From: Rhodohalobacter sulfatireducens
GTDB lineage: Bacteria > Bacteroidota > Rhodothermia > Balneolales > Balneolaceae
DNA length: 64,000 nucleotides
NCBI RefSeq assembly: GCF_022012475.1
Contig: NZ_JAKLWS010000004.1
Location: 186,001-250,000 of the forward strand
Reading direction: 5' to 3'
Part shown: positions 1 to 64,000 of the stretch, piece after piece
How positions within the stretch are numbered: the stretch's first letter is position 1
How the letters are laid out: the number at the start of each line of letters is the position of its first letter
Position numbers and translations under genes: made by a program
Notes under the pieces: model-generated
Databases searched by the model: none
The model's input: the letters and a program-made list of their open reading frames with translations, nothing else
Told to the model about the DNA's origin: nothing

Positions 1-654
1 AAACTGCCTGAAATTTCTGAATTGAACGGTTCGGACGGTTTCGCTAAACTCAACCCGGCATTCTTCCCTCAAAAAAGAATTCGTTCGGCCAAGTGGACTC
101 TCGAGCTACTCGAAAATAGTGCCGAACGAAAACCGATGTTTGGTTGCTTTGGCATGCATGAATGGGCAATGGTGTATCGGGCGGAGAACGTACGTCATCA
201 ACAGATCCCGCTACGGCTCTCGGATGATGAAATTGCCGAGTTTGTAGAATCGCGTCCTCTGGTATGCACCCATTTTGATGCGTTCCGATTTTTCACGAAG
301 AAAGCTCGCCCGATGAACAAGCATGAACTGAGCCGGGAAACATTCCAGGATACAGAACAGCCCGGCTGCGTTCACACAAACATGGACCTCTATAAATGGG
401 CGTTTAAACTTTATCCATGGATTTCGAGTGAGATTATCCGCGAAGCGTTTTTCAACGCATTAAAAACCCGGAAAGTGGATATGCAGGCGAGTCCCTATGA
501 TGCAACAGAGTTTGGACTGAAGCCGATCAAAATTGAGACTGAACCCGGAAGAAAAGAATATGTTGAACGCCAGATGGAGATTTATCAAAACTCACAACCG
601 ATTCGGCATAGACTGATTAAAGCGTATAAAGAAGTGATTCAAAGAGTGAGTTGA
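1..654 (+). CDS. 3-methyladenine DNA glycosylase-type conserved protein (5' truncated by window)
   Basis: The reading frame is open to base 1 with no stop, so the N-terminus lies outside the window; the TTG at 22 is not needed as a start. The visible 217 codons carry GCFGMHEWAMVYR, CTHFDAFRFF, QPGCVHTNMDLYKW and a C-terminal ASPYD block. I recognise these from a family of about 290-310 residues that actinobacterial genomes label 3-methyladenine DNA glycosylase. That label is nominal: I see no helix-hairpin-helix glycosylase motif, and I know of no biochemical proof. About 80 residues are missing. The gene converges on the DUF2442 gene, with about 60 bases between stops. Confidence 0.65.
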   Translation, partial: KLPEISELNGSDGFAKLNPAFFPQKRIRSAKWTLELLENSAERKPMFGCFGMHEWAMVYRAENVRHQQIPLRLSDDEIAEFVESRPLVCTHFDAFRFFTKKARPMNKHELSRETFQDTEQPGCVHTNMDLYKWAFKLYPWISSEIIREAFFNALKTRKVDMQASPYDATEFGLKPIKIETEPGRKEYVERQMEIYQNSQPIRHRLIKAYKEVIQRVS

Positions 655-717
655 TATTTAGACATGGAGACACGGAAACTCAAAGAAATATTTTTTGGCG
701 AATCTCTTTGACGTTAA

Positions 718-954
718 TTAAGATAGAAGACCTTTTACTGAAATATCTTCATCCAATGACTCCCAGTGAATTCCGACTCCATTGCCAATCAAACGCCAAT
801 TTTTCTTTTCCTCTATTGAAGCGTCTCGCAGTTTTGGGAACCATTCAATCGGCACCGTTATCTCACGGCCATCTTCAAGAAATACTCTCATTGAATCTTC
901 CGTAAACTCAAGATCTGTTGCCTTCACCAACTTATTTTTCACTAAAGTGCTCAT
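718..954 (-). CDS. DUF2442 domain protein
   Basis: This 78-residue protein matches the DUF2442 pattern: a short beta-rich domain with FLEDGREITVPIEWFPKLRDA followed by NWRLIGNGVGIHWESLDEDISVKGLL. Its start overlaps the end of the upstream DUF4160 gene by 23 bases, so the two are probably translated together. DUF4160-DUF2442 pairs are widespread in bacterial genomes and often sit among toxin-antitoxin genes; no activity is established for this pair. The call rests on motif recognition, not on a search. Confidence 0.7.
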   Translation of the reverse strand: MSTLVKNKLVKATDLEFTEDSMRVFLEDGREITVPIEWFPKLRDASIEEKKNWRLIGNGVGIHWESLDEDISVKGLLS

Positions 955-1171
955 TCCAACCTGATTCTATTTTTTGTTTATTTGCTTCAACTAATTTACT
1001 GATTTTATTCAATTCAGATGAATTATAACCAGTTGAATATGCAAGAGCTGTAGGATTCAACCAAAATTTACAATATCCATCACCACTTTCAACGTGTATA
1101 TGAACAGGTTCATTTCCCTCATTACTGAAGAAAAAAAAGCGATAACCATCAATTCTTAGTACAGTTGGCAT
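932..1171 (-). CDS. DUF4160 domain protein
   Basis: The protein begins MPTVLRIDGYRFFFFSNEGNEP and contains VHIHVESGDGYCKFWLNP, the typical DUF4160 signature (YRFFFFS, EPxHxHV). I chose the ATG at 1171 because family members normally begin MPTVLR; a longer frame from 1213 adds 14 residues without similarity. It is the first gene of a two-gene unit with the DUF2442 gene and overlaps it. No signal peptide or membrane segment is present. Function is unknown; a toxin-antitoxin role for such pairs is only a suggestion. Confidence 0.7.
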   Translation of the reverse strand: MPTVLRIDGYRFFFFSNEGNEPVHIHVESGDGYCKFWLNPTALAYSTGYNSSELNKISKLVEANKQKIESGWNEHFSEK

Positions 1172-1218
1172 ACAACAAACATGTAAAATTCTTATTAGCT
1201 CTGTTACTGTCAAATAAC

Positions 1219-2424
1219 CTAATCAGGAAAGGAAACTTTCCCAAAATTCACTTTTTTACTCTCTTCATCTGATTCAAATTCAAATCCATTTCCGGCCAGC
1301 ATCTCATTCGCTAAAACAGCAAAAATCACTGCCTCTTTCGAATCTGCTGAGATCCCTAAATCTTCAATCTCCCTTATATCCACTCGAGGCAACAGCTCTC
1401 CAATCCGATTCATGACATAGGGGTTGTGTGCTCCGCCACCACTTACATAAAGAGTAGCATTACGCTCTTTATCAATATACTTCTGAATATTCTCAGCGAT
1501 TGTTATAGCAGATAACTCTGAAACAGTACGAACCAAATCTTCAGGCGGAACTTCATCGATTGAGAATTTTAAATTATCTGCCTTTTTGTGAAGCCATTCA
1601 AGATTAAAATATTCCGGACCTGTTGTTTTGGCCTTGCTCTCATCTAGCCAGGAATCTCTAAGCATTTCATCCAGAAGTTTTTCAATTATTCTTCCAGAAA
1701 TGGCGATTTCACCATCTTTGTCATACGGTTTTTGGAAATAATGGAGTGTTAGCGCATCAATTAAAGTATTTCCCGGGCCCGTATCGGTTGTGAAAGATTT
1801 TTTGGTTGATTTGTTCGGCGGCAGAAAAGTGAAATTTCCAATACCTCCAATGTTCAACAATATTCGGGTCTCCGTTGGATGACTGAATAACATTTGATCC
1901 ACCAATCCAGCCATCGGTGCACCTTCGCCACCGTGGGCTACATGTTTCTGCCGAAAATCGCTTATGGTCAGTATTTCTGTTCTAGTAGCAATTTGATCGC
2001 CATCTCCAATTTGAAGAGTGTTATTAACCTTATCTTTCCTCTCCTTCTGATCTCTTGCCGGGGAGTGGTAGATCGTTTGCCCATGGCTTGCGATACAGTC
2101 TACCTCGTTTGACTTTACGTTCCAATCGTCCAAGGCCTTCAAAATCATACTGCCATGCAGATGAGCCAATTTAGTATGCCAATAACTGACTTCTTTTAAT
2201 TTTACATTCTCAACGGATGTGATCTTTTTCAGTTCATGGCGAATTTCCTCTGAGTATGGAATCGTCGTAAACTCAAGTAGATCGACTGAAGTACCTTCTC
2301 CACTTCCTGAAACTTTACATAGTGCGATATCGAGACCATCCAGTGAGGTGCCAGACATCAACCCGATAATTTTTCGGGACTTTTTTTCTGCCAGATCGGC
2401 TAATTTTTTTATCGATGGATTCAT
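1219..2424 (-). CDS. anmK: anhydro-N-acetylmuramic acid kinase
   Basis: AnmK phosphorylates and opens 1,6-anhydro-N-acetylmuramic acid to N-acetylmuramic acid 6-phosphate during peptidoglycan recycling in the cytoplasm. The 401 residues show the sugar-kinase/hsp70 fold motifs of the family: GLMSGTSLDGLDIAL near residue 20 for nucleotide and sugar binding, SHGQTIYH, NIGGIGNFTFLP, and DTGPGNTLIDAL in the middle; the C-terminus has VSGGGAHNPYVM. Length fits the family (about 370-400). There is no MurQ or other recycling gene beside it. It is divergent from a small acidic-protein gene across a 42-base gap, which must hold both promoters. Confidence 0.92.
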   Translation of the reverse strand: MNPSIKKLADLAEKKSRKIIGLMSGTSLDGLDIALCKVSGSGEGTSVDLLEFTTIPYSEEIRHELKKITSVENVKLKEVSYWHTKLAHLHGSMILKALDDWNVKSNEVDCIASHGQTIYHSPARDQKERKDKVNNTLQIGDGDQIATRTEILTISDFRQKHVAHGGEGAPMAGLVDQMLFSHPTETRILLNIGGIGNFTFLPPNKSTKKSFTTDTGPGNTLIDALTLHYFQKPYDKDGEIAISGRIIEKLLDEMLRDSWLDESKAKTTGPEYFNLEWLHKKADNLKFSIDEVPPEDLVRTVSELSAITIAENIQKYIDKERNATLYVSGGGAHNPYVMNRIGELLPRVDIREIEDLGISADSKEAVIFAVLANEMLAGNGFEFESDEESKKVNFGKVSFPD

Positions 2425-2466
2425 ATTTTAACGCTTCATTGAAATCATATCTGAATCATACCAAAG

Positions 2467-2718
2467 ATGCCTGAAGAAACCGAATCGGATTTCCAAGAAT
2501 GGATTAAAGATGTTGAATATCTCGTTGAAACATTGCAGAAAAGCTTTAATTCGACCGATGCCAGCTATAATATCGACGAAATGAACGATACGCTTTATGT
2601 AGAGCTGGAAGGATTGGATGATTATACGGATGAGGAAATTGTTGAAATTGCCAGTCCGATTTTCGATATCATCGATCTTAATTTTGAGGATATCATTTTG
2701 CTCCCCTTAAATAATTAA
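2467..2718 (+). CDS. small acidic protein of unknown function
   Basis: I do not recognise this 83-residue protein. It is strongly acidic (many Asp and Glu, few Lys, no Arg) and has no signal peptide or membrane segment. The C-terminal half reads as an alternating strand-helix region ending in FEDIILLPLNN. The frame starts with ATG a short distance after the divergent anmK start, and it is followed by a lipoprotein gene after about 110 bases. The codon pattern is like its neighbours, so I take it to be real. Confidence 0.6.
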   Translation: MPEETESDFQEWIKDVEYLVETLQKSFNSTDASYNIDEMNDTLYVELEGLDDYTDEEIVEIASPIFDIIDLNFEDIILLPLNN

Positions 2719-2829
2719 TTGATTTGCGGACTGTATTTATGACACTTTTGGCATTCAGGTGATAGAATATCAGCTATTGGCAACCGTTCAAAACTCTAAA
2801 ATGAATGTCAATGCCAATGATCAATCAAG

Positions 2830-3258
2830 ATGATTTCAACTCAAAATATATTCTATCTAACGGCAGTTTCACTCGTTCTAATTTTAACTGCGTGCGGTAC
2901 TGAAAATGACAACAGCAGTCGGTTTTATCAATTCACACACGAGCACGAAGATGTGAACTATACATTTGTCGCAAAAACATCTGACTCTGAAGTGATAGTA
3001 AAATTGGAAGAGGAGCTTCAAAAACCGTTCAATGAACGAAATATGCATATCAACGGACCGATCGACCGCGGGACTGTAGATTACAACCCCAACTGGAGCT
3101 GGCATTTTGCAGAAAATGAATGGGACCTCGTTGAAATTTCAGCAGAGGTTTGCGACGGACGCCCCTCTTTTGTTGAGGAAGAACTCGATTACTGGGTGAA
3201 CGATGTTGGGCGTTATTGTCCGTGGAGCTCAAGAGTTGAAAAAGAGGTGAGGCAATAA
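2830..3258 (+). CDS. lipoprotein with BP74-like domain
   Basis: The N-terminus is a lipoprotein signal peptide: a hydrophobic stretch to about residue 20, then the lipobox LTAC. The mature part of about 120 residues has FVAKTSDSEVIVKLEEEL, HINGPIDRG, YNPNWSWHF, EICD-like AEVCDGRPSFVEEEL and CPWSSRVEKEV. This spacing matches bacterial proteins resembling the N-terminal domain of Dictyostelium BP74 (often labelled calmodulin-binding in actinobacteria). The role in bacteria is unknown. Two conserved cysteines (VCDG, YCPW) could form a disulphide outside the cell. Convergent with the permease gene. Confidence 0.6.
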   Translation: MISTQNIFYLTAVSLVLILTACGTENDNSSRFYQFTHEHEDVNYTFVAKTSDSEVIVKLEEELQKPFNERNMHINGPIDRGTVDYNPNWSWHFAENEWDLVEISAEVCDGRPSFVEEELDYWVNDVGRYCPWSSRVEKEVRQ

Positions 3259-3298
3259 TTCGCTTGTGAACCTAATTGCATACTAACATCACCGAATC

Positions 3299-5392
3299 TT
3301 ATGACGACTTTTCATCTTTTAACACTACCAGGATCGGGCAATCCAGTTCTTCTTGAATTCCTTGGTGAATGGTTTTGAAGAAACTATCCCTTTCCAGATC
3401 ATCCGGCTCACCTAATGCTACAACATCATCTTCACTTGCAAGTTCTGAAACAGCTTCGGCGATATCATCAACATCTACATCTTGGCTTCGAATAAGTTGT
3501 TCTGAAATTCCTGCATGTTTCAATTCAGTTACCATCTCTTGTTTTAACCGGGTTATGTCTTTTTCCTCCTCCGAACCTGATTCCCGGCTTGTCATCATGA
3601 CCAACGATATTGGCAAGTCACTCGATTGAGCCAATGCTTTTAAGACGGATGCCAGGCGCCTGCTAATTTGATTTAATGAATAAATCGGAACCAAGAGACG
3701 GTTTACGGATTCAATAGGCCGCGCTGTTAATACAGCATGGCTGTGGTACTCATCTGAATACTGGTTGATTGTTTTTGCGAGATTTGGGGTAAAAACAAGT
3801 TCACTCTGCAGATCAATATCAAGATCTTTGAGATCCTGTAAAACGTTATCCAAATTTTCCTCTGCTTCATCTTCAAACTGTTCTCTTGACTGTTCCGGGC
3901 TTGTCTGTTCGGGAACCAACCTGTAACCCAAGACAAGTAATTTCAGGTTTTGAAAAGCCTTCAGAAGTGCTTTGGGAATGGCATTTGGATTCTCAACATC
4001 GACTGCTACGATAATTCTCGGTTGTTCAATTTGATAGGCTCTTCGAGCTGTTTCCGGAAGTGAAAATTCAATCTCATGCACAAAAAGTAAGTACCAAAGA
4101 ATGGAGACCGCAAGAACACCAAATCCCAGGTAGATGGATAACGATTCCATAAATGCTATCAGACCAAAACTAAATATTGCTCCAAGTACCGGAACCACCC
4201 ATTTTCCCATGGTTTCAAAATCGGCTTGATACCACCAGGGGCGATCATATTTTATCCGAATCAGCGTCACACAGATCATACCATAAACAATAAGATGTAG
4301 AAATGAAGCGACCTCGGCTAATATTTCAATTTTGCCCATCAATGTTAATCCTGTCATGGGAATTCCAACAACGATTAAAGCGATGTGAGGTGTTCCAAAC
4401 CGGTCGTTAACATTACTAATCGGTCTCGGAATCATTTTATCTTTACTGAGTGCGTAAACTGCTCTTGATGAACTTAAAATTGAAGCGTTCGCACTCGACA
4501 ATGTTGCCAGTAAGCCAGCGGTTAGAATTGCGAGAGCACCAATATTTCCCGTTAACTCTCTTGCCACACCTACCATAGCTGTCTCACCCATTTCGGCAAG
4601 TTCTTCATTTGGCAATGCACTTGTGCTCACGAATAATGCTGCTATATAAAGTAACATCACCACAATAACACTGCCTATCATTGCTCGAGGCAGGTTTTGG
4701 GTAGGGTTCTTTATCTCTCCTGCAACATTCGCAATTTGAACAAATCCCAGGTAGGAGGTAAAAATTAAAGCTGTAGTTGTTAGCACCGGCCAGTATCCTT
4801 TTGGAGCAAAGGTATCAGGCAGTGATGCTTCTCCAATCAAACCGGTCGCATCGAGTATGCCATATCCAAAAAGTAATACAAGTATGGCTGCTAATGATAT
4901 GACAACCTGGTTTTGTAGCTTTCCGGCTCCCTCTGTCCCTAAAATATTAATGAATGTTAGTACAATTCCGATAGCGAAAGCGATGAGAACCATAGTGTCA
5001 CCAAGATTCACGCCCATCTCCTGTAAAAGTTCAATCATGTATTGGGAAAATCCAGTCAGGTAAAAAGCACTAGCAAATACAAGCCCGATCCATTGCCCTA
5101 TACCAACAACAAAACCTGCATTGGGTCCAAATATCCTTGACACATAATAATATGCTCCTCCATTTTCAGGCATGGCTGTTGCCAACTCGGAACTTGAAAA
5201 AGCTACAAGAAGTGCTATTCCTCCACCAATAAGAAATGAGAGAGTTGCCGCAGTTCCAGCCTGACCCGCAGCTAACCCTGGAAAAACAAATATACCGGCC
5301 CCGACCATCGTACCAATACCAATAGTTAATGCTTCACCTAATCCCAGGGTGCGTTCAAGTTTTCTATGCTTTTTCTCTGAACTGTCAGGCAT
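3299..5392 (-). CDS. APC-family amino-acid permease fused to UspA-like domains
   Basis: Residues 1-440 form an amino acid-polyamine-organocation transporter with about 12 membrane segments; the first carries the substrate-binding motif GIGTMVGAGIFVFPG. From about residue 450 to 697 there is a soluble region with two universal-stress-protein-like stretches (starting PRIIVAVDVENPNAIPK and ending CPILVVLKD). Such permease-Usp fusions are known in archaea and Bacteroidota; the Usp part probably senses nucleotide state and tunes uptake, which is inference. The substrate cannot be read from the sequence. Divergent from the ABC operon; the 120-base gap holds an 18-bp palindrome. Confidence 0.85.
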   Translation of the reverse strand: MPDSSEKKHRKLERTLGLGEALTIGIGTMVGAGIFVFPGLAAGQAGTAATLSFLIGGGIALLVAFSSSELATAMPENGGAYYYVSRIFGPNAGFVVGIGQWIGLVFASAFYLTGFSQYMIELLQEMGVNLGDTMVLIAFAIGIVLTFINILGTEGAGKLQNQVVISLAAILVLLFGYGILDATGLIGEASLPDTFAPKGYWPVLTTTALIFTSYLGFVQIANVAGEIKNPTQNLPRAMIGSVIVVMLLYIAALFVSTSALPNEELAEMGETAMVGVARELTGNIGALAILTAGLLATLSSANASILSSSRAVYALSKDKMIPRPISNVNDRFGTPHIALIVVGIPMTGLTLMGKIEILAEVASFLHLIVYGMICVTLIRIKYDRPWWYQADFETMGKWVVPVLGAIFSFGLIAFMESLSIYLGFGVLAVSILWYLLFVHEIEFSLPETARRAYQIEQPRIIVAVDVENPNAIPKALLKAFQNLKLLVLGYRLVPEQTSPEQSREQFEDEAEENLDNVLQDLKDLDIDLQSELVFTPNLAKTINQYSDEYHSHAVLTARPIESVNRLLVPIYSLNQISRRLASVLKALAQSSDLPISLVMMTSRESGSEEEKDITRLKQEMVTELKHAGISEQLIRSQDVDVDDIAEAVSELASEDDVVALGEPDDLERDSFFKTIHQGIQEELDCPILVVLKDEKSS

Positions 5393-5467
5393 ATATAATC
5401 AAAACAAGATAAATCCAGATATCATTGAAACAATTTATTCATCTGGCCGTGTTGTAATCACACCTGT

Positions 5468-5485
5468 GTATTAGTATACTAATAC
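5468..5485. promoter_or_regulatory. perfect 18-bp palindrome, candidate GntR/YtrA operator
   Basis: The sequence GTATTAGTATACTAATAC is a perfect inverted repeat 27 bases before the ATG of the ABC ATPase gene. The operon encodes a YtrA-type GntR repressor as its third gene, and regulators of this group bind such symmetric sites before their own operons. It is the likely autoregulatory operator; it could also affect the divergent permease gene. Confidence 0.55.
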
Positions 5486-5512
5486 TTTAAGATAACAATC
5501 ACATATAGATCT

Positions 5513-6349
5513 ATGGTTACTGTTGAAAAATTAACGTTTGCTTTTCAAAAAAATGAGCCCCTCTTCACAGGTTTGGATATGAGGCTTGAAGCAGGTAACA
5601 CGTATGGGCTATTCGGCTTGAACGGCGCCGGAAAAACCACACTTCTCAATCAGCTTTCGGGAATGCTCTTCCCCCACAAAGGTTCCTGTACTGTACTTGG
5701 TGAAAATGTTAAAAAACGGCTTCCCAAGACCATGAGTGAAATTTATATCCTGCCTGAACAGTTTGATCTGCCCAAAATAGATGCAGAAATCTATGCAGAA
5801 TTGCATGCACCTTTTTATCCTCGGTTCGATCACACCTATCTGTCGGAGATATTGAATGAATTCCAGGTTGACAGACAGAAAAACCTTACCGAACTATCAT
5901 ATGGTCAACGGAAAAAATTCCTGATCGCCTTTGCACTCTCCACTAATTCCAAATTAGTGCTGATGGATGAACCGACAAATGGGCTGGACATTCCATCCAA
6001 AAGCCAGTTTCGTAAAATTATGGCCGCTTCAGATCAATCAAATCGATGCTTTTTAATATCCACACACCAGGTTCGGGATCTCGACAGCATTATCGATCAT
6101 GTTATTGTGCTGAATAATGGCAAAATCATTTTTCAGCAAAGTGTGATGGATATTTCAACAACTCTGAGTTTCGAGAAACTATCCGATGATAGTGACAAGA
6201 TCGCCCTCTACAGCGAAGATGTTTTTGGAGGAAAAGCAGCAATTATATCTAAAAATAAAAGCTCAAAAGAGACCCAGATTGATCTTGAACTTCTATTCAA
6301 CGGAATTATCCAGAAACAAGAACTTATCAATAACCAGTTTAAATCTTAA
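5513..6349 (+). CDS. ABC transporter ATP-binding protein
   Basis: This 278-residue protein is an ABC ATPase: Walker A GLNGAGKTT at about residues 35-43, a signature LSYGQRKK near 129, Walker B LVLMDEPTNGLD near 155, and the H-loop Ser-Thr-His in LISTHQVRD. The last 80 residues form a C-terminal extension. It is first in a three-gene operon with a six-helix permease and a YtrA-type GntR regulator, an arrangement like the Bacillus ytr operon that responds to cell-envelope antibiotics. It most likely drives an exporter or a membrane-lipid handling transporter; the substrate is unknown. Confidence 0.88.
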   Translation: MVTVEKLTFAFQKNEPLFTGLDMRLEAGNTYGLFGLNGAGKTTLLNQLSGMLFPHKGSCTVLGENVKKRLPKTMSEIYILPEQFDLPKIDAEIYAELHAPFYPRFDHTYLSEILNEFQVDRQKNLTELSYGQRKKFLIAFALSTNSKLVLMDEPTNGLDIPSKSQFRKIMAASDQSNRCFLISTHQVRDLDSIIDHVIVLNNGKIIFQQSVMDISTTLSFEKLSDDSDKIALYSEDVFGGKAAIISKNKSSKETQIDLELLFNGIIQKQELINNQFKS

Positions 6350-6356
6350 TTGAATT

Positions 6357-7130
6357 ATGAGTGCAACAAACGTAAATAATCAATTTTCATTTACCAGGTT
6401 TAAGTTCGTTTTAAAAAGGTATGTGGCCCTGAATCAAAGAACCTGGCTAATCGGTTTTCTCTGTGTTGCAGGATTTCTTTTAGCGATAGCCGTTCTACCT
6501 ACGATATCAAATATGTTTAGTGTAGACAGGCCTGGATTTACTGCCGTTCGGGGCATTACACTTTCTCTTTATACATTGGGTGGTTTAATTCTGACGAGCA
6601 TGATTTTCAACGAAGTTCACTCTTCAACGAAAGCATTCCAGTTTTTAACGCTACCCTCTACTACGTTTGAAAAATTGTCAGCTGCATGGTTCTCAGGAAC
6701 CATTGTTTATACATTCGTATCCATTATCTCAGTTGTGGTTTTGAGTGTTGTAATTGAACTCGTTAAAGGAATAAATACCGGGCACTGGACACCTTTCAAT
6801 GTGTTTAACCCATTCTCAGCAGATGTTTTATCGACCGTTCTCGGATTCTTTTTTTACCAGAGCATTTTCCTACTGGGGGCTGTCTATTTCAAAAAGAATA
6901 ATTTCATCAAAACACTATTGGTTATCATTTTATTTGTGCTGGGAACACTCTTTTTCCTGAATATTGGTTTGTTGATTTTTGGACTTTCCCAGAACCAGGA
7001 TTTTTTCGTCAATATTCAATTGGATGCTCAACAATGGATTACACCTCTGAAGTATATTATTGGTATCGGTCTAACCCTGTTCTTTTTATGGCTCAGCTAC
7101 TTAAAACTTAAAAACAAACAGGTGGCCTGA
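6357..7130 (+). CDS. ABC transporter permease
   Basis: A 257-residue integral membrane protein with about six hydrophobic segments: near residues 35-55, 70-90, 115-135, 160-180, 185-210 and 230-250. It starts 7 bases after the ATPase gene and its stop overlaps the next start by one base (TGATG), so the three genes are coupled. There is no large outer domain, which argues for an ABC-2 type exporter rather than an importer. I infer it is the membrane partner of the ATPase; no family-level substrate can be named. Confidence 0.8.
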   Translation: MSATNVNNQFSFTRFKFVLKRYVALNQRTWLIGFLCVAGFLLAIAVLPTISNMFSVDRPGFTAVRGITLSLYTLGGLILTSMIFNEVHSSTKAFQFLTLPSTTFEKLSAAWFSGTIVYTFVSIISVVVLSVVIELVKGINTGHWTPFNVFNPFSADVLSTVLGFFFYQSIFLLGAVYFKKNNFIKTLLVIILFVLGTLFFLNIGLLIFGLSQNQDFFVNIQLDAQQWITPLKYIIGIGLTLFFLWLSYLKLKNKQVA

Positions 7131-7483
7131 TGGATTTCACAGACAAAGAACCGATTTACAAACAGATATCAGACTATTTCTGTCAACAGATCCTCGAGAA
7201 AAAGTGGGCTCCTGATGACCGGGTTCCATCTGTCCGGGAGATCGCCGTCCAGATGGAGGTCAACCCCAACACTGCAATGCGTGCATTTCAGCTTCTGCAG
7301 GATGAAGATATATTGGTGAATAAACGTGGCATTGGCCATTTCATCGCAGAGGGAGCCTATCAAAAAACACTGGATCTCCAGCGCAGGGAATTTATCGAGA
7401 ATGATCTTCCATATTTTTTCCAAAAAATGAATTTACTTGGTTTTAGCTGTAATGAGCTCGAAAAAATTTACAAAGAGTCATAA
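7130..7483 (+). CDS. GntR-family regulator, YtrA type
   Basis: The 117-residue protein has the N-terminal winged helix of the GntR family (DKEPIYKQISDYFCQQI, VPSVREIAVQMEVNPNTAMRAFQLLQDE) followed by only about 45 residues. That short C-terminal dimerisation part without ligand domain is typical of the YtrA subfamily. It lies last in the operon with an ABC ATPase and permease and overlaps the permease stop by one base. The palindrome at 5468-5485 is its likely target, giving autorepression. Confidence 0.88.
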   Translation: MDFTDKEPIYKQISDYFCQQILEKKWAPDDRVPSVREIAVQMEVNPNTAMRAFQLLQDEDILVNKRGIGHFIAEGAYQKTLDLQRREFIENDLPYFFQKMNLLGFSCNELEKIYKES

Positions 7484-7518
7484 GTCTCTTTGAATCGTAG
7501 AATCAGATCAAAGATCTT

Positions 7519-7558
7519 TTTTGCCAATCACAAAAGCTTCTCTACCTTATTGGCAAAA
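7519..7558. promoter_or_regulatory. long inverted repeat before fetA
   Basis: TTTTGCCAAT (7519-7528) and ATTGGCAAAA (7549-7558) are exact 10-base inverted arms around a 20-base spacer. The right arm ends 12 bases before the ATG of the FetA-like gene. In RNA this could fold just before the ribosome-binding region; in DNA it could bind a dimeric regulator. The left arm follows a T-run, so a terminator for the upstream GntR operon is less likely, because no U-run follows the right arm. Confidence 0.45.
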
Positions 7559-7570
7559 TAAAATGACTTT

Positions 7571-8194
7571 ATGCTTCTCGAAGGCAAAAATATTGATTTT
7601 AAATACGGAAACGAGATTATTTTTAAGGATTTCTCCTTTGAATTAAATGAGGGTGAAAAGCTTGTTCTGAAAGGAGAATCCGGCAGTGGTAAGTCAACTC
7701 TTTTTCGCCTCATTTTAGGATTTGAACACCCCAATAATGGAGAATTCCTGTACAACGGCTCCATTCTCAAAAATGACACCTTGAAATCATTTCGGAAAGA
7801 AACTGCCTGGCTTCCTCAAGATCTAAATATCGGGAACGGATCTGTAAAAGAAGTAATAGAGTACCCATTTCAATTCAAGAGCAGTTCAGTGGAGAAACCG
7901 GACCCAGCTACAATTAAAAATCTTTTGATTGATTTGAGATTAGAGTCGAGCATTCTTGAGAAATCTTTTTCTGATCTGTCCACCGGTCAGCGGCAACGGA
8001 TTGGAATTTTGATCTGCATCCTGATGAACAAACCTCTTATGCTTTTAGATGAACCAACCTCAGCTTTGGATCGGGAATCGAAAGTGAAACTTGCTGATTT
8101 GTTACTCAATTCAGACCGAACCATTTTATCAACTTCGCATGATCCGTTTTGGGTGGAACGGTGTGATCGAATTATTGAAATTCAACCAAATTGA
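7571..8194 (+). CDS. fetA: FetA-like ABC transporter ATP-binding protein
   Basis: A 207-residue ABC ATPase with Walker A GESGSGKST near residue 37, signature LSTGQRQR near 138 and Walker B LMLLDEPTSALD near 158, ending soon after the H-loop (STSHDP). It is compact like YbbL/FetA. The stop at 8192-8194 is followed at once by the ATG of a FetB-type permease at 8196. FetAB exports iron and helps resist oxidative stress in E. coli; the same job is inferred here from family and pairing. Confidence 0.82.
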   Translation: MLLEGKNIDFKYGNEIIFKDFSFELNEGEKLVLKGESGSGKSTLFRLILGFEHPNNGEFLYNGSILKNDTLKSFRKETAWLPQDLNIGNGSVKEVIEYPFQFKSSSVEKPDPATIKNLLIDLRLESSILEKSFSDLSTGQRQRIGILICILMNKPLMLLDEPTSALDRESKVKLADLLLNSDRTILSTSHDPFWVERCDRIIEIQPN

Positions 8195-8195
8195 T

Positions 8196-8987
8196 ATGGA
8201 AATTATTGAACTTAGTTGGTTTCAGCTTGCAATTGGTTTCCTCAGCCTATTGATTCCAGGTGCCATTTTGTGGTGGTTTAAGACAGGATTGAACCGAAAG
8301 ATGGTTATAGCTACCATACGAATGACACTCCAGCTTTTGTTTGTTGGATATTATCTCGAATACATTTTTGAATACGATAATCCCTGGCTCAATCTTGCCT
8401 GGATTCTTGTAATGGTTGTCGTTGCCGATTTTGCGACCATTGACCGAAGTGATTTACGGCAAAAAGTCTCTTTAATCGTTCCTATTTTTGGTGCAACTTT
8501 CCTCGGTATTGTGATGATCGACTTCTTTTTCCTTGAAGTGGTTATCCAGCTTCGAACCATTTTAGAGGCCCAGTATGCGATACCAATTACAGGGATGGTT
8601 TTGGGAAATTGTCTTCGAAGTAACGTAATCGGTATCAACGATTTTTATTATAACCTGAAGGAAAACCAAGAGCGATACCAATTTTACCTCGCTTCCGGGG
8701 CTACACGTTCAGAAGCACTTTACCCTTTTTTCCAGCGTGCACTTCAAAAATCAGCCAATCCGACGTTGGCGTCTATGGCAACAATCGGACTTGTATCTCT
8801 GCCGGGAATGATGACCGGCCAGATATTGAGCGGAAGTTCACCAATGACAGCCATCCAGTATCAAATCATGATTATGCTGGCGATCTTTACCGGAACCATT
8901 CTCTCCGTATTCCTGGCCATCATTTTTAGTAATCGCTTTGTTTTCTTTGAGAATGATATGCCCGATCCATCTATTTACAAAGGCTAA
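8196..8987 (+). CDS. fetB: FetB-like iron export permease
   Basis: This 263-residue membrane protein has about seven segments and matches the UPF0014/FetB family: VIATIRMTLQLLFVGYYLEYIF near the start, PITGMVLGNCLRSN in the middle and SLPGMMTGQILSGSSPMTAIQYQ near the end. I start it at the ATG at 8196, one base after the fetA stop; a longer frame from 8091 would overlap fetA by about 100 bases and adds sequence with no similarity. It is inferred to work with the ATPase upstream. Confidence 0.85.
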   Translation: MEIIELSWFQLAIGFLSLLIPGAILWWFKTGLNRKMVIATIRMTLQLLFVGYYLEYIFEYDNPWLNLAWILVMVVVADFATIDRSDLRQKVSLIVPIFGATFLGIVMIDFFFLEVVIQLRTILEAQYAIPITGMVLGNCLRSNVIGINDFYYNLKENQERYQFYLASGATRSEALYPFFQRALQKSANPTLASMATIGLVSLPGMMTGQILSGSSPMTAIQYQIMIMLAIFTGTILSVFLAIIFSNRFVFFENDMPDPSIYKG

Positions 8988-9011
8988 ATGAATTAGGGTA
9001 TAGGGCATATA

Positions 9012-9040
9012 TTGAATGTCTTTGAAAAATGTCTTATAAT
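9012..9040 (+). promoter_or_regulatory. candidate sigma-70-like promoter of the Xre/RES pair
   Basis: TTGAAT (9012-9017) and TATAAT (9035-9040) are separated by 17 bases and lie about 30 bases before the antitoxin ATG at 9073. This is the classical spacing. Bacteroidota often use a different consensus, so the call is tentative. Confidence 0.35.
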
Positions 9041-9072
9041 TACGGACAAATTTCTAATCATTTTACAATAAG

Positions 9073-9519
9073 ATGGAAAACCAAGAGAATAACAACGAAC
9101 AAGGTTTTGTCAGAGAGGTTGCCCTTAAATATGAAGTAAACGAAGAGAATCAGTTTAGTTTAGTTAATAAAGCGCAACTTGGTTTGCCGGCATCTGCTTT
9201 CTTTGATCTCCAGGAACTTACAGAGTTTTCCAACCAAGAACTTTCCGGTCTGCTTAATGTATCCTTCAAAACTATCCAACGCTACGAAAAAGAGGGGAAA
9301 AACTTAAGTGCGCAAAACAGTGAACAGTTACTAAAAATTATCGCGCTTTATCAAAAAGCAGAACATGTTTTTGGCTCACTCGAATCATTCAACCGTTGGC
9401 TTCGAAAACCTGCACCCGGGCTTGGTGGTCACACACCATTTTCACTTATGCATACCTCCGGAGGTATCGATTTGGTGCGAGAGGAGGTTATCCGCATTGA
9501 ATTTGGCTCATTGGCATAG
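9073..9519 (+). CDS. Xre/MbcA/ParS-type antitoxin (DUF2384)
   Basis: The 148-residue protein has an Xre-like helix-turn-helix in the middle (LTEFSNQELSGLLNVSFKTIQRYE) and a C-terminal toxin-binding domain with AEHVFGSLESFNRWLRKPAPGLGG and TSGGIDLVREEVIRIEFG, the DUF2384 signature. It is the antitoxin and probable autorepressor of a type II pair: the RES toxin gene starts one codon after its stop. Antitoxin-first order and lack of spacing are normal for RES-Xre modules. Confidence 0.9.
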   Translation: MENQENNNEQGFVREVALKYEVNEENQFSLVNKAQLGLPASAFFDLQELTEFSNQELSGLLNVSFKTIQRYEKEGKNLSAQNSEQLLKIIALYQKAEHVFGSLESFNRWLRKPAPGLGGHTPFSLMHTSGGIDLVREEVIRIEFGSLA

Positions 9520-9963
9520 ATGTTGGTTTTTCGAATTACCACAAAACGCTGGGCGGGGGTTTTAACTGCCTCGGGATATCCCGCCAGATGGAACTCCAAA
9601 GGTACACGCGTCATCTATACGGCATCTACTCGTGCACTTGCATGTCTCGAAAATCTTGTTCACCGATCCGGGGAAGGGCTCAATCAGCAGTTTAGAATCA
9701 CAGAAATTTATATTCCTGATCATTTATCAATAGAACAGGTGAATCATAAGGATTTGCCTGTTGGATGGCATCAAATGGAGAGTTATCATCACTGTCAAAA
9801 TATTGGAGATGGATGGGTTGATAATGCCGAATCACTACTTTTAGAAGTGCCGTCATCCATTATCAGAGATGAATCAAATATACTCATCAACCCACATCAT
9901 CCTGAATTTTCAACCATAGAAGTGCAAAATATTACACCATTCTCATTTGATGAAAGATTATAG
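9520..9963 (+). CDS. RES-domain toxin
   Basis: RES toxins break down NAD+ and stop growth until neutralised. The 147 residues show the family core: FRITTKRWAG at the N-terminus, ARWNSKGTRVIYTA (Arg23, Tyr33), ALACLENLVH (Glu44) and the late block VPSSIIRDESNILINPHHPEF. The ATG directly follows the antitoxin stop. All the residues I would expect for activity appear present, so the toxin may be functional. The usual Gly-Gly before RWN is Pro-Ala here. No transposon is visible nearby. Confidence 0.9.
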   Translation: MLVFRITTKRWAGVLTASGYPARWNSKGTRVIYTASTRALACLENLVHRSGEGLNQQFRITEIYIPDHLSIEQVNHKDLPVGWHQMESYHHCQNIGDGWVDNAESLLLEVPSSIIRDESNILINPHHPEFSTIEVQNITPFSFDERL

Positions 9964-9971
9964 CAAACAGT

Positions 9972-11750
9972 CTAAAACGGCCAAATAATGGGAATGAATA
10001 TAGTTGCCAAAATCCAAAAAATGACGTTAAGTGGAATCCCAATTTTTAAAAAATCTTTGATTGTGTAGTGACCCGGCCCATAGATCATGGTATTTGTTTG
10101 ATACCCAAACGGGGTAATCAAACTAAGTGATGCTGCAAATGTAACGGCGTAGAGAAATGCTTCGGGATTCACATCGATGGTATTTGCAGCCTCAATTGCA
10201 ATGGGTGCTAAAAGTGCAGCAGATGCATTGTTTGACATGACGGCGGTGATTAGTATCGTCAACAAAAAAAAGCCGGACATTAAAATTGTTGGACCAAAAG
10301 CGGCGAGCGAATCTACCATGCCTGAAGCCATGAGCTCTGCAGCGCCGGTTTTATCCATTGCAGTCCCTAATGGCAATACACCGGCAAGTAGCATAATTAC
10401 CTTCCAGTTAATCGCTTCATAGGCTTCTTCCGTTCGAAGGCATCCCGTAACGATCATCAGAATTACACCAATCACTGCACTTACAACTATCGAGGTAAAA
10501 CCCACAGCAGCCGTAAAAACCACACCGGCTAAAATTCCCAAAGCCCAAAATGTCTTCTCTTGGCGATACAGGATGGTTTGGATCTTTGAAACCAGTACAA
10601 AGGCAGGTTCATCTTCAAGTTCTGCAGTTCTCTCGGAGTTCATGCTCAGTAAGATTGAATCACCCCCCGAAAGTTCAATATCAGCTAAATCGTCGTGTTT
10701 TACCTCTCCCCTTTGCCGAATTGCCAGCGGAACGGCCCCGATATTTTCGTAAAAAGGGAAATCACCAAGCTTTGTTTTTACAAGTGATGATTCCGGTGCA
10801 ATGACGGCCTCAACAATAGCATCCCGGCCGTGTTCAAGATCTTTATCCATCCATTCTCTTGATGGCAAAAGTGAAACATCTTCACTTTTCATCAATTTTT
10901 TCATCTCCTCCACATTTCCGCGAATCCTCAAAATATCTCCACCTTCAATCTTTATTTGATTTCTTTGTGCTGATGAATCTTCTTTCTGCTTAAATACACG
11001 AATTACATCCAAATCCATGTTTTTTGTTAAGTCTTCTTCATCCAGGTAGGTGCCGACAAGTGAGGAACCTTCGTTGATTCTAATATCCGTTAGATAATGC
11101 TGCATTTCGTACTGTTTAGTCAGCTCATCTTCTTTCCTTCGTTCCGGAATTATTTTAATGCCGATAGTGAAAAGAAACAGAAAACCGGACGCAATAAAAA
11201 TGAGTCCCATCGGAGTCAGCTCAAACATACTGATGGCACTCATTCCTCTCTCCACAGCAATGGAACTCACAAGAATATTGGTTGATGTGCCAATAAGTGT
11301 TGTTGTTCCGCCAATCATACCGGCAAAAGAGAGCGGCATTAACATTCTCGAAGGACTCACTCCCACTTTTGATGCGATTCCCATAATTACGGGAATAAAG
11401 ATGGCCACGGCTGCCGTATTATTGATGAAAGCTGAAATGATACAGATGAATAGAAGAAGGACGAAGAACCAATATTTAAAGCTTTCCTGCATCTTCTCTG
11501 AGAAAAAGTCACCGGCTGTGTTTAGAATACCGGTTCTCCTCATTCCTTCACTTAACACAAACATAGCTGCAACCGTAACGGTAGCCGGATTGCTGAACCC
11601 GGAGAGGCCCTGAGCGGGCGTTAGGATGCCTGACCCCAGCAGACACGCCATGATAATAATCGCGGTGACGTCGAATGTCACATAGTCTGTTACAAAGAGA
11701 AAAACAGCAACGATTAGTAGCAGAAAAACGAAAATAATTTCGAAGGTCAT
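9972..11750 (-). CDS. SLC13/ArsB-type sodium-coupled transporter with TrkA-C domains
   Basis: A 592-residue membrane protein with two blocks of about five to six membrane segments (residues 1-200 and 395-592) around a soluble middle with two TrkA-C/RCK_C domains (about 215-300 and 310-385). Family motifs include FINNTAAVAIFIPVI, GGTTTLIGTSTNILV in the first half and SNNASAALLAPIA, TPFGYQTNTMIYGPG in the second. Relatives move dicarboxylates, sulphate or similar anions with sodium; the ligand cannot be told from sequence. It converges on the RES toxin gene with 8 bases between stops. Confidence 0.85.
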   Translation of the reverse strand: MTFEIIFVFLLLIVAVFLFVTDYVTFDVTAIIIMACLLGSGILTPAQGLSGFSNPATVTVAAMFVLSEGMRRTGILNTAGDFFSEKMQESFKYWFFVLLLFICIISAFINNTAAVAIFIPVIMGIASKVGVSPSRMLMPLSFAGMIGGTTTLIGTSTNILVSSIAVERGMSAISMFELTPMGLIFIASGFLFLFTIGIKIIPERRKEDELTKQYEMQHYLTDIRINEGSSLVGTYLDEEDLTKNMDLDVIRVFKQKEDSSAQRNQIKIEGGDILRIRGNVEEMKKLMKSEDVSLLPSREWMDKDLEHGRDAIVEAVIAPESSLVKTKLGDFPFYENIGAVPLAIRQRGEVKHDDLADIELSGGDSILLSMNSERTAELEDEPAFVLVSKIQTILYRQEKTFWALGILAGVVFTAAVGFTSIVVSAVIGVILMIVTGCLRTEEAYEAINWKVIMLLAGVLPLGTAMDKTGAAELMASGMVDSLAAFGPTILMSGFFLLTILITAVMSNNASAALLAPIAIEAANTIDVNPEAFLYAVTFAASLSLITPFGYQTNTMIYGPGHYTIKDFLKIGIPLNVIFWILATIFIPIIWPF

Positions 11751-11857
11751 GCGGGTAAAAATTCGTAGAGTTCAAAATCAACTTCTACAAAAACAGAATT
11801 TAACTGCCTTTTATCAATAGATAATCTTCAGCGAAATTTGACACCAATGCACAGAGT

Positions 11858-12943
11858 TCAAATCTTTCCAAAAATCCACCAGCATGGAATAAATTGACCC
11901 GGTGATCCATGGCCTAATCTCTTCTGTTTATCTATTTTTAGATACTCATAATATCCTTTCTCTGCTTTCATTGAGTCAATAAAGGATGATATGTCTTGAT
12001 ATCTCTCCGTAGAAGTATAGACTTTAGTATTCATTACACGATCAAATGTTTTCATTGCTAAAGCAACACCACAACTATTCCTAAGGTGAGCTTCCGTTGT
12101 TACAATTCCACGAACGCCGTCGTGATGGCCGTAAGCCCCCGGGTAACCTTCAATTTTAAATACAGAGCTACTCATCAATTGGTCAAGTCGAGGTTTAATC
12201 TCTTGATTTATATATACTGGATCTACTAATAATTTTTCTGAAAGCTGCATGAGTGTAGTCATATGATTCGCATTCATCAGCGGATATGCTGTTTCGTCAT
12301 ATGATTCAAACGTATTTTTCACAAAGCCGATCAATTTTGGAAGCAGTTTATCAACATCTTCAGTCTGAAATTGACGATATTCTGCAAGTGCAAGCAGAAA
12401 ATATAGATGATAGCTGTTTGGGTTTGATCGTAATTTTAACAGCATACTATCACTATCTTCCCAAAAAGAGCCTTTTTCAGGATCCCAAATTTCATTAAGA
12501 TGCTCAAAAGTTCCCTTTGCTATTTCATCATATTTACCATCTCCCACAATACTTTCGTAAAGAGAAACTGTTCTTAACAATGACGCAGTTACAGGCGGAT
12601 CTTCATAAAGGGCTGTATCCTCTCTTACTTCATCAGAAACCTGGAACTCCTGGCCATTCTCTCCAAGTGACATGGCCCAACCGCCCGAATTTAATTCTGT
12701 CCTTTTAAAGTGTTCAATCAGGTTAATTGCCGTATTCAGATAGGATTTCTTACCTGTTAAAGAATATGCATCAAGAATGACCCATGCAGATAACCCCCGG
12801 TACAATCTCCCCTCCGGCCCCCAGGGATTTTCTACTTCATATTCTCCGTCAGAGTTGTGATGATCCACTAAATAATCAACGGCATCGAGCGCATCTTCAA
12901 ATCTATCTATATCAACACGGTTGGGTAGTGCTTCTACTTTCAT
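11858..12943 (-). CDS. conserved protein, probable alpha/alpha-toroid (six-hairpin) fold
   Basis: I do not recognise a named family for these 361 residues. The sequence alternates helices with short loops and has Gly/Trp/Tyr-rich turns (RLYRGLSAWVILDAYSLTG, YEDPPVTASLLRTVSLYE, NPNSYHLYFLLALAEYRQF, GAYGHHDGVRGIVTTEAHLRNSCG), resembling the six-hairpin glycosidase/epimerase-like toroids. There is no signal peptide, so it is probably cytoplasmic. The C-terminus ends PCWWIFGKI. No operon partner is obvious: a short doubtful frame and then the tricorn-like protease lie upstream on the same strand. Confidence 0.6.
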   Translation of the reverse strand: MKVEALPNRVDIDRFEDALDAVDYLVDHHNSDGEYEVENPWGPEGRLYRGLSAWVILDAYSLTGKKSYLNTAINLIEHFKRTELNSGGWAMSLGENGQEFQVSDEVREDTALYEDPPVTASLLRTVSLYESIVGDGKYDEIAKGTFEHLNEIWDPEKGSFWEDSDSMLLKLRSNPNSYHLYFLLALAEYRQFQTEDVDKLLPKLIGFVKNTFESYDETAYPLMNANHMTTLMQLSEKLLVDPVYINQEIKPRLDQLMSSSVFKIEGYPGAYGHHDGVRGIVTTEAHLRNSCGVALAMKTFDRVMNTKVYTSTERYQDISSFIDSMKAEKGYYEYLKIDKQKRLGHGSPGQFIPCWWIFGKI

Positions 12944-12964
12944 AACTAGTTGGTTTTAAATTTT

Positions 12965-13162
12965 TTATTCATCTTCGTCGCAAAAGGCTGAGTCAATTTT
13001 ACGATCAGAATATTTACAGCCGTAGCAATCTCCAATTTTTTGACTACAATAATGCAATCTATCATCTGAATACCTTTTTGATAGATACGATGATTGACAT
13101 GGGAATTCAAACCTATTTAAACCTCGATTGTAAGGGTATCCCAGCCTAAAATTCAAAGGCAA
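12965..13162 (-). CDS. doubtful small cysteine-rich frame
   Basis: A 65-codon frame from a TTG just after the tricorn gene stop fills most of the 220-base gap. It has five cysteines in its second half (one alone, then YCSQKIGDCYGCKYSDRK and a late FC) and an acidic end DEDE. The cysteine spacing looks non-random, but there is no ATG, no clear ribosome site, and I know no homologue. It may be a small metal-binding protein, a gene remnant, or chance. Confidence 0.2.
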   Translation of the reverse strand: MPLNFRLGYPYNRGLNRFEFPCQSSYLSKRYSDDRLHYCSQKIGDCYGCKYSDRKIDSAFCDEDE

Positions 13163-13164
13163 TC

Positions 13165-16100
13165 TTACTCATTCAACTCTTGTATAATATGTTCAAGAGC
13201 TCTTTGCAGCTGCGGATCTTCACCTGAAAGACGATCTTTGAAGGTATTTTTTACGTAGATATCGGGACTCACCCCCGTTTTTTCAAGGTTTTCGCCCTCA
13301 AACGTATAAACACCCCAGGATGGCAGGCGATAGAATGATCCGTCAACCAACCCCTTACCCGAGGTAAAAATGATCCATCGATAGGTTTCTGTACCGATTA
13401 TTGTCCCCAAACCGAGTTCCTTAAATCCCTGTGCAGTAAGTTCGGCATCACTGAGAGACTGTTCATTCACGAGCAGTACAATCGGTTTTGCAGCCGGTGT
13501 AAAGTTAGATTGGGTCGTCAACTCCCCCTCGCGATACCCCCATTGCAGATAGGGGCATTGTGACAAAAACCGAAGAACCTCATCATGAACATTCCCACCG
13601 GTATTATAACGCAGGTCCAGTATTAGGGCATCGCGCTGTTCTCCTTCAGAAACCATTTCTTGTTTGAAATCCTGGAGTTCGCCACCACCCATATTTCTCA
13701 TATGGACATAGGCAATTCGTTTGTCAGACTGTTCATCTACAATTTGTTGTCGCTGGTCAATCCACTCCTCGTAAATATCACTCCGAACTGAAGCATAGGA
13801 GGTCGGTTTTAATTTAACCTCAAATTCATCAGACCCCCGAAGAAATGTCAGAACTAATTCCTCATCCATCGATGGATTTGCAAAATAGGATTCACGGTTT
13901 TGAGATGGATCAACCTCGAGACCATTTACACCTATCAATTCATCTCCGGGCTGAATCTCTCCATCTGTTTGCCAAGCCGGTGATTGATCGACAATTCGTT
14001 CTACACTGTATGGATTTTCATCCTCAAACAGAATGCCGGTAGCCAGGGTTGAACTTCCATAATAAACATCTTCTTCATCCCCGGTTGAATAGAAACCAAG
14101 ATGTGATGAGTTCAGCTCACCGACCATGTCGTTTAACAGCTCCCTTAAGTTGCTTCTTGTACGGACTTCCGGCAAAAACCGCTGATAGTACTGCCGAATA
14201 GATTCCCAGTTTTCCCCGTGAAAATCGCTGCTGTAAAAGTTTTCTTCCAGGTTTGCCCACATTTCATCAAACATTTGGTTGAATTCATCACGTAAATTTC
14301 GTTGAAATGTGTGATTAATTTCTACTTTTTCAACACTCCCGGATTCAATGTTCATGGTATGGATATCGCCGTTCAGGAGTAGCCAGTACGAATCATCCAC
14401 ATTCAATATTCCGCTTGAGCCCATCTGAGTTCCATCAATTTTTTCTGTCTTCGGCGATTCAAATGGTTCAAACACTGTTTTCCACCAACTGATTTCTCCC
14501 TCGTCGTGATTAGACCTGAAGAGTAGAAATGTTTTCTCATCTTTTTTAAAAACTTGTGGTGATGTTTGTGAACCAAACTGAGTGCCTACCTGCTCCCATC
14601 TGTCATTCAAGCCCTCTTCGCGGATGATTATCTCAATCGATTCTTCTTCCGATTCTTCGCCATTCTCATTATTGCTGTCAGCTTCATCTTCCTCAGTTTC
14701 TTCAAAAAGCTTGTCCACTTGCTCGGATCGAAAATCAGGTTCAATCAAATCCAGGGCAATTCGGTAGATATCGGGATTCTGCTGTCCGTAGGGATAACTT
14801 GGCTGAGTTCTGTTGGTCTGAAAGTATATATACTTTCCGTCGGGACTCCACACCGGGCTTGTCTCAGATACAAAAGTGTCTGTTATAGAAATTGTTGATT
14901 CATTCTCAATATCATAGATATACACATTTTGTTCGAAATTTCTGAACGCAGTATATACGATATAGTTATCATCCGGCGAGAATTGTGGATCTGATGAAAA
15001 AATATCCCAAATTTCGTCCTCAACAACAGTTTCACTCTCGTAGGAATCAAGATCCATTAACCGTACTTCACCCCTGCCGCTCAGATACACCGCTTGGGTC
15101 CGATCGCTGTTGAGAGAGATGGATCGATTATTTTGCATCTCATCTGTAAGCTGATTTTCACCCGTTGAACCATCGGCTGAAATAGTGTACAAATTTTGGT
15201 ACCCGTCTTTGGTTTGATTGAACAAGATCGTTTTGTTGTCGCTCATCCAAAGTACTTCAAGTACACGTCCATTAACACTCGTTGGAAGTCGGCGTATGAA
15301 CTTTCCTTCCGCATCCGAAATAAACAGCTCGCCCCTTGATGAAAATGCCAGTTTCTTTTTATCTGGCGAGACATCAAACGAAGTAATATTTCCTGATACC
15401 CGGAAATCCTGTTCTTTAGTCAGTGTTGAATTTCCGTAGACTGATATCGGAACTTTGTTTGATTCATCGTATTCCACATCATAGATCCATACCTGGTAAT
15501 CCCTCTCAAAAACTACCTTTTCTCCGTTGGCACTAACATTTGGAAATTTGATGGATGAGGAAAATTCAGTCAATGCCTCTTTTACACCCATGTTGAATCG
15601 ATAAAGATTATACTCTCCATTCAGTTCATCCGATACGAAATAAACGGTGCCGTTCTCATCAATGGTTGGCCACATATCTTTTCCGTCATACTCGGTAAGC
15701 AGATCATATTGTTCATTTGACGGATCAAAAACCTCTATTTGAGGTGCAAAAGCCCCGCGATAACGTTTCCTGTGATCCTGGTTTTTACTCTCCCAGGATG
15801 TATTAAAGTAGAAGGATCCGTTCGGATGGATGGCCAGGTTGTGGTCAGTATTGTGATAATGGTCAAATATTCTTGCCGGAGTTCCTCCCTCTATTGAGAT
15901 TTTCCAGCTGCTAAATCTGTTTTCGCGGTTTGATGTAAAATAGATCGTTTCAGAATCCCATGACCAACCTTCTACTTCATCCGTTGATTGATGGAACGTC
16001 AGCTGTGTCACCTCCCCACCGTCAATCGGCATTACATACAGATCATAATTTCCGTATTGGTTAGAGGAAAAAGCAATCCAGCGTCCATCCGGAGAAACCG

Positions 16101-16332
16101 ATGGCCGAGTCTCTATGCCATCCATAGCTGTTAATCTTGTTGCTGTTCCGCCATCCGCCGGCACTTTCCATAAATCAGTTTCATAGCTAAAAATTATGGT
16201 ATCCGCATCAGGTGTTAACGATGGATGATGTGTGAAATGCGGTTCATTCTGAAAAGCCAATACTGCCGTAGAAAAGACAGTTAGGACAAAAGTTATGATT
16301 ATCTGAAAATTCCGTCGGTTCGTGAAGAGCAT
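13165..16332 (-). CDS. tricorn-like S41 protease
   Basis: Tricorn proteases degrade peptides released by larger proteases. Here a signal peptide (hydrophobic to about residue 27, ending AVLAFQ) implies export. Residues 30-560 hold WD40/PD40 propeller repeats (SPDGRWIAFSSNQYGNYDLYV, SPDGKYIYFQTNR and others), followed by an acidic linker of Glu/Asp/Asn near 540-560. After a core domain come NSSHLGFYS (the conserved His), a PDZ domain (EIQPGDELIGVNGLEV), the S41 loop DLRYNTGGNVHDEVLRF and NEQSLSDAELTAQ with the probable nucleophile near Ser961. Length (1,055) fits the family. It is probably monocistronic. Confidence 0.9.
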   Translation of the reverse strand: MLFTNRRNFQIIITFVLTVFSTAVLAFQNEPHFTHHPSLTPDADTIIFSYETDLWKVPADGGTATRLTAMDGIETRPSVSPDGRWIAFSSNQYGNYDLYVMPIDGGEVTQLTFHQSTDEVEGWSWDSETIYFTSNRENRFSSWKISIEGGTPARIFDHYHNTDHNLAIHPNGSFYFNTSWESKNQDHRKRYRGAFAPQIEVFDPSNEQYDLLTEYDGKDMWPTIDENGTVYFVSDELNGEYNLYRFNMGVKEALTEFSSSIKFPNVSANGEKVVFERDYQVWIYDVEYDESNKVPISVYGNSTLTKEQDFRVSGNITSFDVSPDKKKLAFSSRGELFISDAEGKFIRRLPTSVNGRVLEVLWMSDNKTILFNQTKDGYQNLYTISADGSTGENQLTDEMQNNRSISLNSDRTQAVYLSGRGEVRLMDLDSYESETVVEDEIWDIFSSDPQFSPDDNYIVYTAFRNFEQNVYIYDIENESTISITDTFVSETSPVWSPDGKYIYFQTNRTQPSYPYGQQNPDIYRIALDLIEPDFRSEQVDKLFEETEEDEADSNNENGEESEEESIEIIIREEGLNDRWEQVGTQFGSQTSPQVFKKDEKTFLLFRSNHDEGEISWWKTVFEPFESPKTEKIDGTQMGSSGILNVDDSYWLLLNGDIHTMNIESGSVEKVEINHTFQRNLRDEFNQMFDEMWANLEENFYSSDFHGENWESIRQYYQRFLPEVRTRSNLRELLNDMVGELNSSHLGFYSTGDEEDVYYGSSTLATGILFEDENPYSVERIVDQSPAWQTDGEIQPGDELIGVNGLEVDPSQNRESYFANPSMDEELVLTFLRGSDEFEVKLKPTSYASVRSDIYEEWIDQRQQIVDEQSDKRIAYVHMRNMGGGELQDFKQEMVSEGEQRDALILDLRYNTGGNVHDEVLRFLSQCPYLQWGYREGELTTQSNFTPAAKPIVLLVNEQSLSDAELTAQGFKELGLGTIIGTETYRWIIFTSGKGLVDGSFYRLPSWGVYTFEGENLEKTGVSPDIYVKNTFKDRLSGEDPQLQRALEHIIQELNE

Positions 16333-16410
16333 AAATTAAAACAATTAGTTACGAATATTTAAGACTAGTAATTTACGAAATTACAAAAAGATAGGTTACC
16401 CGTACTAACT

Positions 16411-16457
16411 TAAAAAAAGAACGGCAGGCCTGCGCTCAATCAGGCCCGCCGTTTTGT
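16411..16457 (-). terminator. Rho-independent terminator, minus strand
   Basis: On the minus strand a 13-base stem (AACGGCGGGCCTG with CAGGCCTGCCGTT, one mismatch) closes an 8-base loop and is followed by CTTTTTTTA. It lies before the tricorn gene, so it must end transcripts that begin upstream: the short unit behind the operator at 16691, and perhaps the small exported-protein gene or the kinase operon. Confidence 0.8.
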
Positions 16458-16464
16458 CTCTCCG

Positions 16465-16480
16465 TGATCATATATGATCA
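16465..16480. repeat. perfect 16-bp palindrome
   Basis: TGATCATATATGATCA is a perfect palindrome a few bases before the terminator stem on the minus strand. It could fold in a short RNA or bind a regulator. No gene is assigned to it. Confidence 0.4.
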
Positions 16481-16601
16481 ACTAATTGAGTAAAAGTAGT
16501 TTTATTGGGTACTTTCAATTTTGCACCCAAAAAAAACCAACGTAGGAACTCAATCGAGAATATCTAACTCAACCTTCACTTTACAGGCACCTCCATGCCC
16601 G

Positions 16602-16667
16602 CTACACAACTTTGCCAGTTATGTAACAAAAAAGATTGAGTTTAGAAATATCCTCTGCGTTAAGCAT
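16602..16667 (-). CDS. possible 21-residue leader peptide frame
   Basis: On the minus strand, 23 bases after the operator at 16691-16706, an AG-rich stretch (GGAGAGGATTAAAGG) precedes an ATG at 16667 and a frame MLNAEDISKLNLFCYITGKVV. A second frame without ATG (16550-16618) overlaps its end and reads LCSGHGGACKVKVELDILD before its stop. The pair could be a broken small gene, a leader peptide, or a structured RNA; I cannot decide. The whole unit ends at the terminator at 16411-16457. Confidence 0.25.
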   Translation of the reverse strand: MLNAEDISKLNLFCYITGKVV

Positions 16668-16690
16668 ACCTTTAATCCTCTCCAATCTCA

Positions 16691-16706
16691 CTACATAGTC
16701 ATGTAG
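16691..16706 (-). promoter_or_regulatory. putative shared operator, copy 1
   Basis: CTACAT-N4-ATGTAG, a perfect inverted repeat; on the minus strand it reads AACTACATGACTATGTAGTG and is followed by AGATTGG. It matches the sites before both response-regulator genes. It lies 28 bases past the stop of the small exported-protein gene and starts a short unit that ends in the terminator at 16411-16457. Confidence 0.55.
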
Positions 16707-16734
16707 TTTTCAATCAAAAAATGAACTCTTCTAT

Positions 16735-17004
16735 TCATGGCAGCACCTTTGATGTTGAATCCCAGCTTATAGCCCGACCTACAGCCACCGATTCATCTGA
16801 ATCAGGTTTATATTCGGCAGACTGATTCGCTATCAACCGACATGAATTTTTAACAATTTTGGATGTACTGTCTTGAAGATTAAACGACTGATTATTTTCC
16901 GTGGGCAAATTTGAAGAAGCTGTAATAGCCATAACCCCAAAGAATAGTGAAAGTAATATTTTAGCTGTTATGGGCTGAATTTTCTGCTTCAACAAATGCT
17001 TCAT
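16735..17004 (-). CDS. small exported protein of unknown function
   Basis: I do not recognise this 89-residue protein. It starts with a basic region and one hydrophobic segment (about residues 15-32, ILLSLFFGVMAITASS), which looks like a signal peptide. The rest is polar, with one Cys and many Ser/Asn/Asp. Its ATG is preceded by ACAAGG. A copy of the operator-like inverted repeat lies 85 bases upstream, the same site found before the nearby response regulators, so it is probably controlled with the kinase island. It follows the kinase gene on the same strand after about 150 bases. Confidence 0.5.
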   Translation of the reverse strand: MKHLLKQKIQPITAKILLSLFFGVMAITASSNLPTENNQSFNLQDSTSKIVKNSCRLIANQSAEYKPDSDESVAVGRAISWDSTSKVLP

Positions 17005-17089
17005 CCTTGTAGATTACCTGGTACTGACGATTTGAGTGTTCAACCTCTTTGCTCTTTATCAAAGATACTTTCACTTACTCTACCAATCA

Positions 17090-17105
17090 CTACATAGATA
17101 TGCAG
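17090..17105 (-). promoter_or_regulatory. putative shared operator, copy 2
   Basis: On the minus strand the site reads AACTGCATATCTATGTAGTG, followed by ATTGG; one base differs from a perfect repeat. It lies 85 bases before the start of the small exported protein gene and between that gene and the kinase stop. Confidence 0.55.
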
Positions 17106-17157
17106 TTTCTCATTGCTGCTTATAGTAAAATGGATTTATTTGATGAGCTATAATTAA

Positions 17158-20016
17158 TCAGGCAATCGGAATATATATTTCCCAACGGGTACCCTTTCCG
17201 GTCTTTGTTTTAAGTGAATACTCTCCATTTAGTTGTTCAACCCTCTCCTTGATATTTTGCACACCATAACCGTCACTCCGAATCTCAGACGGTTCAAAAC
17301 CTTTCCCATCATCTTCTATTCGGATATGAAGTTTCCCCGATTTCATACGAAAACAGATATCTACTTGATCGGCCTTGGAATGTCGGGCAATATTGGTGAG
17401 AATTTCCCGAAAAATCAGCCATATATTTTTTCGTTCCGTTATTGCGGGACGCCCTGAAAGTGTATCCCGAACTGAAAATTCATACTTGATATTTTGTGCA
17501 TCCAGCATATCAGCCGCAAATCGTTTACATCTCAGGAATAGATTTTCCCAGTCATCATTTTCAGAATGAATAACCCATACAATATCACTGACTTTCTCTT
17601 TTGCCTCTCGGGATGATTTAGTAATCAGCGACAGGAATCGATTGTTCTCTTTCTCATCCAGTTTCTGAGAATTAATCGCATCCGCAAAAAAGTTTATACT
17701 GCTAAGTGTAGAGCTTAATTCATCATGAAGGTCCCTGGCAATCCCATCTCGAATCCGTTGCTCTCTCAGTATAGTGTTCAATCGAATTCGATAACCGCCA
17801 TAAATAATACCACCTGTGATTAAAAGATACCCAATATATGCCCAGATGGTTCGATACCAGGGCGGCAGAACGGTAAATGTAAATGAGTCGATAGCGCCCG
17901 CCTGTTCATATACATTACGTCCCTGAACCTGGAAAGTATAGGTTCCCTCAGGAATAAAAGTGTAGTCTTTTTGAGTTTCATCCGACCAGTCACTCCACTC
18001 CTCTTCATAACCTTTTAAGCGTACGCGGTACGTATTTTCTTCCGGTTCGATATAGCTGGCAGCAGCGTAATTAAATCGCAATTCATTATTCTCAAAGGAG
18101 AACACAGGAGTTTCAGACAACTCACCGTATCCACCATAAACCAACGAATCATTCGGCATGGAAACGGCCGTAATATTGGTGTTAAAATCGTGTTTGTATG
18201 TCCAATTGGGATCGGATAGATGAAACAACCCCTCGCCCCCAAACCAGGCAGTTCCGTCAGGGTTGCAATGGATATTTTCGATCGAGTTATCAGCACCAAT
18301 CAACCGATACGGAATCTCTGTAATTTCCCAGGAATTTTCCTTCCGAACCGCTCTTTTCGTTAGGAAGTTGTTTCGAAACCAAATTTCATCCGGTGAACAC
18401 TGTTCGAATTGAAAGACCTGCGTCGAGTTCAACCCGGGGTCATTGAATGAAGAATCAGGCTGAAAAGAATCGGACTTTGGGTCGTACACAAACAAACCAC
18501 TGTCTGTTCCCAACCTTATCTTATTGTCAATCAGTGCTACATGCCGTATCGGGAGTTCTTCGTTTTCAAAATCAGGAATGTATGTCTCTAATGTATTGCT
18601 GTTCAATGATTTTCGAATCACTTCATTTTGATAGGTAACAGCCCAGATCTCATCTCCATCCACATAAAAATCCCGAAATTCCGATGATTCACTTCTAAGA
18701 ACTTCATCGATCTCTGCCGAATCTCCTTGTATTACTATTTTGTCTATGGAGTGTGATTGTGAGCCAAAAAATGCATCCTCAAAAGCAGCAGACGGCTCGA
18801 GTTTCGAATAGTTTCCATCGCTGTAGAGGTTTACAAGTTCATTGTCCCCTAACCTCAAAAGACCCGGTGGATAAGATACAAACAGAGATCCATTCAGGTT
18901 GATAGCATCATAAACAGTCTGATCGATACCCGGATATTTTTGAATTTCATTTCCGGGTTCAAAGAAAAATAATCCGTTTTGAGAACCAACATAGATCGTG
19001 TCTCCCAGCGATTCAATAAATGATACGATCCCGTTAAACCCATTTTGCTCGGGAATCACAGAGACAGGATTATTAACCAACACCTTTATCATTCCATCAA
19101 CAGAGGTAGCCCAGAGTGTCCCTTCCCGGTCTACATAAATTTCGTAAATCACATTTGTTGGCAGGCCGGTATCCTCGATTATGGTTTTCTTAAGTGATCC
19201 ATCTGTTCCAACAATCAAAATTCCGCCATTTAAAAATGCCAAAGCTATTTCATTTTCATTGATAAATGTTGCCCTATATAAAGAATGTTCCCTCAAATAG
19301 TCATCCACTTCTGATGGTTGATCCGTAAACGTTTCCCCATCGTACTTCACGAATCCCCGATTTCGAAAAATCAACAGTTGATTGCCGGCATAAGGCAGAA
19401 TCGACACCAGGCGATCCTCAATAAACGCTTCAGTGCCGGGAATATCTTCCCACCGGTTACTTTCAATACGCTGAATTCCGCTATTTTCCCTCTGTACCCA
19501 AATTTTGTTACCCACTGTAAATATGCCTCTGAGCCGATCCTGGCTCTCCAAAACCCGAATGGTATCCTCTTCTAAAATATAGATGGCATCGGAAGTGCGG
19601 TGATATAACCTGTTTTGAAATTCCACCATCTGCCATACATCGCCAAATGAGTGTTTCGTTGAATCGATCTGATCTTTAAGCGAATGCAGTGTAAAAGAGT
19701 GAAGTGAATCGCTCACAAAATGTCCGAAATCACCAACACCGCCCCAGTGGATGTTGGAATTAAAAGAATACAACGAGCGAATAGCACCTGTTCCCGGCAC
19801 TCTGTCCCATCTCCAGTTGACTCCATCAAACTGATCTGTTCCCTCTCCCTGGCTTCCAAAATAAAGATATCCCGAGCTGTCTTGAGCAATGGACCAGTGC
19901 TGGGGATGTGAATCGATCGTTTCTGCATCGTAATGGTGGATTAAAGGCATACTCTGTCCCCAAACCAATAAAGGCAGAGATGCATAAAGAAATACTGAAC
20001 TTATCCACTTAGCCAT
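17158..20016 (-). CDS. propeller-type sensor histidine kinase (HisKA_3), copy 1
   Basis: The 952 residues begin with a signal peptide (to about residue 20). Residues 25-640 form a Reg_prop-like beta-propeller region with many W/G-rich blades (DSSGYLYFGSQG, DREGTLWATSVDGM), then a Y_Y_Y domain (YRVRLKGYEEEWSDWS, FIPEGTYTFQVQGRNVY), one membrane segment near 730-750, the HisKA_3 box with His764 in ARDLHDELSS, and a HATPase domain (N-box NIARH near 875, DDGKGF near 902, GYGVQNIKERV). It should sense an outer signal and phosphorylate the response regulator encoded two genes upstream. It is a close paralogue of the kinase at 25919-28783. Confidence 0.92.
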   Translation of the reverse strand: MAKWISSVFLYASLPLLVWGQSMPLIHHYDAETIDSHPQHWSIAQDSSGYLYFGSQGEGTDQFDGVNWRWDRVPGTGAIRSLYSFNSNIHWGGVGDFGHFVSDSLHSFTLHSLKDQIDSTKHSFGDVWQMVEFQNRLYHRTSDAIYILEEDTIRVLESQDRLRGIFTVGNKIWVQRENSGIQRIESNRWEDIPGTEAFIEDRLVSILPYAGNQLLIFRNRGFVKYDGETFTDQPSEVDDYLREHSLYRATFINENEIALAFLNGGILIVGTDGSLKKTIIEDTGLPTNVIYEIYVDREGTLWATSVDGMIKVLVNNPVSVIPEQNGFNGIVSFIESLGDTIYVGSQNGLFFFEPGNEIQKYPGIDQTVYDAINLNGSLFVSYPPGLLRLGDNELVNLYSDGNYSKLEPSAAFEDAFFGSQSHSIDKIVIQGDSAEIDEVLRSESSEFRDFYVDGDEIWAVTYQNEVIRKSLNSNTLETYIPDFENEELPIRHVALIDNKIRLGTDSGLFVYDPKSDSFQPDSSFNDPGLNSTQVFQFEQCSPDEIWFRNNFLTKRAVRKENSWEITEIPYRLIGADNSIENIHCNPDGTAWFGGEGLFHLSDPNWTYKHDFNTNITAVSMPNDSLVYGGYGELSETPVFSFENNELRFNYAAASYIEPEENTYRVRLKGYEEEWSDWSDETQKDYTFIPEGTYTFQVQGRNVYEQAGAIDSFTFTVLPPWYRTIWAYIGYLLITGGIIYGGYRIRLNTILREQRIRDGIARDLHDELSSTLSSINFFADAINSQKLDEKENNRFLSLITKSSREAKEKVSDIVWVIHSENDDWENLFLRCKRFAADMLDAQNIKYEFSVRDTLSGRPAITERKNIWLIFREILTNIARHSKADQVDICFRMKSGKLHIRIEDDGKGFEPSEIRSDGYGVQNIKERVEQLNGEYSLKTKTGKGTRWEIYIPIA

Positions 20017-20028
20017 GAAGAAAAGGTT

Positions 20029-20292
20029 TTACAAATCCTCTTCTTCCTCTTCTGCTTCGCCAACCTCTACTTCAACCCTTTCCTCTCCATTTCCACCATC
20101 ATCAACAACTGATTGAACTCGAATATAGACAGGCTTATTCGTTTTCGATATAAATGTCATATCGAGCAAATTCTCGTTTGTGAGCTTTTTTATAGAGTGT
20201 GGAGAAACAGATTCAGGTTTTTTCTTTGTTTTATCTTTGATGATGAGTTTGGAATCTGTCTTATTTGCTACAGCCTCAACCGTTGGATTCAT
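20029..20292 (-). CDS. small protein between response regulator and kinase genes
   Basis: An 87-residue protein of unknown family, 12 bases upstream of the kinase start. It is Lys-rich at the N-terminal half (KDKTKKKPESVSPHSIKKL) and ends in an acidic tail of Glu residues. A middle strand region reads FISKTNKPVYIRVQSVVDD. No signal peptide or membrane segment is seen. The paralogous module has an unrelated 160-residue protein in the same place, so the slot is kept while the sequence differs. Confidence 0.6.
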   Translation of the reverse strand: MNPTVEAVANKTDSKLIIKDKTKKKPESVSPHSIKKLTNENLLDMTFISKTNKPVYIRVQSVVDDGGNGEERVEVEVGEAEEEEEDL

Positions 20293-20400
20293 AATGTGAA
20301 CTTACTTTTTTATTAGATAGTCTTCATTCCCGAATAGTACTCTTGTTCAAGGGTACCATTTTTTTGGTACTTCAAAAAAAATAATTGCAGAGCATTACAA

Positions 20401-21072
20401 TTATGACTCAGCCATCTTAATAAGCCCGTTCGCCAGGCCTTTGGCTACTGCTTCCGCTTTACTGTTGACCTGCAGCTTGCGGTAAATATTACGAATGTGG
20501 TACCCAACACCATCCACGGAGAGGTAAATCTCCTCTGCGATAGCTGAATAGGAGTTACCTTCTGCTAACAATCGCAATACCTCTTGCTCTCGGTCGGTCA
20601 AATCCAGTTTTTCTTTTTTCTTAGGCTGAGTTTGCATAGAAGCAATTACTTTTCGGGCAATGATTGGCGACATTGGAGAACCACCCTCATAAGCATCTTT
20701 CACTGCCTGGATCAGTTCATCCGGACCCACTTTTTTGATGAGGTACCCTATCGCCCCGTTTTGCAGAGCCTCAAAGATGTGCTGGGAATCTTCCATCACA
20801 GAGATCATGATAATGGATAAGCTCGGATTGATCTCTAAAAACTTCTCAACGCCTTCCGTACCCATAATGCCGGGAAGCTGAATGTCTAACAGGATGATAT
20901 CACACCATTCAATGTCATCGGACTCGAGTGCTGATTCACAATCCCGAAACACACTTTTCACAACAATTTGAGAATCACTGTCGAGGATCGTCTCCCACCC
21001 CTCACGGATATATTGATTATCCTCTACAATGACGACGCGTATGAGTTCCGATTCCTGTCCGTTTTCTTCCAT
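20401..21072 (-). CDS. NarL/FixJ-family response regulator, copy 1
   Basis: 223 residues: a receiver domain with acidic pocket VEDNQ, phosphorylation site Asp63 in ILLDIQLPG, and Lys113 in YLIKKV, then a LuxR-type helix-turn-helix (LTDREQEVLRLLAEGNSYSAIAEEI, VGYHIRNIYRKLQVNSKAEAVAKG). It heads the module with the small protein and the kinase. A perfect CTACAT-N4-ATGTAG repeat lies 43 bases before the ATG, which suggests autoregulation. It is closely similar to the second regulator at 29314-29970, so cross-talk between the two systems is likely. Confidence 0.93.
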   Translation of the reverse strand: MEENGQESELIRVVIVEDNQYIREGWETILDSDSQIVVKSVFRDCESALESDDIEWCDIILLDIQLPGIMGTEGVEKFLEINPSLSIIMISVMEDSQHIFEALQNGAIGYLIKKVGPDELIQAVKDAYEGGSPMSPIIARKVIASMQTQPKKKEKLDLTDREQEVLRLLAEGNSYSAIAEEIYLSVDGVGYHIRNIYRKLQVNSKAEAVAKGLANGLIKMAES

Positions 21073-21115
21073 CCGCTTTTTTATTTAAAAATGGCTATGA
21101 TTCAGAAGCCAATCA

Positions 21116-21131
21116 CTACATGGTTATGTAG
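21116..21131 (-). promoter_or_regulatory. putative shared operator, copy 3
   Basis: On the minus strand AACTACATAACCATGTAGTG, a perfect CTACAT/ATGTAG repeat followed by ATTGG, 43 bases before the response-regulator start. The extended match to copies 1 and 2 includes the bases outside the repeat. Confidence 0.6.
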
Positions 21132-21381
21132 TTTTTTGTAGATCATTCAACCGTGAATAGATTTCAATTTAAAAGACTTTCGAAGACTTTCTAAGCTTCT
21201 TCAGGACTCGATTCGCACAAATTGATCAAACGCTATAGTAGTATCACAGACTTCGGAAGTCTCATGATGGGTAGTTTTAGTTAACCGAAAATGGGGTAGG
21301 ATGCAAATTGCAGATAGATTTTGGTAAAAAAATTTAACTCTCGACGATATTTTTTCACAACTCACCTAATTTCGTAATTCT
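21132..21381. other. non-coding gap with a short palindrome
   Basis: This stretch between the response-regulator promoter and the end of the lipoprotein operon has no convincing frame. It contains the palindrome AGACTTCGGAAGTCT at 21248-21262, which recurs in near-identical form at 30113-30131. No T-run follows it, so I do not call a terminator. Confidence 0.5.
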
Positions 21382-22905
21382 TTATCTCGGTAAGTATCTA
21401 AGAAATTCACCATACACACCCACCGCATATACCGTTTGACTGTCAATGATTTGAATTTGTGCTGTGATTACAGAATCGTCGCCATTTATTACATTTTGGC
21501 GACTCCATGAAGCTCCACCATTTGTGGTCATAAATATTCCCTGGTTAGCTCCAATCCACCCTAGGCTTGAGTTGATAAATTGCATATCAAAACTCCCACC
21601 AAACTGTGATAAATCCGTTTGTAAACTCCAGTTTTTGCCACCATCATTGGTTTTATACATTCCATTCCTATTAAAACCCCATCCAGTTGAACTGTTTACA
21701 AAGTCAACGAGATAATAGCTTTCTGAAGCTTGCTTCCAATTAATCCCTGCATTCTCAGATCTAAAAGTTTGAGGTGCACCAGGAACCCATAACGTACTCG
21801 GTCCTGACTCTTCAACTTCACCCAGTGTAACCCAGCCATCTGGGTGATTTTCACCAAACAATTCTATCTCTTCCCAGTTTTGTCCGCCATTGATTGATCT
21901 CAATAAAAGTCCATCATTTTCTGTTTCTTTCAGATCCTCATCATCATAACCCGATACGAATATTTTGTTTTGGTTCAATGCAGTTATATAACAAGCACAC
22001 GAACGATCAACCGTGTATTGTTCTCTCCAGGTTTGACCTCCATTGTCTGTATAAAAAATAACTCCACTATTAAAATGATCTGTGTCAGCATTTCCGCCTC
22101 CAACAGCCCAGCCAATATTCTTATCAACAAACATTATATCTGTAAATTGCCATTCTTTATTTGTAAACTGATGATTCCAGCCATAACCTCCATTATCGGT
22201 GTGATAAATTGAATATTCATTCTCTCCGGCATCGGGATTAATTGTCGTTATCCAGCCTTCATTTTTATTTAGGAAAAATGATGACGTTACATGTTCAGTT
22301 ACTGAATTTTCGATAACCCACTTACCACTTCCTGAGACAAACACAGCATCCGCATTCACCTCATCCTCAAACGATACCTCCACCGGATTTTCCGTGCCAT
22401 TAACATCTCCTTCCCAGCTTACAAATTGCCAGCCATCCTCAGGTGTGGCTGTGAGTCGGACCCGGCGATCCGCGTGTTTCATTTTTCCATTCTCATCCAG
22501 TATTTCTACATCCACATCTCCTTCTCCCTCAATTTCCACTTTAACATCCTCGTGCTGAAAAATAGCTGTGACTGATATATTATTTGAAATTGAGATACTT
22601 TTTGGATTATCAGCTCCCTCGACACCCCCTTCCCAACGTATAAACTCCCACTGCTCGGCAGGAACGGCCATCAGTTCTACCATAGAACCTTCTGCATATT
22701 CGGTTAATTTTGAACTCAATTGGGATTCTTTGACTTCACCCTGACCTTTGATCTCTACGGAAAGTGAATGGGTTTCCTCTTCCGAAACAGATGAAGAGGA
22801 ATCGGGTGAACAGGAGAGAATCAAACATGCAAGAATACACACAAGTACGATACAAGTTGCATTTTTCTGTAGAAGATGATTTGATCTGTTTTTCAATTGA
22901 CTCAT
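21382..22905 (-). CDS. InlB-repeat / Ycf48-like repeat lipoprotein
   Basis: A 507-residue lipoprotein: basic start, hydrophobic segment and lipobox LILSC. Residues 45-195 hold two divergent InlB B-repeat-like units (EGSMVELMAVPAEQWEFIRWEGG, RRVRLTATPEDGWQFVSWEGDV). From about 200 on there are BNR/Ycf48-like repeats with the recurring GWxxG and DGGxxW pattern (HTDNGGYGWNHQF, YTDNGGQTWREQY, KTNDGGKNWSLQ), probably a beta-propeller. It is last in a three-gene operon, 15 bases after the FISUMP gene, and is a shorter paralogue of the first gene of that operon. Confidence 0.8.
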   Translation of the reverse strand: MSQLKNRSNHLLQKNATCIVLVCILACLILSCSPDSSSSVSEEETHSLSVEIKGQGEVKESQLSSKLTEYAEGSMVELMAVPAEQWEFIRWEGGVEGADNPKSISISNNISVTAIFQHEDVKVEIEGEGDVDVEILDENGKMKHADRRVRLTATPEDGWQFVSWEGDVNGTENPVEVSFEDEVNADAVFVSGSGKWVIENSVTEHVTSSFFLNKNEGWITTINPDAGENEYSIYHTDNGGYGWNHQFTNKEWQFTDIMFVDKNIGWAVGGGNADTDHFNSGVIFYTDNGGQTWREQYTVDRSCACYITALNQNKIFVSGYDDEDLKETENDGLLLRSINGGQNWEEIELFGENHPDGWVTLGEVEESGPSTLWVPGAPQTFRSENAGINWKQASESYYLVDFVNSSTGWGFNRNGMYKTNDGGKNWSLQTDLSQFGGSFDMQFINSSLGWIGANQGIFMTTNGGASWSRQNVINGDDSVITAQIQIIDSQTVYAVGVYGEFLRYLPR

Positions 22906-22920
22906 CTGCCCTCCTTGATC

Positions 22921-23907
22921 TTAATCCCTGACACATCTGACCGACATACCTGTAGCTTTTGATAAACCCTCTTCGGTATTCCACACACTGCGCCAAAACC
23001 AATTATAAATATATAAACTGGCTCGGTACATAGGATTTATATCCACATCTTCCGTGTAAGGATCGTCAATCTCATCCTGTAACCAAATCCAAGAAGTTTC
23101 GCCAAATGTTACGAACCCATTCAAATCACGTAAACCTGATGGAAGAGCAGAAAATCCAGTTTCGTTTGTGGCTCCTTCATTGGGCTGATGCCATATGTTA
23201 ATAGCTTTAATTTTTCCACCAACATTCTCATCTTCTCCCCGAAATCCCTGAAAGCTGTATGCTTCTTCTTCCGGCATCCCCAGGAACATCTCCATCTCGA
23301 TCCAGTCCTTATCGGTAGAGACGTGCCATCCATCGGGGCAGATATTTCGGGGATCATCCACGGCGTACCAGTTATAAAGCTTGCCGTGGAGGTTATTATG
23401 GATCTCATCGTTATCATAATAGCTCCAGGCACCGGTGGTCAGGTTATCCCACTCTTGTTGATTGGTGACGTTGGGAATTTCATCTCCGTTAGCATACCGG
23501 CTGGTTCGCAGGTTCTGCGCCATCCACTCCTGATCCCCAATGATCACTGTTTCATAGCCGTTCCCATCGATGTCGGTAACACCTTCCTCAAAGTTTGCCA
23601 CCAGGTTTTTATCACTGTCCATAATCACCAGCGTTTCCGGAAGCGAACCGGATTGGTCGCCCGACCATTTTGAAAATACCCAGTCCTTATTGTTTTTTGC
23701 GACCACTTCCACTCGCTCACCCTCCTCAAATTGACCTTCTGCAGGTGTTACACTTCCCGCTTCTTCAGGAACTACGGAAATGGTAAGTGTATACATTTCA
23801 GGTGTAGATGAGGAAGTATCAGAGGAACATGAAAAACCCCAAATACCCATGGCTGTAATAACTATGAGTACCATACAGAGTTCACTATATTTCAATGGTT
23901 GTCCCAT
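22921..23907 (-). CDS. FISUMP-domain lipoprotein with one InlB-like repeat
   Basis: A 328-residue lipoprotein (lipobox near GFSC). Residues 40-110 form one InlB B-like repeat (GERVEVVAKNNKDWVFSKWSG). The rest is the Fibrobacter succinogenes major paralogous domain: VIIGDQEWMAQNLRTSRYANGD, GKLYNWYAVDDPRNICPDGWHV, ETGFSALPSGLRDLNG, and the end VRCVRD. This domain is common in cell-surface proteins of Bacteroidota and Fibrobacter; no reaction is known. It sits in the middle of a lipoprotein operon, 17 bases after the first gene. Confidence 0.85.
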   Translation of the reverse strand: MGQPLKYSELCMVLIVITAMGIWGFSCSSDTSSSTPEMYTLTISVVPEEAGSVTPAEGQFEEGERVEVVAKNNKDWVFSKWSGDQSGSLPETLVIMDSDKNLVANFEEGVTDIDGNGYETVIIGDQEWMAQNLRTSRYANGDEIPNVTNQQEWDNLTTGAWSYYDNDEIHNNLHGKLYNWYAVDDPRNICPDGWHVSTDKDWIEMEMFLGMPEEEAYSFQGFRGEDENVGGKIKAINIWHQPNEGATNETGFSALPSGLRDLNGFVTFGETSWIWLQDEIDDPYTEDVDINPMYRASLYIYNWFWRSVWNTEEGLSKATGMSVRCVRD

Positions 23908-23924
23908 ATTTCTTTATTTAAATA

Positions 23925-25670
23925 TTATTCCTGTGAATAACGTAGTATTGAGCCGCCTACCGAAACCCAACCCGTTTGACTGTCAACAAAGTTGAATGAG
24001 CCAACGCCATCCGAAACGCTCACTGGATTGCCATTATCGTATACCTGCTGCTCATTCCAGGTCTCTCCACCATCTGTAGTTTGTTGAATTGTTCCGTTGT
24101 CAGTACCCATCCATCCGAGTTCAGAATTAACAAAATAGATGTATGCAAAACCTGATATTGACCTCTGCTCACTCCAACTTTGACCACCATTCGTTGTTTT
24201 AAATATCTGACTTCTCACATCCGGATGGTTCGAAAAATCAAATTTTACTCCCCAACCGATGCTACCGTTTACAAAGTTAATCCTACTGAAAGAATGATCT
24301 GAGACAATACTCCAGCTGTTACCGCCATTGCCGGTTTTATACAGTCCATTCATTCCCGTCATCCAGCCGTTGTCATCTCCAGAAAAATCCACATCCAAAT
24401 GCATTTCAGGATCATCCGAAACAGATTGTTGTGTCCAGGAACTGCCTCCGTTGTTTGAACTGATGATCACTCCGTGTTCTCCCAATTCAGGTTTATTAAT
24501 ATCCACTTCGCCAACCACAATAATGGTATTCGAATTTACAAGCTCTAAAGAGTATGCAATCGCGTCTTCAAAATAGTATTGTTCACTCCAACTTTGTCCG
24601 CCATTGCTTGTGTGCAAAATTTTTCCATACCAATTAACTTCTTCACCGAACGGATAAGCCCCTATTAAAGCCCAGCCATTATTTTCATCTGCAAATTCAA
24701 GATCATAAAAGAACTCTCTGACATTCCCGGCTTTATACTGCTCCGACCAGGTTTGCCCGCCATCGTTTGTATGAAATATTGATCCGGATTCTTCAAACGG
24801 TATATCAGACGTGGATAACCATCCAGTATTCTGATTCGTAAAATGTACTGAGCTTATTGGCCTGTTGGTCACTCTGCCCTGCAGAATCCATCTTCCCTCA
24901 TCCGAAACAAATACCGCATCTACGGTCATCTCTTCGTCGAAGGTGGTTTCGATGGGGTTTTCTGAACCGGTCAGGTCACCCTCCCAGCTTACAAATTTCC
25001 AGCCTTCTTGAGGTGTAGCGGTAAGCCGAACACGCCTTGATGCTGATTTTCGTTTCCCGGTTTCTTCATCAATGTACTCCACTTGTACATCCCCTTCACC
25101 CTCAACAATTACGTTCACCACCTTTTCAAACATTGCAGTAACACTTACCGGTGAATTGATCGTAACTGTCTCCGGATTTTCCTGACCTGAAAGAGACTCA
25201 TCCCAACCGGTAAATTCCCAACCGCCTGCGGGTACGGCTGTCAACTCCACAACAGACTCCGCCGGGTAATCGGTAGATTTTGCATTCACCAACCGCTCTT
25301 CAACTGTTCCCTCTCCTTCGATGTTTACAGTCAGTGCATACTCTTTTTTCTCGAACAGGGCGCTCAAGGATTTATCATCATCCATCATAATGGTGGCGGG
25401 ATTGGTTGATCCCGAATAGTCACCGCCCCAGCCGGTAAATACCCAATGCTCATTAGCTGAAGCACTAACCTGTACTTCCGTGCCTTTATCATATTCACCC
25501 TGGTCCGGGGAAACTGAACCCGCCTCTGCCGGTGATACGTTTGTGGTTAAGGTATAAACGGGGGTGTTTTCAGTGGAGCAGGAGCTCACAGCAATAAGCG
25601 AGGCCCCAAGAATAAATAACCATGCAGGCAATTTTATTACAGTCGATATTCTGTTCTTTCTCCTTTTCAT
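23925..25670 (-). CDS. InlB-repeat / Ycf48-like repeat lipoprotein, long copy
   Basis: A 581-residue lipoprotein with lipobox AVSSC after a hydrophobic segment. Three InlB B-like repeats span about residues 38-260 (HWVFTGWGGDYSGSTNP, GWEFTGWDESLSGQENP, GWKFVSWEGDLTGSENP). Then come six or so Ycf48/BNR-type repeats, each with a Gly-Trp turn and DGGxxW (HTNDGGQTWSEQY, HTSNGGQSWSEQYY, QTTDGGETWNEQQ). It heads the three-gene operon; the operator-like repeat at 25737-25752 is 66 bases before its ATG. Cell-surface binding is inferred; the ligand is unknown. Confidence 0.82.
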   Translation of the reverse strand: MKRRKNRISTVIKLPAWLFILGASLIAVSSCSTENTPVYTLTTNVSPAEAGSVSPDQGEYDKGTEVQVSASANEHWVFTGWGGDYSGSTNPATIMMDDDKSLSALFEKKEYALTVNIEGEGTVEERLVNAKSTDYPAESVVELTAVPAGGWEFTGWDESLSGQENPETVTINSPVSVTAMFEKVVNVIVEGEGDVQVEYIDEETGKRKSASRRVRLTATPQEGWKFVSWEGDLTGSENPIETTFDEEMTVDAVFVSDEGRWILQGRVTNRPISSVHFTNQNTGWLSTSDIPFEESGSIFHTNDGGQTWSEQYKAGNVREFFYDLEFADENNGWALIGAYPFGEEVNWYGKILHTSNGGQSWSEQYYFEDAIAYSLELVNSNTIIVVGEVDINKPELGEHGVIISSNNGGSSWTQQSVSDDPEMHLDVDFSGDDNGWMTGMNGLYKTGNGGNSWSIVSDHSFSRINFVNGSIGWGVKFDFSNHPDVRSQIFKTTNGGQSWSEQRSISGFAYIYFVNSELGWMGTDNGTIQQTTDGGETWNEQQVYDNGNPVSVSDGVGSFNFVDSQTGWVSVGGSILRYSQE

Positions 25671-25736
25671 AATCGTGTGGTTTTGTTATCAGCCAACTTT
25701 CGTACTGAAGTGTAATTTTGTGGAACTACACTTGCA

Positions 25737-25752
25737 CTACATGAATGTGTAC
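25737..25752 (-). promoter_or_regulatory. putative shared operator, copy 4 (degenerate)
   Basis: On the minus strand GTACACATTCATGTAGTG: the right half ATGTAGTG is intact and the left half is degenerate. It lies 66 bases before the first lipoprotein gene. By itself it would be weak; it is called because of position and the exact right half. Confidence 0.4.
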
Positions 25753-25880
25753 CAGAGAGAAGAGGAGAATTATAGAATCTTCTTTGCAATAGTTTTTTGT
25801 CAACCGAACTATTCATTGGCAATCACTTAAATGAAAAGAAGTGGCTTATAAGAACTATAATGCAAAAGTACCACCATATG

Positions 25881-25916
25881 AACGCTTCACGAAGCTGCGC
25901 ACACTTGAAGGTTCTT
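25881..25916. repeat. dispersed short repeat, copy A
   Basis: AACGCTTCACGAAGCTGCGC followed by ACACTTGAAGGTTCTT resembles the stretch at 32483-32517 over about 36 bases (AACGCTTCA..., CTTGAAGGTTCT identical). It lies directly after the kinase stop. The ends are inversely related (CTTCA, TTGAAG), so it can form a hairpin. Confidence 0.45.
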
Positions 25917-25918
25917 AC

Positions 25919-28783
25919 TTACCCAACCGGCAGATCAATCATCCAGCGCGTTCCCTCTCCGGGCATACTTTCAAGGGTGCACTTGGCTTTTAACTGCTGA
26001 GCTCTCTCTTTGATATTTTGAACACCGTACCCATCCTCACGGGTATTTTCAGGGTCAAAGCCTTTGCCGTTGTCTTCGATATGGATGTGCAGTTTCTCGA
26101 ATTCCATCGTGAAGCGAATATCTACCTGATTGGGCTCAGCGTGACGGGCAATATTGGTGAGAATCTCCCTGAAAATCAGCCAGATATTTTTCTTTTGATT
26201 GATGCTGGGTTTTCCCGTAAATAATCCCTTGATATCAAATGAATGTTGAATATTCCTTGCATCCAGGATATCCGAAGCGAACCGTTTACATCTCATCAGA
26301 AGGTTGTCCCAGTCGTCATTTTCAGTATGGATCACCCAGACGATATCACTGATTTTCTCTTTCGCCTCGAGGGATGATTTTTTGATCAGAGAGAGATACC
26401 GGTTCTCTTTTTGAGTTTCCGTTTTCGGGGAATCCATCGCATTGGCAAAGAAACTGATACTGCTTAGAGTTGAGCTCAGTTCATCGTGGAGATCGCGTGC
26501 GATTCCATCGCGGATTCGCTGCTCTTTCAGGATGGAGTTGAGCCGGATTTTGTGGCCTGTATAGACCACTCCACCTGCAAGACACAAATAAGCAAGATAG
26601 GCCCAAATCGTACGATACCAGGGAGGAAGAACGGTAAACGTATATGAATCGATGCTGCCCGTTTTGTAATAGACATTTCGTCCCTGTACTTCAAACGTAT
26701 AAGTCCCTTCCGGGATGAAGGTGAAATCTTTCTGCGGCTCATCCGACCAACTGCTCCACTCATCCTCATACCCTCGCAGGCGGGTTCTGTACTGGTTCGC
26801 CTCCGGTTCGATATAACTGGCGGCCGCGTAGGTAAATCGAAGTTCATTCTCCCCAAAATCCAACTCCTTTATTTCTGACGGATCGCCATATCCACCATAG
26901 ATCAGAGAATCATTTCTGACCAGTACGCCCGTGATATTGGTATTAAAATCGTATTCGTAGGACCATTCCGGATCTGTTAAATGGTAGAGTTTCGTTGAAC
27001 TCCCAAACCATACCGAACCTTCATCATCACAAAAAATAGTTTCAACTCCCTCATCCAAACCTCTCGCTATGGTCCTGTAAGGATTTGTAAGAGTTCGCCA
27101 ATTTCCATTCTCTCGCACTGCTCTCTTTATTTTCCGGTGATTACGAAACCAAACATCATTTTCGGAACACTGCCGGAACCGGAATACCTCTTCATTTTGG
27201 ATTTCAGGATCGTTGAAGGTGCTATCAGAAACAAATTCATCACTTGATTCATCGTACAAAAAGAGTCCCTCGTCTGTACCCATCCGAATTTTACCCGCAA
27301 TCCGACCGATCCTGTTCAGTCTAGATTCCTCTGAAATGGAAACTCTGTAGCTCGATAATTGAATTCCATCTAAATTGAACAGGTGAACCGTATTATCGGC
27401 AGCCAATATCCATAACCTCTGACGATCTTTAACGGCGTGGATTATCTCTGAATTTATTTCAAGAAGTGGCTCACTGCTTATGGAATTATTATTAACATTC
27501 AGTTTGTCAATCTTACGTTCAGATACCCCCAAAATAAGATCCGACTGCCAAGAATCGGTTATGAACGTTCTGTAACTACTTCCCGATAGTTTTAACGCCT
27601 CGCCGGCAGTGTGACTGTAAACTCCGGAGCCGGTTGTTAGAATGAATGTATCATCGAGAATGATTCCGTCATATACCCTGCCATTAATAGACTCATTTTG
27701 AATTAAATTACCGGATTCGCCAAAAGTAAGCAGTCCTTCGGTTGTACCGAAAGCAGTCTGTTCGTTAAATGAAGTGATAAAAAGCGGAATACCGGTTAAG
27801 CCTCTACTCTCATCCCAAACTTTCAGAGGATTATTTACCAGAACTTTAGCGATCCCGTTACCTGAGGTCGCCCAAAGTGTCTCTTCACGGTCCAGGTAGA
27901 CGTTATAAACCATGTTTGTAGGCAGACCATCCTCTTCACGAAATATTTGAACAAGTTCACCCTGTTGATTGATAACAACAACTCCACCATCGAGGGTCGT
28001 TACGGCTATTTCAGTTTCATTGATTTGAGCTGCCCTGAACACCCGATTCGCAATAATGTATTCTGATGATTCTGTTTCAATGGGTTCAAATGCTTCTCCA
28101 TTAAAGCGAACAATCCCCTTCTTTCTTGAAAAAAACAGGTGACCAATTTGAGTGGATATGACATCATATATCGCATCATCATTAAAAAAATTATGATCAG
28201 GAAGCGGCCTTAGATGATCACCCTCGAGATAATACAGTTCCCCATTTTCTTTCTGAACCAGTACCTGGTCCTCAAATTCAAATATTCCCATAAACTGTTC
28301 CTCGGGAAACAGGACCTCTATGGTATCCCCTCTTGATATATAAATGCCATTCGAATTCCTGTGATAGATCTCTCCATCCACTTCAATCATTTGCCACAGG
28401 TACGAAAAATTCTGGTATGCACTGTCAATCCGCGAGCGATGGCTAAGAGGCGTAAATTGGTTCAGGCTATCACTCTTGATAATCCCTAAATCCCCGTTTC
28501 CTCCCCAATAAATGTTATTTTGATGCTCTGCAAACATCAGAACGGCACTTCCTTTCGGAGCATGCTTTACCGGGTGCCACTTCTCGCCATCAAAACTCAA
28601 CAACCCCGTACTGTTCCCAAAAAAAAGAATGCCGGAACTGTCCTGCATGGCCGACCAGTTCTGGCGAAAGTAGTTATGGGTTTCGGGGTCATATGACTCA
28701 ACTTGTGCCATACCCTTCTCAAATATTCCAAAGAATAAACAAAGAGAAAAGAGCAGGGTTAGGTTTGAGCGGTGCCTGGACAT
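25919..28783 (-). CDS. propeller-type sensor histidine kinase (HisKA_3), copy 2
   Basis: A 954-residue paralogue of the kinase at 17158-20016 with the same order: signal peptide (ends near GMAQ), Reg_prop-like propeller (DSSGILFFGNSTGLLSFDGEKW, DREETLWATSGNG), Y_Y_Y domain (YRTRLRGYEDEWSSWS), membrane segment near 733-752, His766 in ARDLHDELSS and the HATPase domain (NIARH, EDNGKGF, GYGVQNIKER). The kinase cores are far more alike than the propellers, so the two systems probably sense different signals but may share outputs. It is third in its module after the response regulator and a 160-residue protein. Confidence 0.92.
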   Translation of the reverse strand: MSRHRSNLTLLFSLCLFFGIFEKGMAQVESYDPETHNYFRQNWSAMQDSSGILFFGNSTGLLSFDGEKWHPVKHAPKGSAVLMFAEHQNNIYWGGNGDLGIIKSDSLNQFTPLSHRSRIDSAYQNFSYLWQMIEVDGEIYHRNSNGIYISRGDTIEVLFPEEQFMGIFEFEDQVLVQKENGELYYLEGDHLRPLPDHNFFNDDAIYDVISTQIGHLFFSRKKGIVRFNGEAFEPIETESSEYIIANRVFRAAQINETEIAVTTLDGGVVVINQQGELVQIFREEDGLPTNMVYNVYLDREETLWATSGNGIAKVLVNNPLKVWDESRGLTGIPLFITSFNEQTAFGTTEGLLTFGESGNLIQNESINGRVYDGIILDDTFILTTGSGVYSHTAGEALKLSGSSYRTFITDSWQSDLILGVSERKIDKLNVNNNSISSEPLLEINSEIIHAVKDRQRLWILAADNTVHLFNLDGIQLSSYRVSISEESRLNRIGRIAGKIRMGTDEGLFLYDESSDEFVSDSTFNDPEIQNEEVFRFRQCSENDVWFRNHRKIKRAVRENGNWRTLTNPYRTIARGLDEGVETIFCDDEGSVWFGSSTKLYHLTDPEWSYEYDFNTNITGVLVRNDSLIYGGYGDPSEIKELDFGENELRFTYAAASYIEPEANQYRTRLRGYEDEWSSWSDEPQKDFTFIPEGTYTFEVQGRNVYYKTGSIDSYTFTVLPPWYRTIWAYLAYLCLAGGVVYTGHKIRLNSILKEQRIRDGIARDLHDELSSTLSSISFFANAMDSPKTETQKENRYLSLIKKSSLEAKEKISDIVWVIHTENDDWDNLLMRCKRFASDILDARNIQHSFDIKGLFTGKPSINQKKNIWLIFREILTNIARHAEPNQVDIRFTMEFEKLHIHIEDNGKGFDPENTREDGYGVQNIKERAQQLKAKCTLESMPGEGTRWMIDLPVG

Positions 28784-28804
28784 TTTTAACGGTTCAGTTA
28801 TAAA

Positions 28805-29287
28805 TCAGCCATTGCCACCGGGATCATCAGGATGAATGATAGTTGGATCTTTATGGATTTCTTGAATATCAGGACAGTGAGGACGATCATCATATAAATG
28901 ATAATGAATCACGACCCTGTATTTATAACCATCTAATCGATTATTTCTAAGCTTATTAACTTCTACATGATGCAGTTCGCGACATTTGCCATTAAGATCA
29001 CTCAGCTTTCGATATTTCCCAGGATGTACCTTAATTCCCTCTACTCCATTTAGTTCAGGCACTTTCTTTGTGTAAATGTAGACTTTAAATTCCGTTGCAC
29101 TTAAATCGCAAGGCTCAATTTTAATTTCCTTTTTTCCTGATCTTCCATTTTGTCGCTTGCTTACAACTGTACCTGGTAAACCCTCATCACTAGGTTTATC
29201 TATTGATCTGAATGTTAGCCACTTATCATCAATCTTAAATGCGATTAAAGCTTCTACATCTATATTTAATTCACTAGTTATTTCCAT
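28805..29287 (-). CDS. protein of unknown function between response regulator and kinase
   Basis: A 160-residue protein I do not recognise. It has no signal peptide or membrane segment. It looks beta-rich (VEALIAFKIDDKWLTFRSID, EFKVYIYTKKVPEL, KYRVVIHYHLYDDRPHCPD) and ends in a Pro/Asp/Gly tail. It occupies the same slot as the 87-residue protein of the first module, but the two do not look alike. It lies 21 bases before the kinase start and 26 bases after the regulator stop, so all three should share a transcript. Confidence 0.6.
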   Translation of the reverse strand: MEITSELNIDVEALIAFKIDDKWLTFRSIDKPSDEGLPGTVVSKRQNGRSGKKEIKIEPCDLSATEFKVYIYTKKVPELNGVEGIKVHPGKYRKLSDLNGKCRELHHVEVNKLRNNRLDGYKYRVVIHYHLYDDRPHCPDIQEIHKDPTIIHPDDPGGNG

Positions 29288-29313
29288 CTTCTGAAATTTT
29301 TAAAAGTTAAGCT

Positions 29314-29970
29314 TCAAGTTATATTTATCAATCCATTCTTAATCCCCTTCGCCACGGCGGCAGCTTTGCTGTTCACTTGTAGTTTCCGGTAGATATTTCG
29401 AATGTGGTATCCCACTCCGTCTACGGTCAGATCCAGCTCTTTACCGATGGCGGAGTACGAATGCCCGTTTGCTAATAGATCCAGCACTTCCGTTTCGCGG
29501 TCGTTAATCTCCAGTTTTTTTGCTTTTGGTGATAACTGCAGGGACGAAATCACCTTTCGTGCAATCATGGGAGACATGGGGGAGCCGCCTTCATAGGCAT
29601 CTTTTACAGCCTGTACCAGCTCCTCCGGTTCGATCTTTTTAATCATGTAGCCGACCGCACCATTGCGCAACGCTTCAAAAATATGCTCCGAGTCCTCCAT
29701 GATCGTAATCATGACAATGGCCAGGCCCGGGTTGATCTCTAAAAACTTTTCAACCCCTTCCGTCCCCAAAATTCCCGGCAGTTGAATATCCAGCAGAATA
29801 ATGTCGCACCACTTAATATCTTCTGATTGAAGGGCTGATTCACAATCCCGAAATGTTCTCTTAACTACGATGTCGGGATCATCATCGAGGGTCATGGTCC
29901 AGCCCTCGCGAATATATTGGTTATCCTCTACTATAATGACCCGAATCAGTTTTGCTATGTCGTTACTCAT
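29314..29970 (-). CDS. NarL/FixJ-family response regulator, copy 2
   Basis: 218 residues from the ATG at 29970: receiver with Asp61 in ILLDIQLPG and Lys in YMIKKI, then a LuxR-type helix-turn-helix (INDRETEVLDLLANGHSYSAIGKEL, VGYHIRNIYRKLQVNSKAAAVAKG). A frame open to 30114 would add 48 residues, but these have no similarity to the other copy and would cover the operator-like repeat at 30021-30036, so I use the shorter start. It is highly similar to copy 1, especially in the DNA-recognition helix, which supports common target sites. Confidence 0.92.
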   Translation of the reverse strand: MSNDIAKLIRVIIVEDNQYIREGWTMTLDDDPDIVVKRTFRDCESALQSEDIKWCDIILLDIQLPGILGTEGVEKFLEINPGLAIVMITIMEDSEHIFEALRNGAVGYMIKKIEPEELVQAVKDAYEGGSPMSPMIARKVISSLQLSPKAKKLEINDRETEVLDLLANGHSYSAIGKELDLTVDGVGYHIRNIYRKLQVNSKAAAVAKGIKNGLINIT

Positions 29971-30020
29971 GCTCTTTTTTATCTTTTCGCTCAAAGTGAG
30001 AATCCGGCCAAGCAATCGCA

Positions 30021-30036
30021 CTACATAATCAAGTAC
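30021..30036 (-). promoter_or_regulatory. putative shared operator, copy 5 (degenerate)
   Basis: On the minus strand GTACTTGATTATGTAGTG followed by CGATTGC. The right half ATGTAGTG is exact and the left half degenerate. It lies 50 bases before the second response-regulator start, the same relation as copy 3 to the first regulator. Confidence 0.5.
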
Positions 30037-30100
30037 TCCATTTAAATACTTGAATTTGCTGATTAAAACAAGAAATGAGTAAAGAATTAGAGAAGTTAAA

Positions 30101-30131
30101 GGGCCTAGGCCCAAAGACTTCCGAAGTCTTT
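30101..30131. repeat. two adjacent perfect palindromes
   Basis: GGGCCTAGGCCC (30101-30112) is followed at once by AAAGACTTCCGAAGTCTTT (30113-30131). A related AGACTTCGGAAGTCT is at 21248-21262 and a partial one near 30191-30204. They lie in the gap between the second response regulator and the haem operon. Function unknown. Confidence 0.5.
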
Positions 30132-30207
30132 CAGATCATTATTAAGATTAAAAACCTTCAAAACTGTCAATAAGGAAAGCCGGAGAGACAGAGACTTCGG
30201 AAGTTTT

Positions 30208-31023
30208 TTACACAGCACTTAAAAACGATTTCTCCTCTTTCTTGGCAGCAATTACAAGCGGACATTGATAGTGCGGATGCTGCATAATATGCACCGGGCA
30301 GTCAAATGCCATCTCGATAATTTCGGGTTTGAAGACATCGTTTGGAGTTCCGAGTGCAAACGTTCTTCCATCTTTCATAATGTTGATCTCATCTGCGTAT
30401 TGGGCGGCAAGATTCAGATCGTGCAAAATCATCAAAACGGCTACATTTTTTCGGGATAGGCACTTTACCAAATGCATAATCGTGTGCTGGTTGGATAGAT
30501 CGAGGCTTGATAGTGGTTCATCCAACATTAGGCAGCAAGAACTATTTTCTTCGATCCGATCCCACAACTGGGCCAGCATTCGGGCAAATTGAACACGCTG
30601 TTTTTCTCCGCCTGAAAGGGTTGGGAAACTGCGATCCATAAGGTGATCGACGCCCACCTGTTTCATACACTCTCTCGAAATTTTTTGATCCCTTGGTGTT
30701 TCAAAACCGTGTGTATGGGGCGTTCGGCCCATTAATACCACTTCAAGAGCGGTGAATGAAAAAGCAAGAGTAGCGTTTTGCATCATCACCGCACGTTTTT
30801 GGGCAAGATGCTGATACTGAATGGACTCCAATCTTCTGCCTTCAACAAAAATCTCTCCAGAGGTTTTTTTCATGTCCCCGGTAAGTGTCTTTAAAAACGT
30901 GGATTTTCCTGCACCGTTTTTCCCGAGAATAACAGAAAATTTTCCGGGTGTGATATTCATAGAGACATCCCGAACCAGTTTTTTATCGCCGATTTGAACG
31001 GTAATATTTTTTGCTTCAATCAT
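30208..31023 (-). CDS. hmuV: haem ABC transporter ATP-binding protein
   Basis: A 271-residue ABC ATPase with Walker A GKNGAGKST near residue 35, signature LSGGEKQRVQFARML near 139, and Walker B CLMLDEPLSSLD near 163; the H-loop is LHDLNLA. It fits the HmuV/FecE group that energises import of haem or iron chelates. It is the last gene of the operon, 77 bases after the HmuU permease gene. The other operon members (HmuS, HmuY-like lipoprotein, TonB receptor) make haem the likely cargo. Confidence 0.88.
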   Translation of the reverse strand: MIEAKNITVQIGDKKLVRDVSMNITPGKFSVILGKNGAGKSTFLKTLTGDMKKTSGEIFVEGRRLESIQYQHLAQKRAVMMQNATLAFSFTALEVVLMGRTPHTHGFETPRDQKISRECMKQVGVDHLMDRSFPTLSGGEKQRVQFARMLAQLWDRIEENSSCCLMLDEPLSSLDLSNQHTIMHLVKCLSRKNVAVLMILHDLNLAAQYADEINIMKDGRTFALGTPNDVFKPEIIEMAFDCPVHIMQHPHYQCPLVIAAKKEEKSFLSAV

Positions 31024-31100
31024 ATTTTTGTGTGTTGTTTTTGGTCAGTTGTCTGTTGTTAAAAACAACTAACCACTAACAACTATCAACCAACTCAGCA

Positions 31101-32195
31101 TCATAAATACCCTCCGAATTCTTTGTTTCTTAAAAGCAGCCAGAGAAAAAACGGAGCGCCTATGGAGGCTGTAATCACACCAATTGGCAGTTCTGCGGGG
31201 GAGACAATCGTTCGTGCTAAAAGATCGGAACTAAGCAGCAGTAAACCACCGAGTATTGCCGAGCCCGGTATTAAAAACCGGTGATCGGGGCCGATCCAGA
31301 GTCGCAGAATATGTGGAACTACGAGGCCTATAAACCCAATCATTCCACTTACGGAAACCGCTGCTCCCACGGCTAACCCTACAAATACGACAATCATCTT
31401 TTTTAATCTTTCGACCTTTACACCCAAGTGTCGAGCTTCGGATTCACCAAGAAGAATTGCATTCAATCCTCTCGACAACCTCGGCAGAAATATGATAGCC
31501 GCAAGTATAAACGGGAGAACAACCCAGACGGAACTCCACATGGCACCACCGAGACTCCCGAGCGTCCAAAATGTGAGGTCACGCAGCTGATCGTCATTTG
31601 ACAAAAAGATCATAAATCCAAGGATGGCACCCGCCATGGCATTAATGGCAATCCCCGCCAGCAGCATTGTAGCAACATTTGTTTTCCCGTTTGTTGTTGA
31701 AAGCCGGTACACTACAACGGTAGCCGATATGCCACCCACAAAAGCAGCAATGGGAAGAAGTGCTGATCCCAGGAATTCAATGAGTGGAGAAGTGATGGTA
31801 CTCAGAATCACTATAGCGATTGCTGTGGTCAGTGCAGCTCCGCTCGAAACACCAATCAGCCCTGGATCCGCAAGTGGATTTCTGAATAAACCCTGCATCG
31901 CCGCACCTGAAATAGCGAGTGCCGCCCCTACCATAACGGCAAGAAAAACCCGGGGAAGACGAATATTTATTAAGATCGCCTGTTGTACAGCCTCGTACGA
32001 CCCGTTTGTTGAAATTCCAACCTGATCAAGAACAATAGCCAAAACCTGGATCGGCGATATCGAAACTGCACCAATCCCTACGGATATCACAATCATCCAG
32101 ATCAATAACAAGGACAACCCGGATAGCACCCATACGGAGAGGCGAAATCGCGGAGCCGATTTCCAGATTGTAAGATATTGAGTTACTGTGCTCAT
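31101..32195 (-). CDS. hmuU: haem ABC transporter permease
   Basis: A 364-residue FecCD-type permease with about ten membrane segments. Family motifs are RLPRVFLAVMVGAALAISGAAMQGLFRNPLADPGLIGVSSGAAL near 80-120, LLGESEARHLGVKVERL and SGMIGFIGLVVPHILRLWIGPDHR in the second half. It is the inner-membrane channel for the substrate delivered by HmuT. A 293-base gap full of palindromic repeats separates it from hmuT upstream, which could weaken or modulate its expression. Confidence 0.9.
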   Translation of the reverse strand: MSTVTQYLTIWKSAPRFRLSVWVLSGLSLLLIWMIVISVGIGAVSISPIQVLAIVLDQVGISTNGSYEAVQQAILINIRLPRVFLAVMVGAALAISGAAMQGLFRNPLADPGLIGVSSGAALTTAIAIVILSTITSPLIEFLGSALLPIAAFVGGISATVVVYRLSTTNGKTNVATMLLAGIAINAMAGAILGFMIFLSNDDQLRDLTFWTLGSLGGAMWSSVWVVLPFILAAIIFLPRLSRGLNAILLGESEARHLGVKVERLKKMIVVFVGLAVGAAVSVSGMIGFIGLVVPHILRLWIGPDHRFLIPGSAILGGLLLLSSDLLARTIVSPAELPIGVITASIGAPFFLWLLLRNKEFGGYL

Positions 32196-32221
32196 TTTAT
32201 ATTGGATGGGAATTGATTAAT

Positions 32222-32343
32222 GTAAAATCTCCCCTTGAAGGAAGTCCGCGATTTGTCGCGTGAGGGGTGTTCATCGACCGAGACCTGGCCATCCCCCTGA
32301 ATCAACTTTGTTGATTCTTTCCCCCCTCGAAGGGGGATTTTAT
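32222..32343. repeat. palindromic intergenic element
   Basis: Outer arms TAAAATCTCCCCTTGAAGG and CCCTCGAAGGGGGATTTTA are imperfect inverted repeats about 120 bases apart. Inside lies a perfect hairpin GAATCAAC-TTT-GTTGATTC at 32299-32317. The whole looks like a REP- or MITE-like element inserted between hmuU and hmuT. No coding content is credible. Confidence 0.5.
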
Positions 32344-32404
32344 CATACTATGTCTGTTACAGGTTTATTGATCATCATCTTTTTTCGCCCTCTCCCCATC
32401 GCCC

Positions 32405-32420
32405 CTCTCCCGCGGGAGAG
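32405..32420. repeat. palindrome CTCTCCCGCGGGAGAG
   Basis: A perfect 16-base palindrome with flanks of the CCCTCTCCCC...GGGGTGAGG type. Similar sequences are common intergenic repeats in many bacteria. It is part of the 293-base gap upstream of hmuU. Confidence 0.45.
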
Positions 32421-32482
32421 TGGTTGGGGTGAGGAACCTTCAAGATTTGCATCACATCTCAAATTGAACTTGCATGAAAACA

Positions 32483-32517
32483 AACGCTTCAAGGACCTTC
32501 GGACGCTTGAAGGTTCT
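32483..32517. repeat. dispersed short repeat, copy B
   Basis: This copy of the repeat at 25881-25916 overlaps the 3' end of hmuT and supplies its last nine codons (LQASEGP and the stop). An inverted partner, GAACCTTCAAG, lies just outside at 32434-32444. Confidence 0.45.
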
Positions 32518-33526
32518 CCGTTAGTTCAACTCCCGGATAAAACTTTGCTATTAAATCCAGGACCGCTTCTCCAACTCGCGGACCAAAATTGAGAAGATAT
32601 GCGCCATCCATAGAATAGATCCTCTCTTTTTTTGCCGCTTTTGTCAGACTGACTCCGGGAGTCTGCAAGACTCCCTCTTTGCCGCCAACACTTTGGATTC
32701 CGGAATTCATCATCAAAATCACATCCGGATTTGCTTCAACCACTGCTTCGGCCGTAAGCGGTTTGTATCCTTCAAATGAATTGAAAGCATTTTCACCACC
32801 TGCCAGCTCAATCATGGTTTTGGCGGATGTTCCATTTCCTGCAACCATAAGCATATTGGCACCGCGGGCGTAGATAAAAAGAACGGTTGGTTTCTCAGCA
32901 ACGCGACTTCTCGCATTGGCTGCAATATCCAGGTCAGCTTTCATATTTTGTATTAACTGCTCGGCTGCTTCTTCATTTTCAAATATCTGTCCCAGCTGGC
33001 GGGTTCGCTCAAATGCAGCTTGAACGGTTTCATCAGCAGTTAGTTTTAGCAGTGGAATACCGGCCCCGCGAACCTGGTTTACGACAGTCGGCGGTCCGGC
33101 GGCTGCACTTGCCAGTATCACACTTGGTGAAACAGACAGAAGTCCCTCTGCCGACAGATTTCGTGTAAATGGGACTTTGGTAAGATTTTCAGTTTCTCCG
33201 GGAAACGTACTCGACTCATCCACGGCAATAAGATGGTCTTCAGCACCGATAGCATAAATCGTCTCCGTTATCGCACTTCCGATCGAAACCACTCGAGATA
33301 GATCATCAATTGTCACTTCTACACCATCCGAGCCTGTGTACGTTTGTTGTGCGTTTGCCGGCAGAATTGTTGCAAATAACATAATAAGAAGAGCAAAAGC
33401 CTTTATAACGAACCCGTCGGACGGAAAGAATTTCCACTCGGTTGTCGATTTCACAAAATTCATATCTAATTTTGTAGCTTCTCCACAAAATTCGACAGGC
33501 GATGATTTTATTTTAAATTTCATCAT
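32489..33526 (-). CDS. hmuT: haem ABC transporter substrate-binding protein
   Basis: A 345-residue periplasmic binding protein of the HmuT/BtuF class: DDLSRVVSIGSAITETIYAIGA, RNLSAEGLLSVSPSVILASAAAGPP, TVQAAFERTRQLG, PTVLFIYARGANMLMVAGNGTSAKTMIELAGG, and the end LLNFGPRVGEAVLDL. The ATG at 33526 overlaps the hmuS stop (ATGA) and has GGAGG upstream. This start puts about 38 residues before the hydrophobic signal segment (KAFALLIMLFATILPANA), unusually long; the Met at residue 22 is an alternative. The last residues derive from a dispersed repeat. Confidence 0.88.
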   Translation of the reverse strand: MMKFKIKSSPVEFCGEATKLDMNFVKSTTEWKFFPSDGFVIKAFALLIMLFATILPANAQQTYTGSDGVEVTIDDLSRVVSIGSAITETIYAIGAEDHLIAVDESSTFPGETENLTKVPFTRNLSAEGLLSVSPSVILASAAAGPPTVVNQVRGAGIPLLKLTADETVQAAFERTRQLGQIFENEEAAEQLIQNMKADLDIAANARSRVAEKPTVLFIYARGANMLMVAGNGTSAKTMIELAGGENAFNSFEGYKPLTAEAVVEANPDVILMMNSGIQSVGGKEGVLQTPGVSLTKAAKKERIYSMDGAYLLNFGPRVGEAVLDLIAKFYPGVELTENLQASEGP

Positions 33527-34596
33527 ACTCCAACCTCCATAAGCTTGAGTTGATTAGTAATTTCTCTCCAGGGCTCAAGCTCGGGTTTACCGGGCTTTCG
33601 GGCACCAAAAAATGTAGCAATTGCATTGTGCTCTTCATCATATATTTCAAGCGCTGTGACAATACCATCCTCTGTTGGTTTCTCAACAATCCAAGATTCT
33701 GCGATATGATCCTCCCGCAGGTGCAGGTTAAAATCGGGATCAAGAACATTCAGCCAATGATCCATCACTTTGATCCGATTAACCGGTCCGCTGTGAATTT
33801 GAATCATCCCGGGGCTGCTGACAAACACCATTATCGGCACTTCATTTTCAGACGACAATTCTAACATTTTTCGAGTAGCATTATTTGAAATTTTCCATGT
33901 AAATCTACCTTCAGCTAATCGTAATGCATCTGTTCTGCCAGCTTTGAACGTCCGAAGGAGCGGAAAAAAGTCGTGCGTATCCTTTAACTCCGACCATTTT
34001 TGAAGAAACTCATCAGTATCGATCTCATCTATCGAAACCGTTTTTTTCTCTTTAATGGAATCTTTGACCCGGATCTCATTTGTTTGATCATCAGACCTGA
34101 ATTTTTCCACAAGCTTGTTGTATTTGCCAACTCGTTCTTCATCCATCAGGTATATCTTGTGGACCGCTGTCCCGGCTTCATCAAAAAATTGTAAGCTGTT
34201 GAGAGTGCCCCTGGGATTTTCAACCGGAACGGCAAATCCAAAACTCCATCGATTATGAAAAACCCGGAGATCGATGTTTTCATCCAGAACCAATCCTGCA
34301 TGGCCTTCAAATGAGATATTTTGATAGGTCCCATGCTTCTCGTGAACGGCCGATTCATTTCGCGTCAAAGCCATCACTTTACCCAGGGTTTCCACTTCTT
34401 TGATGATTCCTTCCCAGTCTTCAGTCAAACGAACAACAGTTTCACCATCACAAATACAAGCCACTAATTCAGATTCAGAAACGCCAAGCTCATCAGCTGC
34501 ATTTTTTGTTCGCAATTTTGGGTTTTCCGCTTTTAGCTGATGCCATTGTTCTTTTAATTCACTGCCTTTTGAAATATCCTCAAGAGTTGTATTCAT
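33523..34596 (-). CDS. hmuS: haem-degrading or haem-trafficking factor, HemS/HmuS family
   Basis: The 357 residues have the two-repeat HemS architecture (about 1-170 and 185-357): LKAENPKLRTKNAADELGVSESELV at the start, then VMALTRNESAVHEKHGTYQNISFEGHAGLVL, and a second half with SIDEIDTDEFLQKWSELKDTHDFFPLLRTF and SGPVNRIKVMDHWLNVLDPDFNLHL. Family members bind haem in the cytoplasm and free or hand on the iron. Its stop overlaps the hmuT start by four bases, so translation is coupled. Confidence 0.9.
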   Translation of the reverse strand: MNTTLEDISKGSELKEQWHQLKAENPKLRTKNAADELGVSESELVACICDGETVVRLTEDWEGIIKEVETLGKVMALTRNESAVHEKHGTYQNISFEGHAGLVLDENIDLRVFHNRWSFGFAVPVENPRGTLNSLQFFDEAGTAVHKIYLMDEERVGKYNKLVEKFRSDDQTNEIRVKDSIKEKKTVSIDEIDTDEFLQKWSELKDTHDFFPLLRTFKAGRTDALRLAEGRFTWKISNNATRKMLELSSENEVPIMVFVSSPGMIQIHSGPVNRIKVMDHWLNVLDPDFNLHLREDHIAESWIVEKPTEDGIVTALEIYDEEHNAIATFFGARKPGKPELEPWREITNQLKLMEVGV

Positions 34597-34691
34597 CGGT
34601 TTGTTGATTATTAATTAATAAATAGAACCTGCTTTTTTACTTCCGGAATTGTGGGTGTAACAGAGCAGAATTGAATTTGTATTTCGTTCAA

Positions 34692-35342
34692 CTATTGCAA
34701 ATCTCGTAATCCTTCTTCAAGTTGAATTACATAGTCAAATGTGTAGAAGGGGGATGCGGGTCTTCTTTGAAGGTTTGCAAATGCTTCTGTTGAAGTATCC
34801 GGATTCCCTTTGTAGTAAGAGATAATGTCGAACTTCACATAGTGATTACCATCAGCTGTCCGGAGAACATACGTTTCATTCTCATTCGGAAAAACAGCAC
34901 GCATCGGTTCGTTCATTCCAGTGTACGTGTACCAATCAGCCATGGCCAATGTCTCACCATCTGCTTCGTAACCTTCCGACGGGGCAATCGTTACCTGGTC
35001 AAAAGCAACATCAAGTCGAACCAAGCCGGCTTCACCCGGTCCACTGATTCCTGAGTTTAAGATAATCTCTGTGCCACGGAACCCAACGTCCCAGCTTGTA
35101 GAAGCTGAATCAGCGATGTCAACTGTCTGACCCGATCTGAAGCTGAAGAGAACAAATCGTGCATCTGGATTATCCCGCAAAGATGGTGCATGAAGATCCA
35201 TTACCGTTTCTGCCTGTATCTCTGATTGCAGTTCTTCAGGTCCGTTTCCGCTATCGCTGCATGAACTAAAGAAAAATAAACTTACCAATGCCAAGAGTGG
35301 CAGAAAAGTTATTGTTTTGTTGGATATGTAATGTTCAATCAT
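34692..35342 (-). CDS. hmuY: HmuY-family haem-binding lipoprotein
   Basis: A 216-residue lipoprotein with lipobox FFSSC. The mature domain reads DARFVLFSFRSGQTVDIADSASTSWDVGFRGTEIILNSGISGPGEAG, ADWYTYTGM, VLRTADGNHYVKFDIISYYKG and SPFYTFDYVIQ, the pattern of HmuY, the haem scavenger of Porphyromonas. It likely sits on the outer membrane and passes haem to the TonB receptor, whose gene is directly upstream in the same operon (57-base gap). Haem ligands cannot be assigned from the sequence alone. Confidence 0.82.
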   Translation of the reverse strand: MIEHYISNKTITFLPLLALVSLFFFSSCSDSGNGPEELQSEIQAETVMDLHAPSLRDNPDARFVLFSFRSGQTVDIADSASTSWDVGFRGTEIILNSGISGPGEAGLVRLDVAFDQVTIAPSEGYEADGETLAMADWYTYTGMNEPMRAVFPNENETYVLRTADGNHYVKFDIISYYKGNPDTSTEAFANLQRRPASPFYTFDYVIQLEEGLRDLQ

Positions 35343-35399
35343 TTGAATGTTAACTTATTTGGTATTAGTGATTTGATGTTGATTTTTTCTTAAAATCTT

Positions 35400-37682
35400 T
35401 TAGAACCTAGCAGACGCCTCCATATACCAAATGCGTCCGGGAAGATTTGGGGTATTAATGTTTCTGTGATTGAAAAGATTATCTACTCCAAGCTGGAGAT
35501 TATAATCCTTAAAGAGTTCTTTGGACACGGACATATTCCAAACCATGTGTGAGGGTTCAAATTCGCTGCTGTTTACAAACCCGTTTCCATTGCTGTCGTA
35601 AAGCCCATATTCTCCCCGATACATTCCGCGAATGGTTCCTCCCCATCCGGCGGCATTGTCATAGAAAAGTTTCACGTTGCCGGAGTGTCTGGACCGGTTG
35701 AACATCGGCTCATAGGATGAAAAGGTGCGTGTTACAATTTCTCCCTGGTTATCTTGAACGGTTCGTTCTTCTTCAAATAAGCGCTTGGCATCAAGGAATT
35801 GATACCCGACTGATGCCTGAATATTTGAATTCACTGTCCATCTCAGTTCGGTTTCGATTCCCTGCGTATATACATCATGCAGGTTGAAGTAGGAGAATAC
35901 AGACTGACCGTTGGTTTTTCGGGCGATTGGAGCTGTTTCAATCAGGTCCTTTACATTATTTCTGAACAGATTAACGCGCCATCGGATTCTGTCGGTCAGA
36001 TCAACATCTGCACCCAAATTGGCAGCCCATGAAGACTCGGCTTTGATCTCCTCCAAACTTGTAATCGGGATTAATACCTGATCGATATTTCCCTCGTTTT
36101 GAAGTCGCTCAATTCCCTCACGAACCGTACTTGATCCGAATACACTGTAACCCGCGGTTGAGTTATTAAAATTCAGGAAAAGCTGACGAAATTCGGGCGC
36201 TTTGAACCCTCTTCCGATGGAGCCGCGCAATTGAATACGGTCAGTATGATTGTAGCGTGCAGAAAATTTTGGGCTGATTTGTGAGCTGTATTCACTGTGT
36301 CCATCAAACCGAAAACCACCGGTAACTTCCAACTTTTGCGATGGAATCCAGCTATGCTGCAGGTACACAAAATTGGTAATGAAATCCGGCTGACCTGGAT
36401 ATCGCTCCGCATCGAGGTCTTCTAAAACCAATCCCGTCCCAAAAACTGAATGGTGCTGATCAGTCAAGCGATAGGTCACCTGAAGTTCCGGCTTGTTGTA
36501 ATATTGATTGAATTCTGTGTATTCATACGTTTCACCGGAATCCCGAAACTCTAAATCGGATACTGTTTTATAAAAACTTGTCATCCAACCGAGTTCCACG
36601 TTCAAACGGTCGAAAAGCGTGTATATAAACCTCGGATTGGCTACAAAATCTTCCTGTGATGCATCAGAGTTCAAGATTTGCTGGTCGCCCTCCGAAGAGG
36701 AAATAGAACTGAGATTATTCTGAGTTTCTGTAAAATATCTCGCTGATGCATCGAATTTCAACCTGTCTGAAAGTCCAAACTCCGTATTATAACTGAACGT
36801 GTAGTTAGAAAACTCAGGTACAGTTTGGGAAATGGAATTCGGATTCAGGCTATAGCCTGCAGAACTATTTCTGTTGACAAATAGCTTATTATTCCAACGA
36901 TCTCTCTTAATACTGAGGTCAGCACTCAGATCAAGATTACTATTCTCGCCATACCGTGTTGTGAAAGCTGCCGAAACCGGCTCAACGGAATTTTCTGTAA
37001 TGATATTAATAACACCGGCCAGTGCATCACTGCCCCATAGTGCAGATGAGGGACCTTTTACAATCTCAATCTGTTTCACATTTCTTACTGAAATTCTCGA
37101 CAGGTCCAGAGTTCCTGCCGTTCGTCCAATTACCGGATTACCGTCAATCATGATGAGAGTATAATCGGATGCAAAACCCTGTACCTGGATGCCGGAACCG
37201 TGGTCATTCACAATCTGTAAACCTGTCTGCTCCCCCAAAATGTCATCCAGTCTAACACTTCCTGAATTTTGAATCTGGCGACCGGTCACTACAGTAACAG
37301 GAATGGTGACTTCTTCTATATCACGACGAGTTCGGGTGGCAGTAACAACAACTGTTTCAGATTCATATACATAGTCTTTCATTTCTACAGTGAGTACACT
37401 GTTATCTAATTCATTGAGTTTTAATTTTATCTTTTTGGGTTCATAGCCTACTCTTGACGCTACCAGTGTAACTAACCCATTTGAGCCAAGGTCGCCATTA
37501 AGATCAATTTGAAATGACCCGTCACCTCCTGTAATAATAGTTTGGCCGAATTCTTCAGCCAGAAGATGAACATCTTCAATGGGTTGCTTACTGCTGTCTA
37601 CTACAATTCCCCGGATTACCTGGGCATCCGCACTTTTTGAAAAGATGATCATCAAAAAACTGATGAGACAAAATGAACGCAT
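35400..37682 (-). CDS. hmuR: TonB-dependent haem receptor
   Basis: A 760-residue outer-membrane receptor: signal peptide ending SADA, a carboxypeptidase-regulatory-like domain (about 22-105), a plug domain (VTATRTRRDIEEVTIPVTVVTGRQIQNSG, GLQIVNDHGSGIQVQGFASDYTLIMIDGNPVIG, IVKGPSSALWGSDALAGVINIIT) and a beta-barrel to the terminal aromatic residue Phe760. It heads the haem operon; a TTTAGA-N5-TCTAAA box is 53 bases before the ATG. HmuR is assigned from context, because the barrel sequence itself does not prove the ligand. Confidence 0.88.
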   Translation of the reverse strand: MRSFCLISFLMIIFSKSADAQVIRGIVVDSSKQPIEDVHLLAEEFGQTIITGGDGSFQIDLNGDLGSNGLVTLVASRVGYEPKKIKLKLNELDNSVLTVEMKDYVYESETVVVTATRTRRDIEEVTIPVTVVTGRQIQNSGSVRLDDILGEQTGLQIVNDHGSGIQVQGFASDYTLIMIDGNPVIGRTAGTLDLSRISVRNVKQIEIVKGPSSALWGSDALAGVINIITENSVEPVSAAFTTRYGENSNLDLSADLSIKRDRWNNKLFVNRNSSAGYSLNPNSISQTVPEFSNYTFSYNTEFGLSDRLKFDASARYFTETQNNLSSISSSEGDQQILNSDASQEDFVANPRFIYTLFDRLNVELGWMTSFYKTVSDLEFRDSGETYEYTEFNQYYNKPELQVTYRLTDQHHSVFGTGLVLEDLDAERYPGQPDFITNFVYLQHSWIPSQKLEVTGGFRFDGHSEYSSQISPKFSARYNHTDRIQLRGSIGRGFKAPEFRQLFLNFNNSTAGYSVFGSSTVREGIERLQNEGNIDQVLIPITSLEEIKAESSWAANLGADVDLTDRIRWRVNLFRNNVKDLIETAPIARKTNGQSVFSYFNLHDVYTQGIETELRWTVNSNIQASVGYQFLDAKRLFEEERTVQDNQGEIVTRTFSSYEPMFNRSRHSGNVKLFYDNAAGWGGTIRGMYRGEYGLYDSNGNGFVNSSEFEPSHMVWNMSVSKELFKDYNLQLGVDNLFNHRNINTPNLPGRIWYMEASARF

Positions 37683-37735
37683 AAACTTTCTGTTGCGATT
37701 GAGCTAAACTGTTTTTAAATAGTTGGCTAAGTTTA

Positions 37736-37752
37736 TTTAGACTTAATCTAAA
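37736..37752 (-). promoter_or_regulatory. inverted repeat before the haem operon, candidate metalloregulator site
   Basis: TTTAGA-CTTAA-TCTAAA is a perfect inverted repeat 53 bases before the TonB receptor ATG. Its form resembles DtxR/MntR-type sites more than a Fur box. Iron-dependent repression of the operon is the natural reading, inferred from position and from the genes. Confidence 0.5.
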
Positions 37753-37863
37753 CAAAAAGTATTATTCACTAGGTTGATGAAAAAAGTTATGGGTTACAAC
37801 AACTTCAAAAATTGGGCATGACTATTTCGTAAAACTGAAAATGCACTAAGTATATATTTATCA

Positions 37864-38478
37864 ATGAAAAATAAGTATGTAAATCGTTCAAAAATTAGTG
37901 AAGCAAAATTCAGGCAGTTAATTCGATATTTCTCACTCGATTTAACGGCTATTCAAATAACTGAGTTAATCGGGTTGAACAGGAACACAGTAAACCGATA
38001 CTTAACGGAAATTCGGAAAAAAATTCTTACCTATTCTAGTGCCATCTCGCCACTGACGGAAGTAAATATTTCTTGCCTTGATACCTCAAATTTTGATTCC
38101 CTTTGTGTTCTAATTCGTGAAATGGACGGGCAAATTTATACAGAAACGATCCCTAAAGAGGTGGCTTGGAACCCCGATAACACACTAAAAAATGAAGATC
38201 TCCAAAAGACTGGTTACGATTTAGTTATCGATTTTGAAACCGGTAAGCAATTCTTTTTAAAGGAAAATAGCATAGGTAGTGAAAACCACCAACGAATGAA
38301 AATAAATCGAATTGAGAGTTTTTGGGGAAATGCCAAATCTAGGTTAGCTAAATTTAAAGGTATGCACTCATCAACACTCAAATACCACGTCAAGGAATGT
38401 GAATTTCGGTTTAACAACCGTAACAAAGATCTGTATCAACTACTACTAAAAATCCTGCGGAATGACCCATTGTTTTAG
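37864..38478 (+). pseudogene. decayed IS1595-family transposase
   Basis: The 204-residue frame matches IS1595 (ISXO2-like) transposases at both ends: KISEAKFRQLIRYFSLDLTAIQITELIGLNRNTVNRYL at the start, and INRIESFWGNAKSRLAKFKGM plus HVKECEFRFNNRNKDLYQLLLKILR at the end. The middle is shortened and altered: the first catalytic motif (usually DESYFG) reads VNISCLD, the basic Gly-rich loop is gone, and the SDGW motif is replaced. Only the last acidic residue (Glu151) remains. It should be inactive although the frame has no stop. I could not define terminal inverted repeats. Confidence 0.75.
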
Positions 38479-38573
38479 TCAAGACCGACTCCGTTCTTCG
38501 ACAAATTTTTTTTGAAATCATGACTACCAAAGACACTGAGCTGTAATAAAACTGATACCCGGATAGAAATATA

Positions 38574-38903
38574 TTACGCCTTCTCAACACAGGAAGGACA
38601 CTCGACCCACTCCTCACTTGGTATATGCTGAATAGCTTTTGGACTATTCCCCCTCTCAAAAACCGGTTTAAACAGAACCTTTCCTTCGTCTTGTTCCGTG
38701 CCGCAAGTATGGCAATTCACGTGGTGATTAACCCGAAGAGGGGTGTATCCGGTAATAACCCATCCATCGTGACCCTGGTGAGAAGCAAGGCTCTCCAGCG
38801 CGGCTCGAACCGTCTGTGATTTGTTGCCATCATAAAACTTCTCAGCGAGTTCCCCAAGAAGATCTACAGTAGAATTGTCGAGTGTAAAATTAAGACGTTT
38901 CAT
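38574..38903 (-). CDS. ribbon-helix-helix regulator with C-terminal zinc ribbon
   Basis: A 109-residue protein: an N-terminal CopG-like ribbon-helix-helix (KRLNFTLDNSTVDLLGELAEKFYDGNKSQTVRAALESLA) and a C-terminal part with CHTCG and CPSC, two Cys pairs likely to bind one zinc, plus several His. It overlaps the end of the merC gene by 14 bases, so both are on one transcript. The palindrome at 39363-39382 before merC is its probable site, giving metal-responsive autoregulation; this is inference. Confidence 0.75.
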   Translation of the reverse strand: MKRLNFTLDNSTVDLLGELAEKFYDGNKSQTVRAALESLASHQGHDGWVITGYTPLRVNHHVNCHTCGTEQDEGKVLFKPVFERGNSPKAIQHIPSEEWVECPSCVEKA

Positions 38904-39357
38904 GATATTTATGCATTTCCTCTTCTGTACTGGGATGATGATTATGCTTATCTATATTGCATGTTTGATGGTGCCTGTAGTTGAACCAATGACCGGCAAT
39001 TAAAGCGAAACTTCCCGCAACCGTAAACACTGTTTCAAAAAGAAGCCCGATCCAGTAATGGCCGAAACTCCACCCGATCAGTAACAATATTAAGCCACCT
39101 GTTAAGAGGCCGGTAATTTTTTTATCGAAATGACTTCTGCGAGAAGCATAATAAACAGTGGGTAAAATCAGCATGATAAAAACGGGGTGCATCCAGTCAT
39201 GCATAATCGTTGTAAACTCCCACAAAGGAAGAATGGCAATTAACACGGGAACCAAAAGGCAATGAATAGCGCAAATTCCAGAGATTCCTATCCCGAGTTT
39301 ATCCCATAGAATGGAAGCAGCAAAACTTTTTTCTGACAAAATATTAAACAAATTCAT
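38890..39357 (-). CDS. MerC-family membrane protein
   Basis: A 155-residue membrane protein with four hydrophobic segments. The MerC signature is present: LGIGISGICAIHCLLVPVLIAILP with the metal-binding Cys pair CAIHC in the first helix, and a His-rich cytoplasmic tail (HHQTCNIDKHNHHP). MerC in mercury operons carries Hg(II); in Bacteroidota the family is often found without other mer genes and may carry other metals. There is no merA, merT or merR here. First gene of a two-gene unit with the zinc-ribbon regulator. Confidence 0.82.
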   Translation of the reverse strand: MNLFNILSEKSFAASILWDKLGIGISGICAIHCLLVPVLIAILPLWEFTTIMHDWMHPVFIMLILPTVYYASRRSHFDKKITGLLTGGLILLLIGWSFGHYWIGLLFETVFTVAGSFALIAGHWFNYRHHQTCNIDKHNHHPSTEEEMHKYHETS

Positions 39358-39362
39358 TTTGA

Positions 39363-39393
39363 GTGTGTATAAAAATACACACTATTTACACAC
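39363..39393 (-). promoter_or_regulatory. palindrome before merC, candidate operator
   Basis: GTGTGTATAAAAATACACAC (39363-39382) has perfect 8-base arms and ends 5 bases before the merC ATG; a third copy of the half site (TTACACAC) follows at 39386-39393. Likely target of the ribbon-helix-helix protein encoded downstream. Confidence 0.55.
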
Positions 39394-39598
39394 TAATCAA
39401 AGAAATTTGTTGCACCAATAAATTTAGTCCGCCAGAACCGGGAAGCTATAAAATTAAATCTCATCTCCAAGCTCTGTTCTGAAATGGTTAATCAGGCTGC
39501 TCCGCTATCCCTTCTTGACTGCAAAAACTAATAAAAGCGAATCGGCAAGTCTCGATACGTTAAACTGCTCACTCAAATCGATATCACATGGGTAATTT

Positions 39599-39620
39599 AA
39601 CGGCTCAGGCGAGCCGTTTT
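39599..39620. terminator. possible terminator hairpin
   Basis: AACGGCTC-AGGC-GAGCCGTT is a compact stem-loop followed by TTAC on the plus strand and by TAAATT on the minus strand. It lies 69 bases past the stop of the minus-strand gene at 39689. Neither side has a strong U-run, so it is tentative. The remainder of the 330-base gap (39394-39688) shows nothing else I can name. Confidence 0.35.
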
Positions 39621-39688
39621 ACATTTGAAATTTGAACCCGCCTGATCTCTCGGAGTGGCCAGACGGGTATTCGAATGGATAAATTTTG

Positions 39689-40060
39689 TTATTCCTTCGT
39701 AGCAGAAAATGGCAGCATGCCTTCCGGCGTTCGAACTGTACCGGACATCTCATCTTCTTCAAGTGTGCAAACTGTGGTAACCAAGCCGCCATCAACATAT
39801 GCTTTGAAGGTTACCGTATCTGCTTCAACAGTCACGGAACTCAAAGAGATTACACGGCCCGATTCAAAAACTATTTTACCGGAGTATTCTTCATCTTCTC
39901 CCTGTTCAAATACAATTTGACCTTTGCTGTATTGGGGTGCTGTTTGTTCAACTTGATAGTTCCATGCGCCGGTGAGTTCATCGGTTACCTGCATACTGCC
40001 GATTAACGTCAGCGAACACAGAGCGATTGCGAATAGTATAAAAGCGTGCTTTTTCATCAT
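39689..40060 (-). CDS. small exported protein of unknown function
   Basis: A 123-residue protein starting with a signal peptide (MMKKHAFILFAIALCSL, cleavage probably near residue 23). The mature part is built of short strands with repeated Gly/Val turns (GAWNYQVEQ, GQIVFEQGEDEEYSGKIVFESG, VEADTVTFKAYVDGGLVTTVCTLEEDEMSGTV), suggesting a small beta-barrel or lipocalin-like domain. I cannot name a family. It follows scpB on the same strand with a 44-base gap and may be cotranscribed. Confidence 0.65.
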   Translation of the reverse strand: MMKKHAFILFAIALCSLTLIGSMQVTDELTGAWNYQVEQTAPQYSKGQIVFEQGEDEEYSGKIVFESGRVISLSSVTVEADTVTFKAYVDGGLVTTVCTLEEDEMSGTVRTPEGMLPFSATKE

Positions 40061-40104
40061 CGTTTATTTTTGGTTCATGTTGTATTGGTAGAAATTAAAT
40101 ACCT

Positions 40105-40830
40105 TCAGGATTCGGGCTCCTCTTTTGAATCGTCTTCCTCTTTCCCGTTTTCGTTCTTTTCATCCATCTCTTCTGCAAAATCTTCAAACAGTTCCCTTGC
40201 CTCTTCATCTTCAAGCTCCATCTGCCGTTCCATCAGCAAGCGGCGATGTTCAGCCATGTCATCATCTTTTAAAATTTCGTCAATCTCTCGCGGTTTTGGA
40301 AGTTCATCGACAGAATTAATACCAAAATGTTTCAAAAAATATGTAGTCGTTTTGTAGAGCAATGGTTTCCCGGGTGAATCTGCTCGACCAGAAACTTTAA
40401 CCAACATTTTCTCCAACAGCTGCCGAAGAATATATCCTGAATCCACGCCCCGAATTCCATCCACTTCCGGTTTGGTAATCGGTTGCCGGTAGGCTACAAT
40501 GGCCAGTGTTTCGATAGCGGGTTGAGACAATTTTCGATAAGCGTTCTCATGTTGAAAAATACTAAGCCACGGGTGATACCTCGGCTGAGTGATAAACGTA
40601 TAACCACCCCCTGTTTCTTCAATACGGAAAGACAGATCGTTCTCCTCAAACCGGGTATTCAACTGATCCACAATTTTTTGAATGACTTTCTGATCCAACT
40701 CCAGCTCTTCCTCACTCTCTTTTATGATGTCCGATAACTTTTCCCATGATATCGGTTCGGGACTGGAAAAAATGAGAGCCTCAATCACTGAGGTAAGCCG
40801 GGTTCCATCTACAAATCGGTAATCTAACAT
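40105..40830 (-). CDS. scpB: segregation and condensation protein B
   Basis: ScpB is part of the SMC-ScpAB condensin that compacts chromosomes. The 241 residues carry tandem winged helices with LTSVIEALIFSSPEPISWEKL at the start and LSQPAIETLAIVAYRQPITKPEVDGIRGVDSGYILRQLLEKMLVKVSGRADSPGKPLLYKTT, the strongly conserved part. An unusual acidic C-terminal tail of about 55 residues (Glu/Asp-rich) follows. No scpA is in the window. It is downstream of the hydrolase gene with a gap of about 80 bases that holds a CCCCGA/TCGGGG hairpin. Confidence 0.93.
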   Translation of the reverse strand: MLDYRFVDGTRLTSVIEALIFSSPEPISWEKLSDIIKESEEELELDQKVIQKIVDQLNTRFEENDLSFRIEETGGGYTFITQPRYHPWLSIFQHENAYRKLSQPAIETLAIVAYRQPITKPEVDGIRGVDSGYILRQLLEKMLVKVSGRADSPGKPLLYKTTTYFLKHFGINSVDELPKPREIDEILKDDDMAEHRRLLMERQMELEDEEARELFEDFAEEMDEKNENGKEEDDSKEEPES

Positions 40831-40872
40831 TCAGGTTTAAAAACTGACTTAAATTTACTTTTTAATTCATCG

Positions 40873-40888
40873 CCCCGAAGCGTCGGGG
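40873..40888. repeat. CCCCGA-AGCG-TCGGGG hairpin
   Basis: A perfect 6-base GC-rich stem with 4-base loop lies between the hydrolase stop and the scpB start. No U-run follows on either strand, so it looks more like a dispersed intergenic repeat than a terminator. Confidence 0.35.
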
Positions 40889-40909
40889 TCATCCGATGAC
40901 TCAGCACCA

Positions 40910-42061
40910 CTAACGCCGGTAACATATTAACGTATTTTCATCTTTTTGCGTAACCCGGTATCCCAACAGGTGAAAAATATCTTTAACCAGGAAACGTGCT
41001 GTATTGGTATCGACCTCAAAACTATTATCACTTAATTTGCTTACACCCGGCAGATATTTCAGCAAATCGTGAAAAAAGCTTTGCCGTAAAACACCCGAGA
41101 GTGTCAGCCAGAATTGTGGCACCTCGCGGACGATTAAGAATCCATCATGTCCAACTTTCTGGTATAATGGCATAAAGATTCGGCCCGATACAGGGGCTTT
41201 AATCAATTGATCATTTTCATAGGCCAGCGGGGTCTCTTTTTCCACCTGATTAAAATTTTTAAATCCTGATATCATCTCAAACTTTTTTGGGTCTTCAACG
41301 ATTTTATGGTGGATCACTTCGTAATAGGTATCGGGAACACCGTTGCTGTTTCTTAAAATATCCTCATTTAGCAAAACCTTCTTTTCGGTTAGCCTGTGAA
41401 GCCCTAAACGATGTAGGACCAGCCATATAAATGCCTGGCATCTTTCCACTGATTCTATTGCCCGGTGTGCCCCCGCCTCAAACCCAATGGCTTTAAATCC
41501 CAGGTTGTTGATGTAGCTTAGAAGTGTTCCCTTTATATTCTCTTCAATCCCTAAAATTTGAGGTACCGGGAACTCACGTGCCAGGTTTCTGTTCGGCAGG
41601 GTGTCGTTCAAAAGGATAAAAGCACAGCTTTGCGAGGATGTGGTATGCAGGTCAATAAATATAAACTCACTGGCAGACCCTGAATGCTTCTCAATGATAT
41701 GATCGATCGCTTTTTTAATTTCCAGGCTTTCGACGTACTCAACCGGTCGGTTTTCTGCTTTTCGTATAGAAAAATCCTGGTTTGTATTAAACCTCTCCCA
41801 TAATCGATTCAGGTCGGTATCAAGAAAACGTACACCTAGCTTTACTGCTTCAATATTCCCGGTTATTGCATAGGCAGAACCGTTTATCTCATGACCTGAA
41901 AGTTGTTGAGCAACATGATCTACTGCATGAATACCTGCCGGCTCATTCCCGTGGATGCCCACAAAAAAAACGATTACAGGCCCCTCTTGATACCCAGTTT
42001 TCGCCCATCGTATCCGCTTAATTTTTTTTGGCTCTTTGTTTTTTGTTTTAGTCTTTTGCAT
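40910..42061 (-). CDS. aspartoacylase/succinylglutamate desuccinylase-family zinc hydrolase
   Basis: A 383-residue member of the M14-like AstE/AspA family. Zinc ligands are visible: His37 and Glu40 in GIHGNEPAG and a His in FIDLHTTSS; DTDLNRLW supplies the conserved Arg. Such enzymes cut N-acyl bonds of acidic amino acids or act on small amides. The 5' end overlaps the upstream GCS2-CBS gene by 14 bases, so it is translationally coupled to two carboxylate-amine ligases. Whether it reverses or trims their product is inference. No signal peptide. Confidence 0.85.
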   Translation of the reverse strand: MQKTKTKNKEPKKIKRIRWAKTGYQEGPVIVFFVGIHGNEPAGIHAVDHVAQQLSGHEINGSAYAITGNIEAVKLGVRFLDTDLNRLWERFNTNQDFSIRKAENRPVEYVESLEIKKAIDHIIEKHSGSASEFIFIDLHTTSSQSCAFILLNDTLPNRNLAREFPVPQILGIEENIKGTLLSYINNLGFKAIGFEAGAHRAIESVERCQAFIWLVLHRLGLHRLTEKKVLLNEDILRNSNGVPDTYYEVIHHKIVEDPKKFEMISGFKNFNQVEKETPLAYENDQLIKAPVSGRIFMPLYQKVGHDGFLIVREVPQFWLTLSGVLRQSFFHDLLKYLPGVSKLSDNSFEVDTNTARFLVKDIFHLLGYRVTQKDENTLICYRR

Positions 42062-43949
42062 CCGAGTGTTTCTTCATCTTATTCCAGATATCCTGTGTAT
42101 CCTTATCTGTAATAATTCCTACGAGCACATCTTTTTCAACTACAGGAAGACAGCTGATATTCTTATCAATCATCAACAGCATGGCATATTTTATATCTTC
42201 ATTCGGGCCTATGGTAATGGGATCCTTCTCCATCACATCAGACGCCGTGGCAAGGCCATCTTTTTCTGGATTGTTAAGATAATGAACCAAGCGATTTTTT
42301 GTAATGATTCCTTTCAATTTTCCGCGGCTGTCCTCTACAGGAAGATGGTTAATATCTCTCCAATCCATAACTTTTAAAACCAACTCTGCAATATCATTTT
42401 CTGTGACGGTAACAAGATTGGTCGTCATAATATTACTAACCAGATCATATTGTATTTCAAAATCTGCGCCCTCACTCTCACCGGCTAATTCCCACTCGTG
42501 AACCGGTTTATCAGAAGATCTGCGATTATGCATGATAGCGGTGAGTGCTACCGTGGCTTCGTCTCGTTCCATCGTTTTCCGAAGGTTTCGGTAGCTGTCT
42601 ACAATCCATCGTGAACCGGTTGCATAATTTTCTGCACGGGCCTCAATAATATCCAGATTTTTATCAATATCCTTCTTATCTACTCCCTTCTTCTCGAGGC
42701 CTTCGCGAGCCATTGGAATGAGCATCTCCAGAATGAGCCTCCTGGCCGACATCAATTTACCATCCCATATCATTCCGCTTTGGATTCCCCACATAGCGGC
42801 TTTGTAGAAATTTTCCTTTACCTCGTCAAAATTAATGCGATTCCAAATATTCCGATACTTGTCAGGCAGGTTACTCATCAACCCAACCCAGAAGGCAAAA
42901 TCTGCTATTTCATCCTCTACAGTAGGTCCGGACGGCAGGTATCGGTTTTCAATCCGAAGATGAGGAGTGCCATCCAAAACCCCGTAACAGGGACGGTTCC
43001 ATTTATAAATGGTACCGTTATGAAGCTGCAGAGCTTTTAGCTTTGGGATTTCACCGTTATTCAGGGTTTCAAGTGAATCACTCTCAATGTCCGTCAAAAA
43101 TAATAATGTATGCCGGGCAATATCATTCTTATATACATCCGATACGCTTCGGATCCAGCGATTTCCGAACGTTACGCGTTGTTCCCTTTCTCTCAGATGA
43201 TATCCCTTACCACGCGTATCAATACTCTGTTGAAAAAGAGGAATTCGCGTTTCTGCCCATAACTGTTTACCAAAAAGAAGCGGGGAATTGCACGCCACCG
43301 AAAGTACGGGACCGGAAAGCATCTGAGCCCAATTGTACATGTCTGTAAAGTCATCCGGTTCAACCTGGTAGTGGCATTGAAAACTGGTATTGCAGGCTTC
43401 AAACAGAATATTACTGTGAGTAAGTATTAATTCATCTACGCCGGTAATGTTCAACTCAAACTCTCCACCTCTCAATTCAGAAATAATATTTGCCAACGCT
43501 TCATAACGCTTTTTGGGTGTCATGTACTCAAGTTGTACAGCTCTGAAATCGATCGATGGCAAGATACCTGTTAGTATAATGGTTTCTTCCAGGGTATTGG
43601 CTGCATCTTCAGCTTTATTCAGGAGAGTTTTAAGTTGTGCTTCTACCCGGCTAAAACAATCACCACTTAACTCTATTGGATCGAGATTAAACTCAAGATT
43701 ATATTTGGCAAGCTCGGGGGTTAAATGGGGGTCATCCACCTTCTCTAAAATTGTCAAAGCATTCATGGAGGGTTTGAAATACTTGTCAACCAGGCAAAAC
43801 TCCTGTTCCGCACCAATACGGGTCACCCCCGATTCTATCTGCTTATTTTGAAGCATCTGGTCAATTGCCTCAACATCGTGTAACAGATGCTTAAGGAATA
43901 ACTTCCGTGATTCCGGATCTTTTGCAATTGATAGTTTCTGCTCACCCAT
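42048..43949 (-). CDS. GCS2-family carboxylate-amine ligase fused to CBS pair, copy 2
   Basis: A 633-residue protein. Residues 15-490 belong to the GCS2 glutamate-cysteine ligase-like family (RIGAEQEFCLVDKYFKP, NLEFNLDPIELSG, CNTSFQCHYQV, NSPLLFGKQLWAETRIPLFQQSIDTR, LHNGTIYKWNRPCYG, LRIENRYLPSGPTVEDEIAD). Residues about 510-630 are two CBS motifs (VTENDIAELVLKVMDWRDINHLPVED, CLPVVEKDVLVGIITDKD), which bind adenine nucleotides and may gate activity. The gene starts 14 bases after the paralogue ends. It probably joins an acidic amino acid to an amine or peptide; the substrate is unknown. Confidence 0.85.
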   Translation of the reverse strand: MGEQKLSIAKDPESRKLFLKHLLHDVEAIDQMLQNKQIESGVTRIGAEQEFCLVDKYFKPSMNALTILEKVDDPHLTPELAKYNLEFNLDPIELSGDCFSRVEAQLKTLLNKAEDAANTLEETIILTGILPSIDFRAVQLEYMTPKKRYEALANIISELRGGEFELNITGVDELILTHSNILFEACNTSFQCHYQVEPDDFTDMYNWAQMLSGPVLSVACNSPLLFGKQLWAETRIPLFQQSIDTRGKGYHLREREQRVTFGNRWIRSVSDVYKNDIARHTLLFLTDIESDSLETLNNGEIPKLKALQLHNGTIYKWNRPCYGVLDGTPHLRIENRYLPSGPTVEDEIADFAFWVGLMSNLPDKYRNIWNRINFDEVKENFYKAAMWGIQSGMIWDGKLMSARRLILEMLIPMAREGLEKKGVDKKDIDKNLDIIEARAENYATGSRWIVDSYRNLRKTMERDEATVALTAIMHNRRSSDKPVHEWELAGESEGADFEIQYDLVSNIMTTNLVTVTENDIAELVLKVMDWRDINHLPVEDSRGKLKGIITKNRLVHYLNNPEKDGLATASDVMEKDPITIGPNEDIKYAMLLMIDKNISCLPVVEKDVLVGIITDKDTQDIWNKMKKHSDAKD

Positions 43950-43963
43950 ATTCGCTGCCTACC

Positions 43964-45919
43964 TCATTCATTGCTTAATTTCTCGGAATCTGTCTTATTC
44001 TTATCCTCATCGCTGTGTAAACGTCTTAACAATCTTGATGTGATAATCATATAATTTTGTTCCGTTATAATACCCACAAGCCGATTATTTTTCACTACAG
44101 GAAGACACCCAATTCGCTGACTGTCCATAATATCAATCGCCTCTAAAATGGATGCTTCCGGATGGATCGTAATTGGATTTTTAATCATGATCTTCTCCAC
44201 CGATTTGCTGGTATCGCCTTTATTGTGAATAATATCGTTAAACTCCCTGAATACCATACGCATGGTTATAAGCCCGACAAGGTGTTTACTGTCGTCCTCC
44301 ACGGGCACATAACGAATTCTTCGCCATTCAAATAAATTAGCCACCAACTCTATAATATCATCTTTTTGAACGGTAAACAGGTCGGTGGTCATAAACTCTT
44401 CTACCAGGAGGCTTGACGGCTGCCACATCTCCATATCGTCGAGCTTTGCCAAGCCCCATTTATGCGCCGGCTCACCCTTTTTTTGATTTTTGATCATCGC
44501 ATTCACAACGGCTGACAACGCCTGCTCCCGGCTAATATCTTTCGTGAGAGAGTTGTAAGATTTCACCATCCAGTAACTACCGGTTTGAGCCGCATCAGTT
44601 CTCTCTTTAATAATATCCAGATAACTGGTCGCATCCCCGTCATCTACACCTGCTTTTTCCAAACCTTTTTTAGCGAGAGGAAGCAGCTCTTTTGTTATCA
44701 GGTCTACAGCGGAATACCGTTTATCATCCACCCACTTAAACTTTGTATCAAGCCCCAATTTCGAAGCCGCAAAAAAGTTCATACGTGCGTCATCAAAATC
44801 CAGTTTTTTGGTGATATCCTGGTACTCTTCATCCATGCCGTTCAGTAAACCGAGCCAGAAAGATGCGTTTGCAATTTCATCACTCACCGTTGGGCCTGAT
44901 GGAAAAATTCGATTCTCAATTCGTAAATGCGGAATACCATTACTGATGCCATAACAGGGTCTGTTCCATCGATAAACAGTTCCATTATGAACTTGCAGTG
45001 CCATTAATTTTGGAATTTCCCCGTTATCCAGGAGCTCATCCACATCTTCAGTGATGTTCGAGCTCAGCATCACCCTGTATCTGGCGATATCTTCTTTGTA
45101 AATTTCCAGGATACTGTCCTTCAGCCATTCATTTCCAAATGTTACGCGAGGACTACTTTCTCTTAAATGATCTCCAACTTTTCGTGTATCTACCGATTGA
45201 TGAAACAACGCCACCCGAGTCTCAGACCATAGTCGTTTTCCAAACAGAAGCGGGGAGTTCACGGCACTTGCCAGAACCGGGCCCGTAATGGCCTGGGCAA
45301 GATTGTATTTCTGTACAAATTCATCGGGTGTTACCTGGATATGAACCTGGAAACCGGTATTACAGGCTTCCAGCAATGGCGTATCAAAACGCATCAAAAG
45401 CTCATCCATGCCCTGGATTCTTAAATCGTATTCATCTCCACGCAGCTTATTGATCGCCGCGCAAAGTGCTTTGTATCTAGGAAGTGGTGTGAGATTTTCA
45501 ATATCGAGGTCAGATTTTCGAATGGTGGGAAGAACCCCGGTTAAAACTATATCACCGTCAAACTGACGAATAGTGTCGCGAACTTTATCCAACTGGCGGA
45601 GAATATTCTCTTCCATTTTTGAGAGACAGTTACCCTCAAAATTTAGTGGTGCCAAGTTCGTCTCAAGATTAAATTTTGCCAGTTCTGTCGTAAAATTTTC
45701 ATCATCCAGGGCTTCCAGGAGTTCCATGGAGATTGGAAGTGGTTTTCCATACTTATCTACCAGGCAAAGTTCTTGTTCTGCCCCGATCCGCACAGTATCT
45801 TTTTCAAACAGATTGCTTTCCAGCATTCTTTCCATCGCCCTGATATCCTTCAACAGGTATTTGATGAACTCCTGCGTTTGCTCCCTGTTCTCTGCCAGTT
45901 TTACGGTTTCAACGCCCAT
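43964..45919 (-). CDS. GCS2-family carboxylate-amine ligase fused to CBS pair, copy 1
   Basis: A 651-residue paralogue of the next gene with the same order: GCS2 catalytic part (RIGAEQELCLVDKYGKP, NLETNLAPLNFEG, CNTGFQVHIQV, NSPLLFGKRLWSETRVALFHQSVDTR, VHNGTVYRWNRPCYG, LRIENRIFPSGPTVSDEIAN) and a C-terminal CBS pair (VQKDDIIELVANLFEWRRIRYVPVED, CLPVVKNNRLVGIITEQN). Both copies retain the acidic and Arg residues of the active site, so both may be active, perhaps as a heteromer or with different acceptors. It heads a three-gene operon ending in the zinc hydrolase. Confidence 0.85.
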   Translation of the reverse strand: MGVETVKLAENREQTQEFIKYLLKDIRAMERMLESNLFEKDTVRIGAEQELCLVDKYGKPLPISMELLEALDDENFTTELAKFNLETNLAPLNFEGNCLSKMEENILRQLDKVRDTIRQFDGDIVLTGVLPTIRKSDLDIENLTPLPRYKALCAAINKLRGDEYDLRIQGMDELLMRFDTPLLEACNTGFQVHIQVTPDEFVQKYNLAQAITGPVLASAVNSPLLFGKRLWSETRVALFHQSVDTRKVGDHLRESSPRVTFGNEWLKDSILEIYKEDIARYRVMLSSNITEDVDELLDNGEIPKLMALQVHNGTVYRWNRPCYGISNGIPHLRIENRIFPSGPTVSDEIANASFWLGLLNGMDEEYQDITKKLDFDDARMNFFAASKLGLDTKFKWVDDKRYSAVDLITKELLPLAKKGLEKAGVDDGDATSYLDIIKERTDAAQTGSYWMVKSYNSLTKDISREQALSAVVNAMIKNQKKGEPAHKWGLAKLDDMEMWQPSSLLVEEFMTTDLFTVQKDDIIELVANLFEWRRIRYVPVEDDSKHLVGLITMRMVFREFNDIIHNKGDTSKSVEKIMIKNPITIHPEASILEAIDIMDSQRIGCLPVVKNNRLVGIITEQNYMIITSRLLRRLHSDEDKNKTDSEKLSNE

Positions 45920-46306
45920 AGTTGATTGATTTTCGAATAATTCTGTTCACATCTACTCATATGCATACTTAATAGCAATTTAAATGAAACCGAACAAACT
46001 CGGAAACGATGATTCCTAAATCCTTTATCAATAAAAACCCTGTTTTATTACTTCTCATCGAATCAATTAAAAATATATTATCTATCATTCCTTTGGGAAT
46101 TTCATCTATCCATTAATCATAAAATCAAAAACCGTCTATATAATAACTACACTTTACTGGTCTTTAAAAATCCAGTACATTTTTGAGCAATAATACTGTC
46201 TCCAACTCTTTTACCTCTTGCAGATAAATTGAATTAAAATTGCTACGGTTTCAGGGAATCGTTTAATAACTGAACCTGTTGTAGAAGCAAAGAAATTAAT
46301 ATACAG
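45920..46306. other. divergent intergenic region, no gene seen
   Basis: This AT-rich 387-base stretch separates the divergent GCS2-CBS and SirB1-like genes and must contain both promoters. A weak hairpin (ACTGG...CCAGT) lies near 46156-46176. I see no frame, tRNA or strong motif. Confidence 0.5.
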
Positions 46307-47164
46307 ATGAGCAAATCCAACAGACGGGAAATAGAATCACTTATTTATCTTTTAGAAGATCCCGACCCGGAGGTTCAGACCGGTGTAAAACAACGCTTCC
46401 AGGAACTGGGTGAACATGCCGTCCCCCTACTGGATCAGTTTCGAGCCGAATCCGTAAAGGATTCTGAAAAAGAAACGATCAACAATATAATCTATAATAT
46501 TACAGCCGGAACCGTAATTGAAGAATTTGCAGAGATTATTGAATCGGGAGTTCATGATCGCAAACAACTCGAGGGTGCTCTTTTTACGCTCTGTAAATTC
46601 GGGAATCCAACACTTCGGGTTCGGGAATACAAAAAGAAACTGGATAATTTGACGGCACAAATTGGAAGTGATATTGCCTACACACCTTCCATCAATGAAA
46701 AAATGCAGATTTTGCTGCAATATATTTTTCGCGATCTCAGGTTTCGGGGAGATTCGAGCGATTACCATAACACCGATAATGCTTATCTCGACCGCGTGAT
46801 CGACCGAAGGAAAGGCCTGCCGATAATGTTGAGTTGTGTTGTGATGTTCATCGCCCGTCGATTAGACCTTCCGTTTTACGGGGTCAATATGCCGATCCAT
46901 TTTATGCTGATGTATCAAACTCACAACCAGGAAGTCCTTATAGATCCATTTGACGGCGGAACTATAGTCACATACAATCAATGCTGCTATTTTCTAAAAA
47001 AGAATGGAATTGAGCCAAAACCCGAACATCTCGAGAAAGCCGATGAATCAGAAATTCTGGTTCGATGCATCCGTAACCTGATCCACAGCTACGCCAAAAT
47101 AAAAGATGAGAGACGAGTGGATGATTTGAGAAAGTTGCTGAATATGGCAGAGTTGGAAGGATGA
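46307..47164 (+). CDS. SirB1/transglutaminase-like protein
   Basis: A 285-residue protein. The N-terminal third resembles helical repeats (IYLLEDPDPEVQTGVKQRFQELGEHAVPLLDQF); the middle is the SirB1 (Transglut_core2) domain: LLQYIFRDLRFRGDSSDYHNTDNAYLDRVIDRRKGLPIMLSCVVMFIARRL, PFYGVNMPIHFMLMY and EVLIDPFDGG, giving a possible Cys-His-Asp triad. The family's enzymatic role is not established. The C-terminal 50 residues look like a tetratricopeptide-type helix pair. No signal peptide, so cytoplasmic. Confidence 0.82.
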   Translation: MSKSNRREIESLIYLLEDPDPEVQTGVKQRFQELGEHAVPLLDQFRAESVKDSEKETINNIIYNITAGTVIEEFAEIIESGVHDRKQLEGALFTLCKFGNPTLRVREYKKKLDNLTAQIGSDIAYTPSINEKMQILLQYIFRDLRFRGDSSDYHNTDNAYLDRVIDRRKGLPIMLSCVVMFIARRLDLPFYGVNMPIHFMLMYQTHNQEVLIDPFDGGTIVTYNQCCYFLKKNGIEPKPEHLEKADESEILVRCIRNLIHSYAKIKDERRVDDLRKLLNMAELEG

Positions 47165-47663
47165 ATTAAATCTAACCCGACTCGCTGAGCCGGGAAAATA
47201 TTTCGAGATTAAATGGTGCAAGCGTATTGAGTTTTTAGCTGGCAGCATTCCAAGTTACAAACTAAACCAGCTGAGCTTGAGAAATAAATTCTCCCTTCGA
47301 AGGGTGACCGTGTTCTTCAATAAGTTCTTGATAAACACAGAGGGATGTTTACAAGAAACCAAAAATTAAGTTTTATACACTCTCAGTGGAGACAGAATTT
47401 TCAAATGTTCTTGAAAAGTTCGGAAGGGTGTTCACTTAGCATAATTCTGAGCTGGAGACCAACGCCATCCTAAATTTTCATTCTTCAACTTTAAAAATTC
47501 GTGTGATAGCGCAAGCGTCTATGGTCAACGAAACCTTTGGCGTAGTAGAATTGCTTGTGCTACGTTACGAAAGGCACGAGCGGGACCCCGACGGTTCGGG
47601 ACAGGCTGCTCGCGCCATCCTACCCATAAGTGGAATAGTTGACTATCGGCTCAGCGAGCTGAT
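47165..47663. other. long non-coding gap with degenerate repeats
   Basis: About 500 bases between convergent genes. The left half includes CTCCCTTCGAAGGGTGACC, similar to the palindromic element at 32222-32343. The right half has GCGCAAGCGTCT, GGCACGAGCGGGACCCCGAC and GCTGCTCGCGCC, resembling the GCGAGCGTCTCGCTCG repeat at 57484-57504. A 79-codon plus-strand frame here lies on these repeats and is not credible. The gap looks like a landing zone for dispersed repeats. Confidence 0.5.
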
Positions 47664-49220
47664 TTACAATAATATGGAAACCCCACCCCGTCTGGGATCT
47701 CCAAATCCTGAAAAATGTCCCTCCTTCACCGAAACAGCATGAACACCCCCGAAAAACAGGTTTCCCTTTTCCCATATTTTGTGATTCGGGTATTTTTCTG
47801 ATAATTCCGCGATAATCTCCTCAGAAAAACCCTTTTCAATATTCAGGAAATCATTCTCAAAGTGAATTCTGGGTGCTTGAATGGCTTCTTTCAAGTCCAT
47901 TTCATTATCAATCAGGTTGAGCAGAACCTGTAAGATCGCAGTGCGAATTCGATTTGAACCCCCTGAGCCGAGCACTACTTTTTTACCATCCCTTAACTGA
48001 ATAATGGCCGGTGCCATCATTGAACTTATCCGTTGGTCTGCAGGCCAGTTGTAAAATCCCACCGGGTTGAGATCTTCTTCACCCAGCATGTTATTCATCA
48101 TCACACCGGTTCCGGGGATCATCACCCCGCTTCCGGAACCATTGCTGGTTGTAAGGCTTGCCATATTTCCATCAGTATCAACAATACTGATCTGCGTTGT
48201 GCCCCTGGAGGCTTTTCGCCGATGTTGTACCTGTTTTTTGTACATCTCAATGAAAGGGGCATGCAACATTTCCTCGAATTTATTAGGATCATCATTCTCA
48301 ATTATATTTTCAATCCGAGCCCGATTGGTCATCTCTTGCACCTCCACAAGAAGCTCCGAAAAAGATTGGAATGACTTTCGGTCTAATGATTCCATCAACT
48401 TCAGTGCAAATGCAATCAACAACCCACCTGAGCTTGGTGGCGGATTCATACTCAACGAACTGTCCCTGTATTCCAAATGCAGTGGATCTCTCTTCTCAAC
48501 CCGATAATTTACCAGGTCCTCGCGAGTCAGATGACCACCTTCCTCTTCACAAATCCTGCATATTTTATCAGCTACTTCTCCATCATAAAAATACGATTCG
48601 CCTTCCATCGCCAACTCTTCTATAAAATCTGCCAGCCGGGGTTGAGTTAGCCATTCTCCCTCCGAAATAAACGCTCTATCTTTTTTTCGACTCCTGAAAA
48701 TTTTTGAAGCTTCCTTGTTGGATGCATATATCGCCTCCGTAATCTGGATAGCACCGGCCTGAAATGAGTTCATCTTTACTCCATCTCTCGCCAACTTTAT
48801 GGCAGGCTCCGCAAGACCTGGAAATGGCATAGAACAGAGATCCCGATGGATTTCAAATAATCCTTTAACCGTTCCCGGCGTGGCCATAGATCCCGGTCCG
48901 ATATGAAATTCCTGTTTTGCGTATCCAAAATCGGCAGATATAGGAAAGAAAGAGAACTCACTTTTAGGTTTGATTTTGCGGGGAGTCTGAACGAAAAAAT
49001 CGTACAATGTTTGCTGACCACCGGCCGTTTCAGCTAGCAAAAACCCACCTCCTGCAAAAGATGCCAAAACTGGCTCAACTACACAGGCTGTAAGATTAGC
49101 AGCTACAACTGCATCAAAAGCATTCCCACCACTTTTTAAAATTTGTGCAGCTGTCTCTGCTGTGGCCTGATGACCAGCCGAAACAGCTCCAATTGTATGA
49201 TTATTTAATTTCTTAGGCAC
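47664..49220 (-). CDS. gamma-glutamyltransferase family protein
   Basis: A 518-residue Ntn-hydrolase precursor. The autoprocessing threonine is probably Thr341 in RGTTQISIVDTDGNMAS, giving a large subunit of 340 and a small one of 178 residues. Other family motifs are GGNAFDAVVAANLTACVVEP, ASFAGGGF, PPPSSGGLLIAFAL and SGSGVMIPGTGVMMNNML. The usual His after TT is Gln. There is no signal peptide, unlike periplasmic Ggt, so it may be cytoplasmic and act on gamma-glutamyl compounds or related amides. It stands alone. Confidence 0.85.
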   Translation of the reverse strand: MPKKLNNHTIGAVSAGHQATAETAAQILKSGGNAFDAVVAANLTACVVEPVLASFAGGGFLLAETAGGQQTLYDFFVQTPRKIKPKSEFSFFPISADFGYAKQEFHIGPGSMATPGTVKGLFEIHRDLCSMPFPGLAEPAIKLARDGVKMNSFQAGAIQITEAIYASNKEASKIFRSRKKDRAFISEGEWLTQPRLADFIEELAMEGESYFYDGEVADKICRICEEEGGHLTREDLVNYRVEKRDPLHLEYRDSSLSMNPPPSSGGLLIAFALKLMESLDRKSFQSFSELLVEVQEMTNRARIENIIENDDPNKFEEMLHAPFIEMYKKQVQHRRKASRGTTQISIVDTDGNMASLTTSNGSGSGVMIPGTGVMMNNMLGEEDLNPVGFYNWPADQRISSMMAPAIIQLRDGKKVVLGSGGSNRIRTAILQVLLNLIDNEMDLKEAIQAPRIHFENDFLNIEKGFSEEIIAELSEKYPNHKIWEKGNLFFGGVHAVSVKEGHFSGFGDPRRGGVSILL

Positions 49221-49315
49221 TTAAATCCGCGGAGTTTCAATCTAAACATCTTTTTCTGAAGTCAGCAAAACTTATAAAATAAATCTCGGATAAACTTCGC
49301 GGATTTTCGATGAGA

Positions 49316-52300
49316 TTAAAACTTTCTTGCAATCACGACAGTCTCTTTAAAGGATAGATTTTTCCCGTTGGCGCTATTATAAGCTTCTAACAGTACAATG
49401 TAAATTCCCACCCGATTTCTGAGACCATCATCGTTTTTCCCATCCCAAATTAATGAGCCTTTAAAACCGGCTCGTTTGGCCTCAGCCAGTTTCCGAACCA
49501 GCCTCCCAAAGCGATCATAAATTCTCACTTTAATCAGGTAATCAGGTTCATCAAATGAATAATTGATCAGCAGGTTATCCTCAAAACCGTCACCATCGGG
49601 AGAAAACGGGTTGGGCGTAAAATCAAGATCGTTGCCGCTGATCGTCTGTTCAGATCCTTGGTAAATAGAGTTTTCTGACCCGGGAGAACCACCGAGTGGA
49701 GTGGAATTTGAACCCCAGTTTGCTTCATCATTTGTTTCAAAATTTGGATTGATCCGTTCGAGAGAAATTCCTTTCGTATCTACGATATTCGGGTTGTGCC
49801 ATTCCGGAACATAAGCCACCATATCGATGGTTTGCATCGTGCTGTCGGCCAGGTAAATTTGGCGGCCGGTGTTAGTAAGGCTAAGCGTGGTCCGGTCAGT
49901 TTGAATCGCAAATTCCTGCATATTACCGGAGAGACCAAAAAAATCAGCAGTACGGCTGTTTGTGAATGGAATATCCTCCGGTTCGGGATAGATCAGTGCA
50001 TATCCATTAGCAGGCAGCCACTGTCGATGGCTCCGAATCGGTTCAATGATAGAAACCTCACCATCCTCATCCGGTTCATCATGCAATACAAATCCTTCGA
50101 GTGAAATGGCATAGGAGCGACGATTATAAATTTCTACATACTGGGATTGATCCGGCAAACCGTCTCGCTCTTCAGAAATCGGATCAAACATAATTTCATT
50201 GAAAATGATGTCGCCTTCAGAAATAGGCTGTGCAATCGGCTGCTGCAATTGAGTTGCCATGTTGCCCTTGTAATCACCCAAATTTTCTACACTTAATGTA
50301 ACCTCCTCGCCCCGGGAAACGACTGAACCATCCAGAATCACCCGATCACCTGAATCCTCATCATAATAAAGAAGCTCGGCCGAAGTGCCGTTCAACAGGA
50401 ATCGGGCGTTGAATTGAGCCTGTTTTTGAACCCCTCCGCCTTTAGCCAACTTGTTCTCGCCGCCAAGTGCCAGATCTACGTATTCATTAAATTCAACTTC
50501 AATTGAATCCTGATGAATAAAATTGGCAAACAAAATTTCCGGGGCTGACTCATCTATTTCGAATATGCTGTTTTCCATGCCCGGTGTTGAGCCACGCTCG
50601 GATGTGCTGGACTCCCAATTCCCGGGATCGGTTGAAAGGCCTGCCGGATCTTTTCTTTCGAGTGAGATTCCCGGCTCGTCAACTCCCCAGTCGGCCTGAT
50701 AATATAGACTATCGATGACGCTTCCGGTTGATTTTTTTAACGTTATTGCATCTCCGCTGTTATTAAGTGACTGGAAATCGGGAACGAACACAAATTTATT
50801 GGAATCGTCTGCTAAGTGTTGGGAATCTGTGAATACCAGGGTTTCATGTTTGCGAATGTTTACCCCTCTTGGAATTTCCGTTTCATCTGTAGAATCACCC
50901 AAAAGCCAGCCGGACAGATCGTAATTTGAATCTGTTCTATTGAATATCTCAATAAATTCTGCACTGGAATCATCAGACGGTTCATACATGATTTCATTAA
51001 TCACAACCTGTCCGGGCGCTATATCTCCAAACTCCAAGTATCGGACAGAGACAGTGACAGACTCAATTTCATTTCCGAAAATATCACCTATTCTGCTGAT
51101 TGTAATCTCATATTCCTGGTCGTTCACCAGTTCATCCCCTGCAAAAAGGATCACCTCATTTCGATCCAACGCAATCATTGAGATCGGCAAATTTGGTGTG
51201 ATATTATAATTTTCATCATCTGTTGCCTGGTCACTGTTCAGACGTTCATTGAATGTCAATATAAAGCCCTGGTCCTGGTACTGAGCTGCACTCACAATTT
51301 CAGGAGGACTTACATCGGGTTCGGCTTCATTTGGTAATCCCGGAGTTCCCAGTAACTCATTTGGAGATTCGGCCCAGTTTTCACGGATTGTGCTCTCCAC
51401 ATCATAGCTCAAACGCTCTAAAGCCACACCATTTCCGCCCCATTCCGATGGTTCGTATTGAAGGGAATCTGCCATCGAGCCGCTGTTCGTAAAAAGTCTA
51501 ATTTGATCAGCAACAGTAAGCGTAAAAGTCGGGAAATTTGAAAGCTCAATGATATTTCGCTCACCAAAAATCTTTTGCAGAGCCTCCGAATCTTCCGTTA
51601 AAACGATTAATTCACCGGGTTCCAGGGCGAGATCGTCTTCAGAAATGATTCGCTCTGAATCGCCCGTAACATCTCTTCGCTGAAGGCGCCATTTTCTGAG
51701 GTTTAATAATTTGCTTGAAGTGTTAATCAGCTCTACATAGCGCACATACCCAGAGGGCGGGCGATACATAAACTCATTGATCAGGATATCTCCATCACTG
51801 AACGTATCAAATATTGTAAACTGAATTTCTAAATCTTCACCTATTGAAAATCCACCCGCCGATCTCAAATTATCATCAATTACTAATGTTCGCTGACCAC
51901 TTTCCAACGGATCAGAAAATTCAAGAAGAAGGATTTGGTTCGTTTCTAATATAACTGAATTTGGTCTGGTACCATCAACTGCGAAAAATGCAGGATCGAC
52001 ATTACTGTTGCTAACATTCGCATTAAATTCAACCCGGACCGATGTAGGCGATATCGAACGGGCACCAACAGCTATGAAATTAAAATCACCCTCAATTTCA
52101 TTCGGCAGTCCCGGAGTACCGAAATCTTCGCTTGGCGAATCGGCCCAGTTTTCTGAATACAGCGAGGAACGATTGGCTCGACGACGTTCCAGGGATACTC
52201 CGTCACCACCCCACTCAGGGCGATAGCGCAGAGAATCGATTATCACACCTTCGGCATTTGCCACCACCACATTATCACCTCCATTTTTCAATGTTGAGAG

Positions 52301-55300
52301 CCCCGTTCCCGCATTCAAGTGAGGGATATCCTGAAAGATGTTCAAAAGATTGAAATTCGGCAGAATGGCGATATAGGAATTCGGCGGAAGGATTTTTTGC
52401 TCATTGGTGAGAATATTTCTTGATGCTGTATCATTTGCCTGCTGCCAGCCGGCCAGGTCAATTGCTTTATCACTGACATTATACAGTTCGATATACTCAG
52501 TATAATTATCCGGCTCATTGTACATGATCTCATTGATTACAACATCACCCGGTTCGGCTGTTTCAATCAAATAGTAGGTGAATGAGACAGATGCTTGATC
52601 CAGTTCATTGCCAAAAATGTCAGGAATATCACTGACCGTTATAGTATAGGATTGCCCAGAATTAAGGGTTTCATCTAAAAACAGTACAGCTTCGGTACTG
52701 CTGGTAAAGGTAACTTCATCGATAGAAATGCCGCCACTTATATCAAAGTTACTTCGATAAATCTTTGCTTGATCCAATGCCCCTGAAAACAACACCCGAA
52801 TGCTCTTTTCGTCTATATAATCAGCACTCAGAAGCTTTGGTCCTTCTGTGTCGACATCAACCGAGTTTTCCTCACCCGGTGTTCCTTTGAGTATGGCCAG
52901 GGATTCGTTCCAGTTGTTCATATCGGAGCTAATGGCCCCTTGGTCAATTCGTTCGAGAGCCACTTCATCCCCACCCCACTCCGAACTGTATCGGAGGGAA
53001 TCGAGCGTAACGCCTTCGGCATTCGTGATGACAATCTCATCCCCGCTGTTTTTAAGCGCCGGAAGACTGCTGCCTGCATTAATAAAGTCAATATCCGGGA
53101 AAACGCTGAGTAGTTCTTCGTTGGGCAAAATAATCATGTATGATTCCGGTGGAAAATAGACCTGCCCTTCGGTCAAAACCCTGCGGGTAGCGGTGTCATT
53201 GGCCTGCTGCCAACCTGAAAGATTGAATACTTTATTACTGATATTATACAGCTCAACATATTCAGTATAACCATCCGGCTCATCATACATAAACTCATTG
53301 ATAACAATATCCCCAGGCTCGGATGTTTCAACAAAGTAGTAGGTAAAAGAGGCCTGATCTTCATCCAGTTCATTGCCAAAGATGTCGGGAATATTGGTGA
53401 CGGTGATTGTGTAGGATTGTCCTGAATTCATCTCCTCATCTAAAGAGAGTTCTGTCTGAGTTGAGTTGATGAATGAAACACCACTGATGGAGGGACTTCT
53501 GTTGATGTCAAAATTTCCGGTTGAAATCACATCTGTGTCCAACGATCCTCTGAAGGTGACCAAAACGGTTTCTGCATCTATAAATTCAGCCGATATAAGT
53601 ACGGGGGCATCATCCGGACTGACTGTGTTATCTTCGCCCGGAGTACCCAAATCTTCATCCAACGACTCGCCCCAATTGTTCGGATTGTTCGCCGGTGCAC
53701 CACTACTGCGACGTTCCAGTGCAATTTCAGAACCACCCCATGTCGTAGGATCGTACTCAATCATTTCCACCGGATCTCCATCAGGATCAAGAAATCGAAT
53801 TTGGTCTGATACAGTTTGAGTAAAACCGGGGAACTCTGTCATTTCAAACCAGGGCCCTGACCCAAACTGATCTTTTAACAGTTCTGAATCTTCCGTGATC
53901 ACGAGGTAACCTCCGGGTTCGATAGGCTGATCGAATTCAGTAATTGCACCACCTAAACTTGTTGAACCTTCCGCCCGAAGCAGTTCAAAATTTTTTATGG
54001 TTAAAAAACGACCGGATTGATTATAAAGCTCCACATATTGTGGATATCCACCGGGAGGGTTGTACATAAATTCGGTGATCAGAATATCGCCATCTTGGTA
54101 CTCATCAAACCGGAAAAAATCTGCTTTAGAATTATCCTCAATCTGCCAGCCTTCCGTTAAACTCTCCAAATCGTTCACAACGATTTCGTAACTGCCGGTT
54201 GAGAAAGAATCGCCAAAGGAAAGACGAACCGTTTCGGAATTGTCAAAGGTGAAGCTGGAGGGAGCCGTTCCATCTCCCAATTCAAAATCTGATAGATCAA
54301 CGGTTGAAACTTGCAAAGGCAGCGTGAACTGAACGAGCACATCGTTGGTGCCATCTGTTTCCGCAGACAGAATTCGAAATGGATTTTCGAACGTGAAATT
54401 AAACTCCTGCGTGCCAGAGACTTCATTACCGAAAATATCTTCCACATTTTGATAGCTAAATGTGTACTCAAACTGATCCTCCATGGTGTCATCCAGGTCA
54501 AACTTGAGCGTTCGAGGATCGGAAGTAAATTCAGCATTATTGATTACTTCCCCATTGTCCAAGCTAAAGTTACCGAGGTTGTCGACCGCATCATCAGACA
54601 GCGTTCTCGAAAATGTGATTCGCAATGTAGCTGGCGATGGAAAGGATGCCTCAACTGCTCTCGGTGGATTTGTCGGTTCTGTAATCGTGCTTGGTAATCC
54701 GGGCGAGCCTGTCAGAACATCTTCCGATTCAGCCCAGTTATCCCGGATGTCAGCTGAAACGTCAAATGAATAACGTTCGAGTGAGACCTCGTCGCCACCC
54801 CACTCACCGGCATCGTAGGTCAGTGATTCAATCTCTTCATCTTCATTTGTTTCGAGAATAATTTCATCGGAAGTTGTTAAAACCAGTTCTGGAAATTCAT
54901 CGGCCTCAACAAAATTTCGATCTCCAAACTGTTCTTCAAAAACCGGAACACCTCTCGTGATGACAAGATATTCACCCGATTCAATCGGCAGATCTTCATC
55001 AATGCTGATGTTCTCATCATTGATCGTAAAATTCCGCAGGTTCAGTAGTTTATCAGCCCTGTTGTGTATCTCTACGTATTGGGGACGATCGTAGGTGGCG
55101 GTTCGCCAGGATATCGGCACACGATAATAAAACTCGCTAATCACGAGATCGCCTGCATCATATTCATCAAACAATGTAAATTCAACGGTTGTACCTGTTT
55201 CGATTTGCCAATCTGAGTTGCTTGATATATTCTCGATTTCAAGTACGCGCTCACCTACATCAATCGGCGTGCTGTACGTGATTCGAACCTGGTCCGACTC

Positions 55301-56710
55301 TTCAAGGCTGACATTCTTTGGCGAACCAAAGCCTGTAATTTCAAAGTCTTCCTTATCAAGAGTTGCATAATCGATATTCTGCGAGAATGTGATTTCGAAT
55401 TCGGTACGGCTCAAATATTCAAAATCTGTGACGAAGAAAGGATTGGAAACCGTGAAATCGAATTCCCTTGCACCGACAATGGGCCAGTCGTCTGTGCTGG
55501 TCACATTCCGAATGGTAAGTTCATAATCTCCAATTGCCAGTGAAGAGTCCAAATTCATGTAAATCGTATTAGGTTCGGATGTATCGTCATAATCAATGGA
55601 ATTTGGGTTGATTCCACCTGTGGAGCTGGCATCTTCCGTGATCTCAAAATCTGTCAGGTTCCAGGATGTTTCAGCCGGTGGTTCGGTAAACTCAACGGAG
55701 ATACGGTTTGATGTTTCCACATTAACAGACACTACTTCAAAGGGATTGGTGACTGAAATATCTGCCTCTGAGTCTGCCGGAATCATACCGCCGTAAATGT
55801 TATCTACATCATTTACCGTTAGGGTGTAGTTGCCGTCCGGTAAAACCGAGTCGTAATTCAATCGAACGGTGAAATCATCCTCCGGGCTTACAGATGTCGG
55901 ATTCCCAAGTCCGCCATCAATTGAAAAATCAGTGGGATCAAGAGAAGTATTGTCTATTTGATAATTGAAAGTGACGTCGATTTCAGTGGCAGATGATACT
56001 TCAGCCGAAACTACATCAAAGGGTTCTGAGTTTTCAATAGAAATGTCATCAATAAAAAATTGATCTGCTCGGGAGGATGTATATTCTAAATAAAACCCAA
56101 AGTGACGGGAAGAGGTATGCATATTATCATTAGTAGTACCAACCAAACTTGGACTACCGCCATATCCTGAAGATTCATAAAGACTCCATGTGCCTGAATT
56201 ATCTCTTGTTACTCGAACCTGGAATGGCCCACCTGATGAGAGGTCTAATGTGCCCGTTAAAATTTCATTGCTGCTTCCATTTGTGTATCTCAGTAGTTTG
56301 AATCGATCATCTGATCCGCCTTCTCCATATCTTATCGCGTAACCATTTACATCTCCTTCAAAATCATCCGTATCTGAGATCAAGAAAATTTCACTAAAGT
56401 TCGATCCTGAGGGTGGAAAGTTCAGGTCTATAAAAAATTCCCATACGCCATTTGTTGTCGTAGACTCAGTTCTTATTTGAGTAGAACCTTCATCCGATAA
56501 ATTCAATCTCAGAAGATTATTCCCATTAACTTCTTCAAAACTAAAATCTAAAAGATCCCCCGTCCATTCTGGATTTTGTGTGAGATCTTCATCTTCAAAA
56601 TCATCCTCCAATATAGTTTGCTGTGCTGAAGCCTTGGTAACCATAATCAGCATAAGGAAAATGGAAACCAGTACTTTTCGAAATGTAGCGTTCCGTTTTA
56701 GTCCCATCAC
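49316..56710 (-). CDS. giant secreted protein with seven lamin-tail domains
   Basis: A 2,464-residue exported protein: signal peptide ending KASAQ, an N-terminal concanavalin-like region (about 30-230), then SbsA/Big_5-like Ig units with the recurring YEITI.DI.GN pattern, alternating with seven lamin-tail domains. Each of these starts GD/GQ-ILINEFMYxPP and continues YVELYN, with WGGDxVALER later. The C-terminal module FTPNPFSPDGDGFEDNLLINYS and VRIYDRFGRLVRKL is FlgD/gliding-type, with the end LSFKETVVIARKF. Surface attachment or secretion by a type IX-like route is likely. Probably an adhesin or matrix-bound protein; no enzymatic domain is visible. Confidence 0.85.
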   Translation of the reverse strand: MMGLKRNATFRKVLVSIFLMLIMVTKASAQQTILEDDFEDEDLTQNPEWTGDLLDFSFEEVNGNNLLRLNLSDEGSTQIRTESTTTNGVWEFFIDLNFPPSGSNFSEIFLISDTDDFEGDVNGYAIRYGEGGSDDRFKLLRYTNGSSNEILTGTLDLSSGGPFQVRVTRDNSGTWSLYESSGYGGSPSLVGTTNDNMHTSSRHFGFYLEYTSSRADQFFIDDISIENSEPFDVVSAEVSSATEIDVTFNYQIDNTSLDPTDFSIDGGLGNPTSVSPEDDFTVRLNYDSVLPDGNYTLTVNDVDNIYGGMIPADSEADISVTNPFEVVSVNVETSNRISVEFTEPPAETSWNLTDFEITEDASSTGGINPNSIDYDDTSEPNTIYMNLDSSLAIGDYELTIRNVTSTDDWPIVGAREFDFTVSNPFFVTDFEYLSRTEFEITFSQNIDYATLDKEDFEITGFGSPKNVSLEESDQVRITYSTPIDVGERVLEIENISSNSDWQIETGTTVEFTLFDEYDAGDLVISEFYYRVPISWRTATYDRPQYVEIHNRADKLLNLRNFTINDENISIDEDLPIESGEYLVITRGVPVFEEQFGDRNFVEADEFPELVLTTSDEIILETNEDEEIESLTYDAGEWGGDEVSLERYSFDVSADIRDNWAESEDVLTGSPGLPSTITEPTNPPRAVEASFPSPATLRITFSRTLSDDAVDNLGNFSLDNGEVINNAEFTSDPRTLKFDLDDTMEDQFEYTFSYQNVEDIFGNEVSGTQEFNFTFENPFRILSAETDGTNDVLVQFTLPLQVSTVDLSDFELGDGTAPSSFTFDNSETVRLSFGDSFSTGSYEIVVNDLESLTEGWQIEDNSKADFFRFDEYQDGDILITEFMYNPPGGYPQYVELYNQSGRFLTIKNFELLRAEGSTSLGGAITEFDQPIEPGGYLVITEDSELLKDQFGSGPWFEMTEFPGFTQTVSDQIRFLDPDGDPVEMIEYDPTTWGGSEIALERRSSGAPANNPNNWGESLDEDLGTPGEDNTVSPDDAPVLISAEFIDAETVLVTFRGSLDTDVISTGNFDINRSPSISGVSFINSTQTELSLDEEMNSGQSYTITVTNIPDIFGNELDEDQASFTYYFVETSEPGDIVINEFMYDEPDGYTEYVELYNISNKVFNLSGWQQANDTATRRVLTEGQVYFPPESYMIILPNEELLSVFPDIDFINAGSSLPALKNSGDEIVITNAEGVTLDSLRYSSEWGGDEVALERIDQGAISSDMNNWNESLAILKGTPGEENSVDVDTEGPKLLSADYIDEKSIRVLFSGALDQAKIYRSNFDISGGISIDEVTFTSSTEAVLFLDETLNSGQSYTITVSDIPDIFGNELDQASVSFTYYLIETAEPGDVVINEIMYNEPDNYTEYIELYNVSDKAIDLAGWQQANDTASRNILTNEQKILPPNSYIAILPNFNLLNIFQDIPHLNAGTGLSTLKNGGDNVVVANAEGVIIDSLRYRPEWGGDGVSLERRRANRSSLYSENWADSPSEDFGTPGLPNEIEGDFNFIAVGARSISPTSVRVEFNANVSNSNVDPAFFAVDGTRPNSVILETNQILLLEFSDPLESGQRTLVIDDNLRSAGGFSIGEDLEIQFTIFDTFSDGDILINEFMYRPPSGYVRYVELINTSSKLLNLRKWRLQRRDVTGDSERIISEDDLALEPGELIVLTEDSEALQKIFGERNIIELSNFPTFTLTVADQIRLFTNSGSMADSLQYEPSEWGGNGVALERLSYDVESTIRENWAESPNELLGTPGLPNEAEPDVSPPEIVSAAQYQDQGFILTFNERLNSDQATDDENYNITPNLPISMIALDRNEVILFAGDELVNDQEYEITISRIGDIFGNEIESVTVSVRYLEFGDIAPGQVVINEIMYEPSDDSSAEFIEIFNRTDSNYDLSGWLLGDSTDETEIPRGVNIRKHETLVFTDSQHLADDSNKFVFVPDFQSLNNSGDAITLKKSTGSVIDSLYYQADWGVDEPGISLERKDPAGLSTDPGNWESSTSERGSTPGMENSIFEIDESAPEILFANFIHQDSIEVEFNEYVDLALGGENKLAKGGGVQKQAQFNARFLLNGTSAELLYYDEDSGDRVILDGSVVSRGEEVTLSVENLGDYKGNMATQLQQPIAQPISEGDIIFNEIMFDPISEERDGLPDQSQYVEIYNRRSYAISLEGFVLHDEPDEDGEVSIIEPIRSHRQWLPANGYALIYPEPEDIPFTNSRTADFFGLSGNMQEFAIQTDRTTLSLTNTGRQIYLADSTMQTIDMVAYVPEWHNPNIVDTKGISLERINPNFETNDEANWGSNSTPLGGSPGSENSIYQGSEQTISGNDLDFTPNPFSPDGDGFEDNLLINYSFDEPDYLIKVRIYDRFGRLVRKLAEAKRAGFKGSLIWDGKNDDGLRNRVGIYIVLLEAYNSANGKNLSFKETVVIARKF

Positions 56711-56873
56711 AATTGCAACGTAGTTTTGATGAATAGATACTCTGAAAACGCATATTGACTGTAACTACCTGTTTCGGATTACAGTCAAATAAATCTCCTT
56801 CAATATCAATGAAGGCATGTTTATGTGTTAATAATCACAATACATGAAGAAATGACTCAATCGTAAAAAAGCA

Positions 56874-56937
56874 GGAGTTGTGGTTCTCCACCACAACTCC
56901 CGGAAGGACTTGAGAAGTGTGCTCAATCACTTCTCAA
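56874..56937 (-). terminator. two tandem hairpins before the giant gene
   Basis: GGAGTTGTGG-TTCTCCA-CCACAACTCC (56874-56900) is a perfect 10-base stem and on the minus strand is followed by TGCTTTTTTACG, a convincing terminator. Next to it TTGAGAAGTG...CACTTCTCAA (56910-56937) is a second perfect 10-base stem. They lie 164 bases before the giant gene, so they either end a transcript from 60528-57562 or act as an attenuator. Confidence 0.6.
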
Positions 56938-57062
56938 TTTTCTCTTTGTGTTCGTGTTCTCATTAGTATGAACCATAAATGCGAAAAACCTTACAAAATT
57001 TTCTCAATTTTCTTGCAAAAAATTTATTTTAACCCTCAACAATAATTCTACTCCTTCAAATT

Positions 57063-57443
57063 TTGCAGAAAAAACCCATACCATTTCACCTATCAGTTAA
57101 TCAAGGCTTTGCTGAAGCACAAGGATTGATTCACGTTAAAAAATCAAGTCTTGTGCTTGAATTTGAAATTAAAGATGCAATTGGCGGATTTATTAAGTCG
57201 GATTTAAAGGAGGTGGAAATTCCTTTTGATGAGATTGAATCGATTGCCTATAAAAAAGGTATATGGGGAGGCACAGTAAAAATCGAAGGAAATTCCATGC
57301 GAACGTTTGAAGAGATTCCTGAATCGGAACAGGGCAGATGTGAACTAAAAATAAAACGAAAAGATCGTAATGAGGCAGAAACGTCCATCAGTTCTGCACG
57401 AGTCGCCCTCTCAGAATATAAGTTGGACAAGCTCGATGAATGA
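57063..57443 (+). CDS. conserved-looking protein of unknown function
   Basis: A 126-residue frame from TTG at 57063; an in-frame stop at 57030 leaves no ATG upstream. The protein reads well (HLSVNQGFAEAQGLIHVKKSSLVLEFEIKDAIGG, VEIPFDEIESIAYKKGIWGGTVKIEG, GRCELKIKRKDRNEAETSISSARVAL) and suggests a PH-like beta-barrel fold with a final helix. No signal peptide. I cannot name a family. The terminator hairpin upstream would end minus-strand RNA that crosses this gene. The start codon is uncertain. Confidence 0.55.
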   Translation: MQKKPIPFHLSVNQGFAEAQGLIHVKKSSLVLEFEIKDAIGGFIKSDLKEVEIPFDEIESIAYKKGIWGGTVKIEGNSMRTFEEIPESEQGRCELKIKRKDRNEAETSISSARVALSEYKLDKLDE

Positions 57444-57483
57444 ACAGACTTGAGAATTGAGAGATGAGGCAGATTCTGAGATA

Positions 57484-57504
57484 GCGCGAGCGTCTCGCTC
57501 GTGC
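57484..57504. repeat. GC-rich palindromic repeat
   Basis: GCGCGAGCGTCTCGCTCGTGC is a near-perfect palindrome in the gap after the plus-strand gene. A related degenerate stretch is at 47503-47610. Probably a dispersed REP-like repeat. Confidence 0.45.
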
Positions 57505-57561
57505 TTGGAAAATATTGATTTAATTGGCTACGTCACTACGGCTCTCAAATCTCACTTCCGC

Positions 57562-60528
57562 TTAAAACGGAACCACCGCTTTTACCCTGTAGTAAAGATC
57601 CACAAAATCATCCTCAAAAAGATCATTCACCGGTTGTGCTATCCCAACTGAGTGCGCAAAGCTCAATCCAAAAACTCGTAGCTCATTCTTAATTTCTGCA
57701 CCGGCGCCCCATCTATCAATTGTCGTTGCAGATCCATCCTCTTGAATGGCATCACCAACGATAGCTGCATCTGTAAATAATGTCAGTGAGGTCGATCCGA
57801 GACGGATCAAACCAAGTATTTCTGTTTGAAGGGAAGGGATAAATGGCATTCTGTACTCAGCAGATCCAAAGAGTACGCGTTTTCCGGCTACATATTTTCG
57901 ATAACCGCGAACCCGTTCGGAATCATTAAAAAACTGTACAAATACCTGGTCCGGCAGGGTGATTGTGATATTGTCATACCGGGTTAAACCGATATCATTC
58001 TGTGGAAAAGGCCTCCCCCATTGCTGTTGATATCGAGCCTGCAAATAAACCCGTTGAGTGCCAATGGATGGCAGGGTCGTGTATGTGTTAATGTCTGCTT
58101 CTAGATAGCGAACATCCGAGCCCAAAACTTTGTCAGCCCCAAGTAAACTGGCTTTTATCCCATACCCGTCTAATGGATGAATAGCATTGTTTTTCCAGGG
58201 TTTCTGCTTTTGGAGTGACCATTCAATTTTTAGATCGGTTTGTCGTCCCTTTACAGGTGTGGGAAGTACCGGGCCGTTTTCAAAATCCTCGCGATCTATT
58301 GGATTTACGAGAACATGCCTAATTCGAGCGGTAAACCACGAAGATTGATATGATTTACTGAAGGAGTCAATTGGCCACGAAACCATTACTTCTCCACCGA
58401 TCAATTTCTCCATCAGGTAACGACTGCCATAAAATCGTGAATTTGCAGGAAGATTGTATGCCGAAAATGTAAGACTCGGAAAAAATTGATTATTCTGATA
58501 ATTGACAGCTCCATACGAATTCTCCTTTGTATTGGGAAATGAAAGCGAGCCGAAAGCCGTGAAAAGATGTTTTCCGATCGGTTCGAGCCAGTTCGTTGTT
58601 CCGCCAATCCCCCAGTGGTCCGGACCGGCATAATATGGCAGAGCAATTGTAGCTGCATGCGTGATATTTCGAAGCGGTCGATATTCGTACTGGTCAACCA
58701 TTTTTAACGGATCAGCTTCAATATCGAACGGAATTTCATGTGGTGGAGATTTTAAACGCCAACTTGAATAAGCTTGAGGAACTTCAACTGGCTGTGATGC
58801 CGGCTTACGGTTCACATCAATCCAATAAGCATGATCCCGATTTTTAGTTTCACTTGCCTCAATTAAGAACTGTTGATAATCAACTGAGTCGGTTTCTGAA
58901 ATCCATCCAAACAGGTCCCCGCCCGTAAACAAGTTTGTGACGCGCCGGGAGGAGTCTGATTCAAAGTCATACACAAATACATTCGGCACCTCATCTCTGA
59001 GCGAACTGAATGCAAATTGCTTCTGATCCGGACTTAAAATCGGCCGATGATTGTCCCCTTTCCCATCATCTAAAAGAACTCGCTCCTCTCCATTTTCAGG
59101 ATTCAATAGAATAAACCGGCGATTCAAATTTTCATCAAACTTATAGAGGAGCCATCGATTTTTATCCGGAAGCCAAGTCGGCCAAGCAAGCTGAACATCA
59201 GACTGGTAATTTGTAATTCTGCTCTCTTTACCTGATTCTAAATCTTTGATGAACAGATTACCAATTCCGTCTTCATTTACGATATAGGCAATTTGTTCAT
59301 CATTTTCTCCCTGTGTTGGAAAAGCCGCCTTCCGGCTTATAGTGATTCTCTTTTCCTCTCCACTTTCAACATTTAGCAAATAGATATCATTATAAAGTGA
59401 TGAATTCTCACCCCTGGATAGACGTGAATAATACAGTGATTTCCCATCTCTGCTCCAGCTCATATCATAGTTAATACTTCCTTCTGCTACTTTTCGATAT
59501 TCTTTTGTCGAATCGTTTTTAACGATATAGAGAGAGCGAACCGGGCGGGAAAGTGACTGTATAGAATTTATTGCAATCAGCCTGTCATCAGGACTCACTG
59601 TCATATCACGGTAATATTGACCCGGCAAATCAAAAGGTTCTGTACCTAACGAATCCGTCCGTTCCATACCTGCTGCTACCGTATTGTAGTACACATTTAC
59701 ATGTTTGAGCCAATCATCGTAAAACGAATCATAACCGCCATCAACGTATTCATTAAAAGCCTCATCAAAGTCGTGATATTCAAGCAACCCAAGTTTTTTA
59801 TCTCGCCAGGAAAGCATATCCACCAAAGTACTGTCACCATATTTTTCGGTGAAGTATCGTAGTTGTGAATTTCCCACGGCATACATCAATGCACCATTTT
59901 CAATAGACTGACCATCCCTAAAATTTGGACTATTGTCGAAAATGGCTTTTCTGAGCCATCGATCTCCTCTCTGCGAATTCCATTCTTCCGTTTCATATTG
60001 TGCGAGTCCCTCCGTCCAATGACGTTCAATGGGTGTAGCGATGAGGAATTGCAGAATCCCCATATCCGACCACACGGCTTTATAGTGAAAAATATGACCC
60101 AATTCATGGGAAATAACATGTCTGAGCCATTTTACACTTCCATTTCGCCCGGCCCTGAATCCATTCAGATTGACCCACATCATGGAATATCCCCGCCCCA
60201 TTGGATTGGCAAAACCGTTTTCAATTTCATCTTCATCAGAAAAGTATAGCCGCACTTTTTCTGTAAATGTGACTCCCATATTCTTTGAGAGAGCATCATA
60301 AGATTCTTCGGCAATGGTACCAGCCAACGTTTCAATTCCTGATATTCTGTCTGGATAGATGATCTTGAAGTGTTCCGTTTCAAGAACCTGCCAATCCAAT
60401 TCAGGATGATTTCGGCTATTGAATATATTGAACCCCTGGGAGAAACTGTCAAAGGCAGTAAAACAACAAATCAAAAGGAAAAAGCCGAACTTGATCGCAA
60501 AGCTTTTTGAATAGTGAATTTGTACCAT
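57562..60528 (-). CDS. exported metallopeptidase-like / WD40 propeller / outer-membrane barrel protein
   Basis: 988 residues with three parts. After a signal peptide (to about residue 31) comes a gluzincin-like domain with HELGH at 141-145 and WTEGLAQYETEEW, whose Glu173 fits the third zinc ligand. Residues about 300-600 are TolB/PD40 propeller repeats (SPDDRLIAINS, SRDGKSLYYSRLS, SPDQKQFAFSSLRD). Residues about 640-988 look like a beta-barrel of the surface-antigen type ending in Phe988. The protein probably anchors in the outer membrane and displays a peptidase plus propeller. Targets are unknown. Confidence 0.8.
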   Translation of the reverse strand: MVQIHYSKSFAIKFGFFLLICCFTAFDSFSQGFNIFNSRNHPELDWQVLETEHFKIIYPDRISGIETLAGTIAEESYDALSKNMGVTFTEKVRLYFSDEDEIENGFANPMGRGYSMMWVNLNGFRAGRNGSVKWLRHVISHELGHIFHYKAVWSDMGILQFLIATPIERHWTEGLAQYETEEWNSQRGDRWLRKAIFDNSPNFRDGQSIENGALMYAVGNSQLRYFTEKYGDSTLVDMLSWRDKKLGLLEYHDFDEAFNEYVDGGYDSFYDDWLKHVNVYYNTVAAGMERTDSLGTEPFDLPGQYYRDMTVSPDDRLIAINSIQSLSRPVRSLYIVKNDSTKEYRKVAEGSINYDMSWSRDGKSLYYSRLSRGENSSLYNDIYLLNVESGEEKRITISRKAAFPTQGENDEQIAYIVNEDGIGNLFIKDLESGKESRITNYQSDVQLAWPTWLPDKNRWLLYKFDENLNRRFILLNPENGEERVLLDDGKGDNHRPILSPDQKQFAFSSLRDEVPNVFVYDFESDSSRRVTNLFTGGDLFGWISETDSVDYQQFLIEASETKNRDHAYWIDVNRKPASQPVEVPQAYSSWRLKSPPHEIPFDIEADPLKMVDQYEYRPLRNITHAATIALPYYAGPDHWGIGGTTNWLEPIGKHLFTAFGSLSFPNTKENSYGAVNYQNNQFFPSLTFSAYNLPANSRFYGSRYLMEKLIGGEVMVSWPIDSFSKSYQSSWFTARIRHVLVNPIDREDFENGPVLPTPVKGRQTDLKIEWSLQKQKPWKNNAIHPLDGYGIKASLLGADKVLGSDVRYLEADINTYTTLPSIGTQRVYLQARYQQQWGRPFPQNDIGLTRYDNITITLPDQVFVQFFNDSERVRGYRKYVAGKRVLFGSAEYRMPFIPSLQTEILGLIRLGSTSLTLFTDAAIVGDAIQEDGSATTIDRWGAGAEIKNELRVFGLSFAHSVGIAQPVNDLFEDDFVDLYYRVKAVVPF

Positions 60529-60555
60529 AAATATGGAGACCTGTTTTGAAACGTA

Positions 60556-60966
60556 CTAAGTTAACAGGTTTGTAATTGAATTACCGTTTTTCAATCGATA
60601 CACACTAAAATCCCGGTCCAGTGTAATAATGTTTCCAATATCTCTCGATTCTGCTACTTCCAGTAATGTTGTATCAGCAAAATCAGCAGGGAGATCGGAA
60701 TATTTTTCCATCTTTTCCCGAATGCCACCAATCTGCCATTGCTCCAGGTTATGAATCTCAATCCCGCCGTCACGAACCCAATCTAAAAAATCCAGTTGAG
60801 TCTTAGTATTGAAATCAAGCATGTAACTTACTTCGGTCAGAACTGGCCAGGTAGAAATCAGGCGACCCTCATATTCTCTCAAAAAATTCAGGACCTTTAA
60901 ATGATATTGATCGCTGTTGTCAAACAGAGCAATTACAGGGCCGGCATCAATCAGACTGTTTTTCAC
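60556..60966 (-). CDS. vapC: VapC-type PIN-domain toxin
   Basis: A 136-residue PIN nuclease, probably acting on RNA. Acidic residues that should bind magnesium are present: Asp7 in LIDAGPVIALFDNSD, Glu45 in PVLTEVSYML, Asp98 in FADTTLLEVAES and Asp117 in TLDRDFSVY. The start overlaps the antitoxin gene by 20 bases, as in many VapBC pairs. Nothing suggests inactivation. Confidence 0.88.
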   Translation of the reverse strand: MKNSLIDAGPVIALFDNSDQYHLKVLNFLREYEGRLISTWPVLTEVSYMLDFNTKTQLDFLDWVRDGGIEIHNLEQWQIGGIREKMEKYSDLPADFADTTLLEVAESRDIGNIITLDRDFSVYRLKNGNSITNLLT

Positions 60967-61195
60967 GGATTTTCTCTTTTATTCTCGATTTGTATGTAGT
61001 GGAACGATCTTTTTCTCCACTTCCCCGTTTTCCAAAATATTCTTCTCCGATATCGTAGGGACGATTATATTTCTTCTCTTTGGAGATATACTCTACTAAT
61101 GCCTCTTTGATAATATTTGACCGAGATACTTTCTTTTGCTCGGCAAGTGACTTCAACTCTTTTTCAATCTCATCCGGTAATCGAACGGAACGCAT
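60947..61195 (-). CDS. ribbon-helix-helix antitoxin
   Basis: An 82-residue partner of the PIN toxin. The N-terminal half is a CopG/Arc-type ribbon-helix-helix (SVRLPDEIEKELKSLAEQKKVSRSNIIKEALVEYIS); the basic C-terminal half would wrap the toxin. The antitoxin comes first and overlaps the toxin by 20 bases, so the pair is coupled and likely self-repressed through DNA upstream of 61195. Confidence 0.85.
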   Translation of the reverse strand: MRSVRLPDEIEKELKSLAEQKKVSRSNIIKEALVEYISKEKKYNRPYDIGEEYFGKRGSGEKDRSTTYKSRIKEKIREKQSD

Positions 61196-61326
61196 AACTT
61201 TACTAATTTACTTGATTATTGTTATACAAAATGTACTACAAATCTGGTGAGTTTACAAATATTTAATTTTCAGATAGATATCTGAATTGATTATTCTTCA
61301 TAAAAATAATTAATCAACTTTTTTCT

Positions 61327-62277
61327 ATGTCTTCCTGGACTCTAAAATCCATTCCACCGCACGACTGGTTTATCTGCCTCGATATCGATCCCTATTTTGA
61401 TCACGAGCACGAACCTGAGAAAATTTTTGAAGAGGGATTTACTCGTCCGCTTTCACTGAATGAAAGAGATATCATTGCAACGGTATTTTTTAATGGCGAT
61501 CCTGAAAATCCTGAATTTAATGTCGAGACAACGGAGAATCTCTCTAAAGATGAAATTGAACAGGCCAATCGCGTTTTAGCCCGAATTCTTGGTACTAATA
61601 TCGATCTGCGGCCCTTGTACGATCAAGCGTCTGATGATCCCGTACTCAGACCCAAACTGAACGAATTTTATGGATTGAAACGGATGGCTCGCGGCAATCT
61701 TCTTGAGGATATCATCAATCGAATCGTTCAGATGAGACTTTCGCATAAACCCACAGCCAAAAAGATGGTGTTTAAAGTCCGGGATGCGTATGGAACCCAT
61801 CTATCGCACAATGGGAAAAAGTTACCTTCCTGGCCACGACCCTTTCAATTGGCGAAAGCGAACCCGGCTCAAATAAGAAAACTGGGTCCTACACTGAAGA
61901 AGGGAGAATATTTAGTGGGTCTGGCACAGGATATGCTTGCCGGAGAAGTTGATCTCGATTACCTGGATAAAGAGGCTGAACCACAGGAGTTCTACGATAA
62001 GATCTCAGAAATCAGAGGAATCGGACCGACGACGGGCCAGGATCTAATGCTCTTCCGTGAACGTACAGATGCGGTTTTTCCAAGTAATATGACGAAAGGA
62101 GAAGAAAAAGGATTGCGAAAATGGATCATTATGAGCTATGGTGGCGATCCCTCAGATACAAGCCAAGAGGAATTTGAATCTATGATCGAAAGCTGGAAAG
62201 GTTATGAATCCGCAGCTATGGAATTTCTATTTGTGAATTATATTATCAGTTCAAAAAAGAAAAAGGCGAAGGATTGA
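61327..62277 (+). CDS. AlkA-like HhH-GPD protein with altered catalytic residue
   Basis: A 316-residue protein resembling alkyladenine DNA glycosylase AlkA. The N-terminal part begins SWTLKSIPPHDWFICLDIDPYF; the glycosylase core has GNLLEDIINRIVQMRLSHKPTAKKM and the helix-hairpin-helix ISEIRGIGPTTGQDLMLF at 226-243. Next comes TDAVFPSNMTK, where AlkA has the catalytic Asp (PDD): the aligned residue here is Asn254. The enzyme may be inactive as a glycosylase or use another residue. A divergent promoter is shared with the VapBC pair across about 130 bases. Confidence 0.75.
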   Translation: MSSWTLKSIPPHDWFICLDIDPYFDHEHEPEKIFEEGFTRPLSLNERDIIATVFFNGDPENPEFNVETTENLSKDEIEQANRVLARILGTNIDLRPLYDQASDDPVLRPKLNEFYGLKRMARGNLLEDIINRIVQMRLSHKPTAKKMVFKVRDAYGTHLSHNGKKLPSWPRPFQLAKANPAQIRKLGPTLKKGEYLVGLAQDMLAGEVDLDYLDKEAEPQEFYDKISEIRGIGPTTGQDLMLFRERTDAVFPSNMTKGEEKGLRKWIIMSYGGDPSDTSQEEFESMIESWKGYESAAMEFLFVNYIISSKKKKAKD

Positions 62278-62415
62278 TCGGCAGTCTTCAAGCTGGGGCA
62301 AGTGTTAAATCCGGTGCTTGAAAGCAAACATTGATATAATATAGGTTTTATCTTTCCGGAAGAATTATTTCACCATCCAGAAATCAAGGATGTCACTTGT
62401 GCTAGTTTCAATTCA

Positions 62416-63219
62416 TCAATCCGCAGTCTTAATATCAATCTCCCGTCCAATAAACCGTTCAGCCAACTCTCGAAATCGTTGTGGGCGATCACTCACATAA
62501 CAGGTTAACTCACCTTTTTTCCCGGAATCATTCAACAGATCCAGTTCCGAAAGTTTACCTTTTGCCATTTCGGCAACAGCTTCTGCAGAATCGATAATCT
62601 CAATCGGTTTTCCATTAAAATATTCCAGGATCGAATCTTTGAAAAGCGGATAGTGAGTGCACCCTAAAATAAGAGCCTCTACCCCATTGTTTCGAAACGG
62701 CTTAAGATAGATATCAATCGTCTGTTTGGCGATGGAATTATCTGTCCAACCCTCCTCGGCAAGAGGTACCAAAAGCGGACATGCCTTCGATTTTACGATC
62801 AACTCCTCATTCGCTTTTTTCAGAGACAGCTCATAGGCTCCCGACCCTACGGTTCCAAGTGTTCCGATCACACCGATATGCTTTTTACCGGATCGAATCG
62901 CAGAAATGGTTCCTGCGTCAATCACGTTCAGGACGGGAATATCTCCAACTGCTTCACATACGCCTGAAAATGCTGCCGCTGAAGCCGTGTTACAGGCAAT
63001 GATAATCATCTTTACCCCTTTCGCTTGAAGAAATCGGCTGATCTCAATCGAGTAATTTCGAATGGTTTGCTGTGATTTGATTCCGTACGGTACCCTGGCA
63101 GTGTCTCCGTAATAGATAATATCCTCGTTAGGGAGAGCCTCGGATACGGCTTTCGCTACTGTTAAACCACCAAGCCCGGAATCGAATATCCCGATCGGTG
63201 CATCCTTCCTAAAATTCAT
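62416..63219 (-). CDS. murI: glutamate racemase
   Basis: MurI makes D-glutamate for peptidoglycan. The 267 residues contain GIFDSGLGGLTV near residue 10, YYGDTARVPYG, the first catalytic Cys76 in IIACNTASAAAF and the second Cys187 in LILGCTHYPLF, with typical spacing. Length fits the family. The stop converges with the AlkA-like gene 138 bases away. It lies 4 bases after the quinone oxidoreductase stop, so the two may be cotranscribed. Confidence 0.95.
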   Translation of the reverse strand: MNFRKDAPIGIFDSGLGGLTVAKAVSEALPNEDIIYYGDTARVPYGIKSQQTIRNYSIEISRFLQAKGVKMIIIACNTASAAAFSGVCEAVGDIPVLNVIDAGTISAIRSGKKHIGVIGTLGTVGSGAYELSLKKANEELIVKSKACPLLVPLAEEGWTDNSIAKQTIDIYLKPFRNNGVEALILGCTHYPLFKDSILEYFNGKPIEIIDSAEAVAEMAKGKLSELDLLNDSGKKGELTCYVSDRPQRFRELAERFIGREIDIKTAD

Positions 63220-63223
63220 GAAT

Positions 63224-64000
63224 TTACATTCCCGTTAATATAATTTTTCCCGCGTTGAGGTTCTTTTTCATTCTTGAGTGAGCCTCCTCAACATCACTCC
63301 AATCATACACTGAGTCAATAATCGGCTTTAATGTTCCGTCCGAAAATAAACCAAGCGCTTTTTCTTTAAATTCTTTGGTAAGTTTTATTTTATACGCATC
63401 ACTTCTGTTTCGAAGTGTTGAGCCTTTGATCGTCAATCGTTTTCTCAAAATCGGCACTAAATTCATCTGATCCACTTTGGCACCGCCCAACATCGACAGG
63501 TAAACCAAACGCCCGTCCAATCCTAAAATTTTTATATTCATGTCCCAGTAAGGAGAACCCACAAAATCAATAATAAGGTCTACACAATTCTCTCCGAATT
63601 TCGACTCAATCACATCAGCAAAATTCTCTTCCTTATAATTGATGGACAGGCCTGAACCCAAATTTTCACATAGTTCATTTTTTTGATCCGTTCCAGCCGT
63701 TGAGATGATTCGTACATCATATAAATATTTTGCCAACTGAATTGCAGACGTTCCAACACCACTCGCACCGGCGTGGATTAAAATCGTTTCCTCTTTGGAT
63801 AATTCTCCCAACCAATCGATCGCCTGGAAAGCCGTGAGAAACACTTCGGGAATTCCGGCAGCTTCTTCAAAGGAGAGTTCCTCCGGAACGGGCATTGCCA
63901 TATTCTCATGGATGGTACAATACTCCGCATATCCGCCACCAGGCAGAAGCCCAAATACGGGATCCCCTTGTTTAAACTCTGTAACTCTGGATCCAACCTT
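63224..64000 (-). CDS. zinc-independent quinone oxidoreductase (5' truncated by window)
   Basis: A medium-chain dehydrogenase/reductase of the quinone oxidoreductase (Qor/PIG3) group that reduces quinones with NADPH. The frame is open to the window edge: upstream of the Met at 63901 it continues VGSRVTEFKQGDPVFGLLPG and AEYCTIHENMA, typical of the catalytic domain, so the Met at 63901 is internal. The visible 258 residues include PEVFLTAFQAIDWLGEL and the Rossmann motif ILIHAGASGVGTSAIQLAKYL, and end MKKNLNAGKIILTGM. About 60-70 residues are outside. No zinc-binding Cys cluster is seen. Confidence 0.88.
   Translation of the reverse strand, partial: KVGSRVTEFKQGDPVFGLLPGGGYAEYCTIHENMAMPVPEELSFEEAAGIPEVFLTAFQAIDWLGELSKEETILIHAGASGVGTSAIQLAKYLYDVRIISTAGTDQKNELCENLGSGLSINYKEENFADVIESKFGENCVDLIIDFVGSPYWDMNIKILGLDGRLVYLSMLGGAKVDQMNLVPILRKRLTIKGSTLRNRSDAYKIKLTKEFKEKALGLFSDGTLKPIIDSVYDWSDVEEAHSRMKKNLNAGKIILTGM

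Follow-up and report, generated by a model that had tools for sequence, protein, structure and literature searches.

In streptococci, the CiaRH two-component system controls the csRNAs, several small, terminator-ended intergenic RNAs, together with protein targets, through a regulator repeat placed at a fixed distance from the -10 box, and these csRNAs were predicted by the same logic as is applied here and were later detected (PMC3091779). In Listeria, LisRK governs the multicopy sibling small RNAs LhrC1-5, which act on a surface-protein mRNA (PMC4132741), and in the pseudomonads the LuxR-HTH response regulator GacA is associated with an upstream palindrome before the small RNAs RsmX, RsmY and RsmZ (PMC2375449). 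The Rsm RNAs titrate CsrA/RsmA. The arrangement considered here, found in a 64,000-nucleotide stretch of Rhodohalobacter sulfatireducens (the window, meaning the whole of the DNA analysed) and in its relatives, resembles each of these systems in part. It differs from CiaR in that the CiaR site is a direct repeat (TTTAAG-N5-TTTAAG) whereas here a palindrome is paired with a putative LuxR-HTH regulator, in that an RNA gene is often found immediately 3' of the gene for the regulator, and in that the RNAs are unrelated to the csRNAs by Rfam search. No consensus LisR site is known in PMC4132741, and the regulator, phylum and RNA are all different from those here. Strict membership of the GacA-Rsm group was rejected, as CsrA (PF02599) was absent from the six genomes searched while control genomes were positive. 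ComA of Bacillus subtilis is likewise a LuxR-HTH response regulator that uses an inverted repeat, the halves of which are 4 bp apart; its half-site (TTGCGG), its targets and its promoter type are unlike those described below.

The window carries two duplicated two-component systems. Along the minus strand the order is site s5, RR2, a 160-aa open reading frame (ORF), HK2, site s4, three lipoprotein genes, site s3, RR1, an 87-aa ORF, HK1, site s2, an 89-aa exported protein, site s1 and a terminator-ended unit. The genes are as follows.

29314..29970, minus strand: RR2, second response regulator (PF00072 and PF00196 above cut-off), with the same recognition helix as RR1
28805..29287, minus strand: small uncharacterised 160-aa ORF between RR2 and HK2
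25919..28783, minus strand: HK2, propeller/Y_Y_Y sensor kinase with HATPase, HisKA_3 just under cut-off
21382..25670, minus strand: three genes for lipoproteins (InlB-type repeats, BNR/sortilin-like, Fib_succ_major), tentatively assigned to s4
20401..21072, minus strand: RR1, receiver and LuxR-HTH response regulator (PF00072 and PF00196 above cut-off)
20029..20292, minus strand: small uncharacterised 87-aa ORF between RR1 and HK1, with homologues in G068 and G066
17158..20016, minus strand: HK1, propeller/Y_Y_Y/HisKA_3 sensor kinase with HATPase
16735..17004, minus strand: 89-aa exported protein, predicted target of s2, with positional homologues at L076 11417-11686 and L077 7681-8004 that are similar at the C-terminus

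Both RR1 and RR2 have a receiver followed by a GerE/LuxR HTH, which places them among the NarL/FixJ response regulators. They are 76% identical overall, and across the recognition-helix region (VDGVGYHIRNIYRKLQVNSKA) they are the same, which bears out an earlier note on this DNA that had called the two helices near-identical and makes a shared regulon the natural reading. The 87-aa and 160-aa ORFs matched no Pfam family, nor did the 89-aa exported protein. Many of the loci have a small uncharacterised ORF separating regulator from kinase, or immediately ahead of the kinase, further instances being the following.

L120 4384-4758: small ORF of this kind
L139 10142-10561: small ORF of this kind
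L118 11798-12244: small ORF of this kind
L127 10863-11534: small ORF of this kind

At their ends many of these ORFs carry a motif resembling HxPxVxHP or HxC(D/N)P; some of the ORFs adjoin S8 or trypsin-like protease genes. Contig C105 of G000 (L073 6187-9712) holds a third two-component system, its genes arranged likewise and its regulator 43% identical to RR1; neither a class A nor a class B site (the two types are defined below) was found upstream of its regulator gene.

The same earlier note had reported five minus-strand copies of one inverted repeat, three of them full and two with a degenerate left half. All five are present, with the 20-mers or halves beginning at 16689, 17088, 21114, 25735 and 30019, two bases below the figures first given, and the three full sites conform exactly to AACTRCAT-N4-ATGTAGTG.

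30020..30037, minus strand: site s5, degenerate AGTACTTGATTATGTAGT, two mismatches to the symmetric 18-bp core; probable
25736..25753, minus strand: site s4, degenerate GGTACACATTCATGTAGT, three mismatches to the symmetric 18-bp core; tentative
21115..21132, minus strand: site s3, ACTACATAACCATGTAGT, exact
17089..17106, minus strand: site s2, ACTGCATATCTATGTAGT, exact to ACYRCAT-N4-ATGYRGT and kept in G068 and G066 (L076 11315, L077 8096)
16690..16707, minus strand: site s1, ACTACATGACTATGTAGT, exact, at the same place in G068 and G066 (L076 11714, L077 7659)

The distances from site to gene given before hold to within about two bases, being 41-48 nt for the two regulator genes, 64 for the lipoprotein operon and 83 for the exported protein. 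By contrast, ATTGG, which had been put forward as a shared element just downstream, is not conserved, and relatives show GAATGG, GTTTAA or GTTGGG in that place. In a pattern search of the 5.1-Mb genome, s1-s3 were the sole exact copies of AACTRCAT-N4-ATGTAGTG, and none of 100 dinucleotide-shuffled versions of the window reached the observed count of palindrome matches. The window contains six copies of the half-site ATGTAGTG, where 0.94 would be expected; one of them, at 60994 on the plus strand, is unrelated to the five sites. The palindrome by itself does not separate s4 and s5 from background: with three mismatches to the 20-mer allowed there are 96 matches in the genome and 96 for the control, and these two sites therefore need other support. 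For s5, the nearest relative, in G060, carries an exact site at the corresponding position. The half-site combined with a -7 box was tried as a genome-wide predictor and rejected as not specific (eight matches, seven for the control).

That the palindromes are dispersed mobile or structural repeats (REP/MITE-like) with no regulatory role could be argued from the equality with the control at three mismatches and from an unexplained exact core on contig C47 of G000 (L072 7855), which has TACAATC rather than a TAnnTT box at 21 nt; this copy was set aside. We regard such an origin as extremely improbable, because only four exact copies of the core pattern exist in the window's genome and because the sites are intergenic, are kept at orthologous places in diverged genera and stand at a fixed promoter spacing. 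A further palindrome with one mismatch lies on C47 at L072 13414, 5.6 kb from the exact one.

Conservation was assessed in 92 genomes of the family, 39 of which, the window's own included, contain relatives of RR1. The exact pattern ACYRCAT-N4-ATGYRGT occurs 97 times in the 92 genomes, against 17 for a backward-pattern control; 85 of these sites (control 7) fall in the 39 RR-positive genomes and 12 (control 10) in the 53 RR-negative ones. Site and regulator co-occur by genome with a Fisher p of 3.8e-8, which is only indicative as the genomes are related. Open frames of 100 aa or more take up 89% of the DNA in the fetched loci; even so, of the 76 exact sites there, 75 are intergenic, and the single one that is not lies inside a doubtful ORF over a small-RNA promoter. 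Most of the regulator orthologues fetched, from many genera, have ACYRCAT-N4-ATGYRGT upstream with few or no mismatches, and outside the closest relatives the regulators that carry it are only about half identical. The exact site is absent from several RR-positive genomes (G001, G002, G004, G008, G036, G077, g19), some of which have near or class B sites, and in G044 and G048 the regulator gene itself has no site directly upstream.

Some genera have a second regulator, class B, whose own gene is preceded by a different palindrome, ACYRCCT-N4-AGGYRGT. The HTH differs correspondingly at the end of the recognition region, being V[HN]S[RK] or similar in class A and [VA][SKR]N[RK] in class B. This joint change of site and HTH is the strongest indication from sequence that each regulator binds at the promoter of its own gene. 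In g4, the RNA adjoining the class B regulator has a class A-type site (L087 9222, L127 4540, L128 15195, L138 14920), which suggests cross-talk from class A to the class B locus. As binding of the regulator to the palindrome is a prediction, and as 12 sites occur in genomes with no close regulator detected, some other transcription factor might be the one that binds. We think this distinctly improbable: those 12 sites are about the control rate of 10, and the palindrome co-occurs with the regulator, sits at the regulator's own promoter and changes with the HTH in class B. Of the shared-regulon claim made previously, what stands is a palindrome that is conserved at orthologous regulators, co-occurs with them, is intergenic and co-varies with the HTH; ATTGG is not part of the site, and s4 is only a tentative member. 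A shared autoregulatory regulon is, in our view, very probable.

The promoters that follow the sites were compared across 75 sites oriented by their downstream unit, orientation being unambiguous for 24 regulator promoters. A TAnnTT box starts exactly 21 nt past the 18-bp core in 33 of the 75, no other single offset being used more than twice in either set, and among the 24 regulator promoters conservation at the key positions of the box reaches 96% for A and 100% for T. Conservation by column is low in the interval between site and box, except for a G immediately after the site, and no -33 motif is evident there. In the window the corresponding boxes are these.

29992-29998, minus strand: CACTTTG box, 21 nt downstream of s5
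25708-25714, minus strand: TACACTT box, 21 nt downstream of s4
21087..21093, minus strand: -7-like box CATTTTT, 21 nt after s3
17061..17067, minus strand: -7-like box TATCTTT(G), 21 nt after s2
16662..16668, minus strand: -7-like box TATGCTT, beginning 21 nt after s1

The box resembles the -7 element of the Bacteroidota, TAnnTTTG (PMC7366714). If it is taken as the -7, the centre of the palindrome falls near -41.5, and the fixed spacing points to activation from about that position. A centre near -41.5 is the position of a class II activator. The site does cover the -33 region, and autoregulators frequently repress, so that bound regulator could instead block polymerase at its own and other promoters; the strict 21-nt spacing to the -7 box and the lack of a conserved -33 motif fit activation better, and we consider repression improbable and activation, as predicted from this geometry, likely.

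The unit at the end of the array, which had been described before as a short terminator-bound unit headed by s1, is indeed closed by an intrinsic terminator (about 16412-16452).

16412..16661, minus strand: predicted structured small RNA of 250 nt, putatively driven by s1, its 5' end being approximate
16412..16452, minus strand: its intrinsic terminator, a GC-rich hairpin and T-run, read directly and folded

The predicted RNA is of extreme computed stability, with an MFE of -98.4 kcal/mol (z -10.1). The copy in G068, the only strong relative in a DNA search, is 85% identical (z -6.8), and that in G066 is diverged (z -6.0), sharing with the window's RNA a CAUAUAUGAU hairpin and a CUGAUUGAGC terminator loop. 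Covariation on both sides of the helices is weak, with four kept and ten broken pairs against G068. Rfam gave nothing at gathering score for the window unit, the best match being a sub-threshold L20_leader (E 0.2). The unit looks like a gene for a structured small RNA and an example of a family-wide feature. It lies after HK1 and the exported protein, unlike the RNAs next to regulator genes in relatives.

What comes after the site and box in G044, G048, G049, G050 and G059 is no gene but a unit of some 95-120 nt, in which a conserved core TTGAGAACTGAGAACACACA is followed by AGAGA and then by a terminator hairpin with a T-run. Of the eight base pairs predicted for the terminator, six have changed on both sides in one sequence or more. 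At a threshold of 47 bits a covariance model, R1, recovers 20 copies, twelve of which were used to build it, so that only the remaining ones are independent, and the palindrome is just upstream in 18 of the 20; it was upstream of none of the 13 weaker hits checked, and scores below about 40 bits were taken as noise. Eleven R1 siblings are found in G048 and six in G044, as against the single copy found of the window's RNA in its own genome. Within the G048 set are four tandem RNA genes (L153 4252-4829) spaced exactly 188 bp apart, all of which have a palindrome and a terminator of their own, an arrangement that reflects recent amplification. Two strong copies at array ends, L216 1260-1364 (G048 C102:24323) and L213 1501-1593 (G044 C6:193173), are without the palindrome and are possibly decayed or co-transcribed.

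In g4 and g21 the regulator gene has another kind of RNA, of about 75 nt, immediately at its 3' side, once per genome in seven genomes (model R2, built on the copies from six of them); this RNA has a 5' hairpin with a UCCUUCC loop, CUAACCUA and a terminator, and six of its pairs show both-side changes. Further genera have regulator, site, box and terminator in the same order with other RNA sequences, and Rfam returned no match at the gathering threshold in nine loci. As in the CiaR-csRNA and LisR-LhrC types, a site stands at a fixed distance from a box, and the next feature is an intrinsic terminator, without any intervening gene. Many of the sites head such short predicted units, in which no reading frame is conserved.

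An AtuA-family gene often comes next after the regulator-adjacent RNA, past the terminator, as at L087 13783-15153 (PF07287), where it follows regulator and RNA on the same strand; in g3, g4 and g21 loci and in other genera a gene of similar size occupies this position. The terminator-ended units might accordingly be 5' leaders of the next gene, with attenuators or small leader peptides, since an AtuA-family gene or one of similar size follows on the same strand in g3, g4 and g21, and a tricorn-protease-like gene (by reading of the sequence) does so after the window unit. Such leaders seem to us unlikely, as several units in G044 and G048 precede convergent or distant genes, tandem copies precede only more copies, and G068 does not preserve the frame that opens within the window unit. 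Transcription of the terminator-ended units as small RNAs is the reading we hold with good confidence, and we lean, less firmly, towards these predicted RNAs regulating mRNAs in trans.

Sites also stand upstream of exported-protein genes in other genera, encoding PEGA-domain proteins (several g4 genomes) and T9SS-tailed cohesin/CBM proteins, and some are near S8 or trypsin-like protease genes adjoining the kinase. Exported and surface genes linked to the site fit an envelope or surface role. T9SS sorting tails in family members, together with the -7 box, suggest the Bacteroidota/Balneolota/Rhodothermota group, probably Balneolota. For the window's lipoprotein operon, membership of the regulon through s4 is evenly balanced.

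We propose that the propeller/Y_Y_Y sensor kinase would phosphorylate the NarL/FixJ-type LuxR-HTH response regulator, a dimer of which would bind ACYRCAT-N4-ATGYRGT centred at about -41.5 and recruit RNA polymerase to a Bacteroidota-type -7 box (TAnnTT) beginning 21 nt downstream. The regulator would in this way activate its own operon, exported and surface proteins and at least one short RNA with an intrinsic terminator. In the window, the duplicated RR1/HK1 and RR2/HK2 may use common sites, with RR1, the 89-aa exported protein and the 250-nt RNA as predicted targets, RR2 as a probable one and the lipoprotein operon as a possible one. An autoregulated two-component system that controls surface proteins and new small RNAs is thus, judged from the DNA, a likely overall account. 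More speculatively, regulator gene and adjacent small-RNA gene could form a family-wide module held by a common palindromic promoter, the RNA being rebuilt per lineage (about 75, 110 or 250 nt) with around eleven copies in one species; the RNAs might then titrate an RNA-binding protein other than CsrA through repeated single-stranded motifs (e.g. UGAGAAC-UGAGAAC), a separately evolved Gac/Rsm-like logic, which we rate as rather doubtful.

No described regulon was found for two-component systems of a propeller kinase and a LuxR regulator in this bacterial group, and here binding site, promoter geometry, autoregulation and linked, undescribed small RNAs are all legible from sequence. The natural change of specificity between classes A and B makes regulator-DNA recognition directly testable, and promoter-anchored small RNAs are offered for the Balneolaceae, for which a literature search on small RNAs gave none. 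Together the sites indicate that the same putative switch would operate across the whole family, on the regulator's own gene, on surface-protein genes and on a previously undescribed set of small RNAs.

Follow-up and report, generated by a model that had tools for sequence, protein, structure and literature searches.

Rhodohalobacter sulfatireducens carries, on the minus strand, a compact cluster of two GCS2-type ligases (LigA and LigB), each fused to a CBS pair, and a zinc hydrolase of the AstE/AspA type (HYD). The ligase-hydrolase pair is real and co-inherited and very probably works as one functional unit. On balance, LigA/LigB and HYD probably make and break a side-chain isopeptide of an amino acid. 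No published description of an operon combining a ligase-CBS fusion with an AstE/AspA hydrolase was found in the literature searched.

The window, i.e. the whole 64,000-nucleotide stretch of contig NZ_JAKLWS010000004.1 that was analyzed, holds the genes in the order LigA, LigB, HYD and ScpB. LigA (43964-45919, minus strand; ORF of 651 aa) belongs to the type that occurs across the family Balneolaceae, and LigB (42048-43949, minus; 633 aa) is a second ligase-CBS fusion, of a clade common to families f2, f26 and f34. HYD (40910-42061, minus; 383 aa) is the "long" form of the hydrolase; its C-terminal extension (residues ~326-383; 40913-41086, minus) is missing from short-form hydrolases. LigA and LigB are separated by 14 bases (43950-43963) and LigB and HYD overlap by 14 bases (42048-42061), exactly as a preliminary description of the cluster had it. 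The cluster is not due to chance because both ligases and HYD reappear intact in relatives. The housekeeping gene ScpB (40105-40830, minus) follows the hydrolase in all 14 Balneolaceae neighborhoods read (L059-L072); it is regarded as a fixed flank and is not thought to be part of the ligase-hydrolase system. A scan for promoters and terminators gave counts not clearly above those of shuffled sequence (19 vs 15.8 and 7 vs 5.7, respectively), and a single-sequence search of viral contigs gave no match. LigA, LigB and HYD have no match among the defense systems of PADLOC, and a defense-system reading was dropped.

The two ligases are 45% identical over 637 aligned columns and share the same architecture, a ligase domain of ~490 residues and then the CBS pair; in LigA these correspond to residues ~41-482 and ~504-636. 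The Pfam GCS2 model (PF04107) scores LigA at 32.6 bits against a cut-off of 21, and matches 29 of 30 members of the ligase family at E 0.01. It gives no match to LigB at E 0.1; LigB was assigned to the ligases through homology to LigA and its GhExE motif. LigA, the sole ligase modeled, is predicted to have a glutamine-synthetase-like ligase fold: its AlphaFold model (pLDDT 90.3) superimposes on YbdK (1tt4, Z 35.1, rmsd 2.5, 345 residues aligned; 1r8g, Z 34.6), on the plant and yeast glutamate-cysteine ligases (2gwc, Z 31.2; 3ig5, Z 27.8), and on Dop (4b0r, Z 19.2) and PafA (4bjr, Z 18.2). By sequence the domain lies very far from every solved ligase, a search of solved structures with it yielding no true match, and hhalign against the YbdK-like protein of the same genome gave a probability of 12.6 (E 0.0023); the link to GCS2 therefore rests on fold, motif and Pfam. 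The GhExE motif, described as the Mg/ATP signature of GCS2 ligases in PMC2588565, is G46-A47-E48-Q49-E50 in LigA. G46, E48 and E50, together with E86, H193, R333, E335 and R337, are invariant in all 56 aligned ligases including LigB, and LigA and LigB thus both look catalytically complete.

Each ligase was said to carry a CBS pair, and two CBS stretches indeed pass the Pfam cut-off in both LigA (44012-44410, minus) and LigB (42075-42446, minus). The LigA pair is also a structural match to AcuB with AMP, ADP or ATP bound (Z ~19; 19.2 for AMP and ADP). The ribose-phosphate motif of CBS domains is GhhT/SxxD. The second motif reads GIITDKD in LigB, with the canonical D, and GIITEQN in LigA, where N replaces the usual D; across 56 aligned ligases this position of the second repeat is D in 34, N in 13 and E in 6. 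In the first repeat, the six letters seen most often at the corresponding position do not include D, and a near-canonical nucleotide motif is confined to the second repeat. We infer that a nucleotide may control the ligases through the CBS pair; the preliminary description had suggested energy charge as the signal.

Fold and GhExE motif are as in glutamate-cysteine ligases, and a gamma-glutamyltranspeptidase is encoded nearby (47664-49220), features that would suit ordinary glutathione or thiol synthesis with LigA and LigB as gamma-glutamylcysteine ligases and HYD as an incidental neighbor. Such a role, which the preliminary description had itself named as the undoing of its proposal, is very unlikely because no dedicated glutathione synthetase was found, RimK being the only match to GSH-S_ATP (PF02955) in a 138-contig genome where a gap is possible, and the genome encodes the bacillithiol synthase BshC (356.7 bits). 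Furthermore, the EgtA and GshA models match far under their cut-offs, and HYD is co-inherited with the ligase, hence not incidental.

HYD is indeed of the AstE/AspA type, as had been proposed from its sequence: it passes Pfam AstE_AspA_cat (PF24827) with 59.9 bits against a cut-off of 25. Its HxxE and H zinc motif, DxNR and catalytic E make up a complete zinc and catalytic set; all 19 aligned hydrolases have H37, E40, D83, N85, R86, H139 and E195. The model of HYD (pLDDT 88.7) is consistent with the two-domain AstE fold and superimposes on succinylglutamate desuccinylase, AstE (2bco, Z 23.6, rmsd 3.9, 279 residues aligned), DoeB (6twm, Z 22.5), aspartoacylase (2o4h, Z 19.8) and CphZ (8eip, Z 19.5). 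The cut-offs of the named AstE/aspartoacylase NCBIfam models are missed (49.6 vs 170, 49.4 vs 180 and 38.3 vs 305.65 bits).

AstE and DoeB, both close structural matches, act in series in the breakdown of arginine and ectoine. HYD might likewise act in series with the ligases, deprotecting a pathway intermediate that they protect, as in gamma-glutamylated biosynthetic routes, and the fixed order of ligase then hydrolase suits this; however, no other biosynthetic gene around the pair is conserved across phyla, and series action is considered quite unlikely. In human aspartoacylase, the N-acylated amino acid is held by its alpha-carboxylate through the DxNR arginine. If the arginine of HYD binds an alpha-carboxylate in the same way, the acceptor of the ligase would be an amino acid, which is what we infer from the invariant DxNR motif by analogy. 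CphZ is relevant to HYD as an enzyme of the AstE/AspA type whose substrate is a side-chain isopeptide: according to PMC10206079, it is annotated in the AstE/AspA family and cuts beta-Asp-Arg.

Co-inheritance was analyzed in a phylum sample of 296 genomes, with a threshold of E 1e-25 for HYD. The ligase is present in 88 genomes, HYD in 49, and both in 47 (Fisher test for co-occurrence, 1.5e-27 by genome and 1.1e-11 by genus, with kinship ignored). The hydrolase is thus co-conserved, on which the preliminary description had staked its case, and its view of ligase and hydrolase as one unit is supported. The two genes are adjacent in 42 of the 47 genomes, i.e. in every one of the 36 genomes of family f1 and in 6 more, and unlinked in 5, all of family f29. 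HYD is lacking in 41 of the 88 ligase genomes; f2 accounts for 2 of these, the wider class for 20 and f23 for 16, and 3 lie elsewhere. In f23, 14 of the 16 genomes have a remote AstE/AspA hydrolase instead, and in the 20 genomes of the wider class the ligase occurs without HYD. The reverse, HYD without the ligase, occurs in only two of 49 genomes, G053 and G273. That the ligase is often found without HYD, and HYD rarely without an amide ligase, is as expected if HYD acts on the products of the ligase.

In G053, HYD comes after genes for a peptidase of the MATCAP family and an ATP-grasp ligase of the GshB type; in G273, MATCAP and ATP-grasp homologues (by homology, PF08014) lie beside HYD, which is on the opposite strand. 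MATCAP was found in 15 of the 296 genomes and next to HYD in two. It is missing from the genome of the window, and MATCAP/GshB was rejected as a general partner of HYD. MATCAP is a carboxypeptidase family, and its presence beside HYD and an ATP-grasp ligase in G053 would fit ligases that modify a protein with an amino acid or peptide, like RimK or PafA, with HYD taking this off. Protein modification of this kind is also suggested by the RimB-RimK-AstE/AspA genes that stand in a row in the genome of the window, by the structural matches of LigA to PafA and Dop, and by the placement of PafA in the GCS2 superfamily (PMC2588565). It is nevertheless unlikely: the ligase-domain fold is far nearer to YbdK (Z 35.1) and plant glutamate-cysteine ligase (Z 31.2) than to PafA, and among ORFs of at least 90 codons no third gene, e.g. 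one for a small tag protein, is conserved across phyla.

The family f23 corresponds to the green sulfur bacteria (Chlorobiaceae), as the FMO bacteriochlorophyll protein is present in all six genomes tested. The Chlorobiaceae ligase has no CBS domains, matches stopping near position 492, and it is followed by the remote AstE/AspA protein (Pfam, 36.8 vs 25 bits). This hydrolase is present in 18 of 61 Chlorobiaceae genomes and lies beside the ligase in all 18. In the 57 genomes checked for both, 14 have both genes, one (G106) has the ligase alone, none has the hydrolase alone and 42 have neither; the ligase-positive G268 is outside the set of 61. The pairing spans two hydrolase lineages and, since the Chlorobiaceae keep a hydrolase with a CBS-less ligase, does not need the CBS pair. 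In this respect the preliminary description, which coupled the hydrolase to CBS-bearing ligases, is not supported.

The tandem ligases had been described as paralogues. A tree of 139 distinct ligases does not support a simple tandem duplication. LigA groups with ligases of Balneolaceae and other Bacteroidota, and LigB falls in a separate clade with genomes of f26, f34 and f2 (support 0.98, 13 rows). HYD of the window groups with the hydrolases of the LigB clade (support 0.975), away from the short hydrolases of ~320 aa that come after LigA in most Balneolaceae; "long" and "short" were assigned from match strength and length. Because LigA and LigB are in separate clades and HYD is in that of LigB, the tandem is not a recent duplication. 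Two congeners that are sister genomes illustrate the exchange: G231 and G262 are alike in LigA and ScpB at 78-80% DNA identity, and between these genes lies a short hydrolase in G231 and LigB with long HYD in G262. The intervening DNA has no similarity except one 157-base match of LigA to LigB.

At this one locus, the hydrolase type changed at least four times on a LigA tree of 29 Balneolaceae. A single clade for the long type was rejected on the same tree, which has long outgroup branches (AU p 2.7e-29); the tree leaves out G171 and six of the 36 f1 genomes (G046, G077, G127, G143, G191 and G246). Hydrolases being swapped behind a constant ligase argues that both hydrolase types handle the same product. 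In the window, a LigB-HYD pair of another lineage seems to have joined a resident LigA, and it stands at the site that a shorter hydrolase occupies in a congener. With a foreign LigB-HYD pair beside LigA at the short-hydrolase site, the single HYD probably serves both LigA and LigB. In the congener G171, LigB and HYD are whole and LigA has an in-frame loss of ~163 residues that include R333-E335-R337; LigA is thus dispensable there or the contig is faulty.

Beyond the phylum, relatives of the ligase are encoded on at least 595 stretches of the species collection. Among the best 80 of these 595, HYD is directly downstream at 21 named loci, including some from Planctomycetota, Acidobacteria, Gemmatimonadetes, Flavobacteriales and Agaribacillus; the 21 include L138, where the pair lies across an assembly gap, and at several of the misses fewer than 800 bases of contig remain. 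An 867-aa ligase-HYD fusion frame at L138 was rejected, the run of N between its parts being that gap. An HYD-like protein is encoded in 9 of 16 genomes from the named loci, mostly apart from the ligase. In a Gemmatimonadota-like class, probably Gemmatimonadota rather than the Gammaproteobacteria of the label on L171, the ligase is present in 85 of 246 genomes and HYD is downstream at 15 of the 19 loci read (19 of the 85 ligase genomes).

HYD is the sole partner conserved across phyla in the direction of the ligase (36 loci, ORFs of at least 90 codons). An upstream nitroreductase is conserved inside the Gemmatimonadota-like class. A 256-aa frame of that class has no Pfam match; this frame and a 543-aa "fusion" at L213 may be partly noise of stop-to-stop frames. 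Of 18 matching plasmid records, three from Actinomycetota match over the full ligase domain with remote, CBS-less proteins, no hydrolase lying beside the ligase in the two that are annotated, and the other 15 match partly, chiefly in the CBS region.

The observations behind the proposed make-and-break cycle are the genes and their folds, the intactness of the catalytic motifs, the co-inheritance and the exchange of hydrolases. In this cycle, LigA and LigB would spend ATP on phosphorylating a side-chain carboxylate, with glutamate as the presumed donor and its gamma-carboxylate as the likeliest group, and would join the activated carboxylate to the amine of an amino acid, yielding an isopeptide such as gamma-Glu-X. 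Nucleotide would gate the ligase through the CBS pair. HYD, a zinc enzyme, would hydrolyze the amide made by the ligases, its presumed substrate being the ligase's own product, and ligase and HYD together would set the product level. Several observations weigh against the cycle: the ligase-only genomes, the unlinked HYD of f29, the LigA CBS motif with its departure from the usual D, the sequence searches that matched no solved glutamate-cysteine ligase, and the LigA deletion of G171. More tentatively, and with the odds somewhat against it, the locus may represent a nucleotide-gated cycle for an undescribed isopeptide (gamma-Glu-X or beta-Asp-X), with swappable hydrolases and a foreign ligase-hydrolase pair that can merge with a resident one, that occurs in Balneolaceae, other Bacteroidota, green sulfur bacteria, Planctomycetota, Acidobacteriota and Gemmatimonadota. 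Two hydrolase lineages co-inherited with the ligase point at one compound. As the module has two activities only, those of a ligase and of the hydrolase that matches it, a comparison of two deletions could reveal the compound and would also raise the question of which signal the CBS pair detects.

Among known systems, the YbdK/GCS2 ligases (PF04107; 1r8g, 1tt4) are the nearest to LigA in fold (345-349 residues, Z 34.6-35.1) and share GhExE. The LigA ligase domain differs in being more than 100 residues longer and in its C-terminal CBS pair, identity is 14%, and at E 0.1 the Pfam model covers part of LigA and has no match in LigB. The plant and yeast glutamate-cysteine ligases (2gwc, 3ig5) are alike in fold, but the present host has no dedicated glutathione synthetase, and to our knowledge those enzymes have neither a CBS pair nor a hydrolase partner. 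Amidoligase-peptidase neighborhoods were reportedly described in general by Iyer and colleagues in 2009. AstE, aspartoacylase and DoeB (2bco, 2o4h, 6twm) share fold, zinc motif, DxNR and catalytic E with HYD, which differs from them in its C-terminal extension, its amide-ligase partner and its far lower NCBIfam scores.

CphZ (8eip; HYD Z 19.5) is an AstE/AspA-type side-chain isopeptidase (PMC10206079), but it works behind cyanophycinase, and the ligase there is cyanophycin synthetase, not a GCS2 enzyme. In RimK-RimB and RloA-RloC, a single operon likewise encodes a hydrolase alongside a protein of the amide-ligase type, and loss of rloC rescues the loss of the rloA genes, according to PMC12239564; these systems differ in their ATP-grasp and retropepsin folds. 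In the genome of the window, RimK has a RimB-like peptidase and a further AstE/AspA protein as neighbors, and a second, YbdK-like GCS2 protein is encoded elsewhere with an enzyme of the N-formylglutamate-amidohydrolase type and a RimK-like ATP-grasp protein. Together with LigA/LigB/HYD, the genome thus has three clusters of an amide ligase and an amide hydrolase, built from different folds.

Two genes in the vicinity of the operon encode a transglutaminase-like (SirB1-related) protein on the plus strand (window 46307-47164) and a gamma-glutamyltranspeptidase on the minus strand (window 47664-49220). Among the 14 Balneolaceae loci read, both are retained near the operon only in genomes G108 and G119. 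A 2464-aa protein encoded on the minus strand (window 49316-56710) is secreted-looking and built from many repeated segments.

The congener G171 encodes a LigA ligase with a clean in-frame loss of ~163 residues (L064:10172-11635); half of the active site is gone and the CBS pair is retained. In the Gemmatimonadota-like class, outside the phylum of the window, a nitroreductase-family gene (L222:7024-7869, with homologues) lies immediately upstream of the ligase and is conserved within the class. Genome G053, which has no ligase, encodes a MATCAP peptidase, a GshB-type ATP-grasp protein and a homologue of the hydrolase HYD consecutively (L196:4879-8786), possibly a related system.

On contig C72 of the window's own genome, an N-formylglutamate-amidohydrolase family protein, a YbdK-like GCS2 protein, an RLAN ATP-grasp protein and a 229-aa protein are encoded on a common strand (L058:6108-10214); judged by eye, the last looks like a C39 peptidase. 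A second ligase-hydrolase cluster of this genome is on contig C52, where RimK is encoded directly between a RimB-like retropepsin and an AstE/AspA protein (L057:7367-9686). The AstE/AspA protein beside RimK shows a weak likeness to DoeB.
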